Origin: Thermococcus nautili
GTDB taxonomy: Archaea > Methanobacteriota_B > Thermococci > Thermococcales > Thermococcaceae
Reading direction: 5' to 3'
Assembly (NCBI RefSeq): GCF_000585495.1
Contig: NZ_CP007264.1
Coordinates: forward strand, 124,001 to 188,000
DNA length: 64,000 nucleotides
Part shown: in pieces, positions 1 to 64,000 of the stretch
Layout of the letters: every line of letters starts with the position of its first letter
Numbering within the stretch: the stretch's first letter is position 1
Notes under the pieces: model-generated
Seen by the model: the letters and a program-made list of their open reading frames with translations, nothing else
Database searches by the model: none
What the model was told of the DNA's origin: nothing
Position numbers and translations under genes: made by a program

Positions 1-45
1 CATTACGCTCGCAAACCAGCTCGGGGCGAAGTCTTTAACTCCCAT
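1..45 (-). CDS. TDT-family transporter (tellurite resistance/dicarboxylate type), N-terminus only
   Basis: Only the first 15 codons lie in the window, reading MGVKDFAPSWFASVM. The FAPSWFASVM stretch is typical of the N-terminus of the tellurite-resistance/dicarboxylate transporter (TDT, TehA/Mae1) family, ten-helix membrane exporters. The ATG at 45 is preceded by a GGTGGT ribosome binding site, and an AT-rich TATA-like stretch (ATTTTTAAAT) lies near 79-90. The family call rests on a very short match and needs the sequence beyond base 1. Confidence 0.5.
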   Translation of the reverse strand, partial: MGVKDFAPSWFASVM

Positions 46-88
46 GCGACCACCAAAGAAATGAAGAAAAATTCATTTAAAAATCTTA

Positions 89-469
89 TCATGTTTTGTG
101 CTCCCGGCCTTCACTTATCCGCTCCTTCCACAGGGGGTCGCTTTCGGCAGTCCCGCGGAGAAATGCCTCGACGGCTTTCCTTGCTTTCCCGCCTATCCCC
201 GGAATCACCTGAACGCCGAGGGCCTCGAAGTGGGCAATCGCCTTTCTCCCTATCCCGTAGGCGAGGACAACCTCTACCCCCTGCTCCCTCAGGAAGTTCG
301 GGATGTCGCCCGGCCCGTGCTCCTCGAAGGGGAACTCAACTATTCTGACATCCCTGATTTCTCCGTTCTCGGCGTCCACTATCGCAAAGCGCCTTGTCCT
401 TCCAAAGTGCTCCGAAACCTCTGATTCGAAATCGTCTCCTGCAAGCGGAACCGCGATTCTCAAGGCCAT
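89..469 (-). CDS. NifX/NafY-like dinitrogenase iron-molybdenum cofactor family protein
   Basis: A 126-residue protein beginning MALRIAVPLAGDDFESEVSEHFG, the typical opening of the PF02579 family of small FeMo-cofactor or Fe-S carrier-like proteins. No nif genes are nearby, so a general metal or Fe-S cluster handling role is an inference. ATG 469 is preferred because it starts at the conserved fold; GTG 472 and TTG 475 are immediately upstream. A TATA-like GTTTTTAGG at 497-505 would make the transcript nearly leaderless. It is divergent from the metal ABC transporter, and the shared intergenic region holds a double SurR-type motif. Confidence 0.75.
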   Translation of the reverse strand: MALRIAVPLAGDDFESEVSEHFGRTRRFAIVDAENGEIRDVRIVEFPFEEHGPGDIPNFLREQGVEVVLAYGIGRKAIAHFEALGVQVIPGIGGKARKAVEAFLRGTAESDPLWKERISEGREHKT

Positions 470-510
470 CACCAAAATTAATGAAATCCTGTTCACCTAA
501 AAACCTGCCG

Positions 511-533
511 GTTTGAAACGAAGGGTTGGTAAC
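511..533. promoter_or_regulatory. Double SurR-type operator
   Basis: Two GTTn3AAC elements, GTTtgaAAC (511-519) and GTTggtAAC (525-533), are separated by exactly 5 bp, so the extended SurR motif GTTn3AACn5GTT is met on both strands. It lies about 6 bp upstream of the TATA-like box of the leftward NifX-like gene and about 17 bp upstream of that of the rightward transporter gene. The motif definition is known from Pyrococcus furiosus SurR; binding here is inferred. Confidence 0.6.
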
Positions 534-548
534 ATCAATGAACCAAAA

Positions 549-557
549 CCGTTAAAA
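549..557 (+). promoter_or_regulatory. TATA/BRE promoter of the metal ABC transporter operon
   Basis: GAACCAAAACC followed by GTTAAAAGC forms a plausible archaeal BRE/TATA pair about 35 bp upstream of the ATG at 590. Transcription would begin near 580, giving a very short leader. Confidence 0.45.
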
Positions 558-589
558 GCGTGCTACCTTTTTTGGAGTTGGTGATACAG

Positions 590-1756
590 ATGAGGAAGGC
601 CCTCGCGCTCCTCGTAATCCTGCTGGTTGTTTCGGTCGCTGGATGCATAGGAACGTCAACGTCGAGCTCAACCAAGCCAACCAGCTCCTCTCCAGCGGTA
701 ACGAGCTCAACCGCGAGCCCGGGCTACATCACCGTCACCGACATGCTCGGGAGGACGGTAAAGGTCCCGACAAACGTTAGCAGGGTCGTTGCCGTTGGGC
801 CGGGAGCGTTGAGAATCCTCGTCTATCTCAACGCGACCGATAAGGTGGTTGGAATCGAGGAGTTCGAGAAGCGCTTCCCCTACGGGAGGCCCTATATCCT
901 GGCCCACCCTGAGCTTCTCAAGCTCCCCCTCATCGGCCCAGGCGGCCCCGGAAAGCTCCCGGACATGGAGGCCCTGATTAAGGTCCACCCTCAGGTCATC
1001 TTCATGGTATTCGTGAGCAGGCAGACCGCCGACGAGGTTCAGGAGAAGACCGGAATCCCCGTCGTCGTCCTCAGCTACGGGACGCTGGAGAACTTCACAG
1101 ACCCGGTCTTCTTCAAGTCGCTCCTCCTGGCCGGAAAAATCCTCGGAAAGGAGAAGAGAGCCGAGGAGGCCATAAAGTTCATCGAGGAACAGCAGAGCTA
1201 CCTTGAGAACCTCACGAAGGGCCTTAAGAGTCCGAGGGTTTACGTCGGCGGAATAGGCTTCAAGGGCGCCCACGGGATAACGAGCACATTCACCGACTAC
1301 GCGCCCTTCACGGTTCTCCACCTCGACAACGTTGCCTCGAACCTGAGCAGTAAAAACGGCTGGGTGCAGGTGGACAAGGAGTTTCTGCTGAAGGAGAACC
1401 CGGACTACATCTTCATCGACGAAGGTGGCTTAAAGATAATCCTCGACGACTACAAGAGCAACCCCGACTTCTACAACTCGCTCAAGGCCGTCAAAGAGGG
1501 CCACGTCTACGGAGTCCTGCCCTACAACTTCTACAACACCAACATCGGAATAGCCATAGCTGACGCCTACTACATCGGAAAGGTTATCTACCCGGAGCGC
1601 TTCAAGGGGATAGACTCCGTTGAGAAAGCCAACGAGATATTCACCTTCCTCGTTGGAAAGCCCGTTTACAGCGAGCTCGCCAAGGAATTCGGCGGGTTCG
1701 GAAAGATAGACCTCGCCAGCGGGAACGTCACCTACGGCCTGCCGACCAACCCGTGA
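590..1756 (+). CDS. Iron/cobalamin-type ABC transporter substrate-binding lipoprotein
   Basis: A 388-residue lipoprotein of the PF01497 (FecB/BtuF) class. The signal peptide runs from MRKALALLVILL to the lipobox VAGC (lipidated Cys19) and is followed by a Ser/Thr-rich linker and the typical opening ITVTDMLGRTVKVP. It would capture a chelated metal (siderophore, haem or cobalamin) outside the cell and hand it to the permease encoded next. ATG 590 was chosen because it gives a proper signal peptide and follows GGTGAT; the GTG at 560 would add ten residues. It leads a three-gene operon. The substrate cannot be told from sequence. Confidence 0.85.
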   Translation: MRKALALLVILLVVSVAGCIGTSTSSSTKPTSSSPAVTSSTASPGYITVTDMLGRTVKVPTNVSRVVAVGPGALRILVYLNATDKVVGIEEFEKRFPYGRPYILAHPELLKLPLIGPGGPGKLPDMEALIKVHPQVIFMVFVSRQTADEVQEKTGIPVVVLSYGTLENFTDPVFFKSLLLAGKILGKEKRAEEAIKFIEEQQSYLENLTKGLKSPRVYVGGIGFKGAHGITSTFTDYAPFTVLHLDNVASNLSSKNGWVQVDKEFLLKENPDYIFIDEGGLKIILDDYKSNPDFYNSLKAVKEGHVYGVLPYNFYNTNIGIAIADAYYIGKVIYPERFKGIDSVEKANEIFTFLVGKPVYSELAKEFGGFGKIDLASGNVTYGLPTNP

Positions 1757-1762
1757 TGCCCT

Positions 1763-2797
1763 ATGGACTACAAGGCGTACCTGAGGCGAAAGCTCCTCAT
1801 AGGCCTCGCCCTTTTCCTTTCCCTGTTAGCGGTCTCTCTGTTCTCCCTCTCAAGCGGACCCTATCACGTTCCGGTTAAAGAAGTCCTCTCGGTTCTCTTC
1901 GGCGGTGGAACTAAGGACGACCGTCTCGTAATCCTTGGCATAAGACTGCCAAGAATCGTCGCTGGAATCCTCGTCGGGGCCTCGATGGGCGTCGCCGGCG
2001 CGGTTCTTCAGGGCTACCTGAGAAATCCCCTTGCCACTCCATTCACTATGGGCGTCTCGAACGGGGCAATGTTTGGTGCCTCTTTGGCCATAATCCTCGG
2101 CGCCGGCTACTCGCTCAACTCGGGGCAGGTCTTCCTCAACAACCCCTACGCCGTTGTTCTCTTCGCGTTCCTTGGGGCGATAAGCGCTACCCTCGTTATT
2201 CTCGCCCTTGCGAGGCTCCGCGGTCTGAGTCCAGAGGCGATAGTTTTGGCCGGAGTCGCTATGAGCTCCCTCTACGTGGCTTTGACCACCTTAGTTCAGT
2301 ACTTCGCCAACGAACTCCAGCTCTCGGCGATGGTCTACTGGAGCTTCGGAAACCTCGCGAGGGCAACGTGGCGGGAAAACGCCATAATGGCCGTCGCGTT
2401 CGCCTTCGTTTTCGCCTACTTTCTCGTCAAGCGGTGGGATTTGAACGCCTCAACGCTGGGCGATGAAATAGCCAAGAGCGTTGGGGTCAACATCGAGAGG
2501 GAGAGACTAATCGGAACCCTGCTCTCGGCCTTCATCACCTCCGTAACGGTGGCCTTCGTGGGGGTAATCGGCTTCATCGGTCTAATCGCCCCCCACTCGA
2601 TGCGTCTAATTGCCGGAGGCGACTACCGCTCGCTGATTCCCCTCTCGGCGTTAGCGGGGGCACTGCTCCTCGTTTCGGCTGACACAGTCGCGAGGCTTAT
2701 AGTTTCGCCCATGAACCTTCCCGTCGGCGTTATAACATCGTTCCTCGGCGCGCCGACGTTCATATACCTCCTCGTGAAGATGGAGGGCCGGCGATGA
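1763..2797 (+). CDS. FecCD/BtuC-family ABC transporter permease
   Basis: A 344-residue polytopic membrane protein with the FecCD signatures RLPRIVAGILVGASMGVAGA and IGFIGLIAPHSMRLIAGGDYR. It has about ten hydrophobic helices and the usual family length. It would form the homodimeric channel for iron chelate or cobalamin import. It starts 6 bp after the binding-protein gene and overlaps the ATPase gene by 4 bp, consistent with translational coupling. Confidence 0.88.
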   Translation: MDYKAYLRRKLLIGLALFLSLLAVSLFSLSSGPYHVPVKEVLSVLFGGGTKDDRLVILGIRLPRIVAGILVGASMGVAGAVLQGYLRNPLATPFTMGVSNGAMFGASLAIILGAGYSLNSGQVFLNNPYAVVLFAFLGAISATLVILALARLRGLSPEAIVLAGVAMSSLYVALTTLVQYFANELQLSAMVYWSFGNLARATWRENAIMAVAFAFVFAYFLVKRWDLNASTLGDEIAKSVGVNIERERLIGTLLSAFITSVTVAFVGVIGFIGLIAPHSMRLIAGGDYRSLIPLSALAGALLLVSADTVARLIVSPMNLPVGVITSFLGAPTFIYLLVKMEGRR

Positions 2798-3534
2798 TTG
2801 AGGCAAAAGACATAAGCTTCTCCTACGGCGAGCGGGAGGTCCTGAGGGGGATAAGCCTGGAAGTCGGCGAGGGTGAGTTCGTGGCAATCCTCGGCCCGAA
2901 CGGAGCTGGAAAGAGCACCTTTCTCAGATGTCTCGCCGGAATCCTGAAGTGCGATGGTGTGTTCGTCAAGGGCAGACCGATTAACGACTACCCGCCGAGG
3001 GAGCTCTCGAAGGTTCTCGCCTACGTCCCGCAGAGGGTCGAGCCGGGGTTTTTGACGGTCTTCGACACCGTTCTCCTCGGCAGGAGGCCCTACATGGGGC
3101 TGACGCCGTCTGAGAGGGATTTGAAGGTCGTCGAAGAGGCATTAAAGAGGCTCGGCATTGAGGAGTTAGCCCTCAAGAGGACGAACGAGATAAGCGGGGG
3201 AGAACTTCAAAAGGTCAGCATAGCAAGGGCCCTGGCTCAGGAACCGGAAGTCCTGCTGATGGACGAGCCGACCAACAACCTCGACCTCAAGAGTCAGCTT
3301 GAGGTAATGAGGCTCGCGAGGGAATTGGCGAGGGAAGGGAAGGCGGTCGTAACGGTCATGCACGACGTGAACCTTGCCCTGCGCTTCGCGAAGAGGTTCG
3401 TCTTCATGAAGGACGGGAGAAAAATAGCGGACGGAGGCCTTGAGGTCCTGAGCGAGAAGCTTTTTGAGGAAGTCTACGGCGTTAAGGTGGAGATAGGGGA
3501 GGTAAGAGGGGTCCCCGTGGTGGTTCCCCTCTAA
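2794..3534 (+). CDS. FecE/BtuD-family ABC transporter ATPase
   Basis: A 246-residue cytoplasmic ATPase with Walker [10 protein letters not shown] at residues 34-42, the ABC signature ISGGELQKVSIARAL, Walker B VLLMDEPTNNLD and the H-loop VTVMHDVN. It would energise the preceding FecCD permease. It completes the operon and its 3' end overlaps the converging TPR gene by 4 bp. Confidence 0.88.
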   Translation: MIEAKDISFSYGEREVLRGISLEVGEGEFVAILGPNGAGKSTFLRCLAGILKCDGVFVKGRPINDYPPRELSKVLAYVPQRVEPGFLTVFDTVLLGRRPYMGLTPSERDLKVVEEALKRLGIEELALKRTNEISGGELQKVSIARALAQEPEVLLMDEPTNNLDLKSQLEVMRLARELAREGKAVVTVMHDVNLALRFAKRFVFMKDGRKIADGGLEVLSEKLFEEVYGVKVEIGEVRGVPVVVPL

Positions 3535-4490
3535 AGCTCCGCCTCTCCGAGGAACTCGAGCATCTCGAGCAACCTCGGGTCCTTGACCTTCTCGATGGCC
3601 TTCTTGGCCTCTTCCTCGTCAATCTTGCCGTCCTTGAAGAGTGCGAGAGCTTTCACAGCCTCAAAGAAGTCCTTCATGTCAGGGAAGGCGTTGATGAACA
3701 TATCTATGTTGAGGTAAACCGTCTCGAAGTCGTCGTCAAGGAAGAGTTGCCAGAGGACGTCCATCAGCGAGCCGAAGGCTATGTCCTCGTAGTCCGTTCC
3801 CCTCGCCCTTATGAGGGCGTAGAGGCACTCCTGTAGGGCCGCATCGTAGTTCTCTTCCTCCTCAAAGATTTCCTCAAAGCTGAGGTGGGCCTCGACGAGA
3901 AGCTCGTTGTCGTTGAGAACCTTCGGCAGGACGCCGGCTATTATGGCCTTGCCCTTGTAGGTGTCGCCGGCCTCGAAGGTTATGTAGCCCCTGTGAATCT
4001 CAATCCTGAGGAGTTCCCTCTCGTCGCCGAGCTCCCTGTAGAGCTCCTCCGCCTTCTCGATTAGCTCGAGGGCCTTCTCGTACTCTTGGAGCTCCTCGTG
4101 AATCATGGCCATGCTGTAGTATATCCTCGCGGCGTGCTCGATGTTGCCTTTGGCGACCTCCTCTTCAAGGAGCGCCCTGAACAGCTCAAGGCTCTTTTCA
4201 AGTTCTCCGATGAGGTAGTAGAGGTCAGCCAGGTGGAACTTCAGCTCGAAGTCGTCGCTCTCCTTCGCGAGCTTCTCGAACTCCGAAATCTTGTCCTCGT
4301 TGAGTATCTCGTGGTAGTAGTAGAGCACGAGCTTGTAGAGCTCCCAGTCCTTGCACTCCTTCGCAAGTTTTTCGGCCTTCTCGAGGACCTCCTTAAGCTC
4401 CTCGTCGCTCAGGTCGTCCACCTTGTAGTAGAGAACCCTCCTGAGCTTTTCGCAGTTCTTCTCCTCGATGGCCTTCATAATCTCCTCCAT
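3531..4490 (-). CDS. TPR-like helical repeat protein of unknown function
   Basis: A 319-residue, highly acidic, leucine-rich, all-helical protein. Segments such as FHLADLYYLIGELEKSLELF, AARIYYSMAMIHEELQEYEK and ALELIEKAEELYRELGDERE match the spacing of tetratricopeptide repeats, which usually scaffold protein-protein contacts. There is no signal peptide or enzymatic motif. The start ATG is preceded by GGGTGA. It stands alone, converging on the ABC transporter operon; no partner can be inferred. Confidence 0.7.
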   Translation of the reverse strand: MEEIMKAIEEKNCEKLRRVLYYKVDDLSDEELKEVLEKAEKLAKECKDWELYKLVLYYYHEILNEDKISEFEKLAKESDDFELKFHLADLYYLIGELEKSLELFRALLEEEVAKGNIEHAARIYYSMAMIHEELQEYEKALELIEKAEELYRELGDERELLRIEIHRGYITFEAGDTYKGKAIIAGVLPKVLNDNELLVEAHLSFEEIFEEEENYDAALQECLYALIRARGTDYEDIAFGSLMDVLWQLFLDDDFETVYLNIDMFINAFPDMKDFFEAVKALALFKDGKIDEEEAKKAIEKVKDPRLLEMLEFLGEAEL

Positions 4491-4564
4491 GCTTTCACCC
4501 AGGTTTTCTAACGCGCCGATGTATTTAATTCTTTGGCTACCTTTTTAACCCCTCCGCGAGAGCT

Positions 4565-5515
4565 ATGGACATGCTTCAGGTGATTTTTCTCGGCACCGGC
4601 GGGATAATGCCGACGCGTGAGAGGAACGTTCCAGCGGTGGCGCTCCGCTACAAGGGCGAGGTTATACTCTTCGACGTCGGCGAGGGCACGATAAGGCAGA
4701 TGAACACCGCGAAGCTCAGTCCGATGAAGGTCGAGAAGATTTTCATCACCCACTTCCACGGCGACCACTACCTCGGGCTCGGCGGGTTGATTCAGACGAT
4801 GAACCTCTGGAACCGGGAAAAGCCCCTCCACATCTACGGGCCGAAGTACACCTTCGAGTTCGTGCAGAACTTCATTAACAGCGGTTTCTTCAGGCCGGTT
4901 TTTGATATACACGTCCACGAGCTCGGTGAAACGAGGCTTAAGTTCGGGGACTACGAAATCTGGAGCTTCAAGGTCGAGCACGGGATTCCTGCTCTGGGAT
5001 ACGTCTTCAAGGAGAAGGACAAGCGAGGAAAGTTCCTGCCCGAGAAGCTTAAGCAGTACGGCCTCAAGCCCGGGCCGATGCTCGGAAAGCTTGAGAGGGA
5101 AGGCCAAATTGAGTGGAACGGCCGGATAATCCGCCTCGAAGACGTTACCGGACCGAGGAGGCGGGGGGTTAAGATAGTCTACACCGGCGACACCGAGCCA
5201 GCCGAGAGAGTGAGGCTCTTCTCAGAGAGGGCCGATTTGCTGATTCACGACGCCACTTACCTCAGCGATGAGGATAGGGGAGATAGCTACCACTCCACAG
5301 TTAAGGAGGCCTGTGAGACCGCGAAGAGCTCGAAGGTCAAGCTACTCGCCCTATTCCACAGGGCTTTCCGCTACACCTACGACGAATACCTGAGAGAGGC
5401 ATCGAAGATATGCCGGGAATTCGGCGTGAACTTCGTCGTTCCGAGGGACTTCGACGTTTTAACGTACAAATCTGGCGAGTGGCAACTCCAGAGCCTTCTG
5501 GAGGGAGGAAGATGA
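4565..5515 (+). CDS. rnz: Ribonuclease Z (tRNA 3' endonuclease)
   Basis: A 316-residue metallo-beta-lactamase fold enzyme that would cut the 3' trailer from tRNA precursors. The metal-binding HFHGDH lies at residues 63-68, and further motifs GDTEP, LLIHDATY and HSTVKEA follow. The N-terminal FLGTGG and family length fit archaeal RNase Z. The start may be ATG 4565 or ATG 4571; neither has a strong Shine-Dalgarno sequence. Its stop overlaps the start of the TraB-family gene, so the two are probably co-transcribed. Confidence 0.9.
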   Translation: MDMLQVIFLGTGGIMPTRERNVPAVALRYKGEVILFDVGEGTIRQMNTAKLSPMKVEKIFITHFHGDHYLGLGGLIQTMNLWNREKPLHIYGPKYTFEFVQNFINSGFFRPVFDIHVHELGETRLKFGDYEIWSFKVEHGIPALGYVFKEKDKRGKFLPEKLKQYGLKPGPMLGKLEREGQIEWNGRIIRLEDVTGPRRRGVKIVYTGDTEPAERVRLFSERADLLIHDATYLSDEDRGDSYHSTVKEACETAKSSKVKLLALFHRAFRYTYDEYLREASKICREFGVNFVVPRDFDVLTYKSGEWQLQSLLEGGR

Positions 5516-6186
5516 ACTACCTTCGCTACGTTAAGCTAATAGGCACGATGCACGTCTCGCCGAGGAGCAGGGAGGAGGTCATCAGGACGATACTAGAGGA
5601 GAGGCCACACGCAGTCGCGATAGAGCTCGACAGGGCACGCTTCCTGGGAATGGAGCGGAACGTCGAGCTGACGCTTGAAGATTCACTCAGAATGGGCAGG
5701 GCTGGATTGATAAACTACGCTTTGGCCAAGGTCGAAGAAAAGCTCGGCGAGACCTTCGGAATGGCACCCGGCGAGGAGATGAAGGCCGCGATAGAGTCGG
5801 CGAAGCTGTTGGGAATCCCGCTATACCTGATTGACGAGGACATCAGCGTAATCCTCTCCAAGATTTCCTCGGCACCCTTCAGGGAGAAGCTCCTCATGGC
5901 GCTCGAGGGTTTAAGCGTTTTCCTGCCCCTCGGAAAGGCCGAGATAGGCGACCCGATGGAGGAGTACAGGACGATGATGGTCGAGTTCAGGCGTCGCTAC
6001 CCCTACCTCTACCGCGTCCTCGTCGAGGAGCGCAACGAGGTGATGGCGAGAAACCTGATGGCGATAGTGGACTCACTCCTCGCGCGGGGGATTAAACGGC
6101 CTAAAGTTATAGCCGTCGTCGGCCTCGGGCACAAGCCCGGCATCGAGAGGATTCTGAACGGACGTTACTTTTATATGGAGAAGTGA
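5512..6186 (+). CDS. TraB-family domain protein
   Basis: A 224-residue protein with the paired TraB/PrgY family motifs LIGTMHVSPRS near the N-terminus and VVGLGHKPGIERIL near the C-terminus. Relatives include enterococcal pheromone-shutdown proteins and proposed TIKI-like proteases, but the archaeal function is unknown. The start at ATG 5512 overlaps the RNase Z stop and has GGAGGAAG upstream. No transmembrane segment is evident, unlike longer family members, so this is a minimal version. Confidence 0.75.
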   Translation: MNYLRYVKLIGTMHVSPRSREEVIRTILEERPHAVAIELDRARFLGMERNVELTLEDSLRMGRAGLINYALAKVEEKLGETFGMAPGEEMKAAIESAKLLGIPLYLIDEDISVILSKISSAPFREKLLMALEGLSVFLPLGKAEIGDPMEEYRTMMVEFRRRYPYLYRVLVEERNEVMARNLMAIVDSLLARGIKRPKVIAVVGLGHKPGIERILNGRYFYMEK

Positions 6187-6208
6187 GGAAAATTTTCGGG
6201 GATTGGCC

Positions 6209-6391
6209 ATGAGGGACAGGCTTGAGAAGATGCTGAACGTGGAAATACTCGACATTGAGGAGACCGACGATAAGATTATCGTCTACGTTCCCGCTGATAA
6301 GGTTAGAATCGCGGTCGGGAGCGGTGGTGCGGCCGTCAAAGCTGCCGAGCTCGTAATCGGCAAGAAGATTGAAGTCCGCGCCAAGGAATGA
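6209..6391 (+). CDS. Small KH-domain RNA-binding protein
   Basis: A 60-residue protein that is a single KH-like domain: VEILDIEETDDKIIVYV strands followed by the GxxG loop VGSGGAAVKAAE. It should bind single-stranded RNA and resembles one KH unit of NusA-like proteins. ATG 6209 follows GGGGATTGGCC; a TTG two codons upstream is also possible. It is 22 bp downstream of the TraB-family gene and probably belongs to the same transcript. Confidence 0.7.
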   Translation: MRDRLEKMLNVEILDIEETDDKIIVYVPADKVRIAVGSGGAAVKAAELVIGKKIEVRAKE

Positions 6392-6393
6392 AC

Positions 6394-6410
6394 CACCACC
6401 TCAGGTGATA
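6394..6410. promoter_or_regulatory. TGM-like sugar-regulator site upstream of pgi
   Basis: CACCACctcagGTGATA matches the Thermococcales glycolytic motif TATCACn5GTGATA at 10 of 12 fixed positions. It lies about 12 bp upstream of the presumed TATA box GTTAAATAAG (6423-6432), the side associated with activation by the Tgr/TrmBL1 regulator. Unlike many GTGATA strings here it is not a ribosome binding site, being about 50 bp from the start codon. Confidence 0.4.
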
Positions 6411-6460
6411 CCTTGGGGAAAGGTTAAATAAGTTAAAGCGGAGTTTCTTCGGTGGTGCTT

Positions 6461-7024
6461 ATGGAGTACAAGAGACCCTTCGGCGTCAGGATTGATGAGA
6501 ACGGAGTCATCCCCGGGGCGAAGAAGCTCGTTAGAAGGCTCAGCGACATGAGGGGCTACTTCTACGACGAGAAGGCCTACGAGGAGCTTCTCAAAGAGGA
6601 CCCCGTTGTTTACGAGGTCTACGCGGTTGAGCAGGAGGAGAAGGACGGCGACCTCAACTTCGCGACGACAATACTCTATCCGGGCAAAGTTGGTAAGGAG
6701 TTCTTCTTCACTAAGGGCCACTTCCACGCGAAAGCGGACAGGGCCGAAATCTACTACGCCCTCAAGGGGAAGGGCGGAATGCTCCTCCAGACGCCGGAAG
6801 GGGAAGTTGAGTGGGTTCCAATGGAGCCGGGAACTGTCGTTTATGTTCCTCCATACTGGGCGCACAGGACGGTGAACACCGGCGACGAGCCTTTCATCTT
6901 CCTCGCGATATACCCGGCAGACGCGGGCCACGACTACGGCTCGATAAAGGAGAAGGGCTTCGCCAAGCTCGTCGTCGAGGAGAACGGCGAGGTCAAGCTG
7001 ATAGACAACCCGCGCTGGAAGTGA
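6461..7024 (+). CDS. pgi: Cupin-type glucose-6-phosphate isomerase
   Basis: A 187-residue cupin enzyme interconverting glucose 6-phosphate and fructose 6-phosphate in the modified Embden-Meyerhof pathway of Thermococcales. The metal ligands are visible: His87 and His89 in GHFHAKADRAE, Glu96, and His135 in VPPYWAHRTVN, equivalent to the ligands known in the P. furiosus enzyme. ATG 6461 follows GGTGGT and matches the family length; GTG 6452 would add three residues. It is followed directly by glkA, linking the first two steps of glucose breakdown. Confidence 0.93.
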   Translation: MEYKRPFGVRIDENGVIPGAKKLVRRLSDMRGYFYDEKAYEELLKEDPVVYEVYAVEQEEKDGDLNFATTILYPGKVGKEFFFTKGHFHAKADRAEIYYALKGKGGMLLQTPEGEVEWVPMEPGTVVYVPPYWAHRTVNTGDEPFIFLAIYPADAGHDYGSIKEKGFAKLVVEENGEVKLIDNPRWK

Positions 7025-7052
7025 GCGAAACCCTTATTAGGTTTCTCCTCTT

Positions 7053-8429
<1,377 letters not shown>

Positions 8430-8452
8430 GGACAAGTTTTTAATCTTTTTCC

Positions 8453-8461
8453 CTTAAATAT
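8453..8461 (+). promoter_or_regulatory. TATA box of the mannosylglycerate operon
   Basis: CTTAAATAT preceded by CTTTTTCC is a plausible TATA/BRE pair 32 bp upstream of the TTG start of mpgS. The whole four-gene operon would be read from here. Confidence 0.45.
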
Positions 8462-8492
8462 TTCCTGAATTCAAACTTTTGGAGGTGATGCT

Positions 8493-9668
8493 TTGCTACT
8501 TGAGGCGCCGGTTTATAAGGAGCTCTTCGGGGCGGTTGAAATATACGAGGTTCAGAAGGTCATAAAGCTGGACAGCGAGACGAGGGACGTTGGAACCTTC
8601 ACCGTCAGGAACGTTCCCAGGGAGGACATCTACCGAATCCTCGAGGATATAGCGATAGTAGTCCCGATGAAGGACGAGAAGCTTCAGCTCGTCGACGGCG
8701 TGCTCAAGGCCATTCCGCACCAGTGCCCGATAATAATCGTCTCGAACAGCAAGCGGGAGGGGCCGAACCTCTTCAAGCAGGAGGTGGATTTGGTAAAACA
8801 CTTCTACAACCTCACGCGCTCGCGGATAATAATGGTCCACCAGAAGGACCCGGGCCTGGCCAAGGCCTTCAAAAAGACGGGCTACACAGGGATACTCGAC
8901 GGCGACTCGGTGAGGAGCGGTAAGGGGGAGGGCATGCTAATCGGCCTGCTCCTCGCGAAAGCCATTGGCGCGAAATACGTTGGCTTCGTCGATGCCGACA
9001 ACTACATTCCAGGCTCCGTGAACGAGTACGTCAAGGACTACGCCGCTGGTTTTCTCATGAGCGAGAGCGACTACACGATGGTCAGGCTGAGCTGGCGCCA
9101 CAAGCCCAAGGTGACGACGAAGGGGCTCTACTTCAAGAAGTGGGGGCGCGTAAGCGAGATAACCAACCGCTACATGAACGAGCTCTTTGGGGTCGCCACC
9201 AACTTCGAGACCAACATCATAGCGACGGGAAACGCCGGCGAGCACGCGATGAGCATAAAGCTCGCGGAGATAATGCCCTTTGCAACGGGCTACGCCATAG
9301 AGCCCTACGAGCTGGTCTACCTCTTCGAGACCTTCGGAAGGTGGGGTAAAGGTAAGGAAGAGGTCTACGACCAGGGCGTTGAGGTCTTCCAGATTGAGAC
9401 CCTTAATCCCCACCTCCACGAAGACAAGGGGCAGGAGCACGTGAAGGACATGATTCTAAGCTCCCTCGGGACGATATACCACTCTGAACTCGCCACCGAG
9501 AGCCTAAAGAGGAGAATCCTTGAAGAGCTCCGCATTCACGGCCTCCTCGGCGAGAACGAGGAACCCCCGAAGCCCAAAGTTATGCCCCCCGTTGAGGGAG
9601 TGGACGTGAGCGAGTGGATGAAAACCCTCGAGGACGAGGCTGAGACGCTCCTCGAGTTCGAGGTGTGA
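8493..9668 (+). CDS. mpgS: Mannosyl-3-phosphoglycerate synthase
   Basis: A 391-residue family GT55 glycosyltransferase that joins GDP-mannose to 3-phosphoglycerate, the first step of synthesis of the compatible solute mannosylglycerate. It shows the metal and nucleotide motif FVDADNY (Asp167 and Asp169), [18 protein letters not shown] and the acceptor-side GNAGEHAMS. The start is a TTG at 8493, 4 nt after a strong GGAGGTG. First gene of the mpgS-mpgP-manC-pmm operon, the arrangement known from Pyrococcus. Confidence 0.94.
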
Positions 9669-9671
9669 GCG

Positions 9672-10415
9672 TTGATTCGGGTCATCTTCCTCGACCTCGA
9701 CGGAACCCTCCTGGGAAGCGATTACTCGCCCGAAGGGGCCCGTCCCGTCATTGGGGAGCTCCTGAGGCGGGGCTACGAGGTCGTTGTGAACACCTCAAAG
9801 ACCCGCTTTGAAGTCGAGTACTACCTGAGAGCCTGGAACCTTGAGAAGCCCTTCGTGGTTGAAAACGGGAGCGCGGTCTACGTTCCGGTCAACTACCTCC
9901 CTCCCAAGGTCGTCGGTGAGTTCGGGGTGAAACGCGGAAAGTACCGCGTGATTGAGCTCGGGAGGCCCTATTCAGAGATAAAGCGCGCGCTCGACGAACT
10001 GTCCCCTGAGTACGGGCTCAAGTACTACGGCAACTCAACCCTCGACGAGGTTAAGGCCTTCACGGGCCTGCCAGAGGAGCTCGCAGAGCTCGCGATGAAG
10101 CGCGAATACAGCGAGACGGTATTCAGGTGGGCAAAAAATGGGTTCGAGGCGGAGCTTGAAAAGATTGGATTTAGAGTAAGCATGGGGACGAGGTTCCTGA
10201 ACGTCACCGGCAACACAGACAAGGGTAAGGGGGCCAGTGCTCTCCTCGAACTCTACTCTCTCCTCGGCGGGGTTGAGAGCTACGCGCTTGGGGACGGCGA
10301 GAACGACTTTCCCCTGTTTGAGGTCGTTGATAACGCTTTCATAGTTGGGAACCTCTCCCACCCAAAGGCTAAGCATATAAGCTCGATTGAAGAACTCCTG
10401 GGGGTGATACCGTGA
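9672..10415 (+). CDS. mpgP: Mannosyl-3-phosphoglycerate phosphatase
   Basis: A 247-residue HAD-superfamily phosphatase that removes the phosphate from mannosyl-3-phosphoglycerate to give mannosylglycerate. Motif I FLDLDGTLL contains the nucleophile Asp8 and Asp10; motif II is VVNTSKTR; motif IV is GDGENDFPLFE. The start is TTG 9672, just after the mpgS stop. Its stop overlaps the GTG start of the next gene. Confidence 0.93.
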   Translation: MIRVIFLDLDGTLLGSDYSPEGARPVIGELLRRGYEVVVNTSKTRFEVEYYLRAWNLEKPFVVENGSAVYVPVNYLPPKVVGEFGVKRGKYRVIELGRPYSEIKRALDELSPEYGLKYYGNSTLDEVKAFTGLPEELAELAMKREYSETVFRWAKNGFEAELEKIGFRVSMGTRFLNVTGNTDKGKGASALLELYSLLGGVESYALGDGENDFPLFEVVDNAFIVGNLSHPKAKHISSIEELLGVIP

Positions 10416-11809
10416 AAACCGTAATCCTTGCGGGAGGAAAGGGAACGAGGCTGTGGCCCCTGAGCAGGGAGCTGATGCCAAAGCAGTTCGTCCGCTTCCT
10501 CGACGATAGGAGCCTCTTCCAGAAGACCGTTGAGAGGGCACTTCTCTTCTCAAAGCCGAGCGAGATATTCATTGTAACAAACAGAAACTACCGCTTCCGC
10601 GTTCTGGACGACTTAAGGGAGCTGGGCGTTGAAATCCCCGAGGACAACATCCTCCTTGAACCGAGCGCCAGGAACACCCTGCCGGCCATCCTCTGGGCGA
10701 CGCTCAGGATAGAGGAGGAGTTTGGGAACTCGGTCGTTGCGGTTTTACCAAGCGACCACCTCATAGAGGTCAACGAGGCCTACGAGAGGGCCTTTGAGAA
10801 CGCTGAGAGGCTGGCTAAAAACCACCTCGTCACCTTCGGAATCAAGCCGACCAGACCACACACGGGCTACGGCTACATAAAGCCGGGCGAGAAGATTGAA
10901 GAGAACGGAAGGATAATCGGATACACGGTTTCAGAGTTCAAGGAGAAGCCCGACCTCGAGACGGCAAAGCGCTACGTCGAAAGCGGTTACTACTGGAACA
11001 GCGGGATGTTCGCGTTCTCAAGCTCGCTTTTCATTGAGGAGGTTCAGAAGCACGCCTCCGACGTCTGGGAGGCCTTTGAGGAGAGCGGTGACATAGAGGA
11101 GGCCTACAACCGCGTCCCGGAGATAAGCATAGACTACGGCGTCATGGAGAAGACAGACAAAGCGGCAGTCGTTCCCCTCAACACGAAGTGGAGCGACCTT
11201 GGAAGCTTCGACGCCATCTACGAGGTCCTTGAGAAGGACTCCGACGGGAACGCGGTCAGGGTTCGCGGAAAGAAGGGCTACCACGTCGGCGTCAATTCAA
11301 GGAACAATCTCATAATGACCGAGAGGCTCACCGCGACTGTTGGCGTTGAGGACTTGATAATCATAGACACTGGTGATGCATTGCTCGTGGCGAAAAAGGG
11401 CGAGAGCCAGCGCGTCAAGGAGGTCTACAAGGCACTTAAGGAGCTCGGCGACGAGCGCGTCATCGTCCACAGAACAGCTTACCGGCCCTGGGGAAGCTAC
11501 ACAGTGCTTGAAGAAGGCGACCGCTACAAGATAAAGCGCCTGACCGTTCTGCCGGGCAAGAAGCTCTCCCTCCAGATGCATTACCACCGCTCCGAGCACT
11601 GGGTCGTGGTCAGGGGAACCGCCAAGGTCATCGTCGGGGATAGGGAGATACTCCTCCGGCCCGGGGAGAGCACGTTCATTCCCGCTGGCGTTAAGCACCG
11701 CCTTGAGAACCCGGGAAAGGTCGTTCTGGAGGTCATAGAGACCCAGATTGGTGAGTACCTCGGCGAGGACGACATAGTTCGCTTTGACGACGAGTTCGGG
11801 AGGGTCTGA
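10412..11809 (+). CDS. manC: Mannose-1-phosphate guanylyltransferase / mannose-6-phosphate isomerase
   Basis: A 465-residue bifunctional enzyme. The N-terminal nucleotidyltransferase carries AGGKGTRLWPLSRE and the lysine region MPKQF and makes GDP-mannose from mannose 1-phosphate. The C-terminal cupin (from about residue 350; LSLQMHYHRSEHWVVVRG, FIPAGVKHRLEN) is the type II phosphomannose isomerase. It starts at GTG 10412 after GGGGTGATACC. Together with pmm it supplies GDP-mannose to MpgS. Confidence 0.93.
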   Translation: MKTVILAGGKGTRLWPLSRELMPKQFVRFLDDRSLFQKTVERALLFSKPSEIFIVTNRNYRFRVLDDLRELGVEIPEDNILLEPSARNTLPAILWATLRIEEEFGNSVVAVLPSDHLIEVNEAYERAFENAERLAKNHLVTFGIKPTRPHTGYGYIKPGEKIEENGRIIGYTVSEFKEKPDLETAKRYVESGYYWNSGMFAFSSSLFIEEVQKHASDVWEAFEESGDIEEAYNRVPEISIDYGVMEKTDKAAVVPLNTKWSDLGSFDAIYEVLEKDSDGNAVRVRGKKGYHVGVNSRNNLIMTERLTATVGVEDLIIIDTGDALLVAKKGESQRVKEVYKALKELGDERVIVHRTAYRPWGSYTVLEEGDRYKIKRLTVLPGKKLSLQMHYHRSEHWVVVRGTAKVIVGDREILLRPGESTFIPAGVKHRLENPGKVVLEVIETQIGEYLGEDDIVRFDDEFGRV

Positions 11810-11810
11810 G

Positions 11811-13175
11811 ATGGGAAAGCTGTTCGGAACCTTCGGCGTCCGCGGGATAGCCAACGAGAAGATAACGCCCGAGTTCGCGCTCAAGATGGGCATGGCCTTC
11901 GGGACGATGCTCAAGCGCGAGGGAAGGAAGAAACCGCTGGTCGTCGTCGGCAGGGACACGAGGGTGAGCGGTGAGATGCTGAAGAACGCGCTCATCAGCG
12001 GACTCCTCAGTGTCGGCTGTGACGTCATCGACGTGGGAATAGCACCCACTCCTGCAATACAGTGGGCCACCAACCACTTCAAGGCCGACGGCGGGGCGGT
12101 TATTACGGCCAGCCACAATCCACCGGAGTACAACGGCATAAAGCTCCTCGAGCCAAATGGAATGGGCCTCAAGAAGGAGCGCGAAGCGGTCGTTGAGGAA
12201 ATATTCTTTGCCGAGGACTTCGACAGGGCGAAGTGGGACGAGATTGGTGAGGTTCGCGAGGAGGACATCATCAAGCCCTACATCGAGGCGATAAAGAGCA
12301 GGGTGGACGTTGAGGCAATCAGGAAGAGAAGGCCCTTCGTTGTCGTTGACACCTCCAACGGCGCCGGTTCTCTAACACTCCCGTATCTCCTGCGGGAGCT
12401 CGGCTGTAAAGTTGTGAGCGTCAACGCCCACCCGGACGGCCACTTCCCGGCCAGAAACCCGGAGCCGAACGAGGAGAACCTCAAGGACTTCATGAAGATT
12501 GTTAAGGCCCTCGGTGCCGACTTCGGCGTTGCCCAGGACGGCGACGCGGACAGGGCGGTGTTCATAGACGAGAACGGGCGCTTCATCCAGGGTGACAAGA
12601 CCTTCGCCCTCGTTGCCGATGCGGTTCTCAGGGAAAACGGCGGCGGTCTGCTCGTGACAACGATAGCGACCTCGAACCTGCTCGATGACATTGCGAAGAA
12701 GAACAACGCGAAGGTTATGCGCACGAAGGTTGGAGACCTCATCGTCGCGAGGGCTTTGCTTGAGCACAACGGAACCATCGGCGGCGAGGAGAACGGTGGC
12801 GTCATCTTCCCTGACTTCGTCCTCGGAAGGGACGGGGCGATGACGACTGCAAAGATAGTCGAGATTTTCGCGAAGAGCGGAAAGAAGTTCAGCGAGCTGA
12901 TTGATGAGCTGCCGAAGTACTACCAGTTCAAGACGAAAAGGAAAGTTGAAGGCGACAGGAAGGCGATAGTTGCCAAGGTTGCCGAGCTCGCTAGGGCGAG
13001 GGGTTACGAGATAGACACCACCGACGGGACGAAGATACTCTTCCCCGACGGTTGGGTTCTGGTTAGGGCCAGCGGAACCGAGCCGATAATAAGGATTTTC
13101 AGCGAAGCGAAGAGCGAGGAGAAGGCCAGGGAGTACCTTGAGCTCGGGTTGAAGTTGCTGGAGGAAGCCCTCTAA
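11811..13175 (+). CDS. pmm: Phosphomannomutase / phosphoglucomutase
   Basis: A 454-residue alpha-D-phosphohexomutase converting mannose 6-phosphate to mannose 1-phosphate, closing the GDP-mannose supply line. It has the phosphoserine loop TASHNPPEYNG (Ser101), the Mg loop DGDADR at 243-248, the sugar-binding GGEENGG, and the phosphate-binding RASGTEP near the end. ATG 11811 follows the manC stop by 1 bp. A start further upstream would overlap manC with no family support. Confidence 0.93.
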   Translation: MGKLFGTFGVRGIANEKITPEFALKMGMAFGTMLKREGRKKPLVVVGRDTRVSGEMLKNALISGLLSVGCDVIDVGIAPTPAIQWATNHFKADGGAVITASHNPPEYNGIKLLEPNGMGLKKEREAVVEEIFFAEDFDRAKWDEIGEVREEDIIKPYIEAIKSRVDVEAIRKRRPFVVVDTSNGAGSLTLPYLLRELGCKVVSVNAHPDGHFPARNPEPNEENLKDFMKIVKALGADFGVAQDGDADRAVFIDENGRFIQGDKTFALVADAVLRENGGGLLVTTIATSNLLDDIAKKNNAKVMRTKVGDLIVARALLEHNGTIGGEENGGVIFPDFVLGRDGAMTTAKIVEIFAKSGKKFSELIDELPKYYQFKTKRKVEGDRKAIVAKVAELARARGYEIDTTDGTKILFPDGWVLVRASGTEPIIRIFSEAKSEEKAREYLELGLKLLEEAL

Positions 13176-13177
13176 GG

Positions 13178-13193
13178 TATTTTCTTTTTATTA
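13178..13193 (+). terminator. T-rich terminator after the mannosylglycerate operon
   Basis: TATTTTCTTTTTATTA begins just after the pmm stop codon. Archaeal intrinsic termination depends on such T runs, and the next gene has its own promoter about 80 bp downstream. Confidence 0.4.
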
Positions 13194-13253
13194 ACAGTTT
13201 TCTGCAGGAGTTGTTCTTAGCTCTTATATCTAACAGTTGGGATTATTTAGATG

Positions 13254-13281
13254 TTTGAACCAAAACCCTTTAATTATAATT
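13254..13281 (+). promoter_or_regulatory. Promoter of ABC cassette copy A
   Basis: TTTGAACCAAAAC followed by TTTAATTATAATT forms a BRE/TATA-like element, leaving an untranslated leader of about 95 nt before ATG 13390. The same GAACCAAAA-TATA arrangement precedes cassette copy B at 15623-15646, so the promoter appears to have been duplicated with the genes. Confidence 0.4.
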
Positions 13282-13389
13282 CTCTGTAAGAATTCATGTC
13301 TAATGCTTAATAAGATAGCAACTAATCTGTTGTGATTGGTCAGGGACGTTGGCAATCGGCCCCAATACGTTGCACGTGGAGGTGTTTGA

Positions 13390-14397
13390 ATGAAGAAATC
13401 AAGCGGAAGGCGTTTTCTCCTGTTTATATTTGTGTCCATTTTAGCCTTGATTTTTGTACCGAGCACTGCTTCCCTTTCCGAAACATCGGCCCCTTACTGG
13501 TTTCATCAGGGCTCGTTCGTTGAGTATAAAGCCGTTAGCTATCATCGCAACGGTGGAGGATTTGTTTTCAATGCAAGCGGAGTCCCTGTGTCCGTAACCG
13601 GTCCAAATATAACCGTGATTTTCAAGGTACTTAACGTAACCGGAGATATTGCGAGGGTGAAGGTTATTCTATCCGTGAGTACAGGCAATGTAACATTTGC
13701 GCCCGTTACGGTGTTTTATCCGGCCAATGGGACTTTCAAACCCTTCTGGAATGCGAGCGATGTCATCAATGTGACGAGAATGTCCAACAATTTAACAAGA
13801 GTCGTACTCAAGTCCCTTACCGTGGGTGGGGAATACGAGATAAAACTCAGCGCTGGATGGGTGTATGACCTCCACGGAAACCCTTACGGCCATACGGTTC
13901 TATGGGATGGATTCACTAAAAACGAAACGTTTGCGTTATACTATGGTAAGAGAGTGGTTATAACCGAGGTTAAAATAATTAATGCGACCCTAAATACTTA
14001 CTATTCGAGCTTTCCAAAGCCCAACCTCTTGGTTCACAGCACTCGTGTTGTGGCACCCGATGGACAGATTTCGTTTTTTGATGCCTTTTATAGCCCTGGC
14101 TACAGAATATGTCTGTCTTTCATAATGGACCCGATACCAGATTTTCATGCCGTCGGTATCTACGGCTTTATGTGGACGGACGATAGAGCGCTGGCTATAG
14201 ATAAGAAACTGAACTTGAACTATAAAATAGTCAACGGAGTCTGGCCACAGGGGGTTATACTGGCCAATGTCACTCTGGGGGAATCCACGACTCCAGTGGT
14301 GTCACCTCCCGAACCATCAAAAGCCAGGTATCTCCTGCCCATCGCTGTCGGAATAGCGGTGGTTGCTGGGGTTGTAACATACCGTAGGGGGCGGTAA
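13390..14397 (+). CDS. Secreted, C-terminally anchored sequon-rich protein, cassette copy A
   Basis: A 335-residue protein I do not recognise. It has a signal peptide (MKKSSGRRFLLFIFVSILAL to about residue 28), a beta-rich ectodomain with about eleven N-x-S/T sequons, and one C-terminal helix (YLLPIAVGIAVVAGVVTY) ending YRRGR. It is therefore an extracellular glycoprotein anchored at the C-terminus. The protein at 15824 is a diverged paralogue sharing PYW near the mature N-terminus, GxVY-GxxYGHTxL-D and the GxIxxxNVT segment. RBS GGAGGTG lies upstream. Codon use is more AT-rich than in flanking genes. It may bind the substrate of the linked ABC transporter. Confidence 0.7.
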   Translation: MKKSSGRRFLLFIFVSILALIFVPSTASLSETSAPYWFHQGSFVEYKAVSYHRNGGGFVFNASGVPVSVTGPNITVIFKVLNVTGDIARVKVILSVSTGNVTFAPVTVFYPANGTFKPFWNASDVINVTRMSNNLTRVVLKSLTVGGEYEIKLSAGWVYDLHGNPYGHTVLWDGFTKNETFALYYGKRVVITEVKIINATLNTYYSSFPKPNLLVHSTRVVAPDGQISFFDAFYSPGYRICLSFIMDPIPDFHAVGIYGFMWTDDRALAIDKKLNLNYKIVNGVWPQGVILANVTLGESTTPVVSPPEPSKARYLLPIAVGIAVVAGVVTYRRGR

Positions 14398-14398
14398 A

Positions 14399-15169
14399 AT
14401 GGGTAGAAGGATAACCCTACTTTCTTGGGAGTTGAACGACCCTATACGGGTTCTGATAACCACTTTGGGGATTCTCGTGACTGGCTATATCTTCCAGCAT
14501 AGCCTTCTTACCAGCACCGGGGAGATTGGAACTGTCTCGACTTCTGTAAATGGGCTTAACTCAATGAGCGGTTTTGTGATAGCCCGCGCCATAACCTCGG
14601 AAGATTTCTGGATTATCGCCACATTCTTCATCGCGATGCTGGTGACGTTGACGTTTCGTGCGGGTATAGAGGGTAGGTATGAATTAACAACATACTCGCT
14701 CCCGTATTCCAAGTCAGAGATTTTTGCCGTGAAACTGCTGGTCTCCTTTTTACTGTCCCTCCTGGTCGTGTTTGTCCCGTTCTTTGTTCTGGTCTCCATT
14801 AACTTTGCAGAAACACCCAAGTTCGTTCTCTCCCTCTTTACGGGGGAGCGCTTTATGGCCCTGTTGATTGTGGTTTTTATGGCAATTTTCTACATCCTTT
14901 CACTAACGCTGTTTTTGTCGGTGACTTTGAGAAACATGTTTGCGGTGCTCGTTTTTGCGTTCCCGCTCCTCGTTATCCCTTACTTCGTGACCGCGAATCT
15001 TCCACCGGGGAACCTCCTCCGGGAAACGGCCGTAAGCATATCGACTGGTGAATACTTCACACTCTCACAATTTCTCCTTCAACCGCGCTTTGTGGTAGGG
15101 GGCCTTGTCGTGCCCCTTATGCTTACGTTGGTGTCCTTCGTGATAATCCTATGGAGGGACGTTAGATGA
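14399..15169 (+). CDS. ABC-2-like permease, cassette copy A
   Basis: A 256-residue membrane protein with about six helices and a cytoplasmic N-terminus (LLSWELNDPIRVL) typical of ABC-2 exporter permeases. The central TTYSLPYSKSEIFAVKLL is the conserved coupling region seen in such permeases and is shared with the copy-B paralogue (YSLPFSKGEIFTAKFF). It follows the surface-protein gene by 1 bp and overlaps the next gene by 4 bp. The only ATPase in the island is at 18058. Transport direction and substrate are unknown. Confidence 0.7.
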   Translation: MGRRITLLSWELNDPIRVLITTLGILVTGYIFQHSLLTSTGEIGTVSTSVNGLNSMSGFVIARAITSEDFWIIATFFIAMLVTLTFRAGIEGRYELTTYSLPYSKSEIFAVKLLVSFLLSLLVVFVPFFVLVSINFAETPKFVLSLFTGERFMALLIVVFMAIFYILSLTLFLSVTLRNMFAVLVFAFPLLVIPYFVTANLPPGNLLRETAVSISTGEYFTLSQFLLQPRFVVGGLVVPLMLTLVSFVIILWRDVR

Positions 15170-15609
15170 GGCATCGCATGATAGTTTCTCTGGTGTTTGT
15201 CCTTGGGATTCTCTTCCTCCTCCCGGTAATTGAGTTTTCGCAGATTCACAAAACGGTATGGCCGGGGGGCGTTTACCCTGTTTCTGGTAGCGGGGGAGCG
15301 CAGTTTAACTCCCCCGGATGGGCAATGCTTAACCTGACCTGTAACGGTAAGAGTGGACGTGTGGTAGTGGAGGACGATGTAACCGGCCGTGTCCTGTTGA
15401 ACTCCACTGTCCTGGGTCACGCTCAGTTCGAGATAGTCCTTCCCCACGCCGGTGATTACAGTATCTACGGTTCAAACAACAATGAGTCTCTTGTCTGCAC
15501 TGACCAGGTCTGGAAGCCCTACGCAACCACGACTGTCCAAGACGTTTCATATCTGGGTTCCTCGGTGATGTTTTTACTTTTTGCAATATTGTTAGTAATG
15601 TCGCGTTAA
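15166..15609 (+). CDS. Small membrane-anchored ectodomain protein, cassette copy A
   Basis: A 147-residue protein with an N-terminal helix (IVSLVFVLGILFLLPVI), a short extracellular beta domain with sequons, and a C-terminal helix (YLGSSVMFLLFAILLVM). Not recognised as a known family. Its paralogue at 17618 shares the pattern SPGW-xMN-NGK, then IVLP-x-GxYxxY. It probably forms a complex with the permease encoded just upstream. Confidence 0.6.
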   Translation: MRHRMIVSLVFVLGILFLLPVIEFSQIHKTVWPGGVYPVSGSGGAQFNSPGWAMLNLTCNGKSGRVVVEDDVTGRVLLNSTVLGHAQFEIVLPHAGDYSIYGSNNNESLVCTDQVWKPYATTTVQDVSYLGSSVMFLLFAILLVMSR

Positions 15610-15622
15610 TATCGATAGATAG

Positions 15623-15646
15623 TTGAACCAAAATCGCTAAATATAA
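15623..15646 (+). promoter_or_regulatory. Promoter of ABC cassette copy B
   Basis: TTGAACCAAAAT then CTAAATATAATTA mirrors the promoter of copy A. It leaves a leader of about 160 nt before ATG 15824, unusually long for this genome, and the leader contains an inverted repeat. Confidence 0.4.
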
Positions 15647-15721
15647 TTACGACAACAGTGCATAATGCAACTTCAATATGGGTGGAGTCTCAGCCCATGC
15701 AGGAAAATGGACGTTGGTATG

Positions 15722-15742
15722 TTGGAATAGACCTTATTCCAA
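15722..15742. repeat. 8-bp inverted repeat in the leader of cassette copy B
   Basis: TTGGAATA, a 5-bp spacer, then TATTCCAA: perfect dyad symmetry, extendable with G-T and A-T pairs. It could be an operator for a dimeric regulator or an RNA hairpin. No equally good repeat is seen in the copy-A leader. Confidence 0.5.
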
Positions 15743-15823
15743 TATGTTGGGTACAGCAATGAAGTAACAGTTGCTTCCGTCGGTATTTCACCGGAGGGCG
15801 TATAACTACAGGAGGAATGCTTA

Positions 15824-16843
15824 ATGAAGAAGGGCGTATTCCCTCTCCTGATTTTGCTTTTCTTCCTTTTCCCGGCGTCCTTCGCAACTGCGACTCCATA
15901 CTGGGTTAAACCGGGTTCTCAACTGGTGTACTTTGCTAACGGAACAACATCCAATGCCTATGGTGGTGGGGCATATTATCAAAGGGATGGCTGTGTTGCT
16001 AACGTTGGTTTCCAGAGTGCGTATGTTGTTTTTAAAGTCGTTAACCTATCCAATAATTGGGTGACTGTTAATGTTACCGTCGTATTCTACGGGGACAAGT
16101 CCCTTAAATGGCCGTTCTCGGAGGTTTATGCGTATTACCCCGCAACATGTGCCCCTCCATTTCCTAATCCTCTTAATACTACCCCCTATTCCCGCAATAA
16201 TGTTTCGCTTAAATGGTCTGACTACGGGACTAAGCTGGTTCTCCACGGGACTTACAGGGTATACCTTCCCACTGGCATAGTGTATTCAACTGATGGCCGT
16301 GCCTATGGGCACACGATACTATTTGACTTGTATCCCGTTTCTAATAACAGCTACGTGTTTCTCGATAGAAAGCGTCTCTCCTTTAGCGAAGTCCGTATTC
16401 TGAACTCGACGACGTATGTGACGTATTACCGTAACTTTACTGGGCCAAACGTCCTCCTCATGAGTGAACCAACTAACTTTACCGACCCAAGTGGGGCAAT
16501 TGCATTTCTGAGAACACTTGCCGTATTTAATCCCGGCAACGACATAACACTGGGCTTCATGGGTGTCGTTCCAGACCTTGAGGCGTCTCTCGGAATCAGT
16601 GTTGTTACAGTGCTGGATAACATGGCCAAGCGTCAAAAACCCAAGTTCTCCGGAGAGGAACTACAGAGGGCCGTTGCTCCCGGACTCATCCTGTATAATG
16701 TTAGCATTCCCAAAAGTCCGAATTCAGAAACTCCGCCTTCCGTTCAACTCGCAGTGGCTCCCGCTCTTTCCAAGGTATGGGCTGTTAGTGCGGTTGTTGC
16801 TATCGTATTCCTCATCGGTGTTTTCGCATTAAAGAGGGGGTGA
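15824..16843 (+). CDS. Secreted, C-terminally anchored sequon-rich protein, cassette copy B
   Basis: A 339-residue paralogue of the protein at 13390: signal peptide (LLILLFFLFPASFATA), mature N-terminus TPYWVKPGSQLVY, many N-x-S/T sequons, the shared GIVYSTDGRAYGHTILFD and LSFSEVRILNST motifs, and a C-terminal helix (VWAVSAVVAIVFLIGVFAL) followed by KRG. Unlike copy A it has two ectodomain Cys residues (in DGCVAN and ATCAPP) that could form a disulfide. RBS AGGAGG lies upstream. Function unknown. Confidence 0.7.
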   Translation: MKKGVFPLLILLFFLFPASFATATPYWVKPGSQLVYFANGTTSNAYGGGAYYQRDGCVANVGFQSAYVVFKVVNLSNNWVTVNVTVVFYGDKSLKWPFSEVYAYYPATCAPPFPNPLNTTPYSRNNVSLKWSDYGTKLVLHGTYRVYLPTGIVYSTDGRAYGHTILFDLYPVSNNSYVFLDRKRLSFSEVRILNSTTYVTYYRNFTGPNVLLMSEPTNFTDPSGAIAFLRTLAVFNPGNDITLGFMGVVPDLEASLGISVVTVLDNMAKRQKPKFSGEELQRAVAPGLILYNVSIPKSPNSETPPSVQLAVAPALSKVWAVSAVVAIVFLIGVFALKRG

Positions 16844-16847
16844 GCCT

Positions 16848-17621
16848 ATGAATAAGTTTCGGACATTACTCGCCTGGGAACTTAGCGACTCTTTGAGATT
16901 GATAATTTTCCTTCTTGGAATTCCCTCTCTAACTTATCTTCTGGCCGTTGGTTACCTTAAATCCCAATGGGAACTTGGTTCCGTTGTTTCTTCACGTCCC
17001 CCCGTTTACAAGGGATTATCTCCCCTGGGAAGCATCACTGCTGTTCACCTCTTTGATTATCTTTCCCTCTCATCAGGTTTCTGGGTTCTCCTGGCACTTC
17101 TTGTCTCCATCTTGTCAGTCTTAACCTTCCGCTACGATAGGGAGCATGGTTATGCGTTTTCGGTTTATTCCCTTCCTTTCAGCAAGGGAGAAATATTCAC
17201 CGCAAAGTTTTTCTCTGCACTTCTTCTCTCCCTTGTTTCCCTGTACATCCCCATTTTAATTGTAGACGTGTTCCCAAATGCGGATATACTTGGGGTTATA
17301 CGAAAAATACTTTTCACAACTCAGTATTGCCATCTGCTTGTTTTTGCCACGTATTTTGTACTCTTCTCTCTGTCAGTCTCTTTGCTGTTTTCAGTTCTGT
17401 TAAGGGACATGCTCCTGGCTTTTATTGCATCCTTTTTCCTTCTTGTTCTTCCCTTTTTTGCGGGTCTTAACTGGCCACCATTTTCATTTGTTTCAATGCT
17501 TCCAAGGTCTCTGTCCGGTGCGTCACCGTTTGATTTCACCTGGTTTCTTAGGGGTCTCATAGTACCAATAGCACTCGTGCTTGTATCTGGACTGATTTTC
17601 ACAAGGAGGGATGTCCTGTGA
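16848..17621 (+). CDS. ABC-2-like permease, cassette copy B
   Basis: A 257-residue paralogue of the permease at 14399, with about six helices, an N-terminal LLAWELSDSLRLI and the coupling segment YSLPFSKGEIFTAKFFSALL. It sits between the surface protein and the small anchored protein exactly as in copy A. RBS GGGTGAGCCT. It presumably pairs with the ATPase at 18058, possibly as a heterodimer with copy A. Confidence 0.7.
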   Translation: MNKFRTLLAWELSDSLRLIIFLLGIPSLTYLLAVGYLKSQWELGSVVSSRPPVYKGLSPLGSITAVHLFDYLSLSSGFWVLLALLVSILSVLTFRYDREHGYAFSVYSLPFSKGEIFTAKFFSALLLSLVSLYIPILIVDVFPNADILGVIRKILFTTQYCHLLVFATYFVLFSLSVSLLFSVLLRDMLLAFIASFFLLVLPFFAGLNWPPFSFVSMLPRSLSGASPFDFTWFLRGLIVPIALVLVSGLIFTRRDVL

Positions 17622-18061
17622 AAGGAAAGTTCCTATTCGTACTTTTGTTATCCATCATGTTGGCTCTTCTGGGTGTTTGGGGAGCGTACATTACAGTGAA
17701 ACGAAATCCCGGTTTCATTGGACCGGTGGTTATGTCGAACTCACGAGGGGCACTTAGTTACGTATCAATTCATTCCCCTGGGTGGATAGTTATGAACTCC
17801 AGCTTTAATGGGAAAGGGAGGCTTATTATTTTGGACCAGTTTTCTAACAGGACCATTTTCACATACAACGTCAGCGAGCACCTTGCCTATCCAATAGTCC
17901 TTCCAAGAGAGGGTAGTTATGCAGTCTACGTCTTGAACGGCTCCCTGACGTTTTCGGCTTATTACCCTGGAGTTTATCCCACTCTTAAAGTCCAGAAAGC
18001 CCTGTACATGTCAATAACAATTCTGGCTTTTGTATTGGCTCTGTGGAGGTGGAGGGCATGA
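17618..18061 (+). CDS. Small membrane-anchored ectodomain protein, cassette copy B
   Basis: A 147-residue paralogue of the protein at 15166, of identical length: N-terminal helix (LFVLLLSIMLALLGVW), sequon-bearing beta domain (HSPGWIVMNSSFNGKGRL, PIVLPREGSYAVYVLNGS), and a C-terminal helix ending WRWRA. The GTG start overlaps the permease stop by 4 bp, and its stop overlaps the ATPase start. No known family. Confidence 0.6.
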   Translation: MKGKFLFVLLLSIMLALLGVWGAYITVKRNPGFIGPVVMSNSRGALSYVSIHSPGWIVMNSSFNGKGRLIILDQFSNRTIFTYNVSEHLAYPIVLPREGSYAVYVLNGSLTFSAYYPGVYPTLKVQKALYMSITILAFVLALWRWRA

Positions 18062-18735
18062 TTGAAGCAAAGAATCTGACCAAGCGTTTTGGGCGCATAG
18101 TGGCGCTCGATGGTGTTACAGTTGAGATTCCCGAGGGCTTCAACCTAATCCTCGGCCCAAACGGGGGAGGGAAGAGCACCTTCTTCAAGCTGGCAACTGG
18201 TGTCTACCGGCCAACTTCCGGGAGGATAGCCCTCTTTGGGAAGAACCCCTGGACGGATGCGGGGGTTAAACGGAAGATTGGAGTCTCCTACGACCCCGTT
18301 TCGTTCCCCCCACTAATCTCGGGTTGGGAGTGGCTTGAGTTCATAGCGCGTTCCAAAGGCTTCGATGAGAGTGAGGTCGAGCGCGTTGGGAAGCTCTTTC
18401 AGCTCGACTTTCTTGACGAGAGAACGTCCAACTATTCCTCTGGAATGCTCAAGAAGCTCGCGGTGGCCCAGGCCTTCGTAGGCGCTCCCAAGTTGATTAT
18501 GATAGACGAGCCCCTGGCTAACATCGACTTTGAAACAATGGGACGGTTCGTAAAGCTTTTCAGGAAGATGAAAGGTGAAACAAGCTTTCTTGTCATAAGC
18601 CACATATGGGAGCCATTAAAGCCCGTCGTGGACAGGCTGTACGTCATCTCCAACGGAAGGCTTATTCTCCAGGGTGAAGCCAGGGAACTCTGGGACGAAG
18701 TGGAGAGGCTGTTCCGCTTTCCCGTTTCCGAATAG
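18058..18735 (+). CDS. ABC transporter ATPase serving the duplicated cassette
   Basis: A 225-residue ABC ATPase with Walker A GPNGGGKST at residues 33-41, Walker B LIMIDEPLANID and H-loop VISHIWEP. The signature is YSSGMLKKLAVAQAF, an altered LSGGQ, as often seen in exporter-type ATPases. ATG 18058 overlaps the stop of the small anchored protein. It is the only ATPase for two permeases. Its GC-richer, host-like codon use contrasts with the six genes before it, suggesting a different history. Confidence 0.85.
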   Translation: MIEAKNLTKRFGRIVALDGVTVEIPEGFNLILGPNGGGKSTFFKLATGVYRPTSGRIALFGKNPWTDAGVKRKIGVSYDPVSFPPLISGWEWLEFIARSKGFDESEVERVGKLFQLDFLDERTSNYSSGMLKKLAVAQAFVGAPKLIMIDEPLANIDFETMGRFVKLFRKMKGETSFLVISHIWEPLKPVVDRLYVISNGRLILQGEARELWDEVERLFRFPVSE

Positions 18736-18784
18736 TTCACGAACTTTATAAGCCGTCCCCTTCACAATTTTTTTGGGGAAGACC

Positions 18785-19267
18785 ATGAACGGAACGACGC
18801 TCTTCATAAACGCCCTCGCCCTTGCTTGCCTCGCCCTCGGCTTCATGAAGGACCGGGCAAAGACAAGGCAGGCTCTGAAGGTCTCCGTGAAGTTTTTCGT
18901 GCGGATTCTTCCGACGATGCTCGTGATAATCCTGATAATCGGCCTTATGTCCGGCTTCGTGCCTCCGAAGACCATTTCCCGCGTCGTCGGCCAGGAAGCG
19001 GGGTTCATCGGCGTTTTAACGGTAGCGGTTCTTGGGGCGATACTCCAGATACCGTCCTTGATAGCCTTTCCCCTCGCGGCTTCCCTGCTGGAGAATGGCG
19101 CCTCCGTGACCTCTGTTGCCGTCTTCATAACGACGCTGACGATGATTGGCTTCGTAACGTTGCCACTTGAGACGAGAATCCTCGGGAAGCGCTTCGCCCT
19201 GCTCAGGAACGCACTGAGCTTCATAATCGCGATTCTAATCGGCCTCATAATGGGGGTGATACTTTGA
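18785..19267 (+). CDS. Permease half, DUF318/ArsP-like, first subunit
   Basis: A 160-residue membrane protein of the predicted-permease group around PF03773 (YraQ/ArsP-like). It has about four helices and the repeat signature IPSLIAFPLAASLLENGASV. Its partner at 19264 carries the matching PTGPLYVAFPIAASLLKKGARV, so the usual single eight- to ten-helix protein is here encoded as two halves. ATG 18785 follows GGGGAAGACC, with the TATA-like CTTTATAAG upstream. Substrate unknown. Confidence 0.65.
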   Translation: MNGTTLFINALALACLALGFMKDRAKTRQALKVSVKFFVRILPTMLVIILIIGLMSGFVPPKTISRVVGQEAGFIGVLTVAVLGAILQIPSLIAFPLAASLLENGASVTSVAVFITTLTMIGFVTLPLETRILGKRFALLRNALSFIIAILIGLIMGVIL

Positions 19268-19863
19268 GGCCGGACGGAATGCCTCCCAGGCGTCAGGGGA
19301 TGGGAAAGGGGGCAATGAAGAACCTGAGGAAAGCGTTCCTGCGCGACCTCCTGTTCCTCGGTGCCGTCGTCTTGATAACTGCCGTGCTCCTCTCGATGTT
19401 TCCTGAAAAGAAAGACCCCGTCTTCTTGGCCTCAAAGAACTTCCTCGTGGAGATGCTCCTCATAATGCCGGCCGTGATGGTGCTGATGGGCCTGTTCGCG
19501 GTCTTCGTTCCCGATGAGCTAATTGTTAGGTACCTTGGAAAAAGCTCCGGGCTCAGGGGCATGCTGATAGCGATACTCATCGGCGCCTTCCCAACCGGAC
19601 CGCTCTACGTGGCCTTCCCGATAGCGGCTTCGCTGCTCAAGAAAGGCGCCCGCGTCGCGAGCGTCGTTGCCTTCCTCTCGGCCTGGGCCTGCATAAAGAT
19701 TCCGCAGGAGCTGGTTGAGCTGCAGTTCCTCGGGCTGAGGTTCATGGCGGCGAGGCTGGCCCTCACGATAGTCTTCGTGCTGGCGATGGGCCTGCTCATG
19801 GAGCGCATCCTCGGCAGGGAGCTAAGGGATGTCCCGGGCGTTCCCGAACCTGGAAGGCCCTGA
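19264..19863 (+). CDS. Permease half, DUF318/ArsP-like, second subunit
   Basis: A 199-residue membrane protein forming the second half of the split permease. It has GAFPTGPLYVAFPIAASLLKKG and a following AWACIKIPQELVELQFLG segment. The start is TTG 19264 inside the previous stop, after GGGGTGATAC, so the halves are translationally coupled. Its 3' end overlaps the converging cbiO gene by 42 bp. Confidence 0.62.
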   Translation: MRPDGMPPRRQGMGKGAMKNLRKAFLRDLLFLGAVVLITAVLLSMFPEKKDPVFLASKNFLVEMLLIMPAVMVLMGLFAVFVPDELIVRYLGKSSGLRGMLIAILIGAFPTGPLYVAFPIAASLLKKGARVASVVAFLSAWACIKIPQELVELQFLGLRFMAARLALTIVFVLAMGLLMERILGRELRDVPGVPEPGRP

Positions 19864-20655
19864 GTTTTTAAGGGCTTCCATAATTTTTCTTCTGGCATCT
19901 TCTGGGTCCTTTGGAATCGGCAGGCCAAGGCTTAGAAACAGCTCCACAAGAGGGGGCACGTCTAAATTGTGCTTCCTCAGCAGTTCGGGATTTCCAAGTA
20001 TCTCCTCCGGCGTTCCAACGGTTACAACCCTTCCCCCGTCAATCAGCGCTATCCTGTCGCAGAGCGATAGGTAATCCGCCTCATGCGATGCCAAAATCAC
20101 GGTCTTTCCCTCGTTCTTTAGTTCCGTTATGAGTTTTCTCATGAGGCTTTTGCCCCTGAAGTCGAGGTTTGCAAAGGGCTCGTCGAAGACCACTACCTCC
20201 GGCTTCATAGCCAAGACCGTCGCTATCGCTATCCTTTTCTTCTCACCGAAGCTCAGCTCCTTCGTTTCCCTATCCGCGTAGTTCCGCATCCCCACCTTTT
20301 TCAGGGCCCACAGAACGCGCTCCCTCAGCTCTTCACCGCGAAGACCTAGGTTGTAAGGGCCGAAGGCCACGTCCTCGAACACGGTCGGCGAAAAGAGCTG
20401 GTCGTTGGGGTCTTGGAAGACGATTCCAACTTTTTTCCTGACTTCTCTGGGGTTCTTCGCAGGCTCAATTCCGTCAACGAGAACTTTGCCCCTCTTTGGC
20501 CTGAGGATTCCATTGAGGTGGAGTAGCAATGTGCTCTTTCCGGCTCCGTTCGGCCCGAGGAGACCGAAGAGCTCGCCCCTTTCGACGGTCAGGGTTATTC
20601 CTTTGAGAACTTCCCTTCCGGGATAGGAGAAGTGAACGTTTCTCATCTCTATCAT
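19822..20655 (-). CDS. cbiO: Ni/Co ECF transporter ATPase
   Basis: A 277-residue ABC ATPase of the energy-coupling-factor type, with Walker [10 protein letters not shown], signature [16 protein letters not shown], Walker [13 protein letters not shown] and H-loop [10 protein letters not shown]. It is the last gene of cbiM-cbiN-like-cbiQ-cbiO and would power Ni or Co uptake. Its start overlaps the cbiQ stop by 4 bp. Confidence 0.9.
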
Positions 20656-21320
20656 ATCAGCAACCCTCCCAGGGCCAGGACGGCGAGCACTGCCGTTTGG
20701 AGGTTTGGTCTCGGCTCGTCCATGCTGGGGAACTCTCCGAAGCCCCTGGAGAGCATTGCCCTGTACACCCTCCCGCTCCGGAGGTATGCCCTCAGGAGCA
20801 CTTCCCCCATTAGGGAGCCCAGCATTCTGTAGTACTCTCCCTTTCCAACGCCGAAGGCCCTTGAATCGAGTGCCCTCTTCATCCTTCTCGTCTCATCCAC
20901 CAAGAGGTCCATGTAGCGGTACGTGAAGGCCAGGGTCAGGACGAGCACCCTGGGAAATCTCAGCGCCTTCATCTCCGCCAGAAGCCTGGAAAATCCAACG
21001 GAGTCCGTTATCACAACCACCGTTCCAGCCGAGAGGAATGCCTTGCAGAGGAGCATGAAAAACGAACTTACTCCTTCCACCGTCACCGGGCCGAAGGGTG
21101 TTTGGAAAAGGGGATGCCCTTGATTAAAGAGCGCTGTGATAAAGAGAAGACCCTCAAAACCGAGCAGAAAGCAGAGCTTCCCCAGGACGCGTCGTTTGGG
21201 TCTCATTATGAGAGCGACTCCCAGGAAAAGCAATCCAAAATAAGCCAGCTCTTCGGGCGATTTTCTCGTCACGACGCCAAACGCGTAAATAAAAATGAAG
21301 AGCAGGTACACCTCAGCCAC
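20652..21320 (-). CDS. cbiQ: Ni/Co ECF transporter transmembrane subunit
   Basis: A 222-residue EcfT/CbiQ family protein with about five helices and the coupling-helix motifs LLAEMKALRFPRVLVLT and ALDSRAFGVGKGEYY (the A-R-G coupling signature). GTG 21320 was chosen because it overlaps the stop of the preceding gene and begins at VAEVYLLFIFIY; an upstream start would overlap by 40 bp. It connects the ATPase to the metal-binding CbiM. Confidence 0.85.
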   Translation of the reverse strand: MAEVYLLFIFIYAFGVVTRKSPEELAYFGLLFLGVALIMRPKRRVLGKLCFLLGFEGLLFITALFNQGHPLFQTPFGPVTVEGVSSFFMLLCKAFLSAGTVVVITDSVGFSRLLAEMKALRFPRVLVLTLAFTYRYMDLLVDETRRMKRALDSRAFGVGKGEYYRMLGSLMGEVLLRAYLRSGRVYRAMLSRGFGEFPSMDEPRPNLQTAVLAVLALGGLLI

Positions 21321-21561
21321 CCTTGGCCAGCTTTGCGAGCCCGTAGCAGGTTGCAAAGGCCAGGGTTATTCCGAGCAGTCCCATTGCCACACTCTGACCC
21401 CAGGTCTCCCCGTAGTCGAGAGGGGCATGGTAGACGGGTTTTTCTTCGAGGCCAACCTTTTCCATAGTCGCCTCCAGTCCGTCCGGGTTGCTTGATGCCA
21501 GCGGGAGGACGAGGGCCAGGATTACCGCTATAACCAGGAGTCCCTTTATCACGGCCTTCAT
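21313..21561 (-). CDS. PDGLE-domain Ni/Co transport component (CbiN-like)
   Basis: An 82-residue protein with two helices flanking an extracytoplasmic loop containing SNPDGLEATMEKVG, the PDGLE-domain hallmark. Such proteins replace or accompany CbiN/NikN and are needed for CbiM function. Its start overlaps the cbiM stop and its end overlaps the cbiQ start. Confidence 0.8.
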   Translation of the reverse strand: MKAVIKGLLVIAVILALVLPLASSNPDGLEATMEKVGLEEKPVYHAPLDYGETWGQSVAMGLLGITLAFATCYGLAKLAKGG

Positions 21562-22172
21562 GCAGGCACCCCCTCCAGGGAAGGAAGCTTGGCCCGCAGG
21601 GCGTTGACGATGAGCACGGTGAGTACGGCCTCGCCGATTCCGATTATCGAGTGGTAGCCCACCATGAGAGCCAGAACCTTCGTGAAGGGCAGGCTGTGGC
21701 TGAGTCCTATCTCAATCGAGGCGAGTGTCGCTCCCAGCACAACGGAGAGCCAGGAGGCGAATCCCATCGCGAGGGTTTCGTTGATGTTCCTGAGCTTGAG
21801 GTAAACCCCGTACCCTATGAAAGCTCCAACGAGCCCCATGTTCAGAATGTTGGCTCCGATGGCTGTGATTCCACCGTCGCCGAAGAGGAGGGTCTGGATG
21901 AGGAGAACAGCGGTCATGACTATAACCGATGCGTACGGCCCGAGGAGGATTGCAACGAGGGTCGCTCCGAGCAGGTGTCCGCTGACGCCGCCGATTATCG
22001 GAAAGTTGACCATCTGGGCCGCGAAGATTCCTGCCGCGAAGAGGCCGAGGAGCGGTATCTTTTCCTCCGGAAGATTCCTGAGTTTTCTCGCGGAATACGC
22101 GACTCCAAGTATTGTTATGGCGTATGTCACGATTATAATCGGGGTACTCAGCAATCCGTCGGGTATGTGCAT
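21558..22172 (-). CDS. cbiM: Ni/Co-binding membrane component CbiM
   Basis: A 204-residue CbiM/NikM family protein. The N-terminal MHIPDGLLS supplies the amino-terminal and His2 metal ligands known for this family, and HLLGATLVAILLGPYASV follows. Whether Ni or Co is transported cannot be settled by sequence; Ni fits the hydrogenase-rich metabolism of Thermococcales. RBS GGAGGGGTG. First gene of the operon, with a TATA box at 22229-22237. Confidence 0.9.
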   Translation of the reverse strand: MHIPDGLLSTPIIIVTYAITILGVAYSARKLRNLPEEKIPLLGLFAAGIFAAQMVNFPIIGGVSGHLLGATLVAILLGPYASVIVMTAVLLIQTLLFGDGGITAIGANILNMGLVGAFIGYGVYLKLRNINETLAMGFASWLSVVLGATLASIEIGLSHSLPFTKVLALMVGYHSIIGIGEAVLTVLIVNALRAKLPSLEGVPA

Positions 22173-22228
22173 GTTTCACCCCTCCGGTGTGTTATCAAGT
22201 AACTGAAGAGTAGCACGAAATAAAAGCG

Positions 22229-22237
22229 TTTTTAAAA
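22229..22237 (-). promoter_or_regulatory. TATA box of the cbi operon
   Basis: TTTTAAAAA on the minus strand, about 60 bp upstream of the cbiM ATG, gives a leader of about 30-35 nt. A SurR-type motif lies 12 bp upstream of it. Confidence 0.45.
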
Positions 22238-22249
22238 CCTGGTATTACT

Positions 22250-22266
22250 AACCAAAGGTTGAGAAC
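22250..22266. promoter_or_regulatory. SurR-type operator upstream of the cbi operon
   Basis: AACcaaagGTTgagAAC; on the minus strand this reads GTTn3AACn5GTT, the full extended SurR motif, oriented toward cbiM. Its spacing from the TATA box is close to that at surR itself. Confidence 0.55.
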
Positions 22267-22345
22267 AAAGCGATGCTCCTAGGTGTCCATAGCCCTTCTT
22301 CCAAGGACACAAAAAGAAGGCAAAATGAGGAAGTGGCGTCGGAGC

Positions 22346-23146
22346 TCAGAGGTAGCCCCTGTCCTCTTCCTCCGGGGCAGGGGGCATCGTCTGCTCGAGC
22401 ATCGCCCTCTGCATCTCCTGAACCTTCTGGAGTATCTCCTCGGTCTCCTTGGCGCGCTCCTCGAGGGCTGTCATGTCGAGCTCTATTCCGAGTATCTTCG
22501 TGACCGCCGTCAGGACGGCCTTGGCGGCCTTGGCGTCGACGATGTAGCCGAGGCTCTCTCCGAGTATGCTTATACCGTACATCGAGCGGAGCTTGCCCAT
22601 GCCGAGGAGAAGGCCGGCCGCTCCTACTATGGCTCCACCCTCGTCCTCCCTCCAGACCACCTCGACGGAGCAGTCCTTGAGCTTCTCCTTGTAGTAATCA
22701 ACGAGCTCCTCGTGGGTTACCGCCGCTAAGACCCTTGGCTCGCCCTGGAGTTCCGGCACCTGGTAGCCGCCCATCGTTATTATCTCCCTGACGCCGAGTT
22801 CCTGAACGAGGTCGAGCATCTTGCCGACCACCTCGTAGTGGCCGGGGCTGTCAGTCGGCGGAACCTGCTGGTCGCCGGTGATGATGATTAGGTCCCTTCC
22901 GTTCTCGTCGGGGTTAACCCAGTAGTAGAACTCGTTCTTCATGAGCTCGACGATTGAGCCCTTCTTTATGATGACCTGGTGCATGAAGTGCGGTGAGTAG
23001 AGCTCGGCGAACTTCACCGCGTTGAGCTCCTGGATGAGGTGCTCCGCGGCGAGCTTTCCAACGAGGCCTATGCCCGGGAGCCCCTCTATGAACACCGGGT
23101 CCCTGAGCTGGGGCCTCTCAAGGAGGTAGATGGTGGTTTCCTTCAT
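22346..23146 (-). CDS. Proteasome assembly chaperone family (PAC2) protein
   Basis: A 266-residue PAC2-fold protein opening KETTIYLLERPQLRDPVFIEGLPGIGLVGKLAAEHL, with a long C-terminal acidic coiled-coil (MTALEERAKETEEILQKVQEMQ). Archaeal members (PbaA/PbaB) are linked to proteasome assembly. The start at 23146 overlaps the nop10 stop and has AGGTGA upstream. It is the last gene of the rpl44e-rps27e-aIF2alpha-nop10 cluster, a conserved archaeal arrangement. Confidence 0.82.
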   Translation of the reverse strand: MKETTIYLLERPQLRDPVFIEGLPGIGLVGKLAAEHLIQELNAVKFAELYSPHFMHQVIIKKGSIVELMKNEFYYWVNPDENGRDLIIITGDQQVPPTDSPGHYEVVGKMLDLVQELGVREIITMGGYQVPELQGEPRVLAAVTHEELVDYYKEKLKDCSVEVVWREDEGGAIVGAAGLLLGMGKLRSMYGISILGESLGYIVDAKAAKAVLTAVTKILGIELDMTALEERAKETEEILQKVQEMQRAMLEQTMPPAPEEEDRGYL

Positions 23147-23322
23147 TTTCTCACCTCTATCCCAAGGACTTCCCTTCTCCACCTGCGCCTGTACTCACCG
23201 TAGGGGTCCTCCGGCGAGAAGCGCGGTGGGTGGGCTACCTTGGTTTTGGCCCCGCAGACTGGGCAGGTCTCCTTCAGGGTGTACCTGCCGCAGTTCGGGC
23301 ACTTTCTTATGCGGAACTTCAT
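23143..23322 (-). CDS. nop10: H/ACA ribonucleoprotein subunit Nop10
   Basis: A 59-residue protein, MKFRIRKCPNCGRYTLKETC onward, with a CxxC...CxxC zinc ribbon and the Nop10 C-terminal helix PEDPYGEYRRRWRRE. It stabilises the pseudouridine synthase Cbf5 in H/ACA guide-RNA particles. GGAGGTAACC precedes the ATG, which lies 2 bp after the aIF2-alpha stop. Easily missed because of its size. Confidence 0.93.
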   Translation of the reverse strand: MKFRIRKCPNCGRYTLKETCPVCGAKTKVAHPPRFSPEDPYGEYRRRWRREVLGIEVRK

Positions 23323-23324
23323 GG

Positions 23325-24146
23325 TTACCTCCTCTTAATCTTCCTTATGCGCTTCTCCTTCCTAATGAGGGTCGCCTCTCCGCCCGCTTCCTTTATGACG
23401 CGGAGAATTTCTTCGGCTATGCTCTCGAGAACCTCTTCTGCCTTGTAGTAGTCCGGAGCTGTTATGTCAATCCTGTACCTCGGAGCGCCCTGGTAGGTGA
23501 ACTTGACGTCTATGTCCTTCTCCTCGTTGGCCCTGTCTCTGGCCCTAATCAGGGCCTCCTTGATTATCTCGATTCCGTTGGGCTTCGGAACGGTTATCTC
23601 GAATTCCGCATCGATGGTAACGGTCGGAATCTCGACGTAGGCTTCGATAATCGGCTTGAGCGCGTCAAGCCACTCATCTGGAATGAGGCCCTTCAGAACC
23701 TCAATTCCGTTCTGGGCGGCATCTTCAAAGGCGGCGTAAACCTCGCCGTACTCCTCCTCGAGCGGAACCCAGACCTCGCGCCAGGCCGTCTCGAAGTCCT
23801 TGCCTATCTTTTCGGCGGCCATCTTGAGGAGGTTCTCGGCCTTCTGGGCGCGCTTGTACTCCTGGAGCTTGGCCTTCCTCTGCTGCTGGTTCACCCTCTT
23901 GAGGCTCAGGTCTATGTGCCCCTTCTCCGGGTCAACGCGGATGACCTTGACGACTACCTTCTGGCCCTCCTTCACGTAGTCCCTGATGTTCTTGACCCAG
24001 GTTGGAGCAACCTCGCTTATGTGCATGAAGCCCTCCTTTCCGGGATACTCGTCAAGGGTGAGGAACGCTCCGTACGGGTGAATGTTCTTGACGGTAGCGA
24101 CGACGAATTCTCCCTCCTCGGGAAACTCCTTGGCTTTCCTCGGCAT
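23325..24146 (-). CDS. eif2a: Translation initiation factor aIF2 subunit alpha
   Basis: A 273-residue subunit of the initiator-tRNA-binding heterotrimer. It has an N-terminal S1 RNA-binding domain (FVVATVKNIHPYGAFLTLDE, GFMHISEVA), a helical middle domain and a C-terminal alpha/beta domain (RYRIDITAPDYYKAEEVL). ATG 24146 follows AGGTGGTTAGA; GTG 24155 would add three residues. Clustered with rps27e, rpl44e and nop10. Confidence 0.93.
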   Translation of the reverse strand: MPRKAKEFPEEGEFVVATVKNIHPYGAFLTLDEYPGKEGFMHISEVAPTWVKNIRDYVKEGQKVVVKVIRVDPEKGHIDLSLKRVNQQQRKAKLQEYKRAQKAENLLKMAAEKIGKDFETAWREVWVPLEEEYGEVYAAFEDAAQNGIEVLKGLIPDEWLDALKPIIEAYVEIPTVTIDAEFEITVPKPNGIEIIKEALIRARDRANEEKDIDVKFTYQGAPRYRIDITAPDYYKAEEVLESIAEEILRVIKEAGGEATLIRKEKRIRKIKRR

Positions 24147-24230
24147 TCTAACCACCTCTAAATTTTTCTCTCCGGAAGGTTTACGAGAAGAGGTTTTTAA
24201 AAGTTTGGCGGGGAGTAAAAAGGAAGGAAA

Positions 24231-24428
24231 TCACTCGAGAACCTCGAGTATCTTGGCCTTGATGACGCCCTTACCACCGGTCGGCTCGACGAGGGTTGCA
24301 CCGCAGACGAGACAGCGAACCTTCGTAGCCGGGTGGCTGAAGACTATCTGCTCGTTGCCGCAGTCAATGCACTTGACGCGGAGGAACCTGCTCCTCGGCA
24401 TCGGGATGAGGTTCTTCGGGAGCGCCAT
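24231..24428 (-). CDS. rps27e: Ribosomal protein S27e
   Basis: A 65-residue small-subunit protein with a zinc ribbon ([11 protein letters not shown] ... CLVCGATL) and the S27e ending [18 protein letters not shown] 24428 follows GGAGGTGTGAAC. Co-transcribed with rpl44e 2 bp upstream. Confidence 0.95.
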
Positions 24429-24430
24429 GT

Positions 24431-24715
24431 TCACACCTCCACGAGCTCGAACTTCTTAACGCGGAAGCCCTTTCCTCTGGTGTGGGCCTTACCGCAGACG
24501 GTGCACCTAAAGCGGAGGTCGAGCTTCTTGACCGGCTTCTCCCTTCCGGCAGGGTTCGGCCTCGGGAAACCGCGGTAACCCTTGAGGATTCTGCGGAAGC
24601 GCCTCTGACCCTGGCTGAGCTCGCTCCTCGGCCTCTTCTTGACCTTCTCTACCTTGTGGATGGTGTGCTTCTTACAGTACGGACAGTAGGTCCTTATCTG
24701 CTTCGGGTACTTCAT
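24431..24715 (-). CDS. rpl44e: Ribosomal protein L44e
   Basis: A 94-residue large-subunit protein, [20 protein letters not shown] onward, with CPYC...CTVC zinc ligands and the [20 protein letters not shown] core. ATG 24715 follows GAGGTGAGTGAG. First gene of the cluster; its leader carries a potential hairpin at 24762-24791. Confidence 0.95.
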
Positions 24716-24761
24716 CTCACTCACCTCCACCGGGAGCCCGGCGGGTTCCTTAACGGATACC

Positions 24762-24791
24762 CCCGAGCCATGAGCCGATGATTAGCTCGGG
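24762..24791 (-). promoter_or_regulatory. Possible hairpin in the rpl44e leader
   Basis: CCCGAGC (24762-24768) and GCTCGGG (24785-24791) are perfectly complementary around a 16-nt loop, upstream of rpl44e and downstream of the TATA-like CTTTTTAAAC near 24806-24815. It could regulate the ribosomal-protein cluster or be incidental. Confidence 0.3.
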
Positions 24792-24881
24792 TTCCCGGTT
24801 TGAGACGATGTTTAAAAAGCTTTTTCCCGGTTCCGAAACTTTTAAATACTAAAGGTTACTAAAATGTCCCGGTGATGGGAA

Positions 24882-25445
24882 ATGAGGAGGATGATTGACC
24901 TCGTCAGGGAGGCAAAGAAGGTTGAAGAGAGGGCTGAGAGGGACTACCGGAAGCTCCTCAAAGAGCTCGATAAGCCGGAGTACGCCGATTTGAGGGGGCT
25001 CGTTCTCAGGCTCGCAATAGACACGGCCTTCCACAAGCGCCTCATGGGAGCCCTTGAGAAGGCCTACAACGACGCCATCAAGCTGGTGGAGGAGTACGCC
25101 GTCGAGAAGCCCAACGAGGACTTCGCCCTCATCCCGGGCGTTCCAACGATGGTCATGCCACTCGGCTTCGGCCCGATTGGCGCCAGGATTCCACCGGAAG
25201 AGATAATCGAGGAGTACCTCAAGGACTTCCCAACCGAGGTCGTTCTGCCGGACGGTGGGGAGAGGCTCATAGAGGTTCTAAAGAGGTACGCCGAGGAAGA
25301 GGGGCGGATGAAGGAGCTCTACGAGGAGCTCTCGAAGAGGGCATTCCATCCCGTTGTGAGGGAGCTCGTTAGGGAAATCAAGAGGAACGAGGAACAGCAC
25401 GAGAGCCTCGTCAAGGGCCTCGTCGAGAAGTACTCTAAAGACTGA
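24882..25445 (+). CDS. Predicted ferritin-like helical protein
   Basis: A 187-residue all-helical protein rich in E and H, with helix pairs such as LVLRLAIDTAFHKRLMGALE and ELVREIKRNEEQHESLVKGL. The EEQHESL motif and spaced E/H residues resemble rubrerythrin/ferritin-like di-iron bundles, and a Pro-rich insert (IPGVPTMVMPLGFGPIGARI) separates two halves. The fold and iron binding are inferred. The ATG follows GGTGATGGGAA, and CTTTTAAATACT upstream is a good TATA box. Converges on the LysO-type gene with 11 bp overlap. Confidence 0.5.
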   Translation: MRRMIDLVREAKKVEERAERDYRKLLKELDKPEYADLRGLVLRLAIDTAFHKRLMGALEKAYNDAIKLVEEYAVEKPNEDFALIPGVPTMVMPLGFGPIGARIPPEEIIEEYLKDFPTEVVLPDGGERLIEVLKRYAEEEGRMKELYEELSKRAFHPVVRELVREIKRNEEQHESLVKGLVEKYSKD

Positions 25446-26016
25446 GTATCAGCGGAACCAGGAAGGGAACGACAGCAGTTAGAATGAACCCGTGGACGAA
25501 GGCAACTAGTGCCACCTCCCTTCCTCCAAATTTCGTTATTATCGGCAGGGTCGTGTCCATCGTCGTTGCGCCTCCCATCACCACCGCCTTCTCGGGCCCG
25601 ATTTTTTGAGTTACGAGGGGGTAGAAAGTAATCGTGAGAATCTCCCTGAGCAGGTTCCCGAGAAAGCCGACCGCGCCGTAAACCGCGGAGTACTGCGCTA
25701 TAAGCGGGCCCGTCAGCGAGTACCACCCACAGCCGGCCCCTATGGCGAGGCCCCACCTCGGCTCTATCCCGAGAATCAGTGCCGCCAGCAGTCCGCCGAG
25801 GATTGAGCCCGTCAGCGTCAAAAACGGCAGGGTGAGGGCCTTTCGACCGACCCTTCTGAGCTCCTCAGCGTTGAAGTTCAGCCCAAGGTCTGCCCCAATC
25901 ACGAATATGAGGATGTAAAGCATGATTTCATAGGCGTTCCCGAAGTCGGGGGAGAAGAAACGTCCGACGAGTATTCCGACCGTAAGCGATGCGAGAACAA
26001 GGTGGAGAAACCTCAT
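25435..26016 (-). CDS. LysO-family exporter, C-terminal part
   Basis: A 193-residue membrane protein matching the second part of LysO (YbjE, DUF340) lysine/arginine exporters: VIGADLGLNFN, GAGCGWYSLTGPLI and GGATTMDTTLPIITKFGG. In most bacteria this is fused to the region encoded here by the separate upstream gene. The start overlaps the upstream stop by 4 bp. Confidence 0.72.
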   Translation of the reverse strand: MRFLHLVLASLTVGILVGRFFSPDFGNAYEIMLYILIFVIGADLGLNFNAEELRRVGRKALTLPFLTLTGSILGGLLAALILGIEPRWGLAIGAGCGWYSLTGPLIAQYSAVYGAVGFLGNLLREILTITFYPLVTQKIGPEKAVVMGGATTMDTTLPIITKFGGREVALVAFVHGFILTAVVPFLVPLILSL

Positions 26017-26249
26017 CCAACCACCTCCGCGATGAGAAGGCTTCCTGCTATCGTCAGAACCGCGAAGATGGCTGAAACGCCGAGGAGCCAGAGGCCGTTC
26101 ACCTGAACCTCCCCGGTCTTGACCCCAAGGAAGAAAATCATCGCGAGTAGCGCGATGCTCGTGGGCGTTTCCAGGTTCGGTCTTTTTCCGGCCCTCTTTA
26201 GAAGATACCCCAGCAGAAGGCCGAGGATGAGCGGGATGAACACGTTCAT
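26013..26249 (-). CDS. LysO-family exporter, N-terminal part
   Basis: A 78-residue protein with two or three helices (FIPLILGLLLGYLLKRAG, IALLAMIFFLGVKTGE) matching the LysO N-terminus. With the overlapping gene downstream it would make up one exporter as two polypeptides. Confidence 0.65.
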   Translation of the reverse strand: MNVFIPLILGLLLGYLLKRAGKRPNLETPTSIALLAMIFFLGVKTGEVQVNGLWLLGVSAIFAVLTIAGSLLIAEVVG

Positions 26250-26287
26250 GCTTGAGATTTTGCTCTGAAGGTTAATAAAAGTATCGA

Positions 26288-26356
26288 ATGGGCTCGGAGG
26301 GTGTTCACGTCATCATCTGTGAGCCCTCAGTTTGCTTGCTATTCTTCATCGCCCAT
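26288..26356 (-). ncRNA. Candidate box C/D guide sRNA
   Basis: On the minus strand a 69-nt unit is closed by a 6-bp stem ATGGGC/GCCCAT. Inside are GCGATGA (box C with one mismatch), CTGA (perfect D'), ATGATGA (perfect C') and CCGA (box D with one mismatch), with guide-sized intervals of 10-15 nt between them. The order and spacing match archaeal C/D sRNAs that direct 2'-O-methylation. The unit is wholly intergenic. Targets were not identified. Confidence 0.5.
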
Positions 26357-26470
26357 CGGGATTTGAGGGCGGAGTTTTAAAGGTTGTCCCGAAAAATCCT
26401 CGTAAAACCTCCCCTTCCTTTGAGCCAAAGTTTTTATGATGAAAGTCTCAACAGTTCAGCGGTGGTCGTT

Positions 26471-27667
26471 ATGATTCGCGCATCCCAGAGGGCAATGGGA
26501 ATAGTTTACGCGATAAGGGACGTCGTTCTGCCGGCGAGAGAGCTTGAAAAGAAGGGAATAAAGGTCATAAGGCTCAACATAGGCGACCCCGGGAAGTACG
26601 ACTTCCAGCCGCCGGAGCACATGCAGGAGGCTTACTGTCGCGCCATAAAGGAGGGTCACAACTACTACGGGCCGAGCGAGGGCCTTCCGGAGCTGAGGGA
26701 GGCTATTGTTGAGAGGGAGAAGAGGAAGAACGGCGTTGATATCACGCCGGACGATGTTAGGGTTACCACCGCTGTAACCGAGGCTCTCCAGTTCGTCTTC
26801 GGCGGCCTCCTCGACCCCGGGGACAACATACTCGTCCCGAGCCCGAGCTATCCTCCCTACGTCGGCCTCGTCAAGTTCTACGGCGCCGAGCCGAGGGAGT
26901 ACATGACGGTCGAGGAGAACGGATGGCAGCCAGACATAGACGACATGAGGAAGCTGATTGACGAGAGGACAAAAGCGATAGCTGTCATCAACCCCAACAA
27001 CCCGACGGGGGCTCTCTATGAGAAGAAGACCGTCAAGGCGATACTCGATTTGGCAGGCGAGTACGACCTGCCGGTTATAAGCGACGAGATTTATGATTTG
27101 ATGACCTACGAGGGGAAGCACGTTTCTCCCGGCTCGCTCACGAAGGACGTTCCGGTCATAGTCATGAACGGCCTCTCGAAGGTCTACTTCGCCACCGGCT
27201 GGCGCCTCGGCTACCTCTACTACGTTGACCCCGAGGGCAAGCTCGAAGAAGTGAGAGAGGCGATAGACAAGCTCGCGCGCATAAGGGTCTGTCCCAACAC
27301 CCCGGCCCAGCTCGCGGCAATAGCCGGCATGCGCGGCCCGATGGACTACCTTGAGGAGTACATGAAGAAGCTCCGCGAGAGGAGGGACTACGTTTACAAG
27401 AGGATACAGGAGATTCCAGGCGTCAGCGCGGTCAAGCCGCAGGGGGCGTTCTACATCTTCCCGAAGATTGAGGAGAGAAAGTGGAAGAGCGACTTCGACT
27501 TCGTCATGGACGTCCTCCACGAGGCCCACGTGCTCTTCGTCCACGGCTCCGGCTTCGGAAAGGCCGGCGACTGGCACTTCAGAATCGTCTTCCTCCCGCC
27601 GGTCGATGTGCTTGAAGAGGCCATGGACAGGTTTGAGGAGTTCATGAGAAAGAGGCTCGGGGCGTGA
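26471..27667 (+). CDS. Alanine aminotransferase
   Basis: A 398-residue class I PLP-dependent aminotransferase that closely resembles the characterised P. furiosus alanine aminotransferase (start MIRASQRAMGIVYAIRDVVL, then LNIGDPGKYDFQPPEHM). Motifs are NPNNPTGALY, SDEIYDLMTYEG and SKVYFATGWRLGY, with the PLP lysine Lys237. Alanine formation is an electron and nitrogen sink in fermenting Thermococcales. ATG 26471 follows GGTGGTCGTT; an upstream in-frame start adds 29 residues without family support. Confidence 0.88.
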   Translation: MIRASQRAMGIVYAIRDVVLPARELEKKGIKVIRLNIGDPGKYDFQPPEHMQEAYCRAIKEGHNYYGPSEGLPELREAIVEREKRKNGVDITPDDVRVTTAVTEALQFVFGGLLDPGDNILVPSPSYPPYVGLVKFYGAEPREYMTVEENGWQPDIDDMRKLIDERTKAIAVINPNNPTGALYEKKTVKAILDLAGEYDLPVISDEIYDLMTYEGKHVSPGSLTKDVPVIVMNGLSKVYFATGWRLGYLYYVDPEGKLEEVREAIDKLARIRVCPNTPAQLAAIAGMRGPMDYLEEYMKKLRERRDYVYKRIQEIPGVSAVKPQGAFYIFPKIEERKWKSDFDFVMDVLHEAHVLFVHGSGFGKAGDWHFRIVFLPPVDVLEEAMDRFEEFMRKRLGA

Positions 27668-27678
27668 GGCCCCTCTTT

Positions 27679-27882
27679 TTACCCCCCAGAAACGACCGGA
27701 ATTACCTCCACGGCAACGCCGTCCTCGACTTTTTCATCCTCGAGGACAACCCTTCCGTCAATCCTCGCTATCGCGCTCTCTGTGTTGAACCCGACCTCCC
27801 TGAGGATGTCCGCTACCGTTATGCCCTTCCTCCACTCGACTTCCTTCTCGATTCCCCTTCCGAGGACCCTGACCTTAATCAT
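27679..27882 (-). CDS. ThiS/MoaD-like ubiquitin-fold sulfur carrier
   Basis: A 67-residue beta-grasp protein ending in the diagnostic ...PVVSGG, the Gly-Gly that is adenylated and thiocarboxylated in ThiS, MoaD and SAMP proteins. It could donate sulfur for thiamine, molybdopterin/tungstopterin or tRNA, or act as a protein modifier. The start ATG 27882 is 10 bp downstream of the HprK-like gene, so the two are probably co-transcribed. Confidence 0.72.
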   Translation of the reverse strand: MIKVRVLGRGIEKEVEWRKGITVADILREVGFNTESAIARIDGRVVLEDEKVEDGVAVEVIPVVSGG

Positions 27883-27892
27883 CGCCACCACC

Positions 27893-28810
27893 TCACGTGA
27901 AGAGAACCGTCCTCTTAAAAACGTCCCTGTGGTTCCCGAAGGCCTCGAACATCTTCCCCGAATAGTTCTCAACGGCGGAGTCGAGCAGTTTGTTGAGGTT
28001 GTAGTTTATCTCCTCGCCCATCGGCATGTAGAGCGGTGCGGGTTCGTAGTAGTCCATCCCCTTGAGGAGCGACGTCGAGAAGTACCAGAGGGTCTTCTTA
28101 ATCTTCCGCCCCCTGACCGGCGAGAAGCTGGCCTCGCCCCCACCAAAGGCCGCGTGGAGGACTACAATCTTCTCGACCTCGACGCCCTTCTTGAGAAGCC
28201 TTCTCCGCTCTGTGCTCTCCAGGTCAACTATTCTGTAACCGCTCCTCGTGGTTTCATCGTAGTCTATCGAGACGCCGTAGACGTCCTCAATCCTCGGGTC
28301 GTAGACGAGAACCTCGGTTCCTCCGATGACGTAGAGCTTCCCCTCGCGGACGTCAACGACCGTGTTTTCGGTGCTGAGAACGTCTAATCCCTCAGAGACG
28401 GCTATGGCTGACATAGTGCTCTTGCCCGTGTGGGGGTAGCCGACGAAGAGAACCGCCCTCCCCTCTGGGTTGACGACGCTCACCGAGTCTGTTATGAAAA
28501 TCCTGCCCTTCCGCGCGCCGGCCCTTGCCGTCGCCTGGAGGAGGAAGAAAACCGGTGCCTCGTTCTTGTAGGCGGAAGGAACGGCGGACTCAAGCTTGTA
28601 ACGGTCCTTTCCGTTGACGTCGTACATCGAGCTGAAGACCCTGAAGGACTCGCCCTTGAAGCGCTCTATCAGAATGTCGGGCTTTATCTCTGCCCTTAGA
28701 ACGTCCGGCAGGTAGCGCCGAGCGAAAAGCGTTCTAAAGCCGTCAACGAAGCCGTCGTTGAGCTCCCCGCTGAAGAGAACACCGACACCTCCGACGCTCA
28801 GCATCGTCAT
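27893..28810 (-). CDS. HprK-related P-loop protein of unknown function
   Basis: A 305-residue protein with Walker A GYPHTGKST at residues 124-132 in the context of HPr kinase/phosphorylase-like domains (VSVVNPEGRAVLFVGYPHTG, then VLSTENTVVDVREGKLYVIGG). No PTS or HPr is known in this lineage, so the substrate must differ. The start is uncertain: ATG 28810, ATG 28804 or a nearby TTG after AAGGG. It is in an operon with a ThiS-like protein and divergent from topA. Confidence 0.55.
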   Translation of the reverse strand: MTMLSVGGVGVLFSGELNDGFVDGFRTLFARRYLPDVLRAEIKPDILIERFKGESFRVFSSMYDVNGKDRYKLESAVPSAYKNEAPVFFLLQATARAGARKGRIFITDSVSVVNPEGRAVLFVGYPHTGKSTMSAIAVSEGLDVLSTENTVVDVREGKLYVIGGTEVLVYDPRIEDVYGVSIDYDETTRSGYRIVDLESTERRRLLKKGVEVEKIVVLHAAFGGGEASFSPVRGRKIKKTLWYFSTSLLKGMDYYEPAPLYMPMGEEINYNLNKLLDSAVENYSGKMFEAFGNHRDVFKRTVLFT

Positions 28811-28889
28811 CAACGACCCTTCTGTTAGCGGGTTATAAACCCTTCGTCGGAGGTTTTTTATAGAGGGTCGCCAATCGAAGACGAGGCCT

Positions 28890-31049
28890 ATGGTCACGCT
28901 CATCATAGCCGAGAAGCCCAACGTCGCGAGAAAGATAGCCTACGCCTTGGCCGAGGGAAAGCCCGTCCGGAAGACGATAGGGAAGGTGAGCTACTACGAG
29001 TTCACCCGCGACGGCAAGAAGGTGATAGTCGCTCCAGCTGTTGGCCATCTCTTCTCTCTCGCTCCGAAGACCAAAACCTACGGTTACCCCGTCTTTGACA
29101 TCGAATGGGTACCTGTCTACGTCGCCGAGAAGGGCAAGAACTACGCGAAAGACTACATCAAGGCCCTCGCGACCCTCGCGAAGCAGGCGGATGAGTTCAT
29201 AGTTGCCTGCGACTACGACACCGAGGGTGAGGTTATCGGTTATACTGCTCTGAAATACGCCTGCGGTGTTGACCCCTCCAAGGCCAAGCGCATGAAGTTC
29301 TCGGCGTTGACGAAGAAGGACCTTCTCAAAGCCTGGTACAACCTTGAGCCGACGATAAACTTCGGAATGGCAGATGCGGGAATAGCGCGCCACGTCCTCG
29401 ACTGGTACTGGGGCGTGAACCTCTCGAGGGCCTTAACCTCGGCCATAAAGCGCGCCAGCGGGAAGTGGCAGGTTTTGAGCACCGGTCGCGTTCAGGGGCC
29501 TACGCTCAAGTTTCTGGTGGAGCGGGAAAAGGAAATCCAGAACTTCAAGCCGAAACCGTACTGGGTCATCAAGATGATTCTTGAAAAAGAGGGCAAGCAG
29601 TACACGGCGACCTACGAGAAGGACAAGATATGGGACGAGGAGGAGGCGAAGAGAATCGTCCAGGAGGCCAAGAAGGGGCCGGCCTTCGTTGAGAAAGTTG
29701 AAGTGAAACAGCAGAAGAGGAACCCACCGGTGCCCTTTGACCTCGGAACTCTCCAGAGGGAAGCTTATTCTGCCTTCGGCTACAGCCCGAAGAAGACCCT
29801 GGAGATTGCACAGCGTTTGTATGAGCGGGGGCTCTCGAGCTATCCGAGAACAAGCTCGCAGAAGCTCCCTAAGAACCTCAACTTCCGCTCGATACTCCAG
29901 AACCTCGCGAAGTTGCCGGAGTACAAGCCCTTCGCCCACGAGCTTCTGGGCAAAGGCAACCTTAAGCCAGTTGAAGGCAAGAAGGAAGACCCCGCCCACC
30001 CGGCAATCTACCCCACCGGCGAGCTTCCAAAGCCCGGCGAGCTGACCAAGGATGAGAAGAACATCTACGACCTCGTCGTGAGGCGCTTCTTAGCTCTCTT
30101 CATGGAGCCGGCGGTGAGGGAGAGCGTGAAGGTAATCATAAACTCCAACGGCCACCGCTTCGTCCTGAGCGGTGCGAGAACCCTCAAGGAGGGCTGGCTG
30201 AAGGTTTACGGGAAATACGTCAAGTTCGACGAGATTATTTTGCCCCAGTTCAGGGAAGGCGAGCCTGTCAAGGTCGTCCAGATTAAGCGCGAGAAGAAGA
30301 AAACCAAGCCTCCAGCGAGGTATTCTCCAGCGGCCGTAATCAAGAAGATGGAGGATTTGGGCATCGGAACGAAGGCGACGCGCGCGCAAATCCTTGAAAC
30401 GCTTTATAACAGGGGCTACATCGAGGGCAAGAAGAAGATAAAGGTTACACCGCTGGGAATGCGCGTCGTTGAGGCCCTTGAGAAGAACGTCCCAGACATA
30501 GTCAGCGTTGAACTCACGAGGGCCTTCGAGGAGAAGATGGAGGAGATAATGGCCGGGAAGGCAAAGAGAGACGAGGTAATAGAGGAGAGCAAAGAACAGC
30601 TGATTAAAATCCTGAAAGTCTTCAAGGAGAAGGAGCTCGACATCGGCAGGATGCTCCTTGAGACAACCGGAACGGGCGTTACGACCTCGAAGGATTCAGT
30701 CAGAGTGGAGAAATCGAAGTCCCAGTCCGGGGCTTCTGGAGCTTCCGCGAAATCCGGGACGGAAGAGCCGAAGAAGACCAAGTCCCCTGAGAGGCAGAGG
30801 CTCGTCCTCGGAAAGTGCCCCAAGTGCGGTGGCGACTTGGTTCTCAAGTACAACAGGAAAACCGGCAAGCGCTTCGTTGGCTGCTCCAACTGGCCGAAGT
30901 GCAACGTCACATATCCAATCCTCCAGCGCGGTGAGGTGATTCCCACCGGCAAGACCTGTTGCAACGGCGCTCCAGTGGTGAAGATTCGTGAGAAGGGCAG
31001 GGAGTACGAGATTTGCCTCGACATGAACTGCAAGGACTGGAAGCGATAG
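28890..31049 (+). CDS. topA: DNA topoisomerase I (type IA)
   Basis: A 719-residue type IA topoisomerase that relaxes negative supercoils through a 5'-phosphotyrosine intermediate. The N-terminal TOPRIM domain has [10 protein letters not shown] and [11 protein letters not shown]; the catalytic Tyr318 lies in SSYPRTS; the C-terminus has CPKC...CSNWPKC and further Cys-bearing zinc ribbons. TTTTTTATAG at about 28855 implies a short leader, and no clear ribosome binding site precedes the ATG. Confidence 0.93.
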
Positions 31050-31079
31050 CCTTATCTTTACTTATGCGGAATCCCCATC

Positions 31080-31880
31080 ATGGACGAGTGGGAGAGAACT
31101 GCAAAGGTTCTGCTGGCCAACGCCCGCGAGTTCCTTGAAAGGCTCCGCGACGAGGTCAGGCTGAACGAGGTAACGGTGGCGAGCCTCCTCGACGTCCAGT
31201 CAACCTTCGTCCTTGGCCTGGCGGACGCGAGCCTTTACGCCTTCTCTATCGGGCGAGATGAAGTCGTAGAGAGCTCTTACAGGCTATTCCTGGAGGGGTT
31301 GGAGGTTCTCAAGGCGGGTCACCTCTTCATAAGCGAACCGGAGCTCGACCTGTGGCTTTCTCCCCTCAGGGAGATGAACCCGGAGAGGGGTTTTTCCCTC
31401 GACAGGCGCTTTTCCCTCCTCGGGGAGCCGAAGCCGACGATGGTCTGGGCCAATCGCGTGGTTCAGCTCAGGAACGCCCTCCACGGAAAACCCGTTAGGG
31501 ACCCTCTCAGGAGCATCGGCTACGGGATAGGCGAGGGCGATAGGCGCTTTCCGGTTCTGTTGAAGGCAGTCAGAAGGCTTTACACGCTTTACCCTGCTCC
31601 AATAGATGAGACCGCGAGGCTTTTGGCCCTCGAGCTCGGGTTGGGGCTCGATGAGAAACCGCTGGAATGCTCCAACGGAACCTGCGAAGAGATAACGGAA
31701 CTGCCGGACGTTTCGGCCTTTAGAAAAACGGTTTCCGGGGATGTTGAGCTCTACTACCTCATCGAGAACTCCAAAGATATTAGCTCGCCATGGGGAAGCC
31801 TTAGCGTTGGGAAGGCGAGGGAGATAGTGGTCTTCTCAAGGAAGAAGGGAAAAGGGTTCAGGTTCAGAGGAGCTCCTTGA
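31080..31880 (+). CDS. Conserved-looking hypothetical helical protein
   Basis: A 266-residue soluble protein not recognised. It is mainly helical at the N-terminus ([23 protein letters not shown]), has a middle region with charged and aromatic residues ([23 protein letters not shown]), and a Cys pair in [11 protein letters not shown]. No signal peptide or catalytic motif is evident. It begins 30 bp after topA and overlaps the converging reductase gene by 17 bp. Codon use is host-like. Confidence 0.6.
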
Positions 31881-33051
31881 GGAGCTTTATCCTCCTCGGG
31901 CTCAGGAGAACCTTCGGGTGCTTGAGGAGGGCCTTTATGACCTCTCCGTAGTCTCCACCTGCTATCTTCTCCGCGTCGGCGCCGCTGAGAATCTGTATGA
32001 AGAGGTCGAGGTCTTCATCAGTGAGCTTCTCGGTAACGCGCCTGACCTTCAGAACTCTTTCGAGCCTCTTTCCGTCGGTCTCCCACCACTCCTTGGTGTA
32101 GTTCTGGAGTAGCGAGAGGTTCTCCTCTTCCAGAGCTTTGACAATCCACTTGCTCGCTATCGTTCCGGCTTCCATCGCTTCCGCCATTCCGCCGCCGTGC
32201 ATCGGGTTGACCTGCCTCGCGGCGTCGCCGACGACGAGGACGTTGTCCTTCACGAGCTCCTTGACGAAGCCTCCAACTGGAACGACACCGACGTTCACCT
32301 CGAGGAGCTTCTTAGCTGGGATATTGTTCTCCTTCAGCCACTTGTCGAGATAGTACTTGGCAGTCTTTGGATTGTCCGAGTTGATTCCTATTCCCACGTT
32401 GGCTCTGTCCTCGTCCTTCGGGAAGACCCAGACGTAACCTCTCGGGGCTATCTCGTTGCCGAACCAGAGGTGTATGAGGTCGGGGTCGAAGCCCTCGATG
32501 AGCATCTCGTACTCGTAGCTCGAATCGAACTCGTGTGGCGGAGCGTAGGTGTTTATACCGGCCTTCCTCGCTATCGTGCTCTCGACGCCATCAGCCGCGA
32601 CGATAACGTCGGCGTAAATCTCAATCGGCTCGTCCTCGTGCTTGGCCTTGATTCCAACGACCTTTCCGTCCTTCCTTATGACGTCCAAAGCTTCAGTCCT
32701 CGCGAGAACGTCTGCTCCAGCTTTAGCGGCGTAGTAGGCGAGCATCTTGTCGAAGACCTTCCTCTCGAGGATAACACCGCTGACGTCCTTATAGCGGAGT
32801 TCGAGCTCGTAACCGCTCGGGGAGTAGAGTTTCGCCCCGTAAATCTCGCGGTTGATGAAGCGCTTGTCGTAGGGGATGTCGTACTTCTCGAAGACCTTTA
32901 TGCTTATGCCCTCGGCGCACTGCTTTGGAGTTCCGATGGCCCACTTCTTGTCAATCATGAGAACGGAGTAGCCGGCCTTTGCGACGTTTCTCGCCACTAT
33001 GGGCCCTGCTATTCCTGCCCCAACGACGACGACGTCGTACTTCCAGCTCAT
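31864..33051 (-). CDS. Geranylgeranyl reductase (archaeal lipid saturation)
   Basis: A 395-residue FAD-dependent reductase that saturates the isoprenoid chains of archaeal lipids. The N-terminal Rossmann motif is [15 protein letters not shown], followed by [23 protein letters not shown] and the flavin motif [19 protein letters not shown] 33051 follows GGTGAAAGC and overlaps the ferredoxin stop by 4 bp. It is third in the surR-ferredoxin-reductase operon, and the ferredoxin may be its electron donor. Confidence 0.88.
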
Positions 33052-33251
33052 GCTTTCACCTCCAGGGGCTCGGCGCTCAGAGCTCCAACCGGGCAGGCGT
33101 TGATGCATATCTTACAGCTTATGCACTTGTCCTGCAGAAACTCCCAGCCGCTTGAGTGCACCTCTATAGCCAAAGTCGGGCAGACTCCGGCACAGCCACC
33201 GCAGAGGTAACAGCGGTCTTCGTTAACGACGATTTTAATCTTCTCCGGCAT
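33048..33251 (-). CDS. 2[4Fe-4S] ferredoxin-like protein
   Basis: A 67-residue protein with two cluster motifs, [12 protein letters not shown] and [12 protein letters not shown]. It would carry electrons in the cytoplasm. ATG 33251 has GGTGAAGACG upstream and lies inside the end of surR; the gene overlaps both neighbours, so translation is coupled. Position suggests it serves the adjacent reductase. Confidence 0.88.
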
Positions 33252-33930
33252 CGTCTTCACCGCCGAGCTTTGCCTTTAACCTCTCGTCATCTATCGTTAT
33301 AACGCCGTCTTTTATTCTTAACGGAACGAACCTGTCCAGCTCGCTTGCCTTCTGGAGCACCTCCCTCTCCTTGAGGTTGAGCCTGTCGCTGAGCTCGTCA
33401 ACGGTGGCCGAGCCGTTGAGGAGAACGTAGTGGAGGATTGCCAGCTGGGTCATGTCGCCGATTTCCTTTAGGTAGGTCTCCTTAATCATCGCCATGAGTC
33501 TGTCTCTACGGCCCTCTATCGCCTGAAGCTCCTTGAGGACTTCCTCAAGCTTTCTGGTTAAAGTTCTGAAGGTTAGAATCATCTCATCTAGGTTTTTGGG
33601 CTCTTCTGGAAGCTCTATCGAGACCTCCGGCTCCTCGCTCAGGTCAAGACCGCGGTACCAGAAGATGTTGGGGGTTATCGTGACGACGTAGGTTTTGGCG
33701 ATGTTTATGTCGTAGTACTTCCTCGCGGGGCCGATGAAGGGACCCTCACGCTCGTAGGATTTGAGTATCCCCTCGCGCTCCATTATTTTAAGGTGCTTTG
33801 CCACGGCCGTTGAGGAGACGCTAACCTTACTGCTCAGAAAACTGAAGTAGCACTCGGTGCAGGTGAGGTGGCTGAGCAAATCGCGCCTCACCTTGTTCCC
33901 GAGGATGTAGAAAATGTCGGGTTCATTCAT
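33235..33930 (-). CDS. surR: Sulfur-responsive transcriptional regulator SurR
   Basis: A 231-residue ArsR-type winged-helix regulator matching P. furiosus SurR: NEPDIFYILGNKVRRDLLSH, the redox-switch CTEC, SSTAVAKHLKIMEREG, and the second helical domain IGDMTQLAILHYVLLNG. In P. furiosus the CxxC oxidises in response to sulfur and releases DNA, switching hydrogenase to sulfur-reduction genes. ATG 33930 lies near TATA 33964-33971. It is divergent from pdo, which is thought to act on the SurR switch. Confidence 0.93.
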   Translation of the reverse strand: MNEPDIFYILGNKVRRDLLSHLTCTECYFSFLSSKVSVSSTAVAKHLKIMEREGILKSYEREGPFIGPARKYYDINIAKTYVVTITPNIFWYRGLDLSEEPEVSIELPEEPKNLDEMILTFRTLTRKLEEVLKELQAIEGRRDRLMAMIKETYLKEIGDMTQLAILHYVLLNGSATVDELSDRLNLKEREVLQKASELDRFVPLRIKDGVITIDDERLKAKLGGEDDAGED

Positions 33931-33963
33931 GGCCCACACCCACCCAAACCTGTGACGTAAAGC

Positions 33964-33997
33964 TTATATATTGGACATTAAACTTAAGGTTGCAAAC
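33964..33997. promoter_or_regulatory. surR promoter and extended SurR operator
   Basis: The surR TATA box (33964-33971, minus strand) is followed about 10 bp upstream by AACttaagGTTgcaAAC at 33981-33997, which on the minus strand is exactly GTTn3AACn5GTT. This agrees with known autoregulation of the surR/pdo region in P. furiosus. The pdo TATA (ATTATAAAC) lies at about 34034-34042. Confidence 0.75.
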
Positions 33998-34063
33998 CAG
34001 GGGATTTTCACCCGGAGAAAATGGTTCGCGAGGATTATAAACCTTTAGATGGAGGTGTGATGA

Positions 34064-34744
34064 ATGGGACTGATTAGCGATGCCGACAAGAAGGTAATAA
34101 AGGAGGAGTTCTTCTCCAAGCTCACCGAGCCGGTTAAGCTCATGGTCTTCATCGGAAAGGACCACTGCCAGTACTGCGACCAGCTCAAGCAGCTCGTTCA
34201 GGAGCTTGCCGAGCTGAGCGACAAGCTGAGCTACGAGGTCATAGACTTCGACACCGAGGAGGGCAAGAAGAAGGCCGAGGAGTACAGGATTGACCGCGCT
34301 CCTGCCGTCAGCATAACCAGAAACGGCCAGGACGTCGGCGTCAGGTTCTTCGGCCTTCCGGCCGGCCACGAGTTCGGCGCCTTCCTCGAGGACATCGTTG
34401 ACGTCAGCAACATGACCACCGATTTGATGCCCGAGAGCAAGGAAGCCCTTGCGAAGATTGACAGGGACGTCAGGATACTCGTCTTTGTAACGCCAACCTG
34501 CCCCTACTGCCCGCTCGCGGTTAGGATGGCCCACAAGTTCGCCATCGAGAACACCAACGCCGGCAAGGGTAAGATACTCGGCGACATGGTCGAGGCTATC
34601 GAGTATCCAGAGTGGGCCGACCAGTACAGCGTCATGGCCGTTCCGAAGATAGTCATCCAGGTCGACGGCGAGGACAAGGTCCAGTTCGAGGGTGCCTACC
34701 CGGAGAAGATGTTCATGGAGAAGCTCCTCGCGGCTCTGGAGTGA
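34064..34744 (+). CDS. pdo: Protein disulfide oxidoreductase
   Basis: A 226-residue protein of two thioredoxin folds, each with an active site: CQYC at residues 35-38 and CPYC near 146-149, with cis-Pro regions DRAPAVSI and VMAVPKIV. In Thermococcales it works with thioredoxin reductase in cytoplasmic disulfide exchange and is implicated in resetting SurR. GGAGGTGTGATGA precedes the ATG. Divergent from surR. Confidence 0.94.
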   Translation: MGLISDADKKVIKEEFFSKLTEPVKLMVFIGKDHCQYCDQLKQLVQELAELSDKLSYEVIDFDTEEGKKKAEEYRIDRAPAVSITRNGQDVGVRFFGLPAGHEFGAFLEDIVDVSNMTTDLMPESKEALAKIDRDVRILVFVTPTCPYCPLAVRMAHKFAIENTNAGKGKILGDMVEAIEYPEWADQYSVMAVPKIVIQVDGEDKVQFEGAYPEKMFMEKLLAALE

Positions 34745-34915
34745 GCCTTTCTCTTTTATCCTTCCGCCTGCGACCATGGTTTAAAAGGGTTTTTCAAACC
34801 AGTCTGCGTTAAATGAACAATCCAATACATCAACGAACCGAAACGGGCTGAAAAACGGTTCTTAAACTTTACGCAACCGATATAAAGCCTCTCCACCGAG
34901 ATACCACTCGAAAAG

Positions 34916-34923
34916 CTTATATA
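34916..34923 (+). promoter_or_regulatory. Promoter of the RNA polymerase operon
   Basis: CGAAAAG-CTTATATA is an excellent BRE/TATA pair 65 bp upstream of the rpoH start, giving a leader of about 40 nt. A second TATA-like GATATAAAG sits near 34879-34887. The remainder of 34745-34987 shows only a T-rich tract after pdo and an imperfect inverted repeat (TGGTTT...AAACCA). Confidence 0.6.
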
Positions 34924-34987
34924 CCGGAACCCGCAGGTGGGGGTAGTGATATCGTTCTAATAAAAAACGTTAAGGGGGCAATTCTCG

Positions 34988-35236
34988 GTGGCGGCGAAAA
35001 AGGAGTTTGATATATTCACTCACGTGCTGGTTCCCGAGCACAGAATCCTCAGCGAGGAGGAGAAGGAGGAGCTCCTCAAGAAGTACAGGATTAGGATTTC
35101 CCAGCTTCCGCAGATTAAGGCTTCTGACCCTGCTGTCGTTGCCCTTGGAGCCAAGCCCGGCGATGTCATCGAGATAAAGAGGAAGAGCCCCACGGCGGGT
35201 TACTACTACTATTACCGCCTCGTCGTGGAGGACTGA
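34988..35236 (+). CDS. rpoH: RNA polymerase subunit H
   Basis: An 82-residue Rpb5-like subunit, [20 protein letters not shown] and [20 protein letters not shown], of the archaeal polymerase jaw. It starts at GTG 34988. First gene of the long rpoH-rpoB-rpoA1-rpoA2-rpl30e-nusA-rps12-rps7 transcript. Confidence 0.95.
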
Positions 35237-35254
35237 TTTTAGGGGTGAGAGTTT

Positions 35255-38200
35255 ATGAGCAGAGGAGTTACGGTTAACGAGCCCACTCTAACTCCGGACG
35301 AGCTCTGGCTCGTTATGGAATCCTACTGGAAGGAAAAGGGTCTTGTGAGACAGCACCTCGATTCTTACAACGCCTTCATCGACCACGGCCTTCAGGAGGT
35401 TGTAAACGAGTTCGGCGGCGTTAAGCCCGATATTCCCGGCCTTGAGGTCAAGTTCGGAAGGATTAGGCTCGGTGAGCCCGAGTTCCAGGAGGCCCAGGGA
35501 CAGAGGAGACCACTCTATCCAATGGACGCGAGAATAAGGAACCTCACCTATTCCGCTCCGCTCTACCTTGAGATGATTCCCGTCGTCAACGGCATCGAGC
35601 AGGAGCCTGTGGAGGTTCGCATCGGTGAGCTACCGATAATGCTCAAGTCCAAGGCCTGCCGTCTCTACGGTCTCAGCGATGAGGAGCTCATAAAGCTTGG
35701 CGAGGACCCGAAGGACCCGGGAGGATACTTCATCATAAACGGTTCCGAGAGGGTTATCGTTTCTATCGAAGACCTCGCCCCGAACAAGACCCTCGTCGAG
35801 AGGGACGAGAGGCAGAACCGCGTTATAGCGAAGGTCTTCTCCTACAGGCATGGCTACAGAGCCCTGATAACCGTCGAGAGGAAGAAGGATGGAATCCTTT
35901 ACGTTTCTATCCCGAACGTTCCCAAGCCTGTCAAGTTCGTCTACGTGATGAGAGCACTCGGTCTCCTCAGCGATAAGGAGATAGTTGAGGCAGTAAGCGA
36001 CGACCCGAGGATTCAGCAGATTCTCTTCGACAACCTCGAGGATGCAAGCGACATAAGGACCCAGGAGGAAGCTTTGGACCTCATAGGAAGGCTCTCGCTT
36101 CCGGGCCAGCCCAAGGAGTACAGGCTCAAGAGGGCCGAGCACATCATAGACAACAACCTCCTCCCGCACATGGGCGTCGAGCCCGAGAGGAGGAGGGCTA
36201 AGGCTTACTACCTCGGCATGATGGCCCTCAAGGTTCTCGAGCTCTCCCTCGGCCTGCGCGGTGAGGACGACAAGGACCACTACGCCAACAAGAGGCTCAA
36301 GCTCGCTGGAGACCTCCTCAAGGACCTCTTCAGAATCGCTTTCGGCCAGCTCGTCAAGGACATGCAGTACCAGATGACCAAGACCTACCAGAGGAAGGGC
36401 GAGCGCTACACCTTCGAGAACGTTCAGAGGTTCGTGAGAAACTCGATAAGGCCCGACGTTCTCAGCGAGAGGATTGAGCACGCCCTCGCTACCGGTGCGT
36501 GGCCCGGTGGAAGAACCGGTGTCAGCCAGCTCCTTGACAGAACCAACTACATCTCGACCCTCTCGCACCTCAGGCGCGTGACTTCACCGCTCAGCAGGGA
36601 CCAGCCCCACTTCGAGGCCCGTGATTTGCACGGAACCCACTGGGGAAGAATCTGTCCGACCGAGACGCCGGAAGGTCCGAACTGTGGTCTCGTCAAGAAC
36701 TTAGCCTTGATGTCCCAGATAACCACAGGCGTTCCCGAGGAGGAGGTTCGCGAGTACCTCATGAAGCTCGGCATAGTCCCGATTGAGGAGAGAAGGCCCG
36801 CTCCGGGTCTTTACCGCGTCTACCTCAACGGTGTTCTCATCGGAACCATCGAGGACGGCCAGGCTCTTGTGGACAGAATTAGGGCCGACAGGAGGAGCGG
36901 TAAGATAAGCGACGTCATAAACGTGGCCATCTACGAGGACGAGGAAGTTAAGGAAATCTACGTCAACAGCGATGACGGTCGCGTTAGGAGGCCCCTCATC
37001 ATAGTCGAGAACGGCAAACCAAAGCTCACCCGCGAGCACATCGAGGCCGTTAAGAACGGCCAGCTCACCTGGAGCGACCTCGTGAAGATGGGCGTCATTG
37101 AATACCTCGACGCCGAGGAGGAAGAGAACGCTTACGTTGCAACCTGGCCCTGGGAGGTCACCGAGGAGCACACCCACCTCGAGCTCATGCCGGCCGCGAT
37201 ACTCGGTATCCCCGCTTCGCTCGTTCCGTATCCGGAGCACAACGCGGCCCCGCGTAACACCTACGGCGCGGGTATGGCCAAGCAGAGCCTCGGTCTCGGC
37301 TGGGCCAACTTCAGGATTAGAGTTGACACCCGCGGTCACCTCATGCACTACCCGCAGGTTCCGCTCGTCAACTCGCGCATAATGAAGGCGGTCGGTTTCG
37401 AGGAGAGGCCAGCCGGCCAGAACTTCGTCGTTGCGGTGCTCAGCTACCACGGCTACAACATGGAGGATGCCGTAATCATCAACAAGGCCTCAATCGAGCG
37501 CGGTCTCGCTCGTTCGACCTTCTTCAGAACCTACGAGGCTGAAGAGAAGAGGTATCTGGGCGGTCAGAAGGACACCTTTGAGGTTCCCGACCCGACGATA
37601 CAGGGCTACCTCGGCGAGAAATACTACCGCCACCTCGACGAGGACGGTCTCATCTTCCCTGAGTCCAAGGTCGAAGGAAAGGACGTCCTTGTCGGAAGGA
37701 CCTCACCGCCGAGGTTCCTTGAGGAGCAGAGCGGTCTCGGCGGAATGGCCCTTCAGGGAAGGAGAGAGACCAGCGTAACGGTCAGGCCGAGCGAGAGGGG
37801 TATCGTTGACAAGGTCATCGTCACCGAGACCGGCGACGGAACCAAGCTCGTCAAGGTCACCGTCAGGGACCTGCGCATTCCAGAGCTCGGTGACAAGTTC
37901 GCTTCAAGGCACGGTCAGAAGGGTGTTATAGGTTTAATCGTCCCGCAGGAGGACATGCCTTGGACCGAGAGCGGTATCGTGCCGGACCTCATAGTCAACC
38001 CGCACGGTATTCCGAGCCGTATGACCGTCGGACAGCTCATAGAGGCCATCGGCGGAAAGGTCGCCTCGCTCAAGGGAAGGCGTGTTGACGGAACCGCTTT
38101 CATCGGTGAGCCCGAGGAGAGGCTCAGGAAGGAGCTTGAAGAGCTCGGCTTCAAGCACAGCGGAAGAGAAGTTATGTACGACGGCATAACCGGCAGGCGC

Positions 38201-38626
38201 CTTGAAGCAGATATATTCGTCGGCGTCATCTACTACCAGAGGCTCCACCACATGGTAGCGGACAAGATGCACGCGAGGAGCAGGGGTCCGGTTCAGGTTC
38301 TCACCAAGCAGCCGACCGAGGGAAGGGCGAGAGAGGGCGGTCTCAGGTTCGGTGAGATGGAGCGTGACGTCCTCATCGGCCACGGCGCGGCGATGTTGCT
38401 CATTGAGCGTCTCCTCGAGGAGAGCGACAAGACGGAAGTATGGGTCTGTGAGAACTGTGGACACCTGGCACTTGAGGACAAGCGTCGCGGTAAGGTCTAC
38501 TGCCCGGTCTGTGGCGAGGAGGAGAAGATAAGCAAGGTTGAGATGAGCTACGCCTTCAAACTGTTGCTTGACGAGTTGAAGGCTATGGTGATTAGGCCTT
38601 CCCTCAAGTTGAAGGATAGGGTGTGA
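35255..38626 (+). CDS. rpoB: RNA polymerase subunit B
   Basis: An 1123-residue undivided second-largest subunit, as usual in Thermococcales (methanogens split it). Conserved blocks include [46 protein letters not shown] and the C-terminal zinc ribbon [11 protein letters not shown]...CPVCGEE. The 3' end overlaps the rpoA1 region. Confidence 0.97.
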
Positions 38627-38631
38627 TGGCC

Positions 38632-41352
38632 ATGCAGTCGATGAAAAAGGTCATCGGGAGTATCGAGTTCGGAATACTCTCACCCCAGGAAATCAGAAAG
38701 ATGAGTGCGGCGGAGATTACCGTCCCGGACACCTACGACGATGACGGTTACCCCATCGAAGGCGGTCTGATGGACAAGAGGCTCGGTGTCATCGACCCGG
38801 GTCTTAGATGTGAGACCTGTGGGGCAAGGGCCGGCGAGTGTCCCGGCCACTTCGGCCACGTCGAGCTCGCGAGACCTGTCATTCACGTTGGATTCGCCAA
38901 GACAATTCACCGCGTCCTTGAGAGCACCTGCCGTGAGTGCGGCAGGATAAAGCTCACCGACGAGGAGATAGAGGAGTACATGAAGAAGTTCGAGGTCGTT
39001 GGCGACAGGAAGAAGGCCAAGGACAGGCTCATAAAGGAGATTCACAAGAAGGCCAAGGAGAGAATGGTCTGCCCGCACTGTGGAGCACCGCAGTTCCCGA
39101 TTAAGTTCGAGAGGCCCACCATATACTGGGAGCTCAGGAAGGACGAAGAAGGTAACGAGTACAAGCACAGGATGATGCCGAGCGAGGTTCGCGACAGGCT
39201 TGAGAAGATACCCGACAAGGACCTGCCGCTCCTCGGACTCGACCCAGAGAAGTCCCGCCCGGAGTGGATGGTTCTCACCGTCCTCCCGGTTCCGCCCGTT
39301 ACCATGAGGCCGTCAATCACCCTCGAAAGCGGTATCAGAGCCGAGGACGACCTCACCCACAAGCTCGTTGACATAATCCGTATCAACAACAGGCTCAAGA
39401 GCAACATCGAGGCCGGTGCGCCCCAGCTGATTATCGAGGACCTCTGGGACCTCCTCCAGTACCACGTGACAACTTACATCAACAACGAGACCTCGGGCAT
39501 TCCTCCAGCCAAGCACAAGAGCGGAAGGCCCCTCAAAACCCTCGCCCAGCGTTTGAAGGGTAAAGAAGGCCGCTTCCGTGGAAACCTCAGCGGTAAGCGC
39601 GTCAACTTCTCGGCCCGTACCGTCATCAGCCCGGACCCGATGATAAGCATTAACGAGGTCGGCGTTCCGATAGCGGTCGCCATGGAGCTCACCGTTCCGG
39701 AGAAGGTCACCGAGTTCAACTTCGAGAAGCTCAGGCAGAGGGTTCTTAACGGTCCCGACAAGTATCCGGGAGCCAACTACGTCATCGACCCCGAGGGAAG
39801 GAGAATCCGCCTCATGGAAACCAACCGCGAGAAGATAGCAAACGAGCTCCTCGACATCGGCTGGACTGTTGAGAGGCACCTTGAGGACGGCGACATAGTT
39901 CTCTTCAACAGACAGCCCTCGCTCCACAGAATGAGTATAATGGCCCACCGCGTCAGGGTCATGCCCTACAGAACCTTCCGCCTCAACCTTGCCGTCTGTC
40001 CGCCCTACAACGCCGATTTCGACGGTGACGAAATGAACCTCCACGTGCCCCAGACGGAGGAGGCCCAGGCGGAAGCGAAGATACTCATGGAGGTCCAGAA
40101 CCACATAATCTCGCCGAGGTACGGAGGCCCGCTCATCGCTGGAATCCAGGACCACATCTCCGGTGGCTACCTGCTCACGCGCGAAGGGGCTTACTTCACC
40201 CGCTCAGAGGTTGAGCAGATGCTCATGTTCGCCGGCGTTGACGTTGAGGAGCTTCCCAAACCTGACAAGGTCGAGAACGGCGTCGAGCTCTGGAGCGGAA
40301 AGACGATATTCTCGCTCCTCCTTCCGAACGACCTCACCATCTGGTACCGCAACAAGCTCTGTGACGAGCCCGAGCGCTGTGAGGCCCTTGAGAAGCTCAT
40401 AGAGGAGAAGCTCGTTCCAGACCCGGAGGAAGTTAGAAAGCTTGCCTACGACGGCTTTGTCTACATCCAGAACGGAAAGCTCCTCAGCGGTGCGATAGAC
40501 AAAAAGGCCTACGGTAGGGAGGACGGAAAGCTCCTCGACCTCATAGTGAGGGAGTACGGCGTCGAGAGGGCCAGGCAGTTCCTCGACCAGGTCACCAAGC
40601 TGACGATATGGGTCATTACCCACAAGGGCTTCACCACAGCCATAGACGACGAGGACCTCCCGCAGGAGGCCCTTGATAGGATTAAGGAAATCATCCGTGA
40701 CGCCGAGGAGAAGGTGAACAGGCTCATCGAAGCCTACAAGCGCGGCGAGCTTGAACCGCTCCCAGGTAAGACCCTTGAGGAGACCCTTGAGAGCAAGATA
40801 ATGGCCGTCTTAGCGGAAGCGCGTGACAACGCCGGTAAGGTCGCCGAGAGGTACCTCGGTATGAGCAACCACGCGGTCATCATGGCCAAGACCGGAGCGA
40901 GGGGTAAGATACTCAACATCACTCAGATGGCGGCGATGCTCGGTCAGCAGTCAATCCGTGGAAAGCGTCTCTACCGTGGCTACCGCGGAAGGGTCCTCAC
41001 CCACTTCAAGCCCGGCGACTTGGGAGCCAGGGCCAAGGGATTCGTCATTAACTCCTACAAGAGCGGTCTCACACCACAGGAGTACTTCTTCCACGCAATG
41101 GGTGGACGTGAGGGACTGGTCGATACCGCCGTCAGGACTGCCCAGAGCGGTTACATGCAGAGAAGGTTAATCAACGCCCTCCAGGACCTCAAGGTCGACT
41201 ACGACGGAACTGTGAGAGACCCGACCGGAATCATCGTCCAGTTCCGCTATGGAGAGGACGGCGTTGACCCGATGAAGAGCTGGGGAGGCAAGACCGTTGA
41301 CGTTGACAGGGTTATAATCAGGACCCTGTTGAAGACCCGTGCCAAGGGGTGA
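38632..41352 (+). CDS. rpoA1: RNA polymerase subunit A'
   Basis: The N-terminal two thirds of the largest subunit, 906 residues. It carries the clamp zinc site [17 protein letters not shown], a second CPHC, and the catalytic [12 protein letters not shown] (Asp462, Asp464, Asp466). ATG 38632 was preferred because GGGTG lies 8 bp upstream; ATG 38626 is also possible. Its stop overlaps the start region of rpoA2. Confidence 0.96.
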
Positions 41353-41357
41353 TGCTC

Positions 41358-42533
41358 ATGGTTTCCGAGAGAACTATAAAGAACCTCGTTGAGAAGGCCG
41401 ACCTTCCCAAGAGCGTTAAGGACGAACTCTACCAGAAGCTCCTGAAGTATAACGAGAAGTACGACCTCAAGAAGGCCGAGGTTGAGGCCATCATCGAAGA
41501 GACCGTTAAGGAATACCAGAACGCCCTCGTTGAGCCTGGAGAGGCGATAGGAACCGTCGCGGCGCAGTCAATAGGTGAGCCTTCAACCCAGATGACCCTC
41601 AACACCTTCCACTACGCTGGTGTCGCCGAAATCAACGTCACCCTCGGTCTGCCGAGAATCATCGAGATTGTTGATGCCAGAAAGAACCCATCGACCCCAA
41701 TCATGACTGTCTACCTCGACGAGAAGCACCGCTATGACCGCGAGAAGGCCCTTGAGGTTGCGAGGCGCATCGAGGGAACGACCCTTGAGAACCTCGCGAG
41801 GGAGGAGACGATAGACATCCTCAACTTCGAGTTCATCGTCGAGATTGACCCCGAGAGGCTTGAGAAGGCCGGCCTCGACATGGAGAGGGTCAAGAGGAAG
41901 CTTGAGAGCTCATTCAAGAGCGCCGAATTCGAGGTTGAGGGATACACGCTCATAGTGAGGCCCAAGAAGGTAACGAAGCTCTCAGACCTGAGAAAGCTTG
42001 CCGAAAAGGTTAAAAAGCACCGCCTTAAGGGTCTCTCGGGCGTCGGAAAGACCATCATAAGGAAGGAAGGCGACGAGTACGTGATATACACCGAGGGCTC
42101 GAACTTCAAGCAGGTCCTCAAGGTTCCTGGTGTCGACCCGACCAGGACGAGAACCAATAACATCCACGAGATTGCGGAAGTGCTTGGCATTGAGGCAGCT
42201 CGCAACGCAATCATCGAGGAAATCGTCAACACGATGCGCGAGCAGGGTCTTGAGGTTGACGTCAGGCACATCATGCTCGTCGCCGACATGATGACCCTCG
42301 ACGGCGTCATCCTGCCGATAGGCAGGCACGGTGTCGTCGGGGAGAAGGCGAGCGTCTTAGCAAGGGCGGCCTTCGAGATTACGACCCAGCACCTGTTCGA
42401 GGCCGCCGAGAGGGGAGAGACAGACCCGCTCAACGGTGTCGTTGAGAACGTCCTCATCGGCCAGCCCGTTCCCGTGGGTACGGGAATAGTCAAGCTGGCA
42501 ATGAATCTCCCCCTGAGACCGAAAAGGGAGTAG
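41358..42533 (+). CDS. rpoA2: RNA polymerase subunit A''
   Basis: The C-terminal third of the largest subunit, 391 residues, containing the trigger-loop region [33 protein letters not shown] 41358 follows GGGGTGATGCTC; two in-frame starts lie just upstream. The A'/A'' split is standard in archaea. Confidence 0.96.
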
Positions 42534-42546
42534 GGAGGTGTAGTTA

Positions 42547-43292
<746 letters not shown>

Positions 43293-43302
43293 GGTGATGT
43301 TC

Positions 43303-43746
43303 ATGCCCGGAAAGAAGGCTCCGTATGGTGAATTTGCCGGTAGAAAGCTCAAGCTCAAGAGGAAGAAGTTCCGCTGGAGCGACATTCGCTACAAGAGGAG
43401 AGTTCTCAGGCTCAAGGAGAAGAGCGACCCGCTTGAAGGCGCTCCGCAGGCCAGGGGAATAGTTCTTGAGAAGATAGCCGTCGAGGCCAAGCAGCCTAAC
43501 TCAGGAATGCGTAAGGCGGTTCGTGTTCAGCTCATCAAGAACGGTAAGGTCGTCACCGCCTTCACCCCCGGTGACGGTGCCATAAACCACATCGACGAGC
43601 ACGACGAGGTCATCATCGAGGGAATCGGCGGTCCTAAGGGCGGTTCGATGGGTGATATCCCTGGAATCCGCTACAAGGTCGTCAAGGTCAACAGGGTCTC
43701 ACTGAAGGAGCTCGTCAAGGGAAGGAAGGAGAAGCCGAGGAGGTGA
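43303..43746 (+). CDS. rps12: Ribosomal protein S12
   Basis: A 147-residue decoding-centre protein, [20 protein letters not shown] and the universally conserved [23 protein letters not shown] 43303 follows GAGGTGATGTTC. Followed 6 bp later by rps7. Confidence 0.96.
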
Positions 43747-43752
43747 AAGAGA

Positions 43753-44400
43753 ATGGCCAAGCCACTCACCGAGCGCTTTTTCATCCCGAAGGAGCTTAAG
43801 GTCATGGGGCGCTGGAGCGTTGAGGACGTTGTCGTCAACGACCCCTCGCTGAGACCCTACATAAACCTCGACGCGAGAATCCTCCCGCACAGCCACGGCA
43901 GGCACGCCAAGAAGCCCTTCGGCAAGGCCCAGGTTCACATCGTCGAGAGGCTCATCAACAAGGTCATGAGGAGCGGTGCCAGCCACTACAAGGCCGGCGG
44001 TCACTTCATGAGGCGCGAGCACCGCTCGATAATGAGCAAGAAGATGAAGGCCTACGAGGTCGTCAAGGAGGCCTTCATGATTATCGAGCGCAGGACCAAG
44101 CAGAACCCGATTCAGGTTCTCATAAGGGCCATCGAGAACTCCGCCCCGAGGGAGGACACGACCACCATCGCCTTCGGTGGAATCCGCTACCACATGGCCG
44201 TTGACGTCTCCCCGCTCAGGAGGCTCGACATCGCCCTCAAGAACATCGCCCTCGGTGCTAGCATCAAGTGCTACCGCAACAAGACCACATACGCCCAAGC
44301 CCTGGCTGAGGAAATCATTGCCGCCGCCAACAAGGACCCGAAGAGCTTCGCCTACAGCAAGAAGGAAGAAATCGAGAGGATTGCCCAGTCCTCCCGCTGA
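43753..44400 (+). CDS. rps7: Ribosomal protein S7
   Basis: A 215-residue small-subunit head protein with [20 protein letters not shown] and the C-terminal [20 protein letters not shown]. It ends the polymerase/ribosome operon; a T-rich stretch (TTCTCTTCAGTTTATAT) follows. In many archaea elongation factor 1-alpha comes next, but here toxin-antitoxin genes do. Confidence 0.96.
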
Positions 44401-44497
44401 GGGTTGGGTTTCCTGTTCTCATTCTCTCTTCAGTTTATATATTACCGCTTCCGTTGTTGCCAAAAATTATTTATTGTCCAAAATTCAACAACATAGC

Positions 44498-44740
44498 ATG
44501 ACAACTGAAATTGTCAAAGTAGACAAGAATGGAAGGATATATCTCCCCGCATCCCTGCGGAAGAAATTTGGGACCAGCTCTTTCTACGTTGAGGAAAGGG
44601 GGGATGAGATAGTTCTTATCCCGGTTCGCAAAAGAATCATGAAGTACTACGGAGTATTCAAAGGTGAGAATCTAAGTGCGGAAGAGATTGACCAGTTAAT
44701 TGAGGAGAAAACAGAGCAACTTCTGAGGGATGAGCTGTGA
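44498..44740 (+). CDS. vapB: VapB-type antitoxin, AbrB fold (module 1)
   Basis: An 80-residue protein with an N-terminal swapped-hairpin DNA-binding domain (EIVKVDKNGRIYLPASLRKKF) and a C-terminal helical toxin-binding tail (SAEEIDQLIEEKTEQLLRDEL). It would repress its own promoter (AT-rich TATA ATTATTTATTG upstream) and neutralise the PIN toxin. Its stop overlaps the vapC start. Base composition is more AT-rich than the ribosomal operon before it. Confidence 0.82.
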   Translation: MTTEIVKVDKNGRIYLPASLRKKFGTSSFYVEERGDEIVLIPVRKRIMKYYGVFKGENLSAEEIDQLIEEKTEQLLRDEL

Positions 44741-45102
44741 AGGTTTACGTTGACGTGAATGTTCTGTATTATTTCCTCACAGCCAACGAGGAGTTCGGAG
44801 AGCGTGCGAGAGACCTGCTTGAGAGATACAGCGGAAACATGATAACTTCAGCCCTTACAGTATGGCAACTTTATATTCTGTTTAGGAGGCAAAAGACTAA
44901 GTTGAACATCACTGATATACTTCTGGATTTGGGAATTGAGGTAGTTCCCTTAACCATGGAAATCCTTAGAAATGCCGAAAGATGCAAAAAGCTCGATTTC
45001 GACGATGCCCTTCATTACGCCACTATGAGGGCCCATGGGATAAGGACAATCCTGTCAAACGATAAGGATTTCGACAAAGTTGACGTAGAAAGGGTATTCT
45101 AA
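44737..45102 (+). CDS. vapC: VapC-type PIN-domain toxin (module 1)
   Basis: A 121-residue PIN ribonuclease. The acidic catalytic residues are in MKVYVDVNVLY (Asp6), KKLDFDDALHYATM and LSNDKDFDKV. VapC toxins cleave tRNA or rRNA and stop growth when free. GTG 44737 overlaps the antitoxin stop. Confidence 0.85.
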   Translation: MKVYVDVNVLYYFLTANEEFGERARDLLERYSGNMITSALTVWQLYILFRRQKTKLNITDILLDLGIEVVPLTMEILRNAERCKKLDFDDALHYATMRAHGIRTILSNDKDFDKVDVERVF

Positions 45103-45196
45103 ACCTGCACTGGGCATGTCCCCTTCCCATGTTTCTCTCTGTTGATTTCCAAATGTTTTTATGCTTTGTGGGTAAGATTATTTTGGTGGTAGTAAG

Positions 45197-45427
45197 ATGA
45201 CAACCGTAAAAGTTTCTTCGAAGGGCCAGATAGTCTTACCCAAGGCCATTCGTGAGAAGTTCGGCATCAAAGAGGGCGATGAACTTGAGGTTCTTGACTT
45301 TGGGAACGAGATTGTGATAGTTCCGATAAAGAAAGGCCTAAAACTCAGGGGGCTTGTGAAGTTCGAAAAACCCGCTAAGGAGATTCTAAGGGAGATTAGA
45401 GCAGAAGAGGAGGAGCCGGAGGACTGA
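45197..45427 (+). CDS. vapB: VapB-type antitoxin, AbrB fold (module 2)
   Basis: A 76-residue AbrB-fold antitoxin, TTVKVSSKGQIVLPKAIREK, with an acidic tail (RAEEEEPED). It ends 2 bp before the second PIN toxin. Although the fold is the same as module 1, the tails differ, so cross-neutralisation is unlikely. Confidence 0.85.
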   Translation: MTTVKVSSKGQIVLPKAIREKFGIKEGDELEVLDFGNEIVIVPIKKGLKLRGLVKFEKPAKEILREIRAEEEEPED

Positions 45428-45429
45428 CC

Positions 45430-45825
45430 ATGAAAGTCGTCCTGGACAGCCATGCAATTCTTGCCTATATAAACGACGAGCCTGCGGCCGAGAAGGTTCA
45501 AGAATACCTTAACCTCGGGAAGGAAGGAAAGGTTGGGCTATACATGAACGTTGTTAATGTGGGAGAAGTTTACTACGTTCTTTCAAGGCGAAAGGGCGTT
45601 GATGTGGCCAATATTGCGATAGCGCTTCTAAAGCGGGAACCAATAACGTTCATCATTGCGGATGAAAGGCTCGCTTTAATGGCCGGTCGGATAAAAGCCT
45701 TCCACAAGTTGAGCTATGCAGATGCCTTCGCCGCCGCCACTGCAATAGACCTCGATGCGGTACTCTTAACGGGGGACGATGAGTTCAAGAGTGTTGAGGA
45801 TAAAGTGAAGATTGAGTGGCTCTGA
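45430..45825 (+). CDS. vapC: VapC-type PIN-domain toxin (module 2)
   Basis: A 131-residue PIN ribonuclease with acidic residues in MKVVLDSHAILAYI (Asp6), VVNVGEVYYVL (Glu), LSYADAFAAATA and LLTGDDEFKSV. It is not a recent copy of module 1. Target RNA unknown. Confidence 0.86.
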   Translation: MKVVLDSHAILAYINDEPAAEKVQEYLNLGKEGKVGLYMNVVNVGEVYYVLSRRKGVDVANIAIALLKREPITFIIADERLALMAGRIKAFHKLSYADAFAAATAIDLDAVLLTGDDEFKSVEDKVKIEWL

Positions 45826-45849
45826 GTTTTTGAGTTAAAGGAGAAAGGC

Positions 45850-45913
45850 CCAAACCAATTATAACGCCCTTAATCTTCCCGTGCTCGTCCTAAATGTACT
45901 CAACACCCTCCAT
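45850..45913 (-). pseudogene. Remnant of a RelB/Phd-like antitoxin gene
   Basis: From ATG 45913, preceded by GGTGTGGGT, the minus strand reads MEGVEYI, a TAG stop (45890-45892), then DEHGKIKGVIIGLGL. The pattern VEYI-x-DEHGKIKGVII is that of short archaeal antitoxins (EYVVDENGKxKAVII), so one nonsense change and loss of the 3' part have inactivated it. No matching toxin remains. The rest of 45826-46081 shows no other feature. Confidence 0.45.
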
Positions 45914-46081
45914 ACCCACACCTGAAGGGATTTTGTTCCGCGCCTATTTACCCCCTTCGCCCTGCATGCTTCACAAGGTCAGAGATTTTTCGGACTTTCG
46001 CCCTCATCTTCAGTTATCGAACGCAAAACGGCACGGGAAAAACCATTTAACCTCCAGGGCCCATCCCAAATCGGTGAGAGA

Positions 46082-46324
46082 ATGAGTGAGGTTATCAACT
46101 CCCATGCGCTCCTCCGGAAAATAGAGCGCATAGAGAAAGAACTGGAGGACTTAAGGACCATGTTACTCAAGATGGTCGTCGAAAACCTATCAGCGGGTGA
46201 TGAAATAGACAGGGAAACGTTGAAAGCCTTTGAGAGAGACCTTAAGGACATGATAGAGGGCAAAGTTGAAGTTCTTAGCGCCGATGAGACCATTAAAATC
46301 CTTTCGGAAAAGGTAGGAGGTTAA
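46082..46324 (+). CDS. Small coiled-coil protein, possible orphan antitoxin
   Basis: An 80-residue, highly charged helical protein with an N-terminal coiled coil (LLRKIERIEKELEDLRTMLL) and a tail VEVLSADETIKILSEKVGG. Length, charge and position next to two vapBC modules suggest an antitoxin, but no toxin gene follows. ATG 46082 has GGTGAGAGA upstream. Family not recognised. Confidence 0.55.
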   Translation: MSEVINSHALLRKIERIEKELEDLRTMLLKMVVENLSAGDEIDRETLKAFERDLKDMIEGKVEVLSADETIKILSEKVGG

Positions 46325-46395
46325 CGCTTTTTGTACGCCCGCCGGCCAGATAAAGCCCCCACAAGTTGGAATCATGCCGATGCTTTATGCCGCAT

Positions 46396-47124
46396 TCAGA
46401 CTTCACTAAACCTCACCCTGAATGAGTCCCTATCTTTATCGATTCTCAGTGAAAATCTGGCGTAATAGCTGTCGTAGGCGAAGTCGTCGAAGACCATTCG
46501 ACCGCCACCCTTTACCTGCAGAGGCTTTCCTTTCCCAGTAACCTCAACTCTCAGTATCCCGCCGTTTCCGGGCAAAAGTCTGAATCCCCTGATAACGCCC
46601 CTAAATGGTCTTACAGTGATGGCGCCCTCCCAGAAGTCCAAAAGCACGGGCGAGAGCCGGCCCGTTATTTTTATGTACTCACCTCGTTTGAAGATAATCT
46701 CCCCCGTAAGTTCCTCATCGATTGGCGCATATACAAACGATTCCCTGCCTGCTCTGCAAAGCCGACAGCGGACTGGAAAATTTATCACTGCCCTAGAGAG
46801 AACCCCAAAGTCCACAACCAGGTAAACCACTCCCCAGTAGATTTCCTCTTCCCCATCATTGCACAATACCTCTCGCTCCACCCTGGGAATTGTCTGGGCG
46901 TATCCGCCGAGAATTCTGGCGACTACTCTATACGTTCCCTCGTCGTCCAGGGGCTCGATTGAAGGGGTGGCATTCCTCAGAACTTCCACTTTGTCTATGG
47001 TGGTCTCGATAACGGGTTCTACCTCAATCTCCTGCCCTATCCTGAACACTTCAGAGGGTTCCCTCAGGCCACCGGAGGTCATGTCCGAAAGCGTTGTATC
47101 GTCAATGTAGAGGTTTAGCTCCAC
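46396..47124 (-). CDS. Hypothetical beta-rich protein
   Basis: A 242-residue soluble protein not recognised. It is predicted to be mostly beta strand and contains a CRLCRAGRE motif near the middle and another Cys in VLCNDGEEE, so metal binding is possible. It starts 20 bp after the stop of the phosphodiesterase gene and is probably co-transcribed with it. Confidence 0.55.
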   Translation of the reverse strand: MELNLYIDDTTLSDMTSGGLREPSEVFRIGQEIEVEPVIETTIDKVEVLRNATPSIEPLDDEGTYRVVARILGGYAQTIPRVEREVLCNDGEEEIYWGVVYLVVDFGVLSRAVINFPVRCRLCRAGRESFVYAPIDEELTGEIIFKRGEYIKITGRLSPVLLDFWEGAITVRPFRGVIRGFRLLPGNGGILRVEVTGKGKPLQVKGGGRMVFDDFAYDSYYARFSLRIDKDRDSFRVRFSEV

Positions 47125-47144
47125 GTCCGCTCCACCTATCCCAG

Positions 47145-48263
47145 TTATATCAAACTCCTCCCCACCATGTTTCCCGGCTTCTCAACTCCAAAGAACCTCA
47201 GAACCGTCGGCGCTATGTCCATGAGGCTCGGTTCCTCGAGGTTAACCTCCTCAAACCCCCAGAGAATCAGCGGGACCTTTATCACCGGTTCATTCATCGA
47301 GCCGTGCATTCCCCTGACCCAGTGGCTTGCTCCCTTTATCCCCTTGCACATCCTGTGGGAGCAGAACCAGTAGCCGGGCTTCGCTGAGACAATCAGCTCC
47401 CCGCTGTTCGGGCTGTTGAGATGGGGCAAATCCTCGCGGAAGAAGACGGCCTTAACACCCGGCGCCCTCCTCAGGACCTCAAAGGCTTCCTCGGCCTCGT
47501 TTGGGTTCCTCAAATAGACGTGAACGCCTCCGCCGGAGGAAACGCGGAGCGTTTCAATCCCGTGCTTCCTGAGATAGGTTTTCAGGTTCACCCACGTGTG
47601 AACCTCCTCCTGCCCGTGGTCGGCGAAGATTATGAAGGTGTACTCGTCCTTGAGGCGCTCCCAGAGGGTTCTGACCGCGGTATCAACCGTCTCAACGGCC
47701 TTAAGCGCACCCTCGCTCAACGGCCCGTGGTCGTGGCTCATTCCGTCTATAGAGGCGAAGTGGACGAGAAGCAGGTCAGGTTTGCATTCCTCGTAGAGGT
47801 AGAGAGCCGAGTTTAGAACCCACACGTCTTTCCTCCAGTCGCGCCCGTGATTGCGGTACATCTTGTCGCTCGCGAAGAAGGGAGGAAAAATCCTCACGTC
47901 GGTTCCGCTGAAGGGGGGCATCGTGTAGCCCGAAACACTCGCCGTTCTAACTCCCCTCTGGCGAAGTATATCAACGATTGTCGGGGCCTTGATAACCTTA
48001 TGGGGATTGAAGGCGACCTCGTAGTCGTAGAAGTTCACCTTCCTGTCCGTTAGCCTGTCGTAGTAGCCGTTCTCAACGACGCCGTGGTCCCTCGGCCAGA
48101 CCCCGGTCATCACGCTCGTGTGCACCAAATCCGTCAGCGTCGGGAAGATGGAATCCACGACAGCAAAGCTCCCGGTTTCTACCAACTCGCTCAGGAACGG
48201 CATGTGCTTGAGGTTGTAAACGCCGTTTCCGTCGAGGCTTATGAGGGCGAGCTTTTTTCTCAT
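47145..48263 (-). CDS. Alkaline-phosphatase-superfamily phosphodiesterase
   Basis: A 372-residue protein of the type I phosphodiesterase/nucleotide pyrophosphatase family. Metal sites are visible in ALISLDGNGVYNL, the nucleophile region FPTLTDLVHTSVMTG, GMSHDHGPLSEG and FIIFADHGQEEVH. It hydrolyses phosphate esters; the substrate is unknown. ATG 48263 follows GGTGATGGAA; ATG 48269 is two codons upstream. No signal peptide, so it is cytoplasmic. Confidence 0.82.
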   Translation of the reverse strand: MRKKLALISLDGNGVYNLKHMPFLSELVETGSFAVVDSIFPTLTDLVHTSVMTGVWPRDHGVVENGYYDRLTDRKVNFYDYEVAFNPHKVIKAPTIVDILRQRGVRTASVSGYTMPPFSGTDVRIFPPFFASDKMYRNHGRDWRKDVWVLNSALYLYEECKPDLLLVHFASIDGMSHDHGPLSEGALKAVETVDTAVRTLWERLKDEYTFIIFADHGQEEVHTWVNLKTYLRKHGIETLRVSSGGGVHVYLRNPNEAEEAFEVLRRAPGVKAVFFREDLPHLNSPNSGELIVSAKPGYWFCSHRMCKGIKGASHWVRGMHGSMNEPVIKVPLILWGFEEVNLEEPSLMDIAPTVLRFFGVEKPGNMVGRSLI

Positions 48264-48337
48264 TTCCATCACCGGTGTCAGCCTGACGTGCACTCATCAC
48301 CGCTCAGTGGGATGGAGCGGTCATCATTCACCGGGCT

Positions 48338-49588
48338 TCATTGGTCAATCCGGTATAAATTCCTTCCGAGCCATTCGTCGAGCGTCTTCTGCCTCGCGAG
48401 GCTTCCTAAGATGTAGCTCCTCTTGAGGTACTCCTCGAAGGGGTGCTCAAGCCTTCTCCGTATCGCTTCGAGGGCCTCGTTGAGCGTCTCGAAGCGGCCG
48501 ATTGGATTGCTTAAAGCCTTTTTCACGCCGAGGCGAATCTGCCAGACGCCGACAGGGGCGTAGTACTCGGGCGTAACTTCCCTGAAGACGACAGCCCGCG
48601 CCTGCCTCCTTCTCGCCCTGAGGGCTTCGAGGACGCTCAAGCGGGCGGCATGATAGGCGCCAGCTGTTTCCTTGACGTACTCCTTCCTTCCGCGGAAGTC
48701 CTCGTAGTCGTGAATCACGCTCGGCTTCTCGCTACCGAAGAGCGAACCCTTCAGCCAGACCTCCAAAAGCTCGAAGGCGTAAGACTGGGGCATCAGCAGA
48801 ACGGCGTAGCGGTTGCCGAGGAAGCGGTAAAAGTAAACCTCGTAGTCGTTTATCTCCGGGTAGTGCAGAATCTCGCGCCTCAGGTTCTTGCCTATGGTGT
48901 CCTGAACCGCTGTGATGCTCCACCGCGTCGGGACGAGCTTCCTCTCAATTCCCAGGAGGCCCGCCGAGAGGAGCCTTATGATGTAGTACTCGTCGAAGCC
49001 CCAGTCGTAGAGGCGCATTATGGCCTGCTCAGCCTTCAGCTCGTCGCTCACCACGTAGTCGGTTCTCCTCGGTATCCTCGGGTTCTCGGTCAGCTCGAAG
49101 TCGAGGAGTTCTGCTTTGGGTCCGATGGGCGGGGCGAACTCGCTCGGCAGAACCTTGAGAACGGGCTTTCTCTTGAGGATTACCTCGCTGTCCACGGGTT
49201 TTATTGACATCGCCAATTCCTGGACCTCGCTCAAAATCCTCCCGCTCTTCCTTACGTCCACATCGGCCTTCGTCTCGCCCATGACAAGGAGGGAGCGGTA
49301 GTAGAGGATATCGCGAATCGTCTTGTCCTCCCACTTGAGAGGACTGTCGAGATGGCTGGTGTTTCCTTCGATTGGAGGAACGAGGGGGCCGATTCTGACC
49401 TTAGGGTAGCCGTACTCGCCGACGAAGATGCTTGGCGGGGAGGAGCCGAAGAGGTAGCGCTTGTTGAGCTTCTGCTCCACAGTACGGGCTACCCTAAAGC
49501 GCTCGAGAATCGGGCAGGTTGGCCTTCCGCAGAGGAGTTTCCGGCCCTTACAGACTGCGCAGAGCTTGGAGTTGAAGAGCTCCACCAT
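48338..49588 (-). CDS. nreA: DNA repair protein NreA
   Basis: A 416-residue archaeal Nre-family protein. It has an N-terminal zinc finger (LCAVCKGRKLLCGRPTCPI), the DUF650 region (FVGEYGYPKVRIGPLVPP), the DUF651 region (HDYEDFRGRKEYVKETAGAY), and a C-terminal PCNA-interacting peptide QKTLDEWL. Family members are implicated in repair of DNA damage through PCNA. ATG 49588 lies at the conserved N-terminus; the reading frame runs further upstream across the tRNA genes but without homology. A TATA-like TTTTTAAGTTTT lies at about 49632-49644. Confidence 0.88.
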   Translation of the reverse strand: MVELFNSKLCAVCKGRKLLCGRPTCPILERFRVARTVEQKLNKRYLFGSSPPSIFVGEYGYPKVRIGPLVPPIEGNTSHLDSPLKWEDKTIRDILYYRSLLVMGETKADVDVRKSGRILSEVQELAMSIKPVDSEVILKRKPVLKVLPSEFAPPIGPKAELLDFELTENPRIPRRTDYVVSDELKAEQAIMRLYDWGFDEYYIIRLLSAGLLGIERKLVPTRWSITAVQDTIGKNLRREILHYPEINDYEVYFYRFLGNRYAVLLMPQSYAFELLEVWLKGSLFGSEKPSVIHDYEDFRGRKEYVKETAGAYHAARLSVLEALRARRRQARAVVFREVTPEYYAPVGVWQIRLGVKKALSNPIGRFETLNEALEAIRRRLEHPFEEYLKRSYILGSLARQKTLDEWLGRNLYRIDQ

Positions 49589-49675
49589 TGGGGATGACTT
49601 GTCCCAGGGATGTAAAAGCTTTGCCCCGCCAAAAAACTTAAAAACCCTCCCCGGCTCATATAACCTGGGTGCTGT

Positions 49676-49761
49676 GCCGCGGTAGCCTAGCCTGGTAGGG
49701 CGCCGGCCTGCTAAGCCGGTGGGCGGTGCCCACCGGGGTTCAAATCCCCGCCGCGGCGCCA
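49676..49761 (+). tRNA. tRNA-Ser (anticodon GCT)
   Basis: Acceptor stem GCCGCGG (49676-49682) pairs with CCGCGGC (49751-49757); discriminator G and an encoded CCA follow. The anticodon loop CTGCTAA gives GCT, there is a long class II variable arm (GGGCGGTGCCC), and the T arm is CGGGG-TTCAAAT-CCCCG. It decodes AGC/AGU. Confidence 0.93.
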
Positions 49762-49780
49762 TTAACTTCTCTGGGTCAAT

Positions 49781-53296
<3,516 letters not shown>

Positions 53297-53300
53297 GCCC

Positions 53301-53914
53301 ATGATACGGGTCAAACTGAGGGCGTGGACTGCTTCCTTCCGCTATCCCACTTTTCAATCGGGCCACCAGCCGACACTACCGGTTCCCCCACCCTCAACGG
53401 TTCAGGGAATACTCTCCGCGGCGAAGGGTGAGCCTGTCTACCTAACCGAGCTCCCCTACGTCGGCTACGTCTTCAGGAGCGAAGGTAAAGGCCTTGACCT
53501 CGAAAAAATCTACGCCCTCGGAAAGGTCGAGACGGACATAATGAGGCGCGAGTTCCTCTACAACGCCGAGCTTTACCTCTACCTCCCAGATGAGTGGGCG
53601 GAACACTTCAGAAGGCCAAGGTATCAGCTCCTCCTCGGCCGTTCGAGCGACGTGGCGACGGTTGAGGAGATAAAAGAGGTTAGTCTGGAGGAAAGGGAAG
53701 CCCCGGTCGGCGGGACCGTCCTTCCGGTGAGTCTCGGAGTTCCTGGCGTCGTTCACGCCCTCGTCGTCGAGTACGACTATTCGGTAACGCCAAGGAAAGC
53801 AAGGCTCGTCAGGCCCTTCGTCGTCCTGCCGTTTCCAAGGGGCAAAGCGCCGAGGCTGAAGCTCCCCTACGACGAGGAACTCGGGGTCGGCGTTTACCTC
53901 CACAGGTGGCGCGA

Positions 53915-53918
<4 letters not shown>
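53301..53918 (+). CDS. cas5: Cascade subunit Cas5 (Cst type)
   Basis: A 205-residue RAMP protein, IRVKLRAWTASFRYPTFQSG then LPVPPPSTVQGILSAAKG, the Cas5 signature. It caps the 5' handle of crRNA. ATG 53301 follows GGGTGAGCCC; the stop overlaps the cas3 start. Confidence 0.9.
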
Positions 53919-57848
<3,930 letters not shown>

Positions 57849-58360
57849 GGGACCACCATCAAAGTTTTAGGTCGAGGAATTTTAACTTTTCCGATGCATC
57901 ACGCTCAGAACGCTCTGATTTTGGATAGCGACCACCATAGCGGAGAAAGCGCAAAAACCTTCCCCAATATCACCAGGAAATCGATTTTTATGCGCTAAAA
58001 AACTAGAACATATTGTTATATTTTTGTTGCAATCCATTCCAAATTTCCTTCCAAATACTGAGATAAAGGTGTGCCTGGTCCAGATTCGCCCAATCCCTGT
58101 TTAAATCTGACCGTTTTTCATAAAAGGAGATTTTATATCAGCTTCCAAGAAATCGCTGGCGCCAACCCCTCGGCATTTGACAGTACTTATTCCGGGATTG
58201 ATACAAATCGGGTAAAAGACGGCATCGCCACCTTTGTAAGTGGGTTTATTCCCTCAACCACGACTAACAAGACCTTCGAAATTAGCACCAATCTCCGGAA
58301 AGGCTTAAATATCGAGAGGTCTTCTCTCTTTGTTGGGCGAAAGAATGAATTTCGCGCCCT
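57849..58360 (+). promoter_or_regulatory. CRISPR leader and array promoter
   Basis: This 512-bp gene-free AT-rich stretch contains the divergent cas2 promoter at its left end and, at 58304-58312, CTTAAATAT preceded by CCGGAAAGG, a good BRE/TATA pair predicting array transcription from about 58333, 28 bp before the first repeat. A further TATA-like GATTTTATATC lies near 58128. A 6-bp inverted repeat AGCGCA/TGCGCT flanks about 57947-57996. A 99-codon open frame here shows no protein character. Confidence 0.65.
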
Positions 58361-60798
58361 GTTGCAATAAGACTCTAGGAGAATTGAAAGCTTTTGTTGT
58401 CTTGTCCGCTACGTCGTCCGGCACCCGGTTGCAATAAGACTCTAGGAGAATTGAAAGTCATGAAGTCGTCACGATTAAGGAAAAAGTGTAAAACGTTGCA
58501 ATAAGACTCTAGGAGAATTGAAAGCTGTTTTTCAGTCGTCAAGCCAAGCAACGCAAAAAGGTTGCAATAAGACTCTAGGAGAATTGAAAGGAAGTTCCGG
58601 CGTCAAATGTAACACTCTTTATCTGCAGTTGCAATAAGACTCTAGGAGAATTGAAAGCTGTTTTTCAGTCGTCAAGCCAAGCAACGCAAAAAGCGTTGCA
58701 ATAAGACTCTAGGAGAATTGAAAGAATTTTCAGGTTCTAGCCAGCCCAAAGGACCAACTTCGTTGCAATAAGACTCTAGGAGAATTGAAAGCCTCCTGTT
58801 GTGTTATAGTTATAGTCTCATTCTAACTCGTTGCAATAAGACTCTAGGAGAATTGAAAGCGAACTCCGGTTTTCCTCATGCCATTTCGTGTGCTCCGTTG
58901 CAATAAGACTCTAGGAGAATTGAAAGTATTGAGCATTGGATTACTTTTCGTTGGGAATGTAGAGTTGCAATAAGACTCTAGGAGAATTGAAAGAAAAATT
59001 TTCAGTCCAGTTCCTTGAGAACATTAGAGAGGTTGCAATAAGACTCTAGGAGAATTGAAAGGGGTCTCCCTCACCATTGACCTTGACGCCATAAGCCGTT
59101 GCAATAAGACTCTAGGAGAATTGAAAGATCCCCCAAACCATAGCCCAAGCCCGAGGCCAATAAGGTTGCAATAAGACTCTAGGAGAATTGAAAGTATTTG
59201 TCTTTTATCGTCAATCTCAACGTCCCATCGAGTTGCAATAAGACTCTAGGAGAATTGAAAGCCTCCTGCGCGGGATTCTCCTTTTCACAGCCCTACCCAG
59301 TTGCAATAAGACTCTAGGAGAATTGAAAGAAAGTATGGCCCTGTGAAGAGGATTGGCTTTGAGCTAGTTGCAATAAGACTCTAGGAGAATTGAAAGACGA
59401 GGTTTGGGTGAAGCTCAGCGAGGGCGGTCTCTAGTTGCAATAAGACTCTAGGAGAATTGAAAGGAGACGGGGAAACGACGGAGAGTAAAGAACTGGAGGG
59501 GTTGCAATAAGACTCTAGGAGAATTGAAAGTGCGGCCAGCTCCGACCAGAAGCAGGCGATTCTGAAGTTGCAATAAGACTCTAGGAGAATTGAAAGGTTA
59601 TCATATCCCACTCGCCACGTGCTGTTCCTCCATGTTGCAATAAGACTCTAGGAGAATTGAAAGGATTTTGAGCTGAAATACAGGCAACCCCTAGCCAGGT
59701 TGCAATAAGACTCTAGGAGAATTGAAAGGACCGGTGTCGAGCATCTGCTTGATTTCTGAAGCGTAGTTGCAATAAGACTCTAGGAGAATTGAAAGCTCGT
59801 GCTTGGTCAGGCGCTTTCCTTCGGCAACCTTCGTTGCAATAAGACTCTAGGAGAATTGAAAGTGACTGCTGTCGTGCCGATGGGGATGAGTGGCTTCCGT
59901 GTTGCAATAAGACTCTAGGAGAATTGAAAGGAGGTGGTGGACAATGAATGAGCGCATCTTGAAGGAGGTTGCAATAAGACTCTAGGAGAATTGAAAGGGG
60001 CGAGGAACATTGACATCGTTGGGTGGTTTGTGGGTTGCAATAAGACTCTAGGAGAATTGAAAGAGGGTTGCGTTCTGCTGGAAGGAATCCCAGAAAGGGT
60101 TGCAATAAGACTCTAGGAGAATTGAAAGCGCTATAAACCCGACGTGTTTAAACACGTTGCGATGTGTTGCAATAAGACTCTAGGAGAATTGAAAGCTTTG
60201 CAGGGACGTCGTTTTATTATTCCGCATACCGGGTTGCAATAAGACTCTAGGAGAATTGAAAGCCGTAAACGTGCTCGGAGACCCAGCGGGGCACTTCCGT
60301 TGCAATAAGACTCTAGGAGAATTGAAAGACCCCAAGGAGGATAAGAAGCTCGCCGAGAGCATGTTGTTGCAATAAGACTCTAGGAGAATTGAAAGAGCGA
60401 ACTACTTTCCCGGCTTAAATTCGGGAATAAAGTTGCAATAAGACTCTAGGAGAATTGAAAGGGGTGCAGAGCTGCTGGACAAAGTAGGCGATAGGCTGGT
60501 TGCAATAAGACTCTAGGAGAATTGAAAGGTACGTTGAGAAGGGCGTTTATGCAATCAAGTTCAGCGGTTGCAATAAGACTCTAGGAGAATTGAAAGTTCA
60601 CCGCCCAGAGCATTTACCACGCCAGCATTGACGTTGCAATAAGACTCTAGGAGAATTGAAAGAAGGGGCTTTCTTTTTGCGTGGCATCACTTAGCACCCC
60701 CCTGTTGCAATAAGACTCTAGGAGAATTGAAAGCAAGGAGAACCGCGTCGAGTACCTGAAGAAGAAGCGTTGCAATAAGACTTGAAGAGACTCAAAAG
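58361..60798 (+). CRISPR. CRISPR array, 37 repeats and 36 spacers
   Basis: The 30-bp repeat begins GTTGCAATAAGACTC and ends GAGAATTGAAAG. The last eight bases ATTGAAAG match the known Pyrococcus crRNA 5' handle, so transcription is rightward from the leader. Thirty-six copies appear intact; the last (60769-60798) keeps the first 13 bases but is altered afterwards, marking the distal end. Spacers are 35-38 bp except one of 41 bp (60663-60703). Spacers 58525-58560 and 58658-58694 are the same sequence apart from one extra end base. Confidence 0.98.
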
Positions 60799-60856
60799 CC
60801 CCGTGCCCTTTGAGCTAAGTTCCAAAATTTAGGCAGAGAAAAAGGGCAAAAAGCCC

Positions 60857-61555
60857 TCAGAGAAGCATCCTCGCGTCGACGGCAACGGCGCCGTCCTCGT
60901 AGGCGAAAATCGGGTTGATGTCGAGCTCCTTAATCTCGGGAAGCTCGAGGGCAAGCTCGCCGACCTTGACGATGATGTCAGCCAAAGCCTCGATGTCCAC
61001 CGGCTTCTCACCGCGCGCTCCGGCGAGAATCGGGTAGGCCTTGATTTCCTTAATCATCTCAAGGGCTTCCTCCTTGGTAATCGGGGCGACGCGGAAGGAA
61101 ACGTCCTTGAGAATCTCGACGAAGATTCCACCGAGACCGAACATGATGGCCGGGCCGAACTGCGGGTCGCGTATCATACCGACTATGACTTCCTTGCCGA
61201 GCGGGAGCATCTTGTAGATTATGACGCCCCAGAGGTCGGCGTCGGGCTTGTACTTCTTGGCGTTCTCCATGATGGTCCTGAAGGCCTCCCTGGCTTCCTC
61301 GTCGTTCTTGATGTTGACCTTAACACCACCGGCGTCGCTCTTGTGGATAATCTGCGGAGAAACGATTTTCATGACGACGGGGTAGCCGATTTCACGGGCG
61401 AACTTAACGGCTTCCTCCTCGTTGGTCGCGACCTTGAAGTCCGGAACCGGGACGCCGTAAAGGCGGAGTATCTCCTTTGCCTCGGGCTCAACGAGGGGCC
61501 TGTTCTCGGCCTTGGCCTTCTCGATTATCTTCCTTGCCTCTTCGACACGGCTCAT
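60857..61555 (-). CDS. acdB: ADP-forming acetyl-CoA synthetase beta subunit
   Basis: A 232-residue ATP-grasp subunit, the length of the P. furiosus beta subunit. The enzyme converts acetyl-CoA, ADP and phosphate to acetate, CoA and ATP, a main energy-conserving step of fermentation. The phosphohistidine His71 is in SPQIIHKSDAGGV; nucleotide-binding motifs GGIFVEIL and ELDINPIFAYEDG follow. ATG 61555 after GAGGTGATTGAG puts the histidine at position 71. The alpha subunit is not adjacent. No repeat or leader sequence separates it from the array end other than 58 bp. Confidence 0.92.
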   Translation of the reverse strand: MSRVEEARKIIEKAKAENRPLVEPEAKEILRLYGVPVPDFKVATNEEEAVKFAREIGYPVVMKIVSPQIIHKSDAGGVKVNIKNDEEAREAFRTIMENAKKYKPDADLWGVIIYKMLPLGKEVIVGMIRDPQFGPAIMFGLGGIFVEILKDVSFRVAPITKEEALEMIKEIKAYPILAGARGEKPVDIEALADIIVKVGELALELPEIKELDINPIFAYEDGAVAVDARMLL

Positions 61556-61697
61556 CTCAATCACCTCGTAAGCTTGACGTTTATCACTCAGAGGGGAAGG
61601 TTAAAAGGGTTTCCATTTGCAAAGTTTTGGTTCAAGCCCGGTTGAAGCCGTGGGTGACTATAAATAGGACAAAGGCCAAAGTTAATTGGTGAGCAGT

Positions 61698-62966
61698 ATG
61701 AGGAAAAGGTTCTTTCCCTTGGTCGTTTCGCTCGTTGTCATTGTTCTCGTAGCCCTCTCCTTCCAGGGGGAGAAGGCCTCGACGAGTGACGTTACGGTTG
61801 CACTCTACAGTTCGGCGAGCGTTGGGGTCATCGAGCGAACCTTCGAGGTGGAGCTGAAGGCCGGGATAAACGAGGTTCCGCTGAAGGAGCTTTCCGGCCT
61901 GAACCTGGCGGAGGTCAGCGTCAGACCCCTCGACGACGGCGTCTCGGTCATGGGGCTCTTCGGTAGCAGTGAGAGCAAAGTTGGGAGCGACGTTGAGGTC
62001 GGTCTGAAGAACGGGAAGGTTATAGCTGGAAAATACCTCGGAACCCGGGACGGGAAAATAGCGGTCGAGGGGGACGGCTACTACCTGATAAACCCGAACG
62101 AGGTCGCCTACTTCAAAACGAAGGACCTCGGAGGGTCGAGCGTTTACGCCGTCCTCAGGTCGGAGAAGGCCGGGAAGTTCAGGGTGAGCGTCACCTACCG
62201 CGTTTCCGGGATAAGCTGGGAAAGCAGGTACAGGCTCTACATCGGTGACCAGGCCGAGCTCAGGGGTTACGTTGTCATAAAGAACCCCACCGACAGGGAG
62301 TTCAGCGATGCCAAAGTTCTCCTAGTCGCTGGAGACGTCAGCTTTTACTCCACATACACCCAGCCGCGGAACCTTTATGAAAAGGCGGGGGATACGAGCG
62401 AGGTAACGGTTGGCTCCCCTGAGAAGGTTGAGGCCTTCTACCTCTACCGCCTCGGCGTTGCGGACATCAAAGCGGGGAGCACGATGGTCTACCCCTACGT
62501 CGAGCTGAGGGCTCCTTTTGAGAGGGAGTACCTCTACGAGAGCTGGGCCTACGGCGGTGAGAGGCCCGTCTACGAGTCGATTTCCTTCAAGACGGACAAA
62601 GTCCTTCCAGCTGGAACCGTGGAGATTTTCAAGGAAACTCGGGATGGGGAGCTCTTCATAGGCGAGTCGAGAATCGGGCACACGCCGAAAGGCGATACCG
62701 TCAGGATAGGCATCGGCAGGGACTACGAGCTCAAAGGCACCACGACCGTCCTCGAGCGGAGCAACGATGGAAAACACTACAAAATCAGGATAACCCTCCA
62801 GAACTTCGGGAACGAGACGAAAACCGTTATCGTCCGGCACCACAAGTGGGGTAAGGTGACCTACGCCAGCCTTCAGCCCCTCGACGAGACGGCCGACTAC
62901 GTCGAGTTCTCGGTGACCCTGAAGCCCGGGGAAAAGAGGGAGATAACCTTTGAGTACGGGAGTTAG
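61698..62966 (+). CDS. DUF4139-type secreted protein
   Basis: A 422-residue protein with an N-terminal hydrophobic signal/anchor (FFPLVVSLVVIVLVALSF) and a DUF4139-like region: VTYRVSGISWESRYRLYI, LRGYVVIKNPTDREFSDAKV and the C-terminal VTLKPGEKREITFEY. Likely extracellular; no enzymatic role is known. ATG 61698 follows GGTGAGCAGT, with TATA CTATAAATAG at about 61658. Convergent 4-bp overlap with the next gene. Confidence 0.72.
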   Translation: MRKRFFPLVVSLVVIVLVALSFQGEKASTSDVTVALYSSASVGVIERTFEVELKAGINEVPLKELSGLNLAEVSVRPLDDGVSVMGLFGSSESKVGSDVEVGLKNGKVIAGKYLGTRDGKIAVEGDGYYLINPNEVAYFKTKDLGGSSVYAVLRSEKAGKFRVSVTYRVSGISWESRYRLYIGDQAELRGYVVIKNPTDREFSDAKVLLVAGDVSFYSTYTQPRNLYEKAGDTSEVTVGSPEKVEAFYLYRLGVADIKAGSTMVYPYVELRAPFEREYLYESWAYGGERPVYESISFKTDKVLPAGTVEIFKETRDGELFIGESRIGHTPKGDTVRIGIGRDYELKGTTTVLERSNDGKHYKIRITLQNFGNETKTVIVRHHKWGKVTYASLQPLDETADYVEFSVTLKPGEKREITFEYGS

Positions 62967-63199
62967 CTCTTCCGCAGGGTTATCTCGAAGCCCTTATCTC
63001 CTTTTGTCACGTCCATGACGAGGCTCTTGTCGTAGTCTATGAACTTCGTGCCCACGATGTTGTAGCCCTCCTTCCTGAGGAAGTCGGCCATCTTAAGCCC
63101 CAGGTCGTCGAAGAACTCGGCCGCCATCGTGGCCAGGCTCGGCTCCTTTATCCCAAGCTCGTCGTGATACCTCCTCGCCAGCTCAAAAACGTCGCTCAT
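62963..63199 (-). CDS. Small hypothetical protein
   Basis: A 78-residue acidic protein, SDVFELARRYHDELGIKEPS at the N-terminus with a beta-type C-terminal half (KSLVMDVTKGDKGFEITLRK). ATG 63199 follows GGTGGTCATC. Not recognised; cytoplasmic. Confidence 0.6.
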   Translation of the reverse strand: MSDVFELARRYHDELGIKEPSLATMAAEFFDDLGLKMADFLRKEGYNIVGTKFIDYDKSLVMDVTKGDKGFEITLRKS

Positions 63200-63290
63200 G
63201 ATGACCACCGATGATAGTATTCCTTGGCGTTAAAAACCCTTTCGCCGAAAGGCTTAAATTCATCCGGACTAACCCCAAGGAGTGGTAAAG

Positions 63291-63791
63291 ATGGCGAGGG
63301 TTCTCTGGGTCGTCAAGGCAGGCGATAGGCTCTACTCCAAGGTCTTGGGGGAGTATCCGTACTACGTTGAGGTTGACCTTTCCACCGGCGAAAGCCTCTG
63401 CACCTGCCCGCTCGGCGGAAACTGCCCCCACGTCTCTGCGGTGGTTGAGACCTACGAGAAGGGCCTGTACTTCGACGCAGGAAGCGAGGGGCCCCTGAAT
63501 CCCGAATCGCTCGCGTGGGCCTATCTATCAGAGGTTCCCCGGCTGGCGCTTGAGGTCACCCTTGCGGAGCTCTTTAACTCCCTCAGAAGGGACGAGAGCG
63601 GGAGCGAGACGGCGATGCTCTTCCTCCGCGCGTTGAGACTCGTCCGCGAGACGAAAGCCGAGGAGTACCTCCACCCTCTCGGCGAGGCCCTCGATGAGCT
63701 GTCGGCTGTTTTCCACGATTATCCCCTCGTGAGCAGGCTGAGGGAAGCCTACGAAGGGGTCAAAAACGCCCTCCAAAAGGAACCCTTATAA
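63291..63791 (+). CDS. SWIM zinc-finger protein
   Basis: A 166-residue protein whose N-terminal part carries the SWIM motif CTCPLGGNCPHVSAVVE (CxC...CxH). The rest is helical. SWIM domains mediate DNA or protein contacts and often accompany recombination or helicase proteins. It lies directly upstream of the reverse gyrase gene. ATG 63291 follows GGAGTGGTAAAG, with TATA-like CTTAAATTC upstream. Confidence 0.75.
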   Translation: MARVLWVVKAGDRLYSKVLGEYPYYVEVDLSTGESLCTCPLGGNCPHVSAVVETYEKGLYFDAGSEGPLNPESLAWAYLSEVPRLALEVTLAELFNSLRRDESGSETAMLFLRALRLVRETKAEEYLHPLGEALDELSAVFHDYPLVSRLREAYEGVKNALQKEPL

Positions 63792-63830
63792 GGGCTTACC
63801 AGCCGAAACACCAACTTAGAGGGTGGGAAT

Positions 63831-64000
63831 ATGAAGGCGATTTACAGGGAGGCCTGCCCAAACTGCTCGGGTAGAATCTCCGACGAAAGGCTCGTGATGA
63901 AGAACCCCTGTGATGAGTGTCTCGATAATCCCGTCACCGCTGAGGACTACTTTGAGCTCGTGAAGGCCGTGAGAGAGGCGCTCAAGGAGAGAAAGAAGCT
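63831..64000 (+). CDS. rgy: Reverse gyrase, N-terminus only
   Basis: The first 56 codons, [20 protein letters not shown] onward, match the N-terminal zinc finger of reverse gyrase (CPNC...CDEC) followed by the start of the helicase-like domain. Reverse gyrase introduces positive supercoils and is the hallmark enzyme of hyperthermophiles. GGGTGGGAAT precedes the ATG; the TATA-like CTTATAAGG sits at 63785-63793 over the previous stop. The gene runs off the window. Confidence 0.88.

What the first reader, a model, noticed from the sequence alone, without database searches (positions are those of the whole stretch)
13390..18735. Duplicated surface-protein/ABC permease cassette sharing one ATPase
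Two diverged copies of the same three-gene module (signal-peptide sequon-rich C-terminally anchored protein; six-helix ABC-2-like permease; 147-residue two-helix ectodomain protein) run in tandem before a single ATPase with an altered signature (SSGM). I recognise no described family for the two non-permease proteins. The island is more AT-rich than its surroundings except for the ATPase. Possible roles are export of a peptide, lipid or glycan, or self-protection at the cell surface. This is the best candidate for an undescribed system here.
Basis: partly seen in the sequence, partly recalled or inferred. Interest (0 to 1): 0.75.

Follow-up and report, generated by a model that had tools for sequence, protein, structure and literature searches.

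The report
Stacked archaeal surface-protein ABC transporter cassettes
Two versions of a heat-loving archaeon's surface-protein and transporter gene set sit stacked on one shared motor; in related species the same set often follows a gene for a small, fast-changing secreted protein, so it may protect the cell against such proteins, which would be undescribed weapons of archaea.

Summary
The single cassette S-P-E-A (surface protein, ABC-2-like permease, two-helix ectodomain protein, ATPase) recurs in Thermococcales: P in 61 of 94 genomes of the order, S in 61 of 115 genomes of the phylum, all within this order. All 22 and all 34 strong genome-wide matches of the two largest families lie beside an S gene. 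In 16 loci with one such family, the small protein and S vary (51%, 34% identity) while P and A are conserved (73%, 81%). Small genes are broken about 7 times more often per kb than S. The window holds a relic of such a gene before S2, while its seven genes are under purifying selection. The two cassettes are different alleles stacked at an exchange site, not a simple duplication. Best reading (0.48): immunity or resistance against secreted protein toxins, working like LanI plus LanFEG but not a member. Toxicity is inferred, not shown.

The parts
13255..13265 (+). promoter-like element of cassette 1 (11-mer followed by a TATA-like stretch)
   Evidence: identical 11-mer before S1 and S2 in the window and in L077; exact in 4 of 112 upstream regions scanned, all four in these two genomes; promoter role inferred
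13390..14397 (+). S1, type I surface protein, signal-like segment and C-terminal anchor
   Evidence: dN/dS about 0.18 against the sister species
14399..15169 (+). P1, type I ABC-2-like permease
   Evidence: ABC2_membrane_5 below its cut-off
15166..15609 (+). E1, type I two-helix ectodomain protein
15623..15633 (+). promoter-like element of cassette 2
15660..15805 (+). relic of a c38-type small secreted-protein gene, frameshifted, no signal peptide left
   Evidence: orthologous stretch in L077 matches intact small proteins of L082 (E 1.5e-7) and L080 (7e-6), in a four-piece, about 1.5-kb database; c38 DNA profile 1.1e-6 in L077 and 0.023 in the window; 70% identity to L077 with 8 gap columns against 93-96% and no gap in the genes
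15824..16843 (+). S2, type II surface protein
   Evidence: 59-65% identical to S of L080, L081, L082; dN/dS about 0.10
16848..17621 (+). P2, type II ABC-2-like permease
   Evidence: 71-73% identical to P of L080-L082
17618..18061 (+). E2, type II two-helix ectodomain protein
   Evidence: 59-67% identical to E of L080-L082
18058..18735 (+). A, the single ABC ATPase
   Evidence: ABC_tran 64.2 bits, cut-off 25; 89-90% identical to A of L109, a type I operon

Best explanation
The island is an orphaned, double immunity or resistance locus of a Thermococcales-specific secreted-toxin system. In the complete form a small protein with a signal peptide (the presumed toxin) is followed by S, P, E and A. 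S is anchored outside the cell and binds its cognate small protein. P, E and A form an ABC complex that uses ATP to clear the bound protein from the membrane or to reset S. The small protein and S are the variable specificity pair; P, E and A are the shared machine. Operons grow by adding small-S pairs, extra S genes or whole S-P-E sets. Here a type I operon and a type II set, which came with its small gene, share one ATPase. The small gene of cassette 2 has decayed while S, P, E and A stay under purifying selection. SHOWN by sequence: gene order, association, variability, decay, selection, allele exchange. INFERRED: that the small protein is toxic, that S binds it, what the transporter moves, that A serves both permeases.
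For: Small proteins with signal-like N-termini precede S in many loci; 22 of 22 c2 and 34 of 34 c3 matches with E under 1e-20 in 94 genomes lie beside S. Small-S is a repeated unit before one P-E-A in L005 and L121. In 16 c2 loci the mature small protein (51%) and adjacent S (34%) vary, P (73%) and A (81%) do not; small and adjacent S co-diverge beyond the transporter (partial r 0.71; c3, 27 loci, 0.51). In 14 c2 loci the signal peptide is 84% and the mature part 53% identical. Small genes are broken in 13 of 78, S in 10 of 148; 11 of the 13 loci with a broken small gene keep S, P and A intact. Window relic beside seven genes with dN/dS 0.05-0.22. Several unrelated small families in one slot. 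Best-scoring ATPase models include daunorubicin resistance (107.6 bits) and gallidermin protection (105.7), both far below their cut-offs near 310.
Against: No toxicity, binding or transport was tested. No small family resembles a known toxin. S is even more variable than the small protein. Small-S co-divergence may come partly from linkage. Small genes were not detected in 26 of 100 S-bearing loci, and weak, decayed c3-like matches lie away from S in G007 and G011. Per gene, broken small against broken S is only p = 0.035. The PEGA proteins in many c3 loci have no place in the model. Other variable surface systems would show much of the same pattern.
Confidence: 0.48

Rival explanations
1. 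Maturation or assembly system: the small protein is a client (structural or functional surface protein) that S and the ABC complex P-E-A fold, load or release at the surface, as NosDFY does for nitrous oxide reductase (recalled).
For: Small protein, anchored ectodomain and ABC-2 permease in one operon with tight spacing; small protein has its own signal peptide, so the ABC complex need not export it.
Against: S-P-E-A is kept without the client: 11 of 13 loci with a broken small gene keep S, P and A, and the window genes stay under selection beside a dead small gene. Several unrelated clients in one slot.
Confidence: 0.2
2. Ligand-receptor recognition system: the small protein is a signal or kin marker, S its receptor, and P-E-A recycles or clears it; no killing.
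For: Variable pair on a conserved machine, co-divergence of small and adjacent S, allele exchange at a fixed site.
Against: Up to five S genes per small gene (L123) and retention of two receptor sets without a ligand in the window fit protection better than signalling. No intracellular signalling part is seen in the operon.
Confidence: 0.17
3. Dedicated exporter of another substrate (lipid, glycan or peptide), with the small protein an accessory; in the window two permeases form a heterodimer on one ATPase.
For: ABC-2-like permease and ATPase; the flanking upstream gene is phosphomannomutase-like (by sequence; name from my own knowledge).
Against: The flank differs between copies: other loci lie beside elongation factor 2-like or leucyl-tRNA synthetase-like genes (names from my own knowledge). 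Loci with one P are common, so a heterodimer is not needed. Strong small-protein matches are found only beside S.
Confidence: 0.12

Closest known systems
LanI plus LanFEG lantibiotic immunity (nisin: NisI and NisFEG)
   Same: A surface-anchored immunity protein plus an ABC transporter protect the producer (PMC4828448, search listing with start of abstract); ATPase scores a gallidermin-protection model second best
   Different: Here the small partner is a protein of over 100 residues with a signal peptide, no lanthipeptide gene was identified among the neighbours, S is unrelated in sequence to any Pfam family, and the ATPase is far below the subfamily cut-off
Lactococcin 972-type bacteriocin loci
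   Same: Sec-secreted small beta-rich protein encoded with an ABC transporter (recalled)
   Different: No small protein scanned matches a Pfam family at cut-off, lactococcin 972 included; S and E have no counterpart that I recall
NosDFY
   Same: ABC-2 permease, ATPase and an extracytoplasmic partner (recalled)
   Different: S is not matched by Pfam models at cut-off, so not by NosD-type ones; the small partner is variable and often lost
VARTIG and predicted archaeocin loci of archaea
   Same: Variable, horizontally exchanged secreted-protein loci in Thermococcales (PMC8416519, passages)
   Different: VARTIG centres on large Ig-domain proteins; 'ABC' and 'permease' do not occur in that main text. 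The survey by Makarova and others 2019 (mBio) is not held, so overlap with its candidate list is untested

Membership tests
ABC-2-type ABC transporters | ABC ATPase with Walker A and signature motif | tested here: met
   A: ABC_tran 64.2 bits, cut-off 25; GPNGGGKS and YSSGM
ABC-2-type ABC transporters | ABC-2 permease family match of P | tested here: inconclusive
   ABC2_membrane_5 13.9 (P1) and 18.2 bits (P2), cut-off 25; six to seven hydrophobic peaks
LanI/LanFEG lantibiotic immunity | ATPase of the lantibiotic-protection subfamily | tested here: not met
   TIGR03740 105.7 bits, cut-off 309.75
LanI/LanFEG lantibiotic immunity | lanthipeptide and modification genes in the locus | tested here: inconclusive
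   recurrent neighbours were read as clusters without any that I recognise as such; no systematic search for modification enzymes was made
LanI/LanFEG lantibiotic immunity | protection against the small partner | not testable with these tools
   needs experiment
Lactococcin 972 family | Pfam match of the small protein | tested here: not met
   no family at cut-off for the representatives of c2, c3, c12, c22, c38, c47 and c211 scanned
Bacteriocin or archaeocin | growth inhibition of relatives by the small protein | not testable with these tools
   needs experiment
NosDFY | NosD-like partner protein | tested here: not met
   60 S proteins scanned, no Pfam family matched more than one member and the best E was 0.0063
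Known anti-phage defence systems | PADLOC model match for a component other than the ATPase | tested here: not met
   none for S, P, E or three small proteins; generic ATPase matches for A

The most novel reading that the evidence does not exclude
Thermococcales carry a whole undescribed class of secreted, heat-stable protein toxins in swappable families, each paired with a variable surface receptor (S) and served by one conserved ABC machine (P-E-A). The window is an immunity-only locus in which two immunity alleles from different operons were stacked on one ATPase.
Probability: 0.42. Interest if true: 0.82.

Novelty: new variant of a known kind. Interest (0 to 1): 0.62.

Why it matters
Few antagonism systems are known from hyperthermophilic archaea; sulfolobicins of Sulfolobus are the example I met (PMC3718332, passages). 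The rows listed by six literature searches (one search listed 12 of 539 papers) showed none on such loci in Thermococcales. If the reading is right, several families of 'hypothetical' proteins (S, E and at least five small families) gain a testable role, a variable toxin-receptor pair on a conserved motor could be studied in a genetically tractable laboratory archaeon, and stacked operons would show how cells accumulate immunities.

Tried and rejected
In-situ tandem duplication as the origin of the two cassettes: set aside. Window cassette 1 is nearest to the first set of L096, the second of L105 and the single set of L109; window cassette 2 to L080, L081, L082 and the second set of L096 (the sister L077 has both).

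Unusual ATPase signature: rejected. P-E and E-A gene fusions: apparent ORFs of 400, 333 and 374 residues in L110, L112, L094, L098 and L096 are out-of-frame N-terminal extensions. The same error made the E profile too long, so E is left out of the broken-gene counts, where it is flagged 'broken' in 60 of 100.

A shared regulator for all cassettes: the 11-mer is exact only in the window and L077, and within two mismatches in 9 further of 112 upstream regions; read as a promoter element of this site. A relic before S1: only a 30-bp match in the promoter region was found; none is claimed.

Folds: S (6 sequences, pLDDT 51.8) and a c2 small protein (2 sequences, pLDDT 58.0) gave weak models. For S, Foldseek gave no PDB match at E <= 0.001 and the second look no Z of 5 or more; the small model was not searched. 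PDB sequence profiles: S one match at 0.059, c2 none, c3 best 0.013, an antibody domain. P had no relative in viral contigs or plasmids. PHROGs: none for nine proteins. Genome contigs gave four loci, all Thermococcus MAGs.

Rows dropped: one search left out L049 and L057, which lie inside larger loci. For the tests I pruned by hand four P and one A flagged as broken that belong to unrelated transporters or stray matches, set genes at contig edges aside (2 S, 2 A), and typed approximate denominators for P (95) and A (97) and mean gene lengths. Two of the 13 'broken' small genes are borderline (coverage 0.73 in L062, 0.78 in L128). Results against the reading: decayed c3-like matches lie away from S in G007 and G011; six weak c2 matches (E 5e-4 to 0.008) were not checked for a neighbouring S; S is more variable than the small protein; the gene-wise Fisher test is p = 0.035 where the per-kb test is 7.6e-6; the relic in the window alone scores only E = 0.023.
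Full report
OBSERVATION. The seven genes are as described: S1-P1-E1, a gap of about 215 bp, S2-P2-E2 and one ATPase A. The copies are about 31-32% identical and clearly homologous. S has a signal-like segment, a C-terminal hydrophobic segment and about four times the sequons of shuffles; E has two hydrophobic segments; P has six to seven hydrophobic peaks. S and E match no Pfam or NCBIfam family at cut-off. P is a weak, below-cut-off ABC2_membrane_5 match and A a clear ABC ATPase. The profile of E weakly matches a C-terminal domain of the collagenase ColH (best E = 4.7e-4); I read this as a hint of a beta-sandwich and no more.

THE UNIT IS S-P-E-A. The same genome has two further loci with their own ATPase, L005 and L006. 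A permease profile finds relatives in 61 of 94 genomes of the order, and an S profile in 61 of 115 genomes of the phylum, all in the six genera of the order. I mapped 103 loci: 3 from the own genome, 80 chosen from the permease matches, and 20 added because of S or small-protein matches; they are not a random sample. S-P-E-A order is nearly constant and tight. By longest ORF, and with a few loci counted twice, adjacent S-P pairs are at most 20 bp apart or overlap in 78 of 84, P-E in 96 of 97, E-A in 88 of 91.

A SMALL SECRETED PROTEIN OFTEN OPENS THE OPERON. Upstream of S many loci hold a protein of roughly 105-150 residues with a signal-like N-terminus. A tblastn search with 14 representatives finds a whole or partial one in 57 of the first 83 loci. 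By profile models 74 of the 100 S-bearing loci among 101 have one: intact in 61, broken in 13, none detected in 26, the window and its sister being among the 26 (counted). Families c2, c3, c12, c22 and c38 are not related by profile comparison; c47 joins c38 (probability 72%) and c211 perhaps c22 (31%), on very few sequences. Representatives match no family at cut-off in Pfam or NCBIfam, and three of them (c2, c3, c38) none in PHROGs or PADLOC. Searched in 94 genomes, all 22 c2 and all 34 c3 matches with E under 1e-20 lie directly beside an S gene (and maps, compared by hand). The models were built from genes found beside S, but nothing kept the search from finding strong matches elsewhere. 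Two genomes, G007 and G011, have a decayed c3-like match away from their S genes.

WHAT REPEATS AND WHAT VARIES. L121 has small-S, small-S-S, small-S, PEGA protein, P-E-A; L005 has small-S, small-S, P-E-A; L094 has four S and L123 five S before one P-E-A. So the small gene and S form a unit that multiplies, and P-E-A is shared. In 16 c2 loci mean pairwise identity is 51% for the mature small protein, 34% for the S next to it, 40% for the last S, 73% for P and 81% for A. In 14 c2 loci the 22-residue signal peptide is 84% identical and the mature part 53%. Distances of the small protein follow those of the adjacent S after removing transporter distances (c2, 16 loci, P and A removed: partial r 0.71; c3, 27 loci, P, E and A removed: 0.51; permutation p 0.0005 each), and those of the last S less (0.22, p 0.03; 0.21, p 0.015). 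In loci with one S the two are the same gene, and close linkage alone could add to this signal.

THE SMALL GENE TENDS TO DIE FIRST. Of 78 detected small genes 13 are broken (two of them borderline); of 148 S genes away from contig ends 10; P 7 and A 3 after hand-pruning of unrelated transporters. Per gene the small-S difference is modest (Fisher p = 0.035); per kilobase it is seven-fold (p = 7.6e-6; against S, P and A together 2e-6, with approximate denominators). Eleven of the 13 loci with a broken small gene have intact S, P and A; the other two (L104, L111) are decaying as a whole. Some of these genomes are drafts, so a part of the breaks may be sequence errors.

THE WINDOW'S OWN RELIC. The gap before S2 is such a case. 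In the sister species (L077; island 93.5% identical) the same gap matches the intact small protein of L082 (E = 1.5e-7) and of L080 (7e-6) up to the stop codon, in a search of four intergenic pieces, and the c38 DNA profile (E = 1.1e-6; the window copy alone only 0.023). Between the two species the seven genes are 93-96% identical without a gap, with dN/dS of about 0.05 to 0.22, whereas the relic stretch is 70% identical with 8 gap columns. Both cassettes are thus maintained and the small gene is not. No relic is recognisable before S1. Each cassette has its own promoter-like element with an identical 11-mer, which agrees with cassette 2 having arrived with its small gene and promoter.

STACKED ALLELES, NOT A SIMPLE DUPLICATION. 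The same chromosomal site, after a phosphomannomutase-like gene (PMM), is occupied in ten mapped loci by different combinations (the ten include the decayed L104, which is not in the comparison). Type I sets: window 1, L077 first, L096 first, L105 second, L109 alone. Type II sets: window 2, L077 second, L096 second, and L080, L081, L082 alone. A third type: L105 first and L106 alone. Window A is 89-90% identical to A of L109 (a type I operon), 96% to the sister L077, and 70-78% to the other intact A genes. A of L105 is 93% identical to that of L106, whose set stands first in L105. So foreign S-P-E sets seem to have been inserted between E and A at least twice, in opposite order (inference). 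Flanking genes and cassettes disagree: window against L109, PMM 97%, A about 90%, but S 53%, P 46%, E 59%; L105 against L106, PMM 88%, S 88%, P, E and A 93%. This points to exchange of alleles at a fixed site.

MECHANISM. Most likely S catches a secreted toxin at the surface and P-E-A removes it with ATP: functionally like LanI with LanFEG. Shown: the facts above on order, linkage, divergence, decay and selection. Inferred: toxicity, binding, transport, sharing of A. Rivals are client maturation (NosDFY-like), a ligand-receptor recognition system, and an ordinary exporter with two permeases on one ATPase. Retention of S-P-E-A without the small gene argues most directly against the first, and the exclusive small-S link against the last.

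MEMBERSHIP AND NOVELTY. It fails the lantibiotic-immunity test for the ATPase subfamily, has no lactococcin 972 match by Pfam, and no PADLOC match outside the ATPase. The rows listed by the literature searches showed no paper on such loci in Thermococcales. The most relevant survey of archaeal toxins (Makarova and others 2019, mBio) is not held and may list some of these genes as candidates. I rate it a new variant of a known kind: toxin-immunity-like, with new protein families and a new architecture.

Noticed in passing
L041-L061 and L121-L129, for example L123:2642-13635: Many loci with a c3 small gene also carry a secreted protein of about 530-580 residues with PEGA domains, inside or just after the operon; in L123 S and PEGA genes alternate. 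Its role is unexplained.
   Followed up: partly
G007:C1:985317-985663 and G011:C4:102458-102804: Decayed c3-like small-protein gene with two stop codons in one piece, away from the S genes found in these genomes.
   Followed up: no
L110:12467-16000: A 1178-residue ORF near an S-P-E-A locus joins PEGA domains to a protein kinase domain.
   Followed up: no
L006:3424-4440: A membrane protein with a DUF835 domain precedes the S-P-E-A locus of the own genome that lacks a small gene; L084 has a related gene.
   Followed up: no
L131:5176-6258: A lone S gene without detected P, E, A or small gene in the fetched stretch.
   Followed up: no
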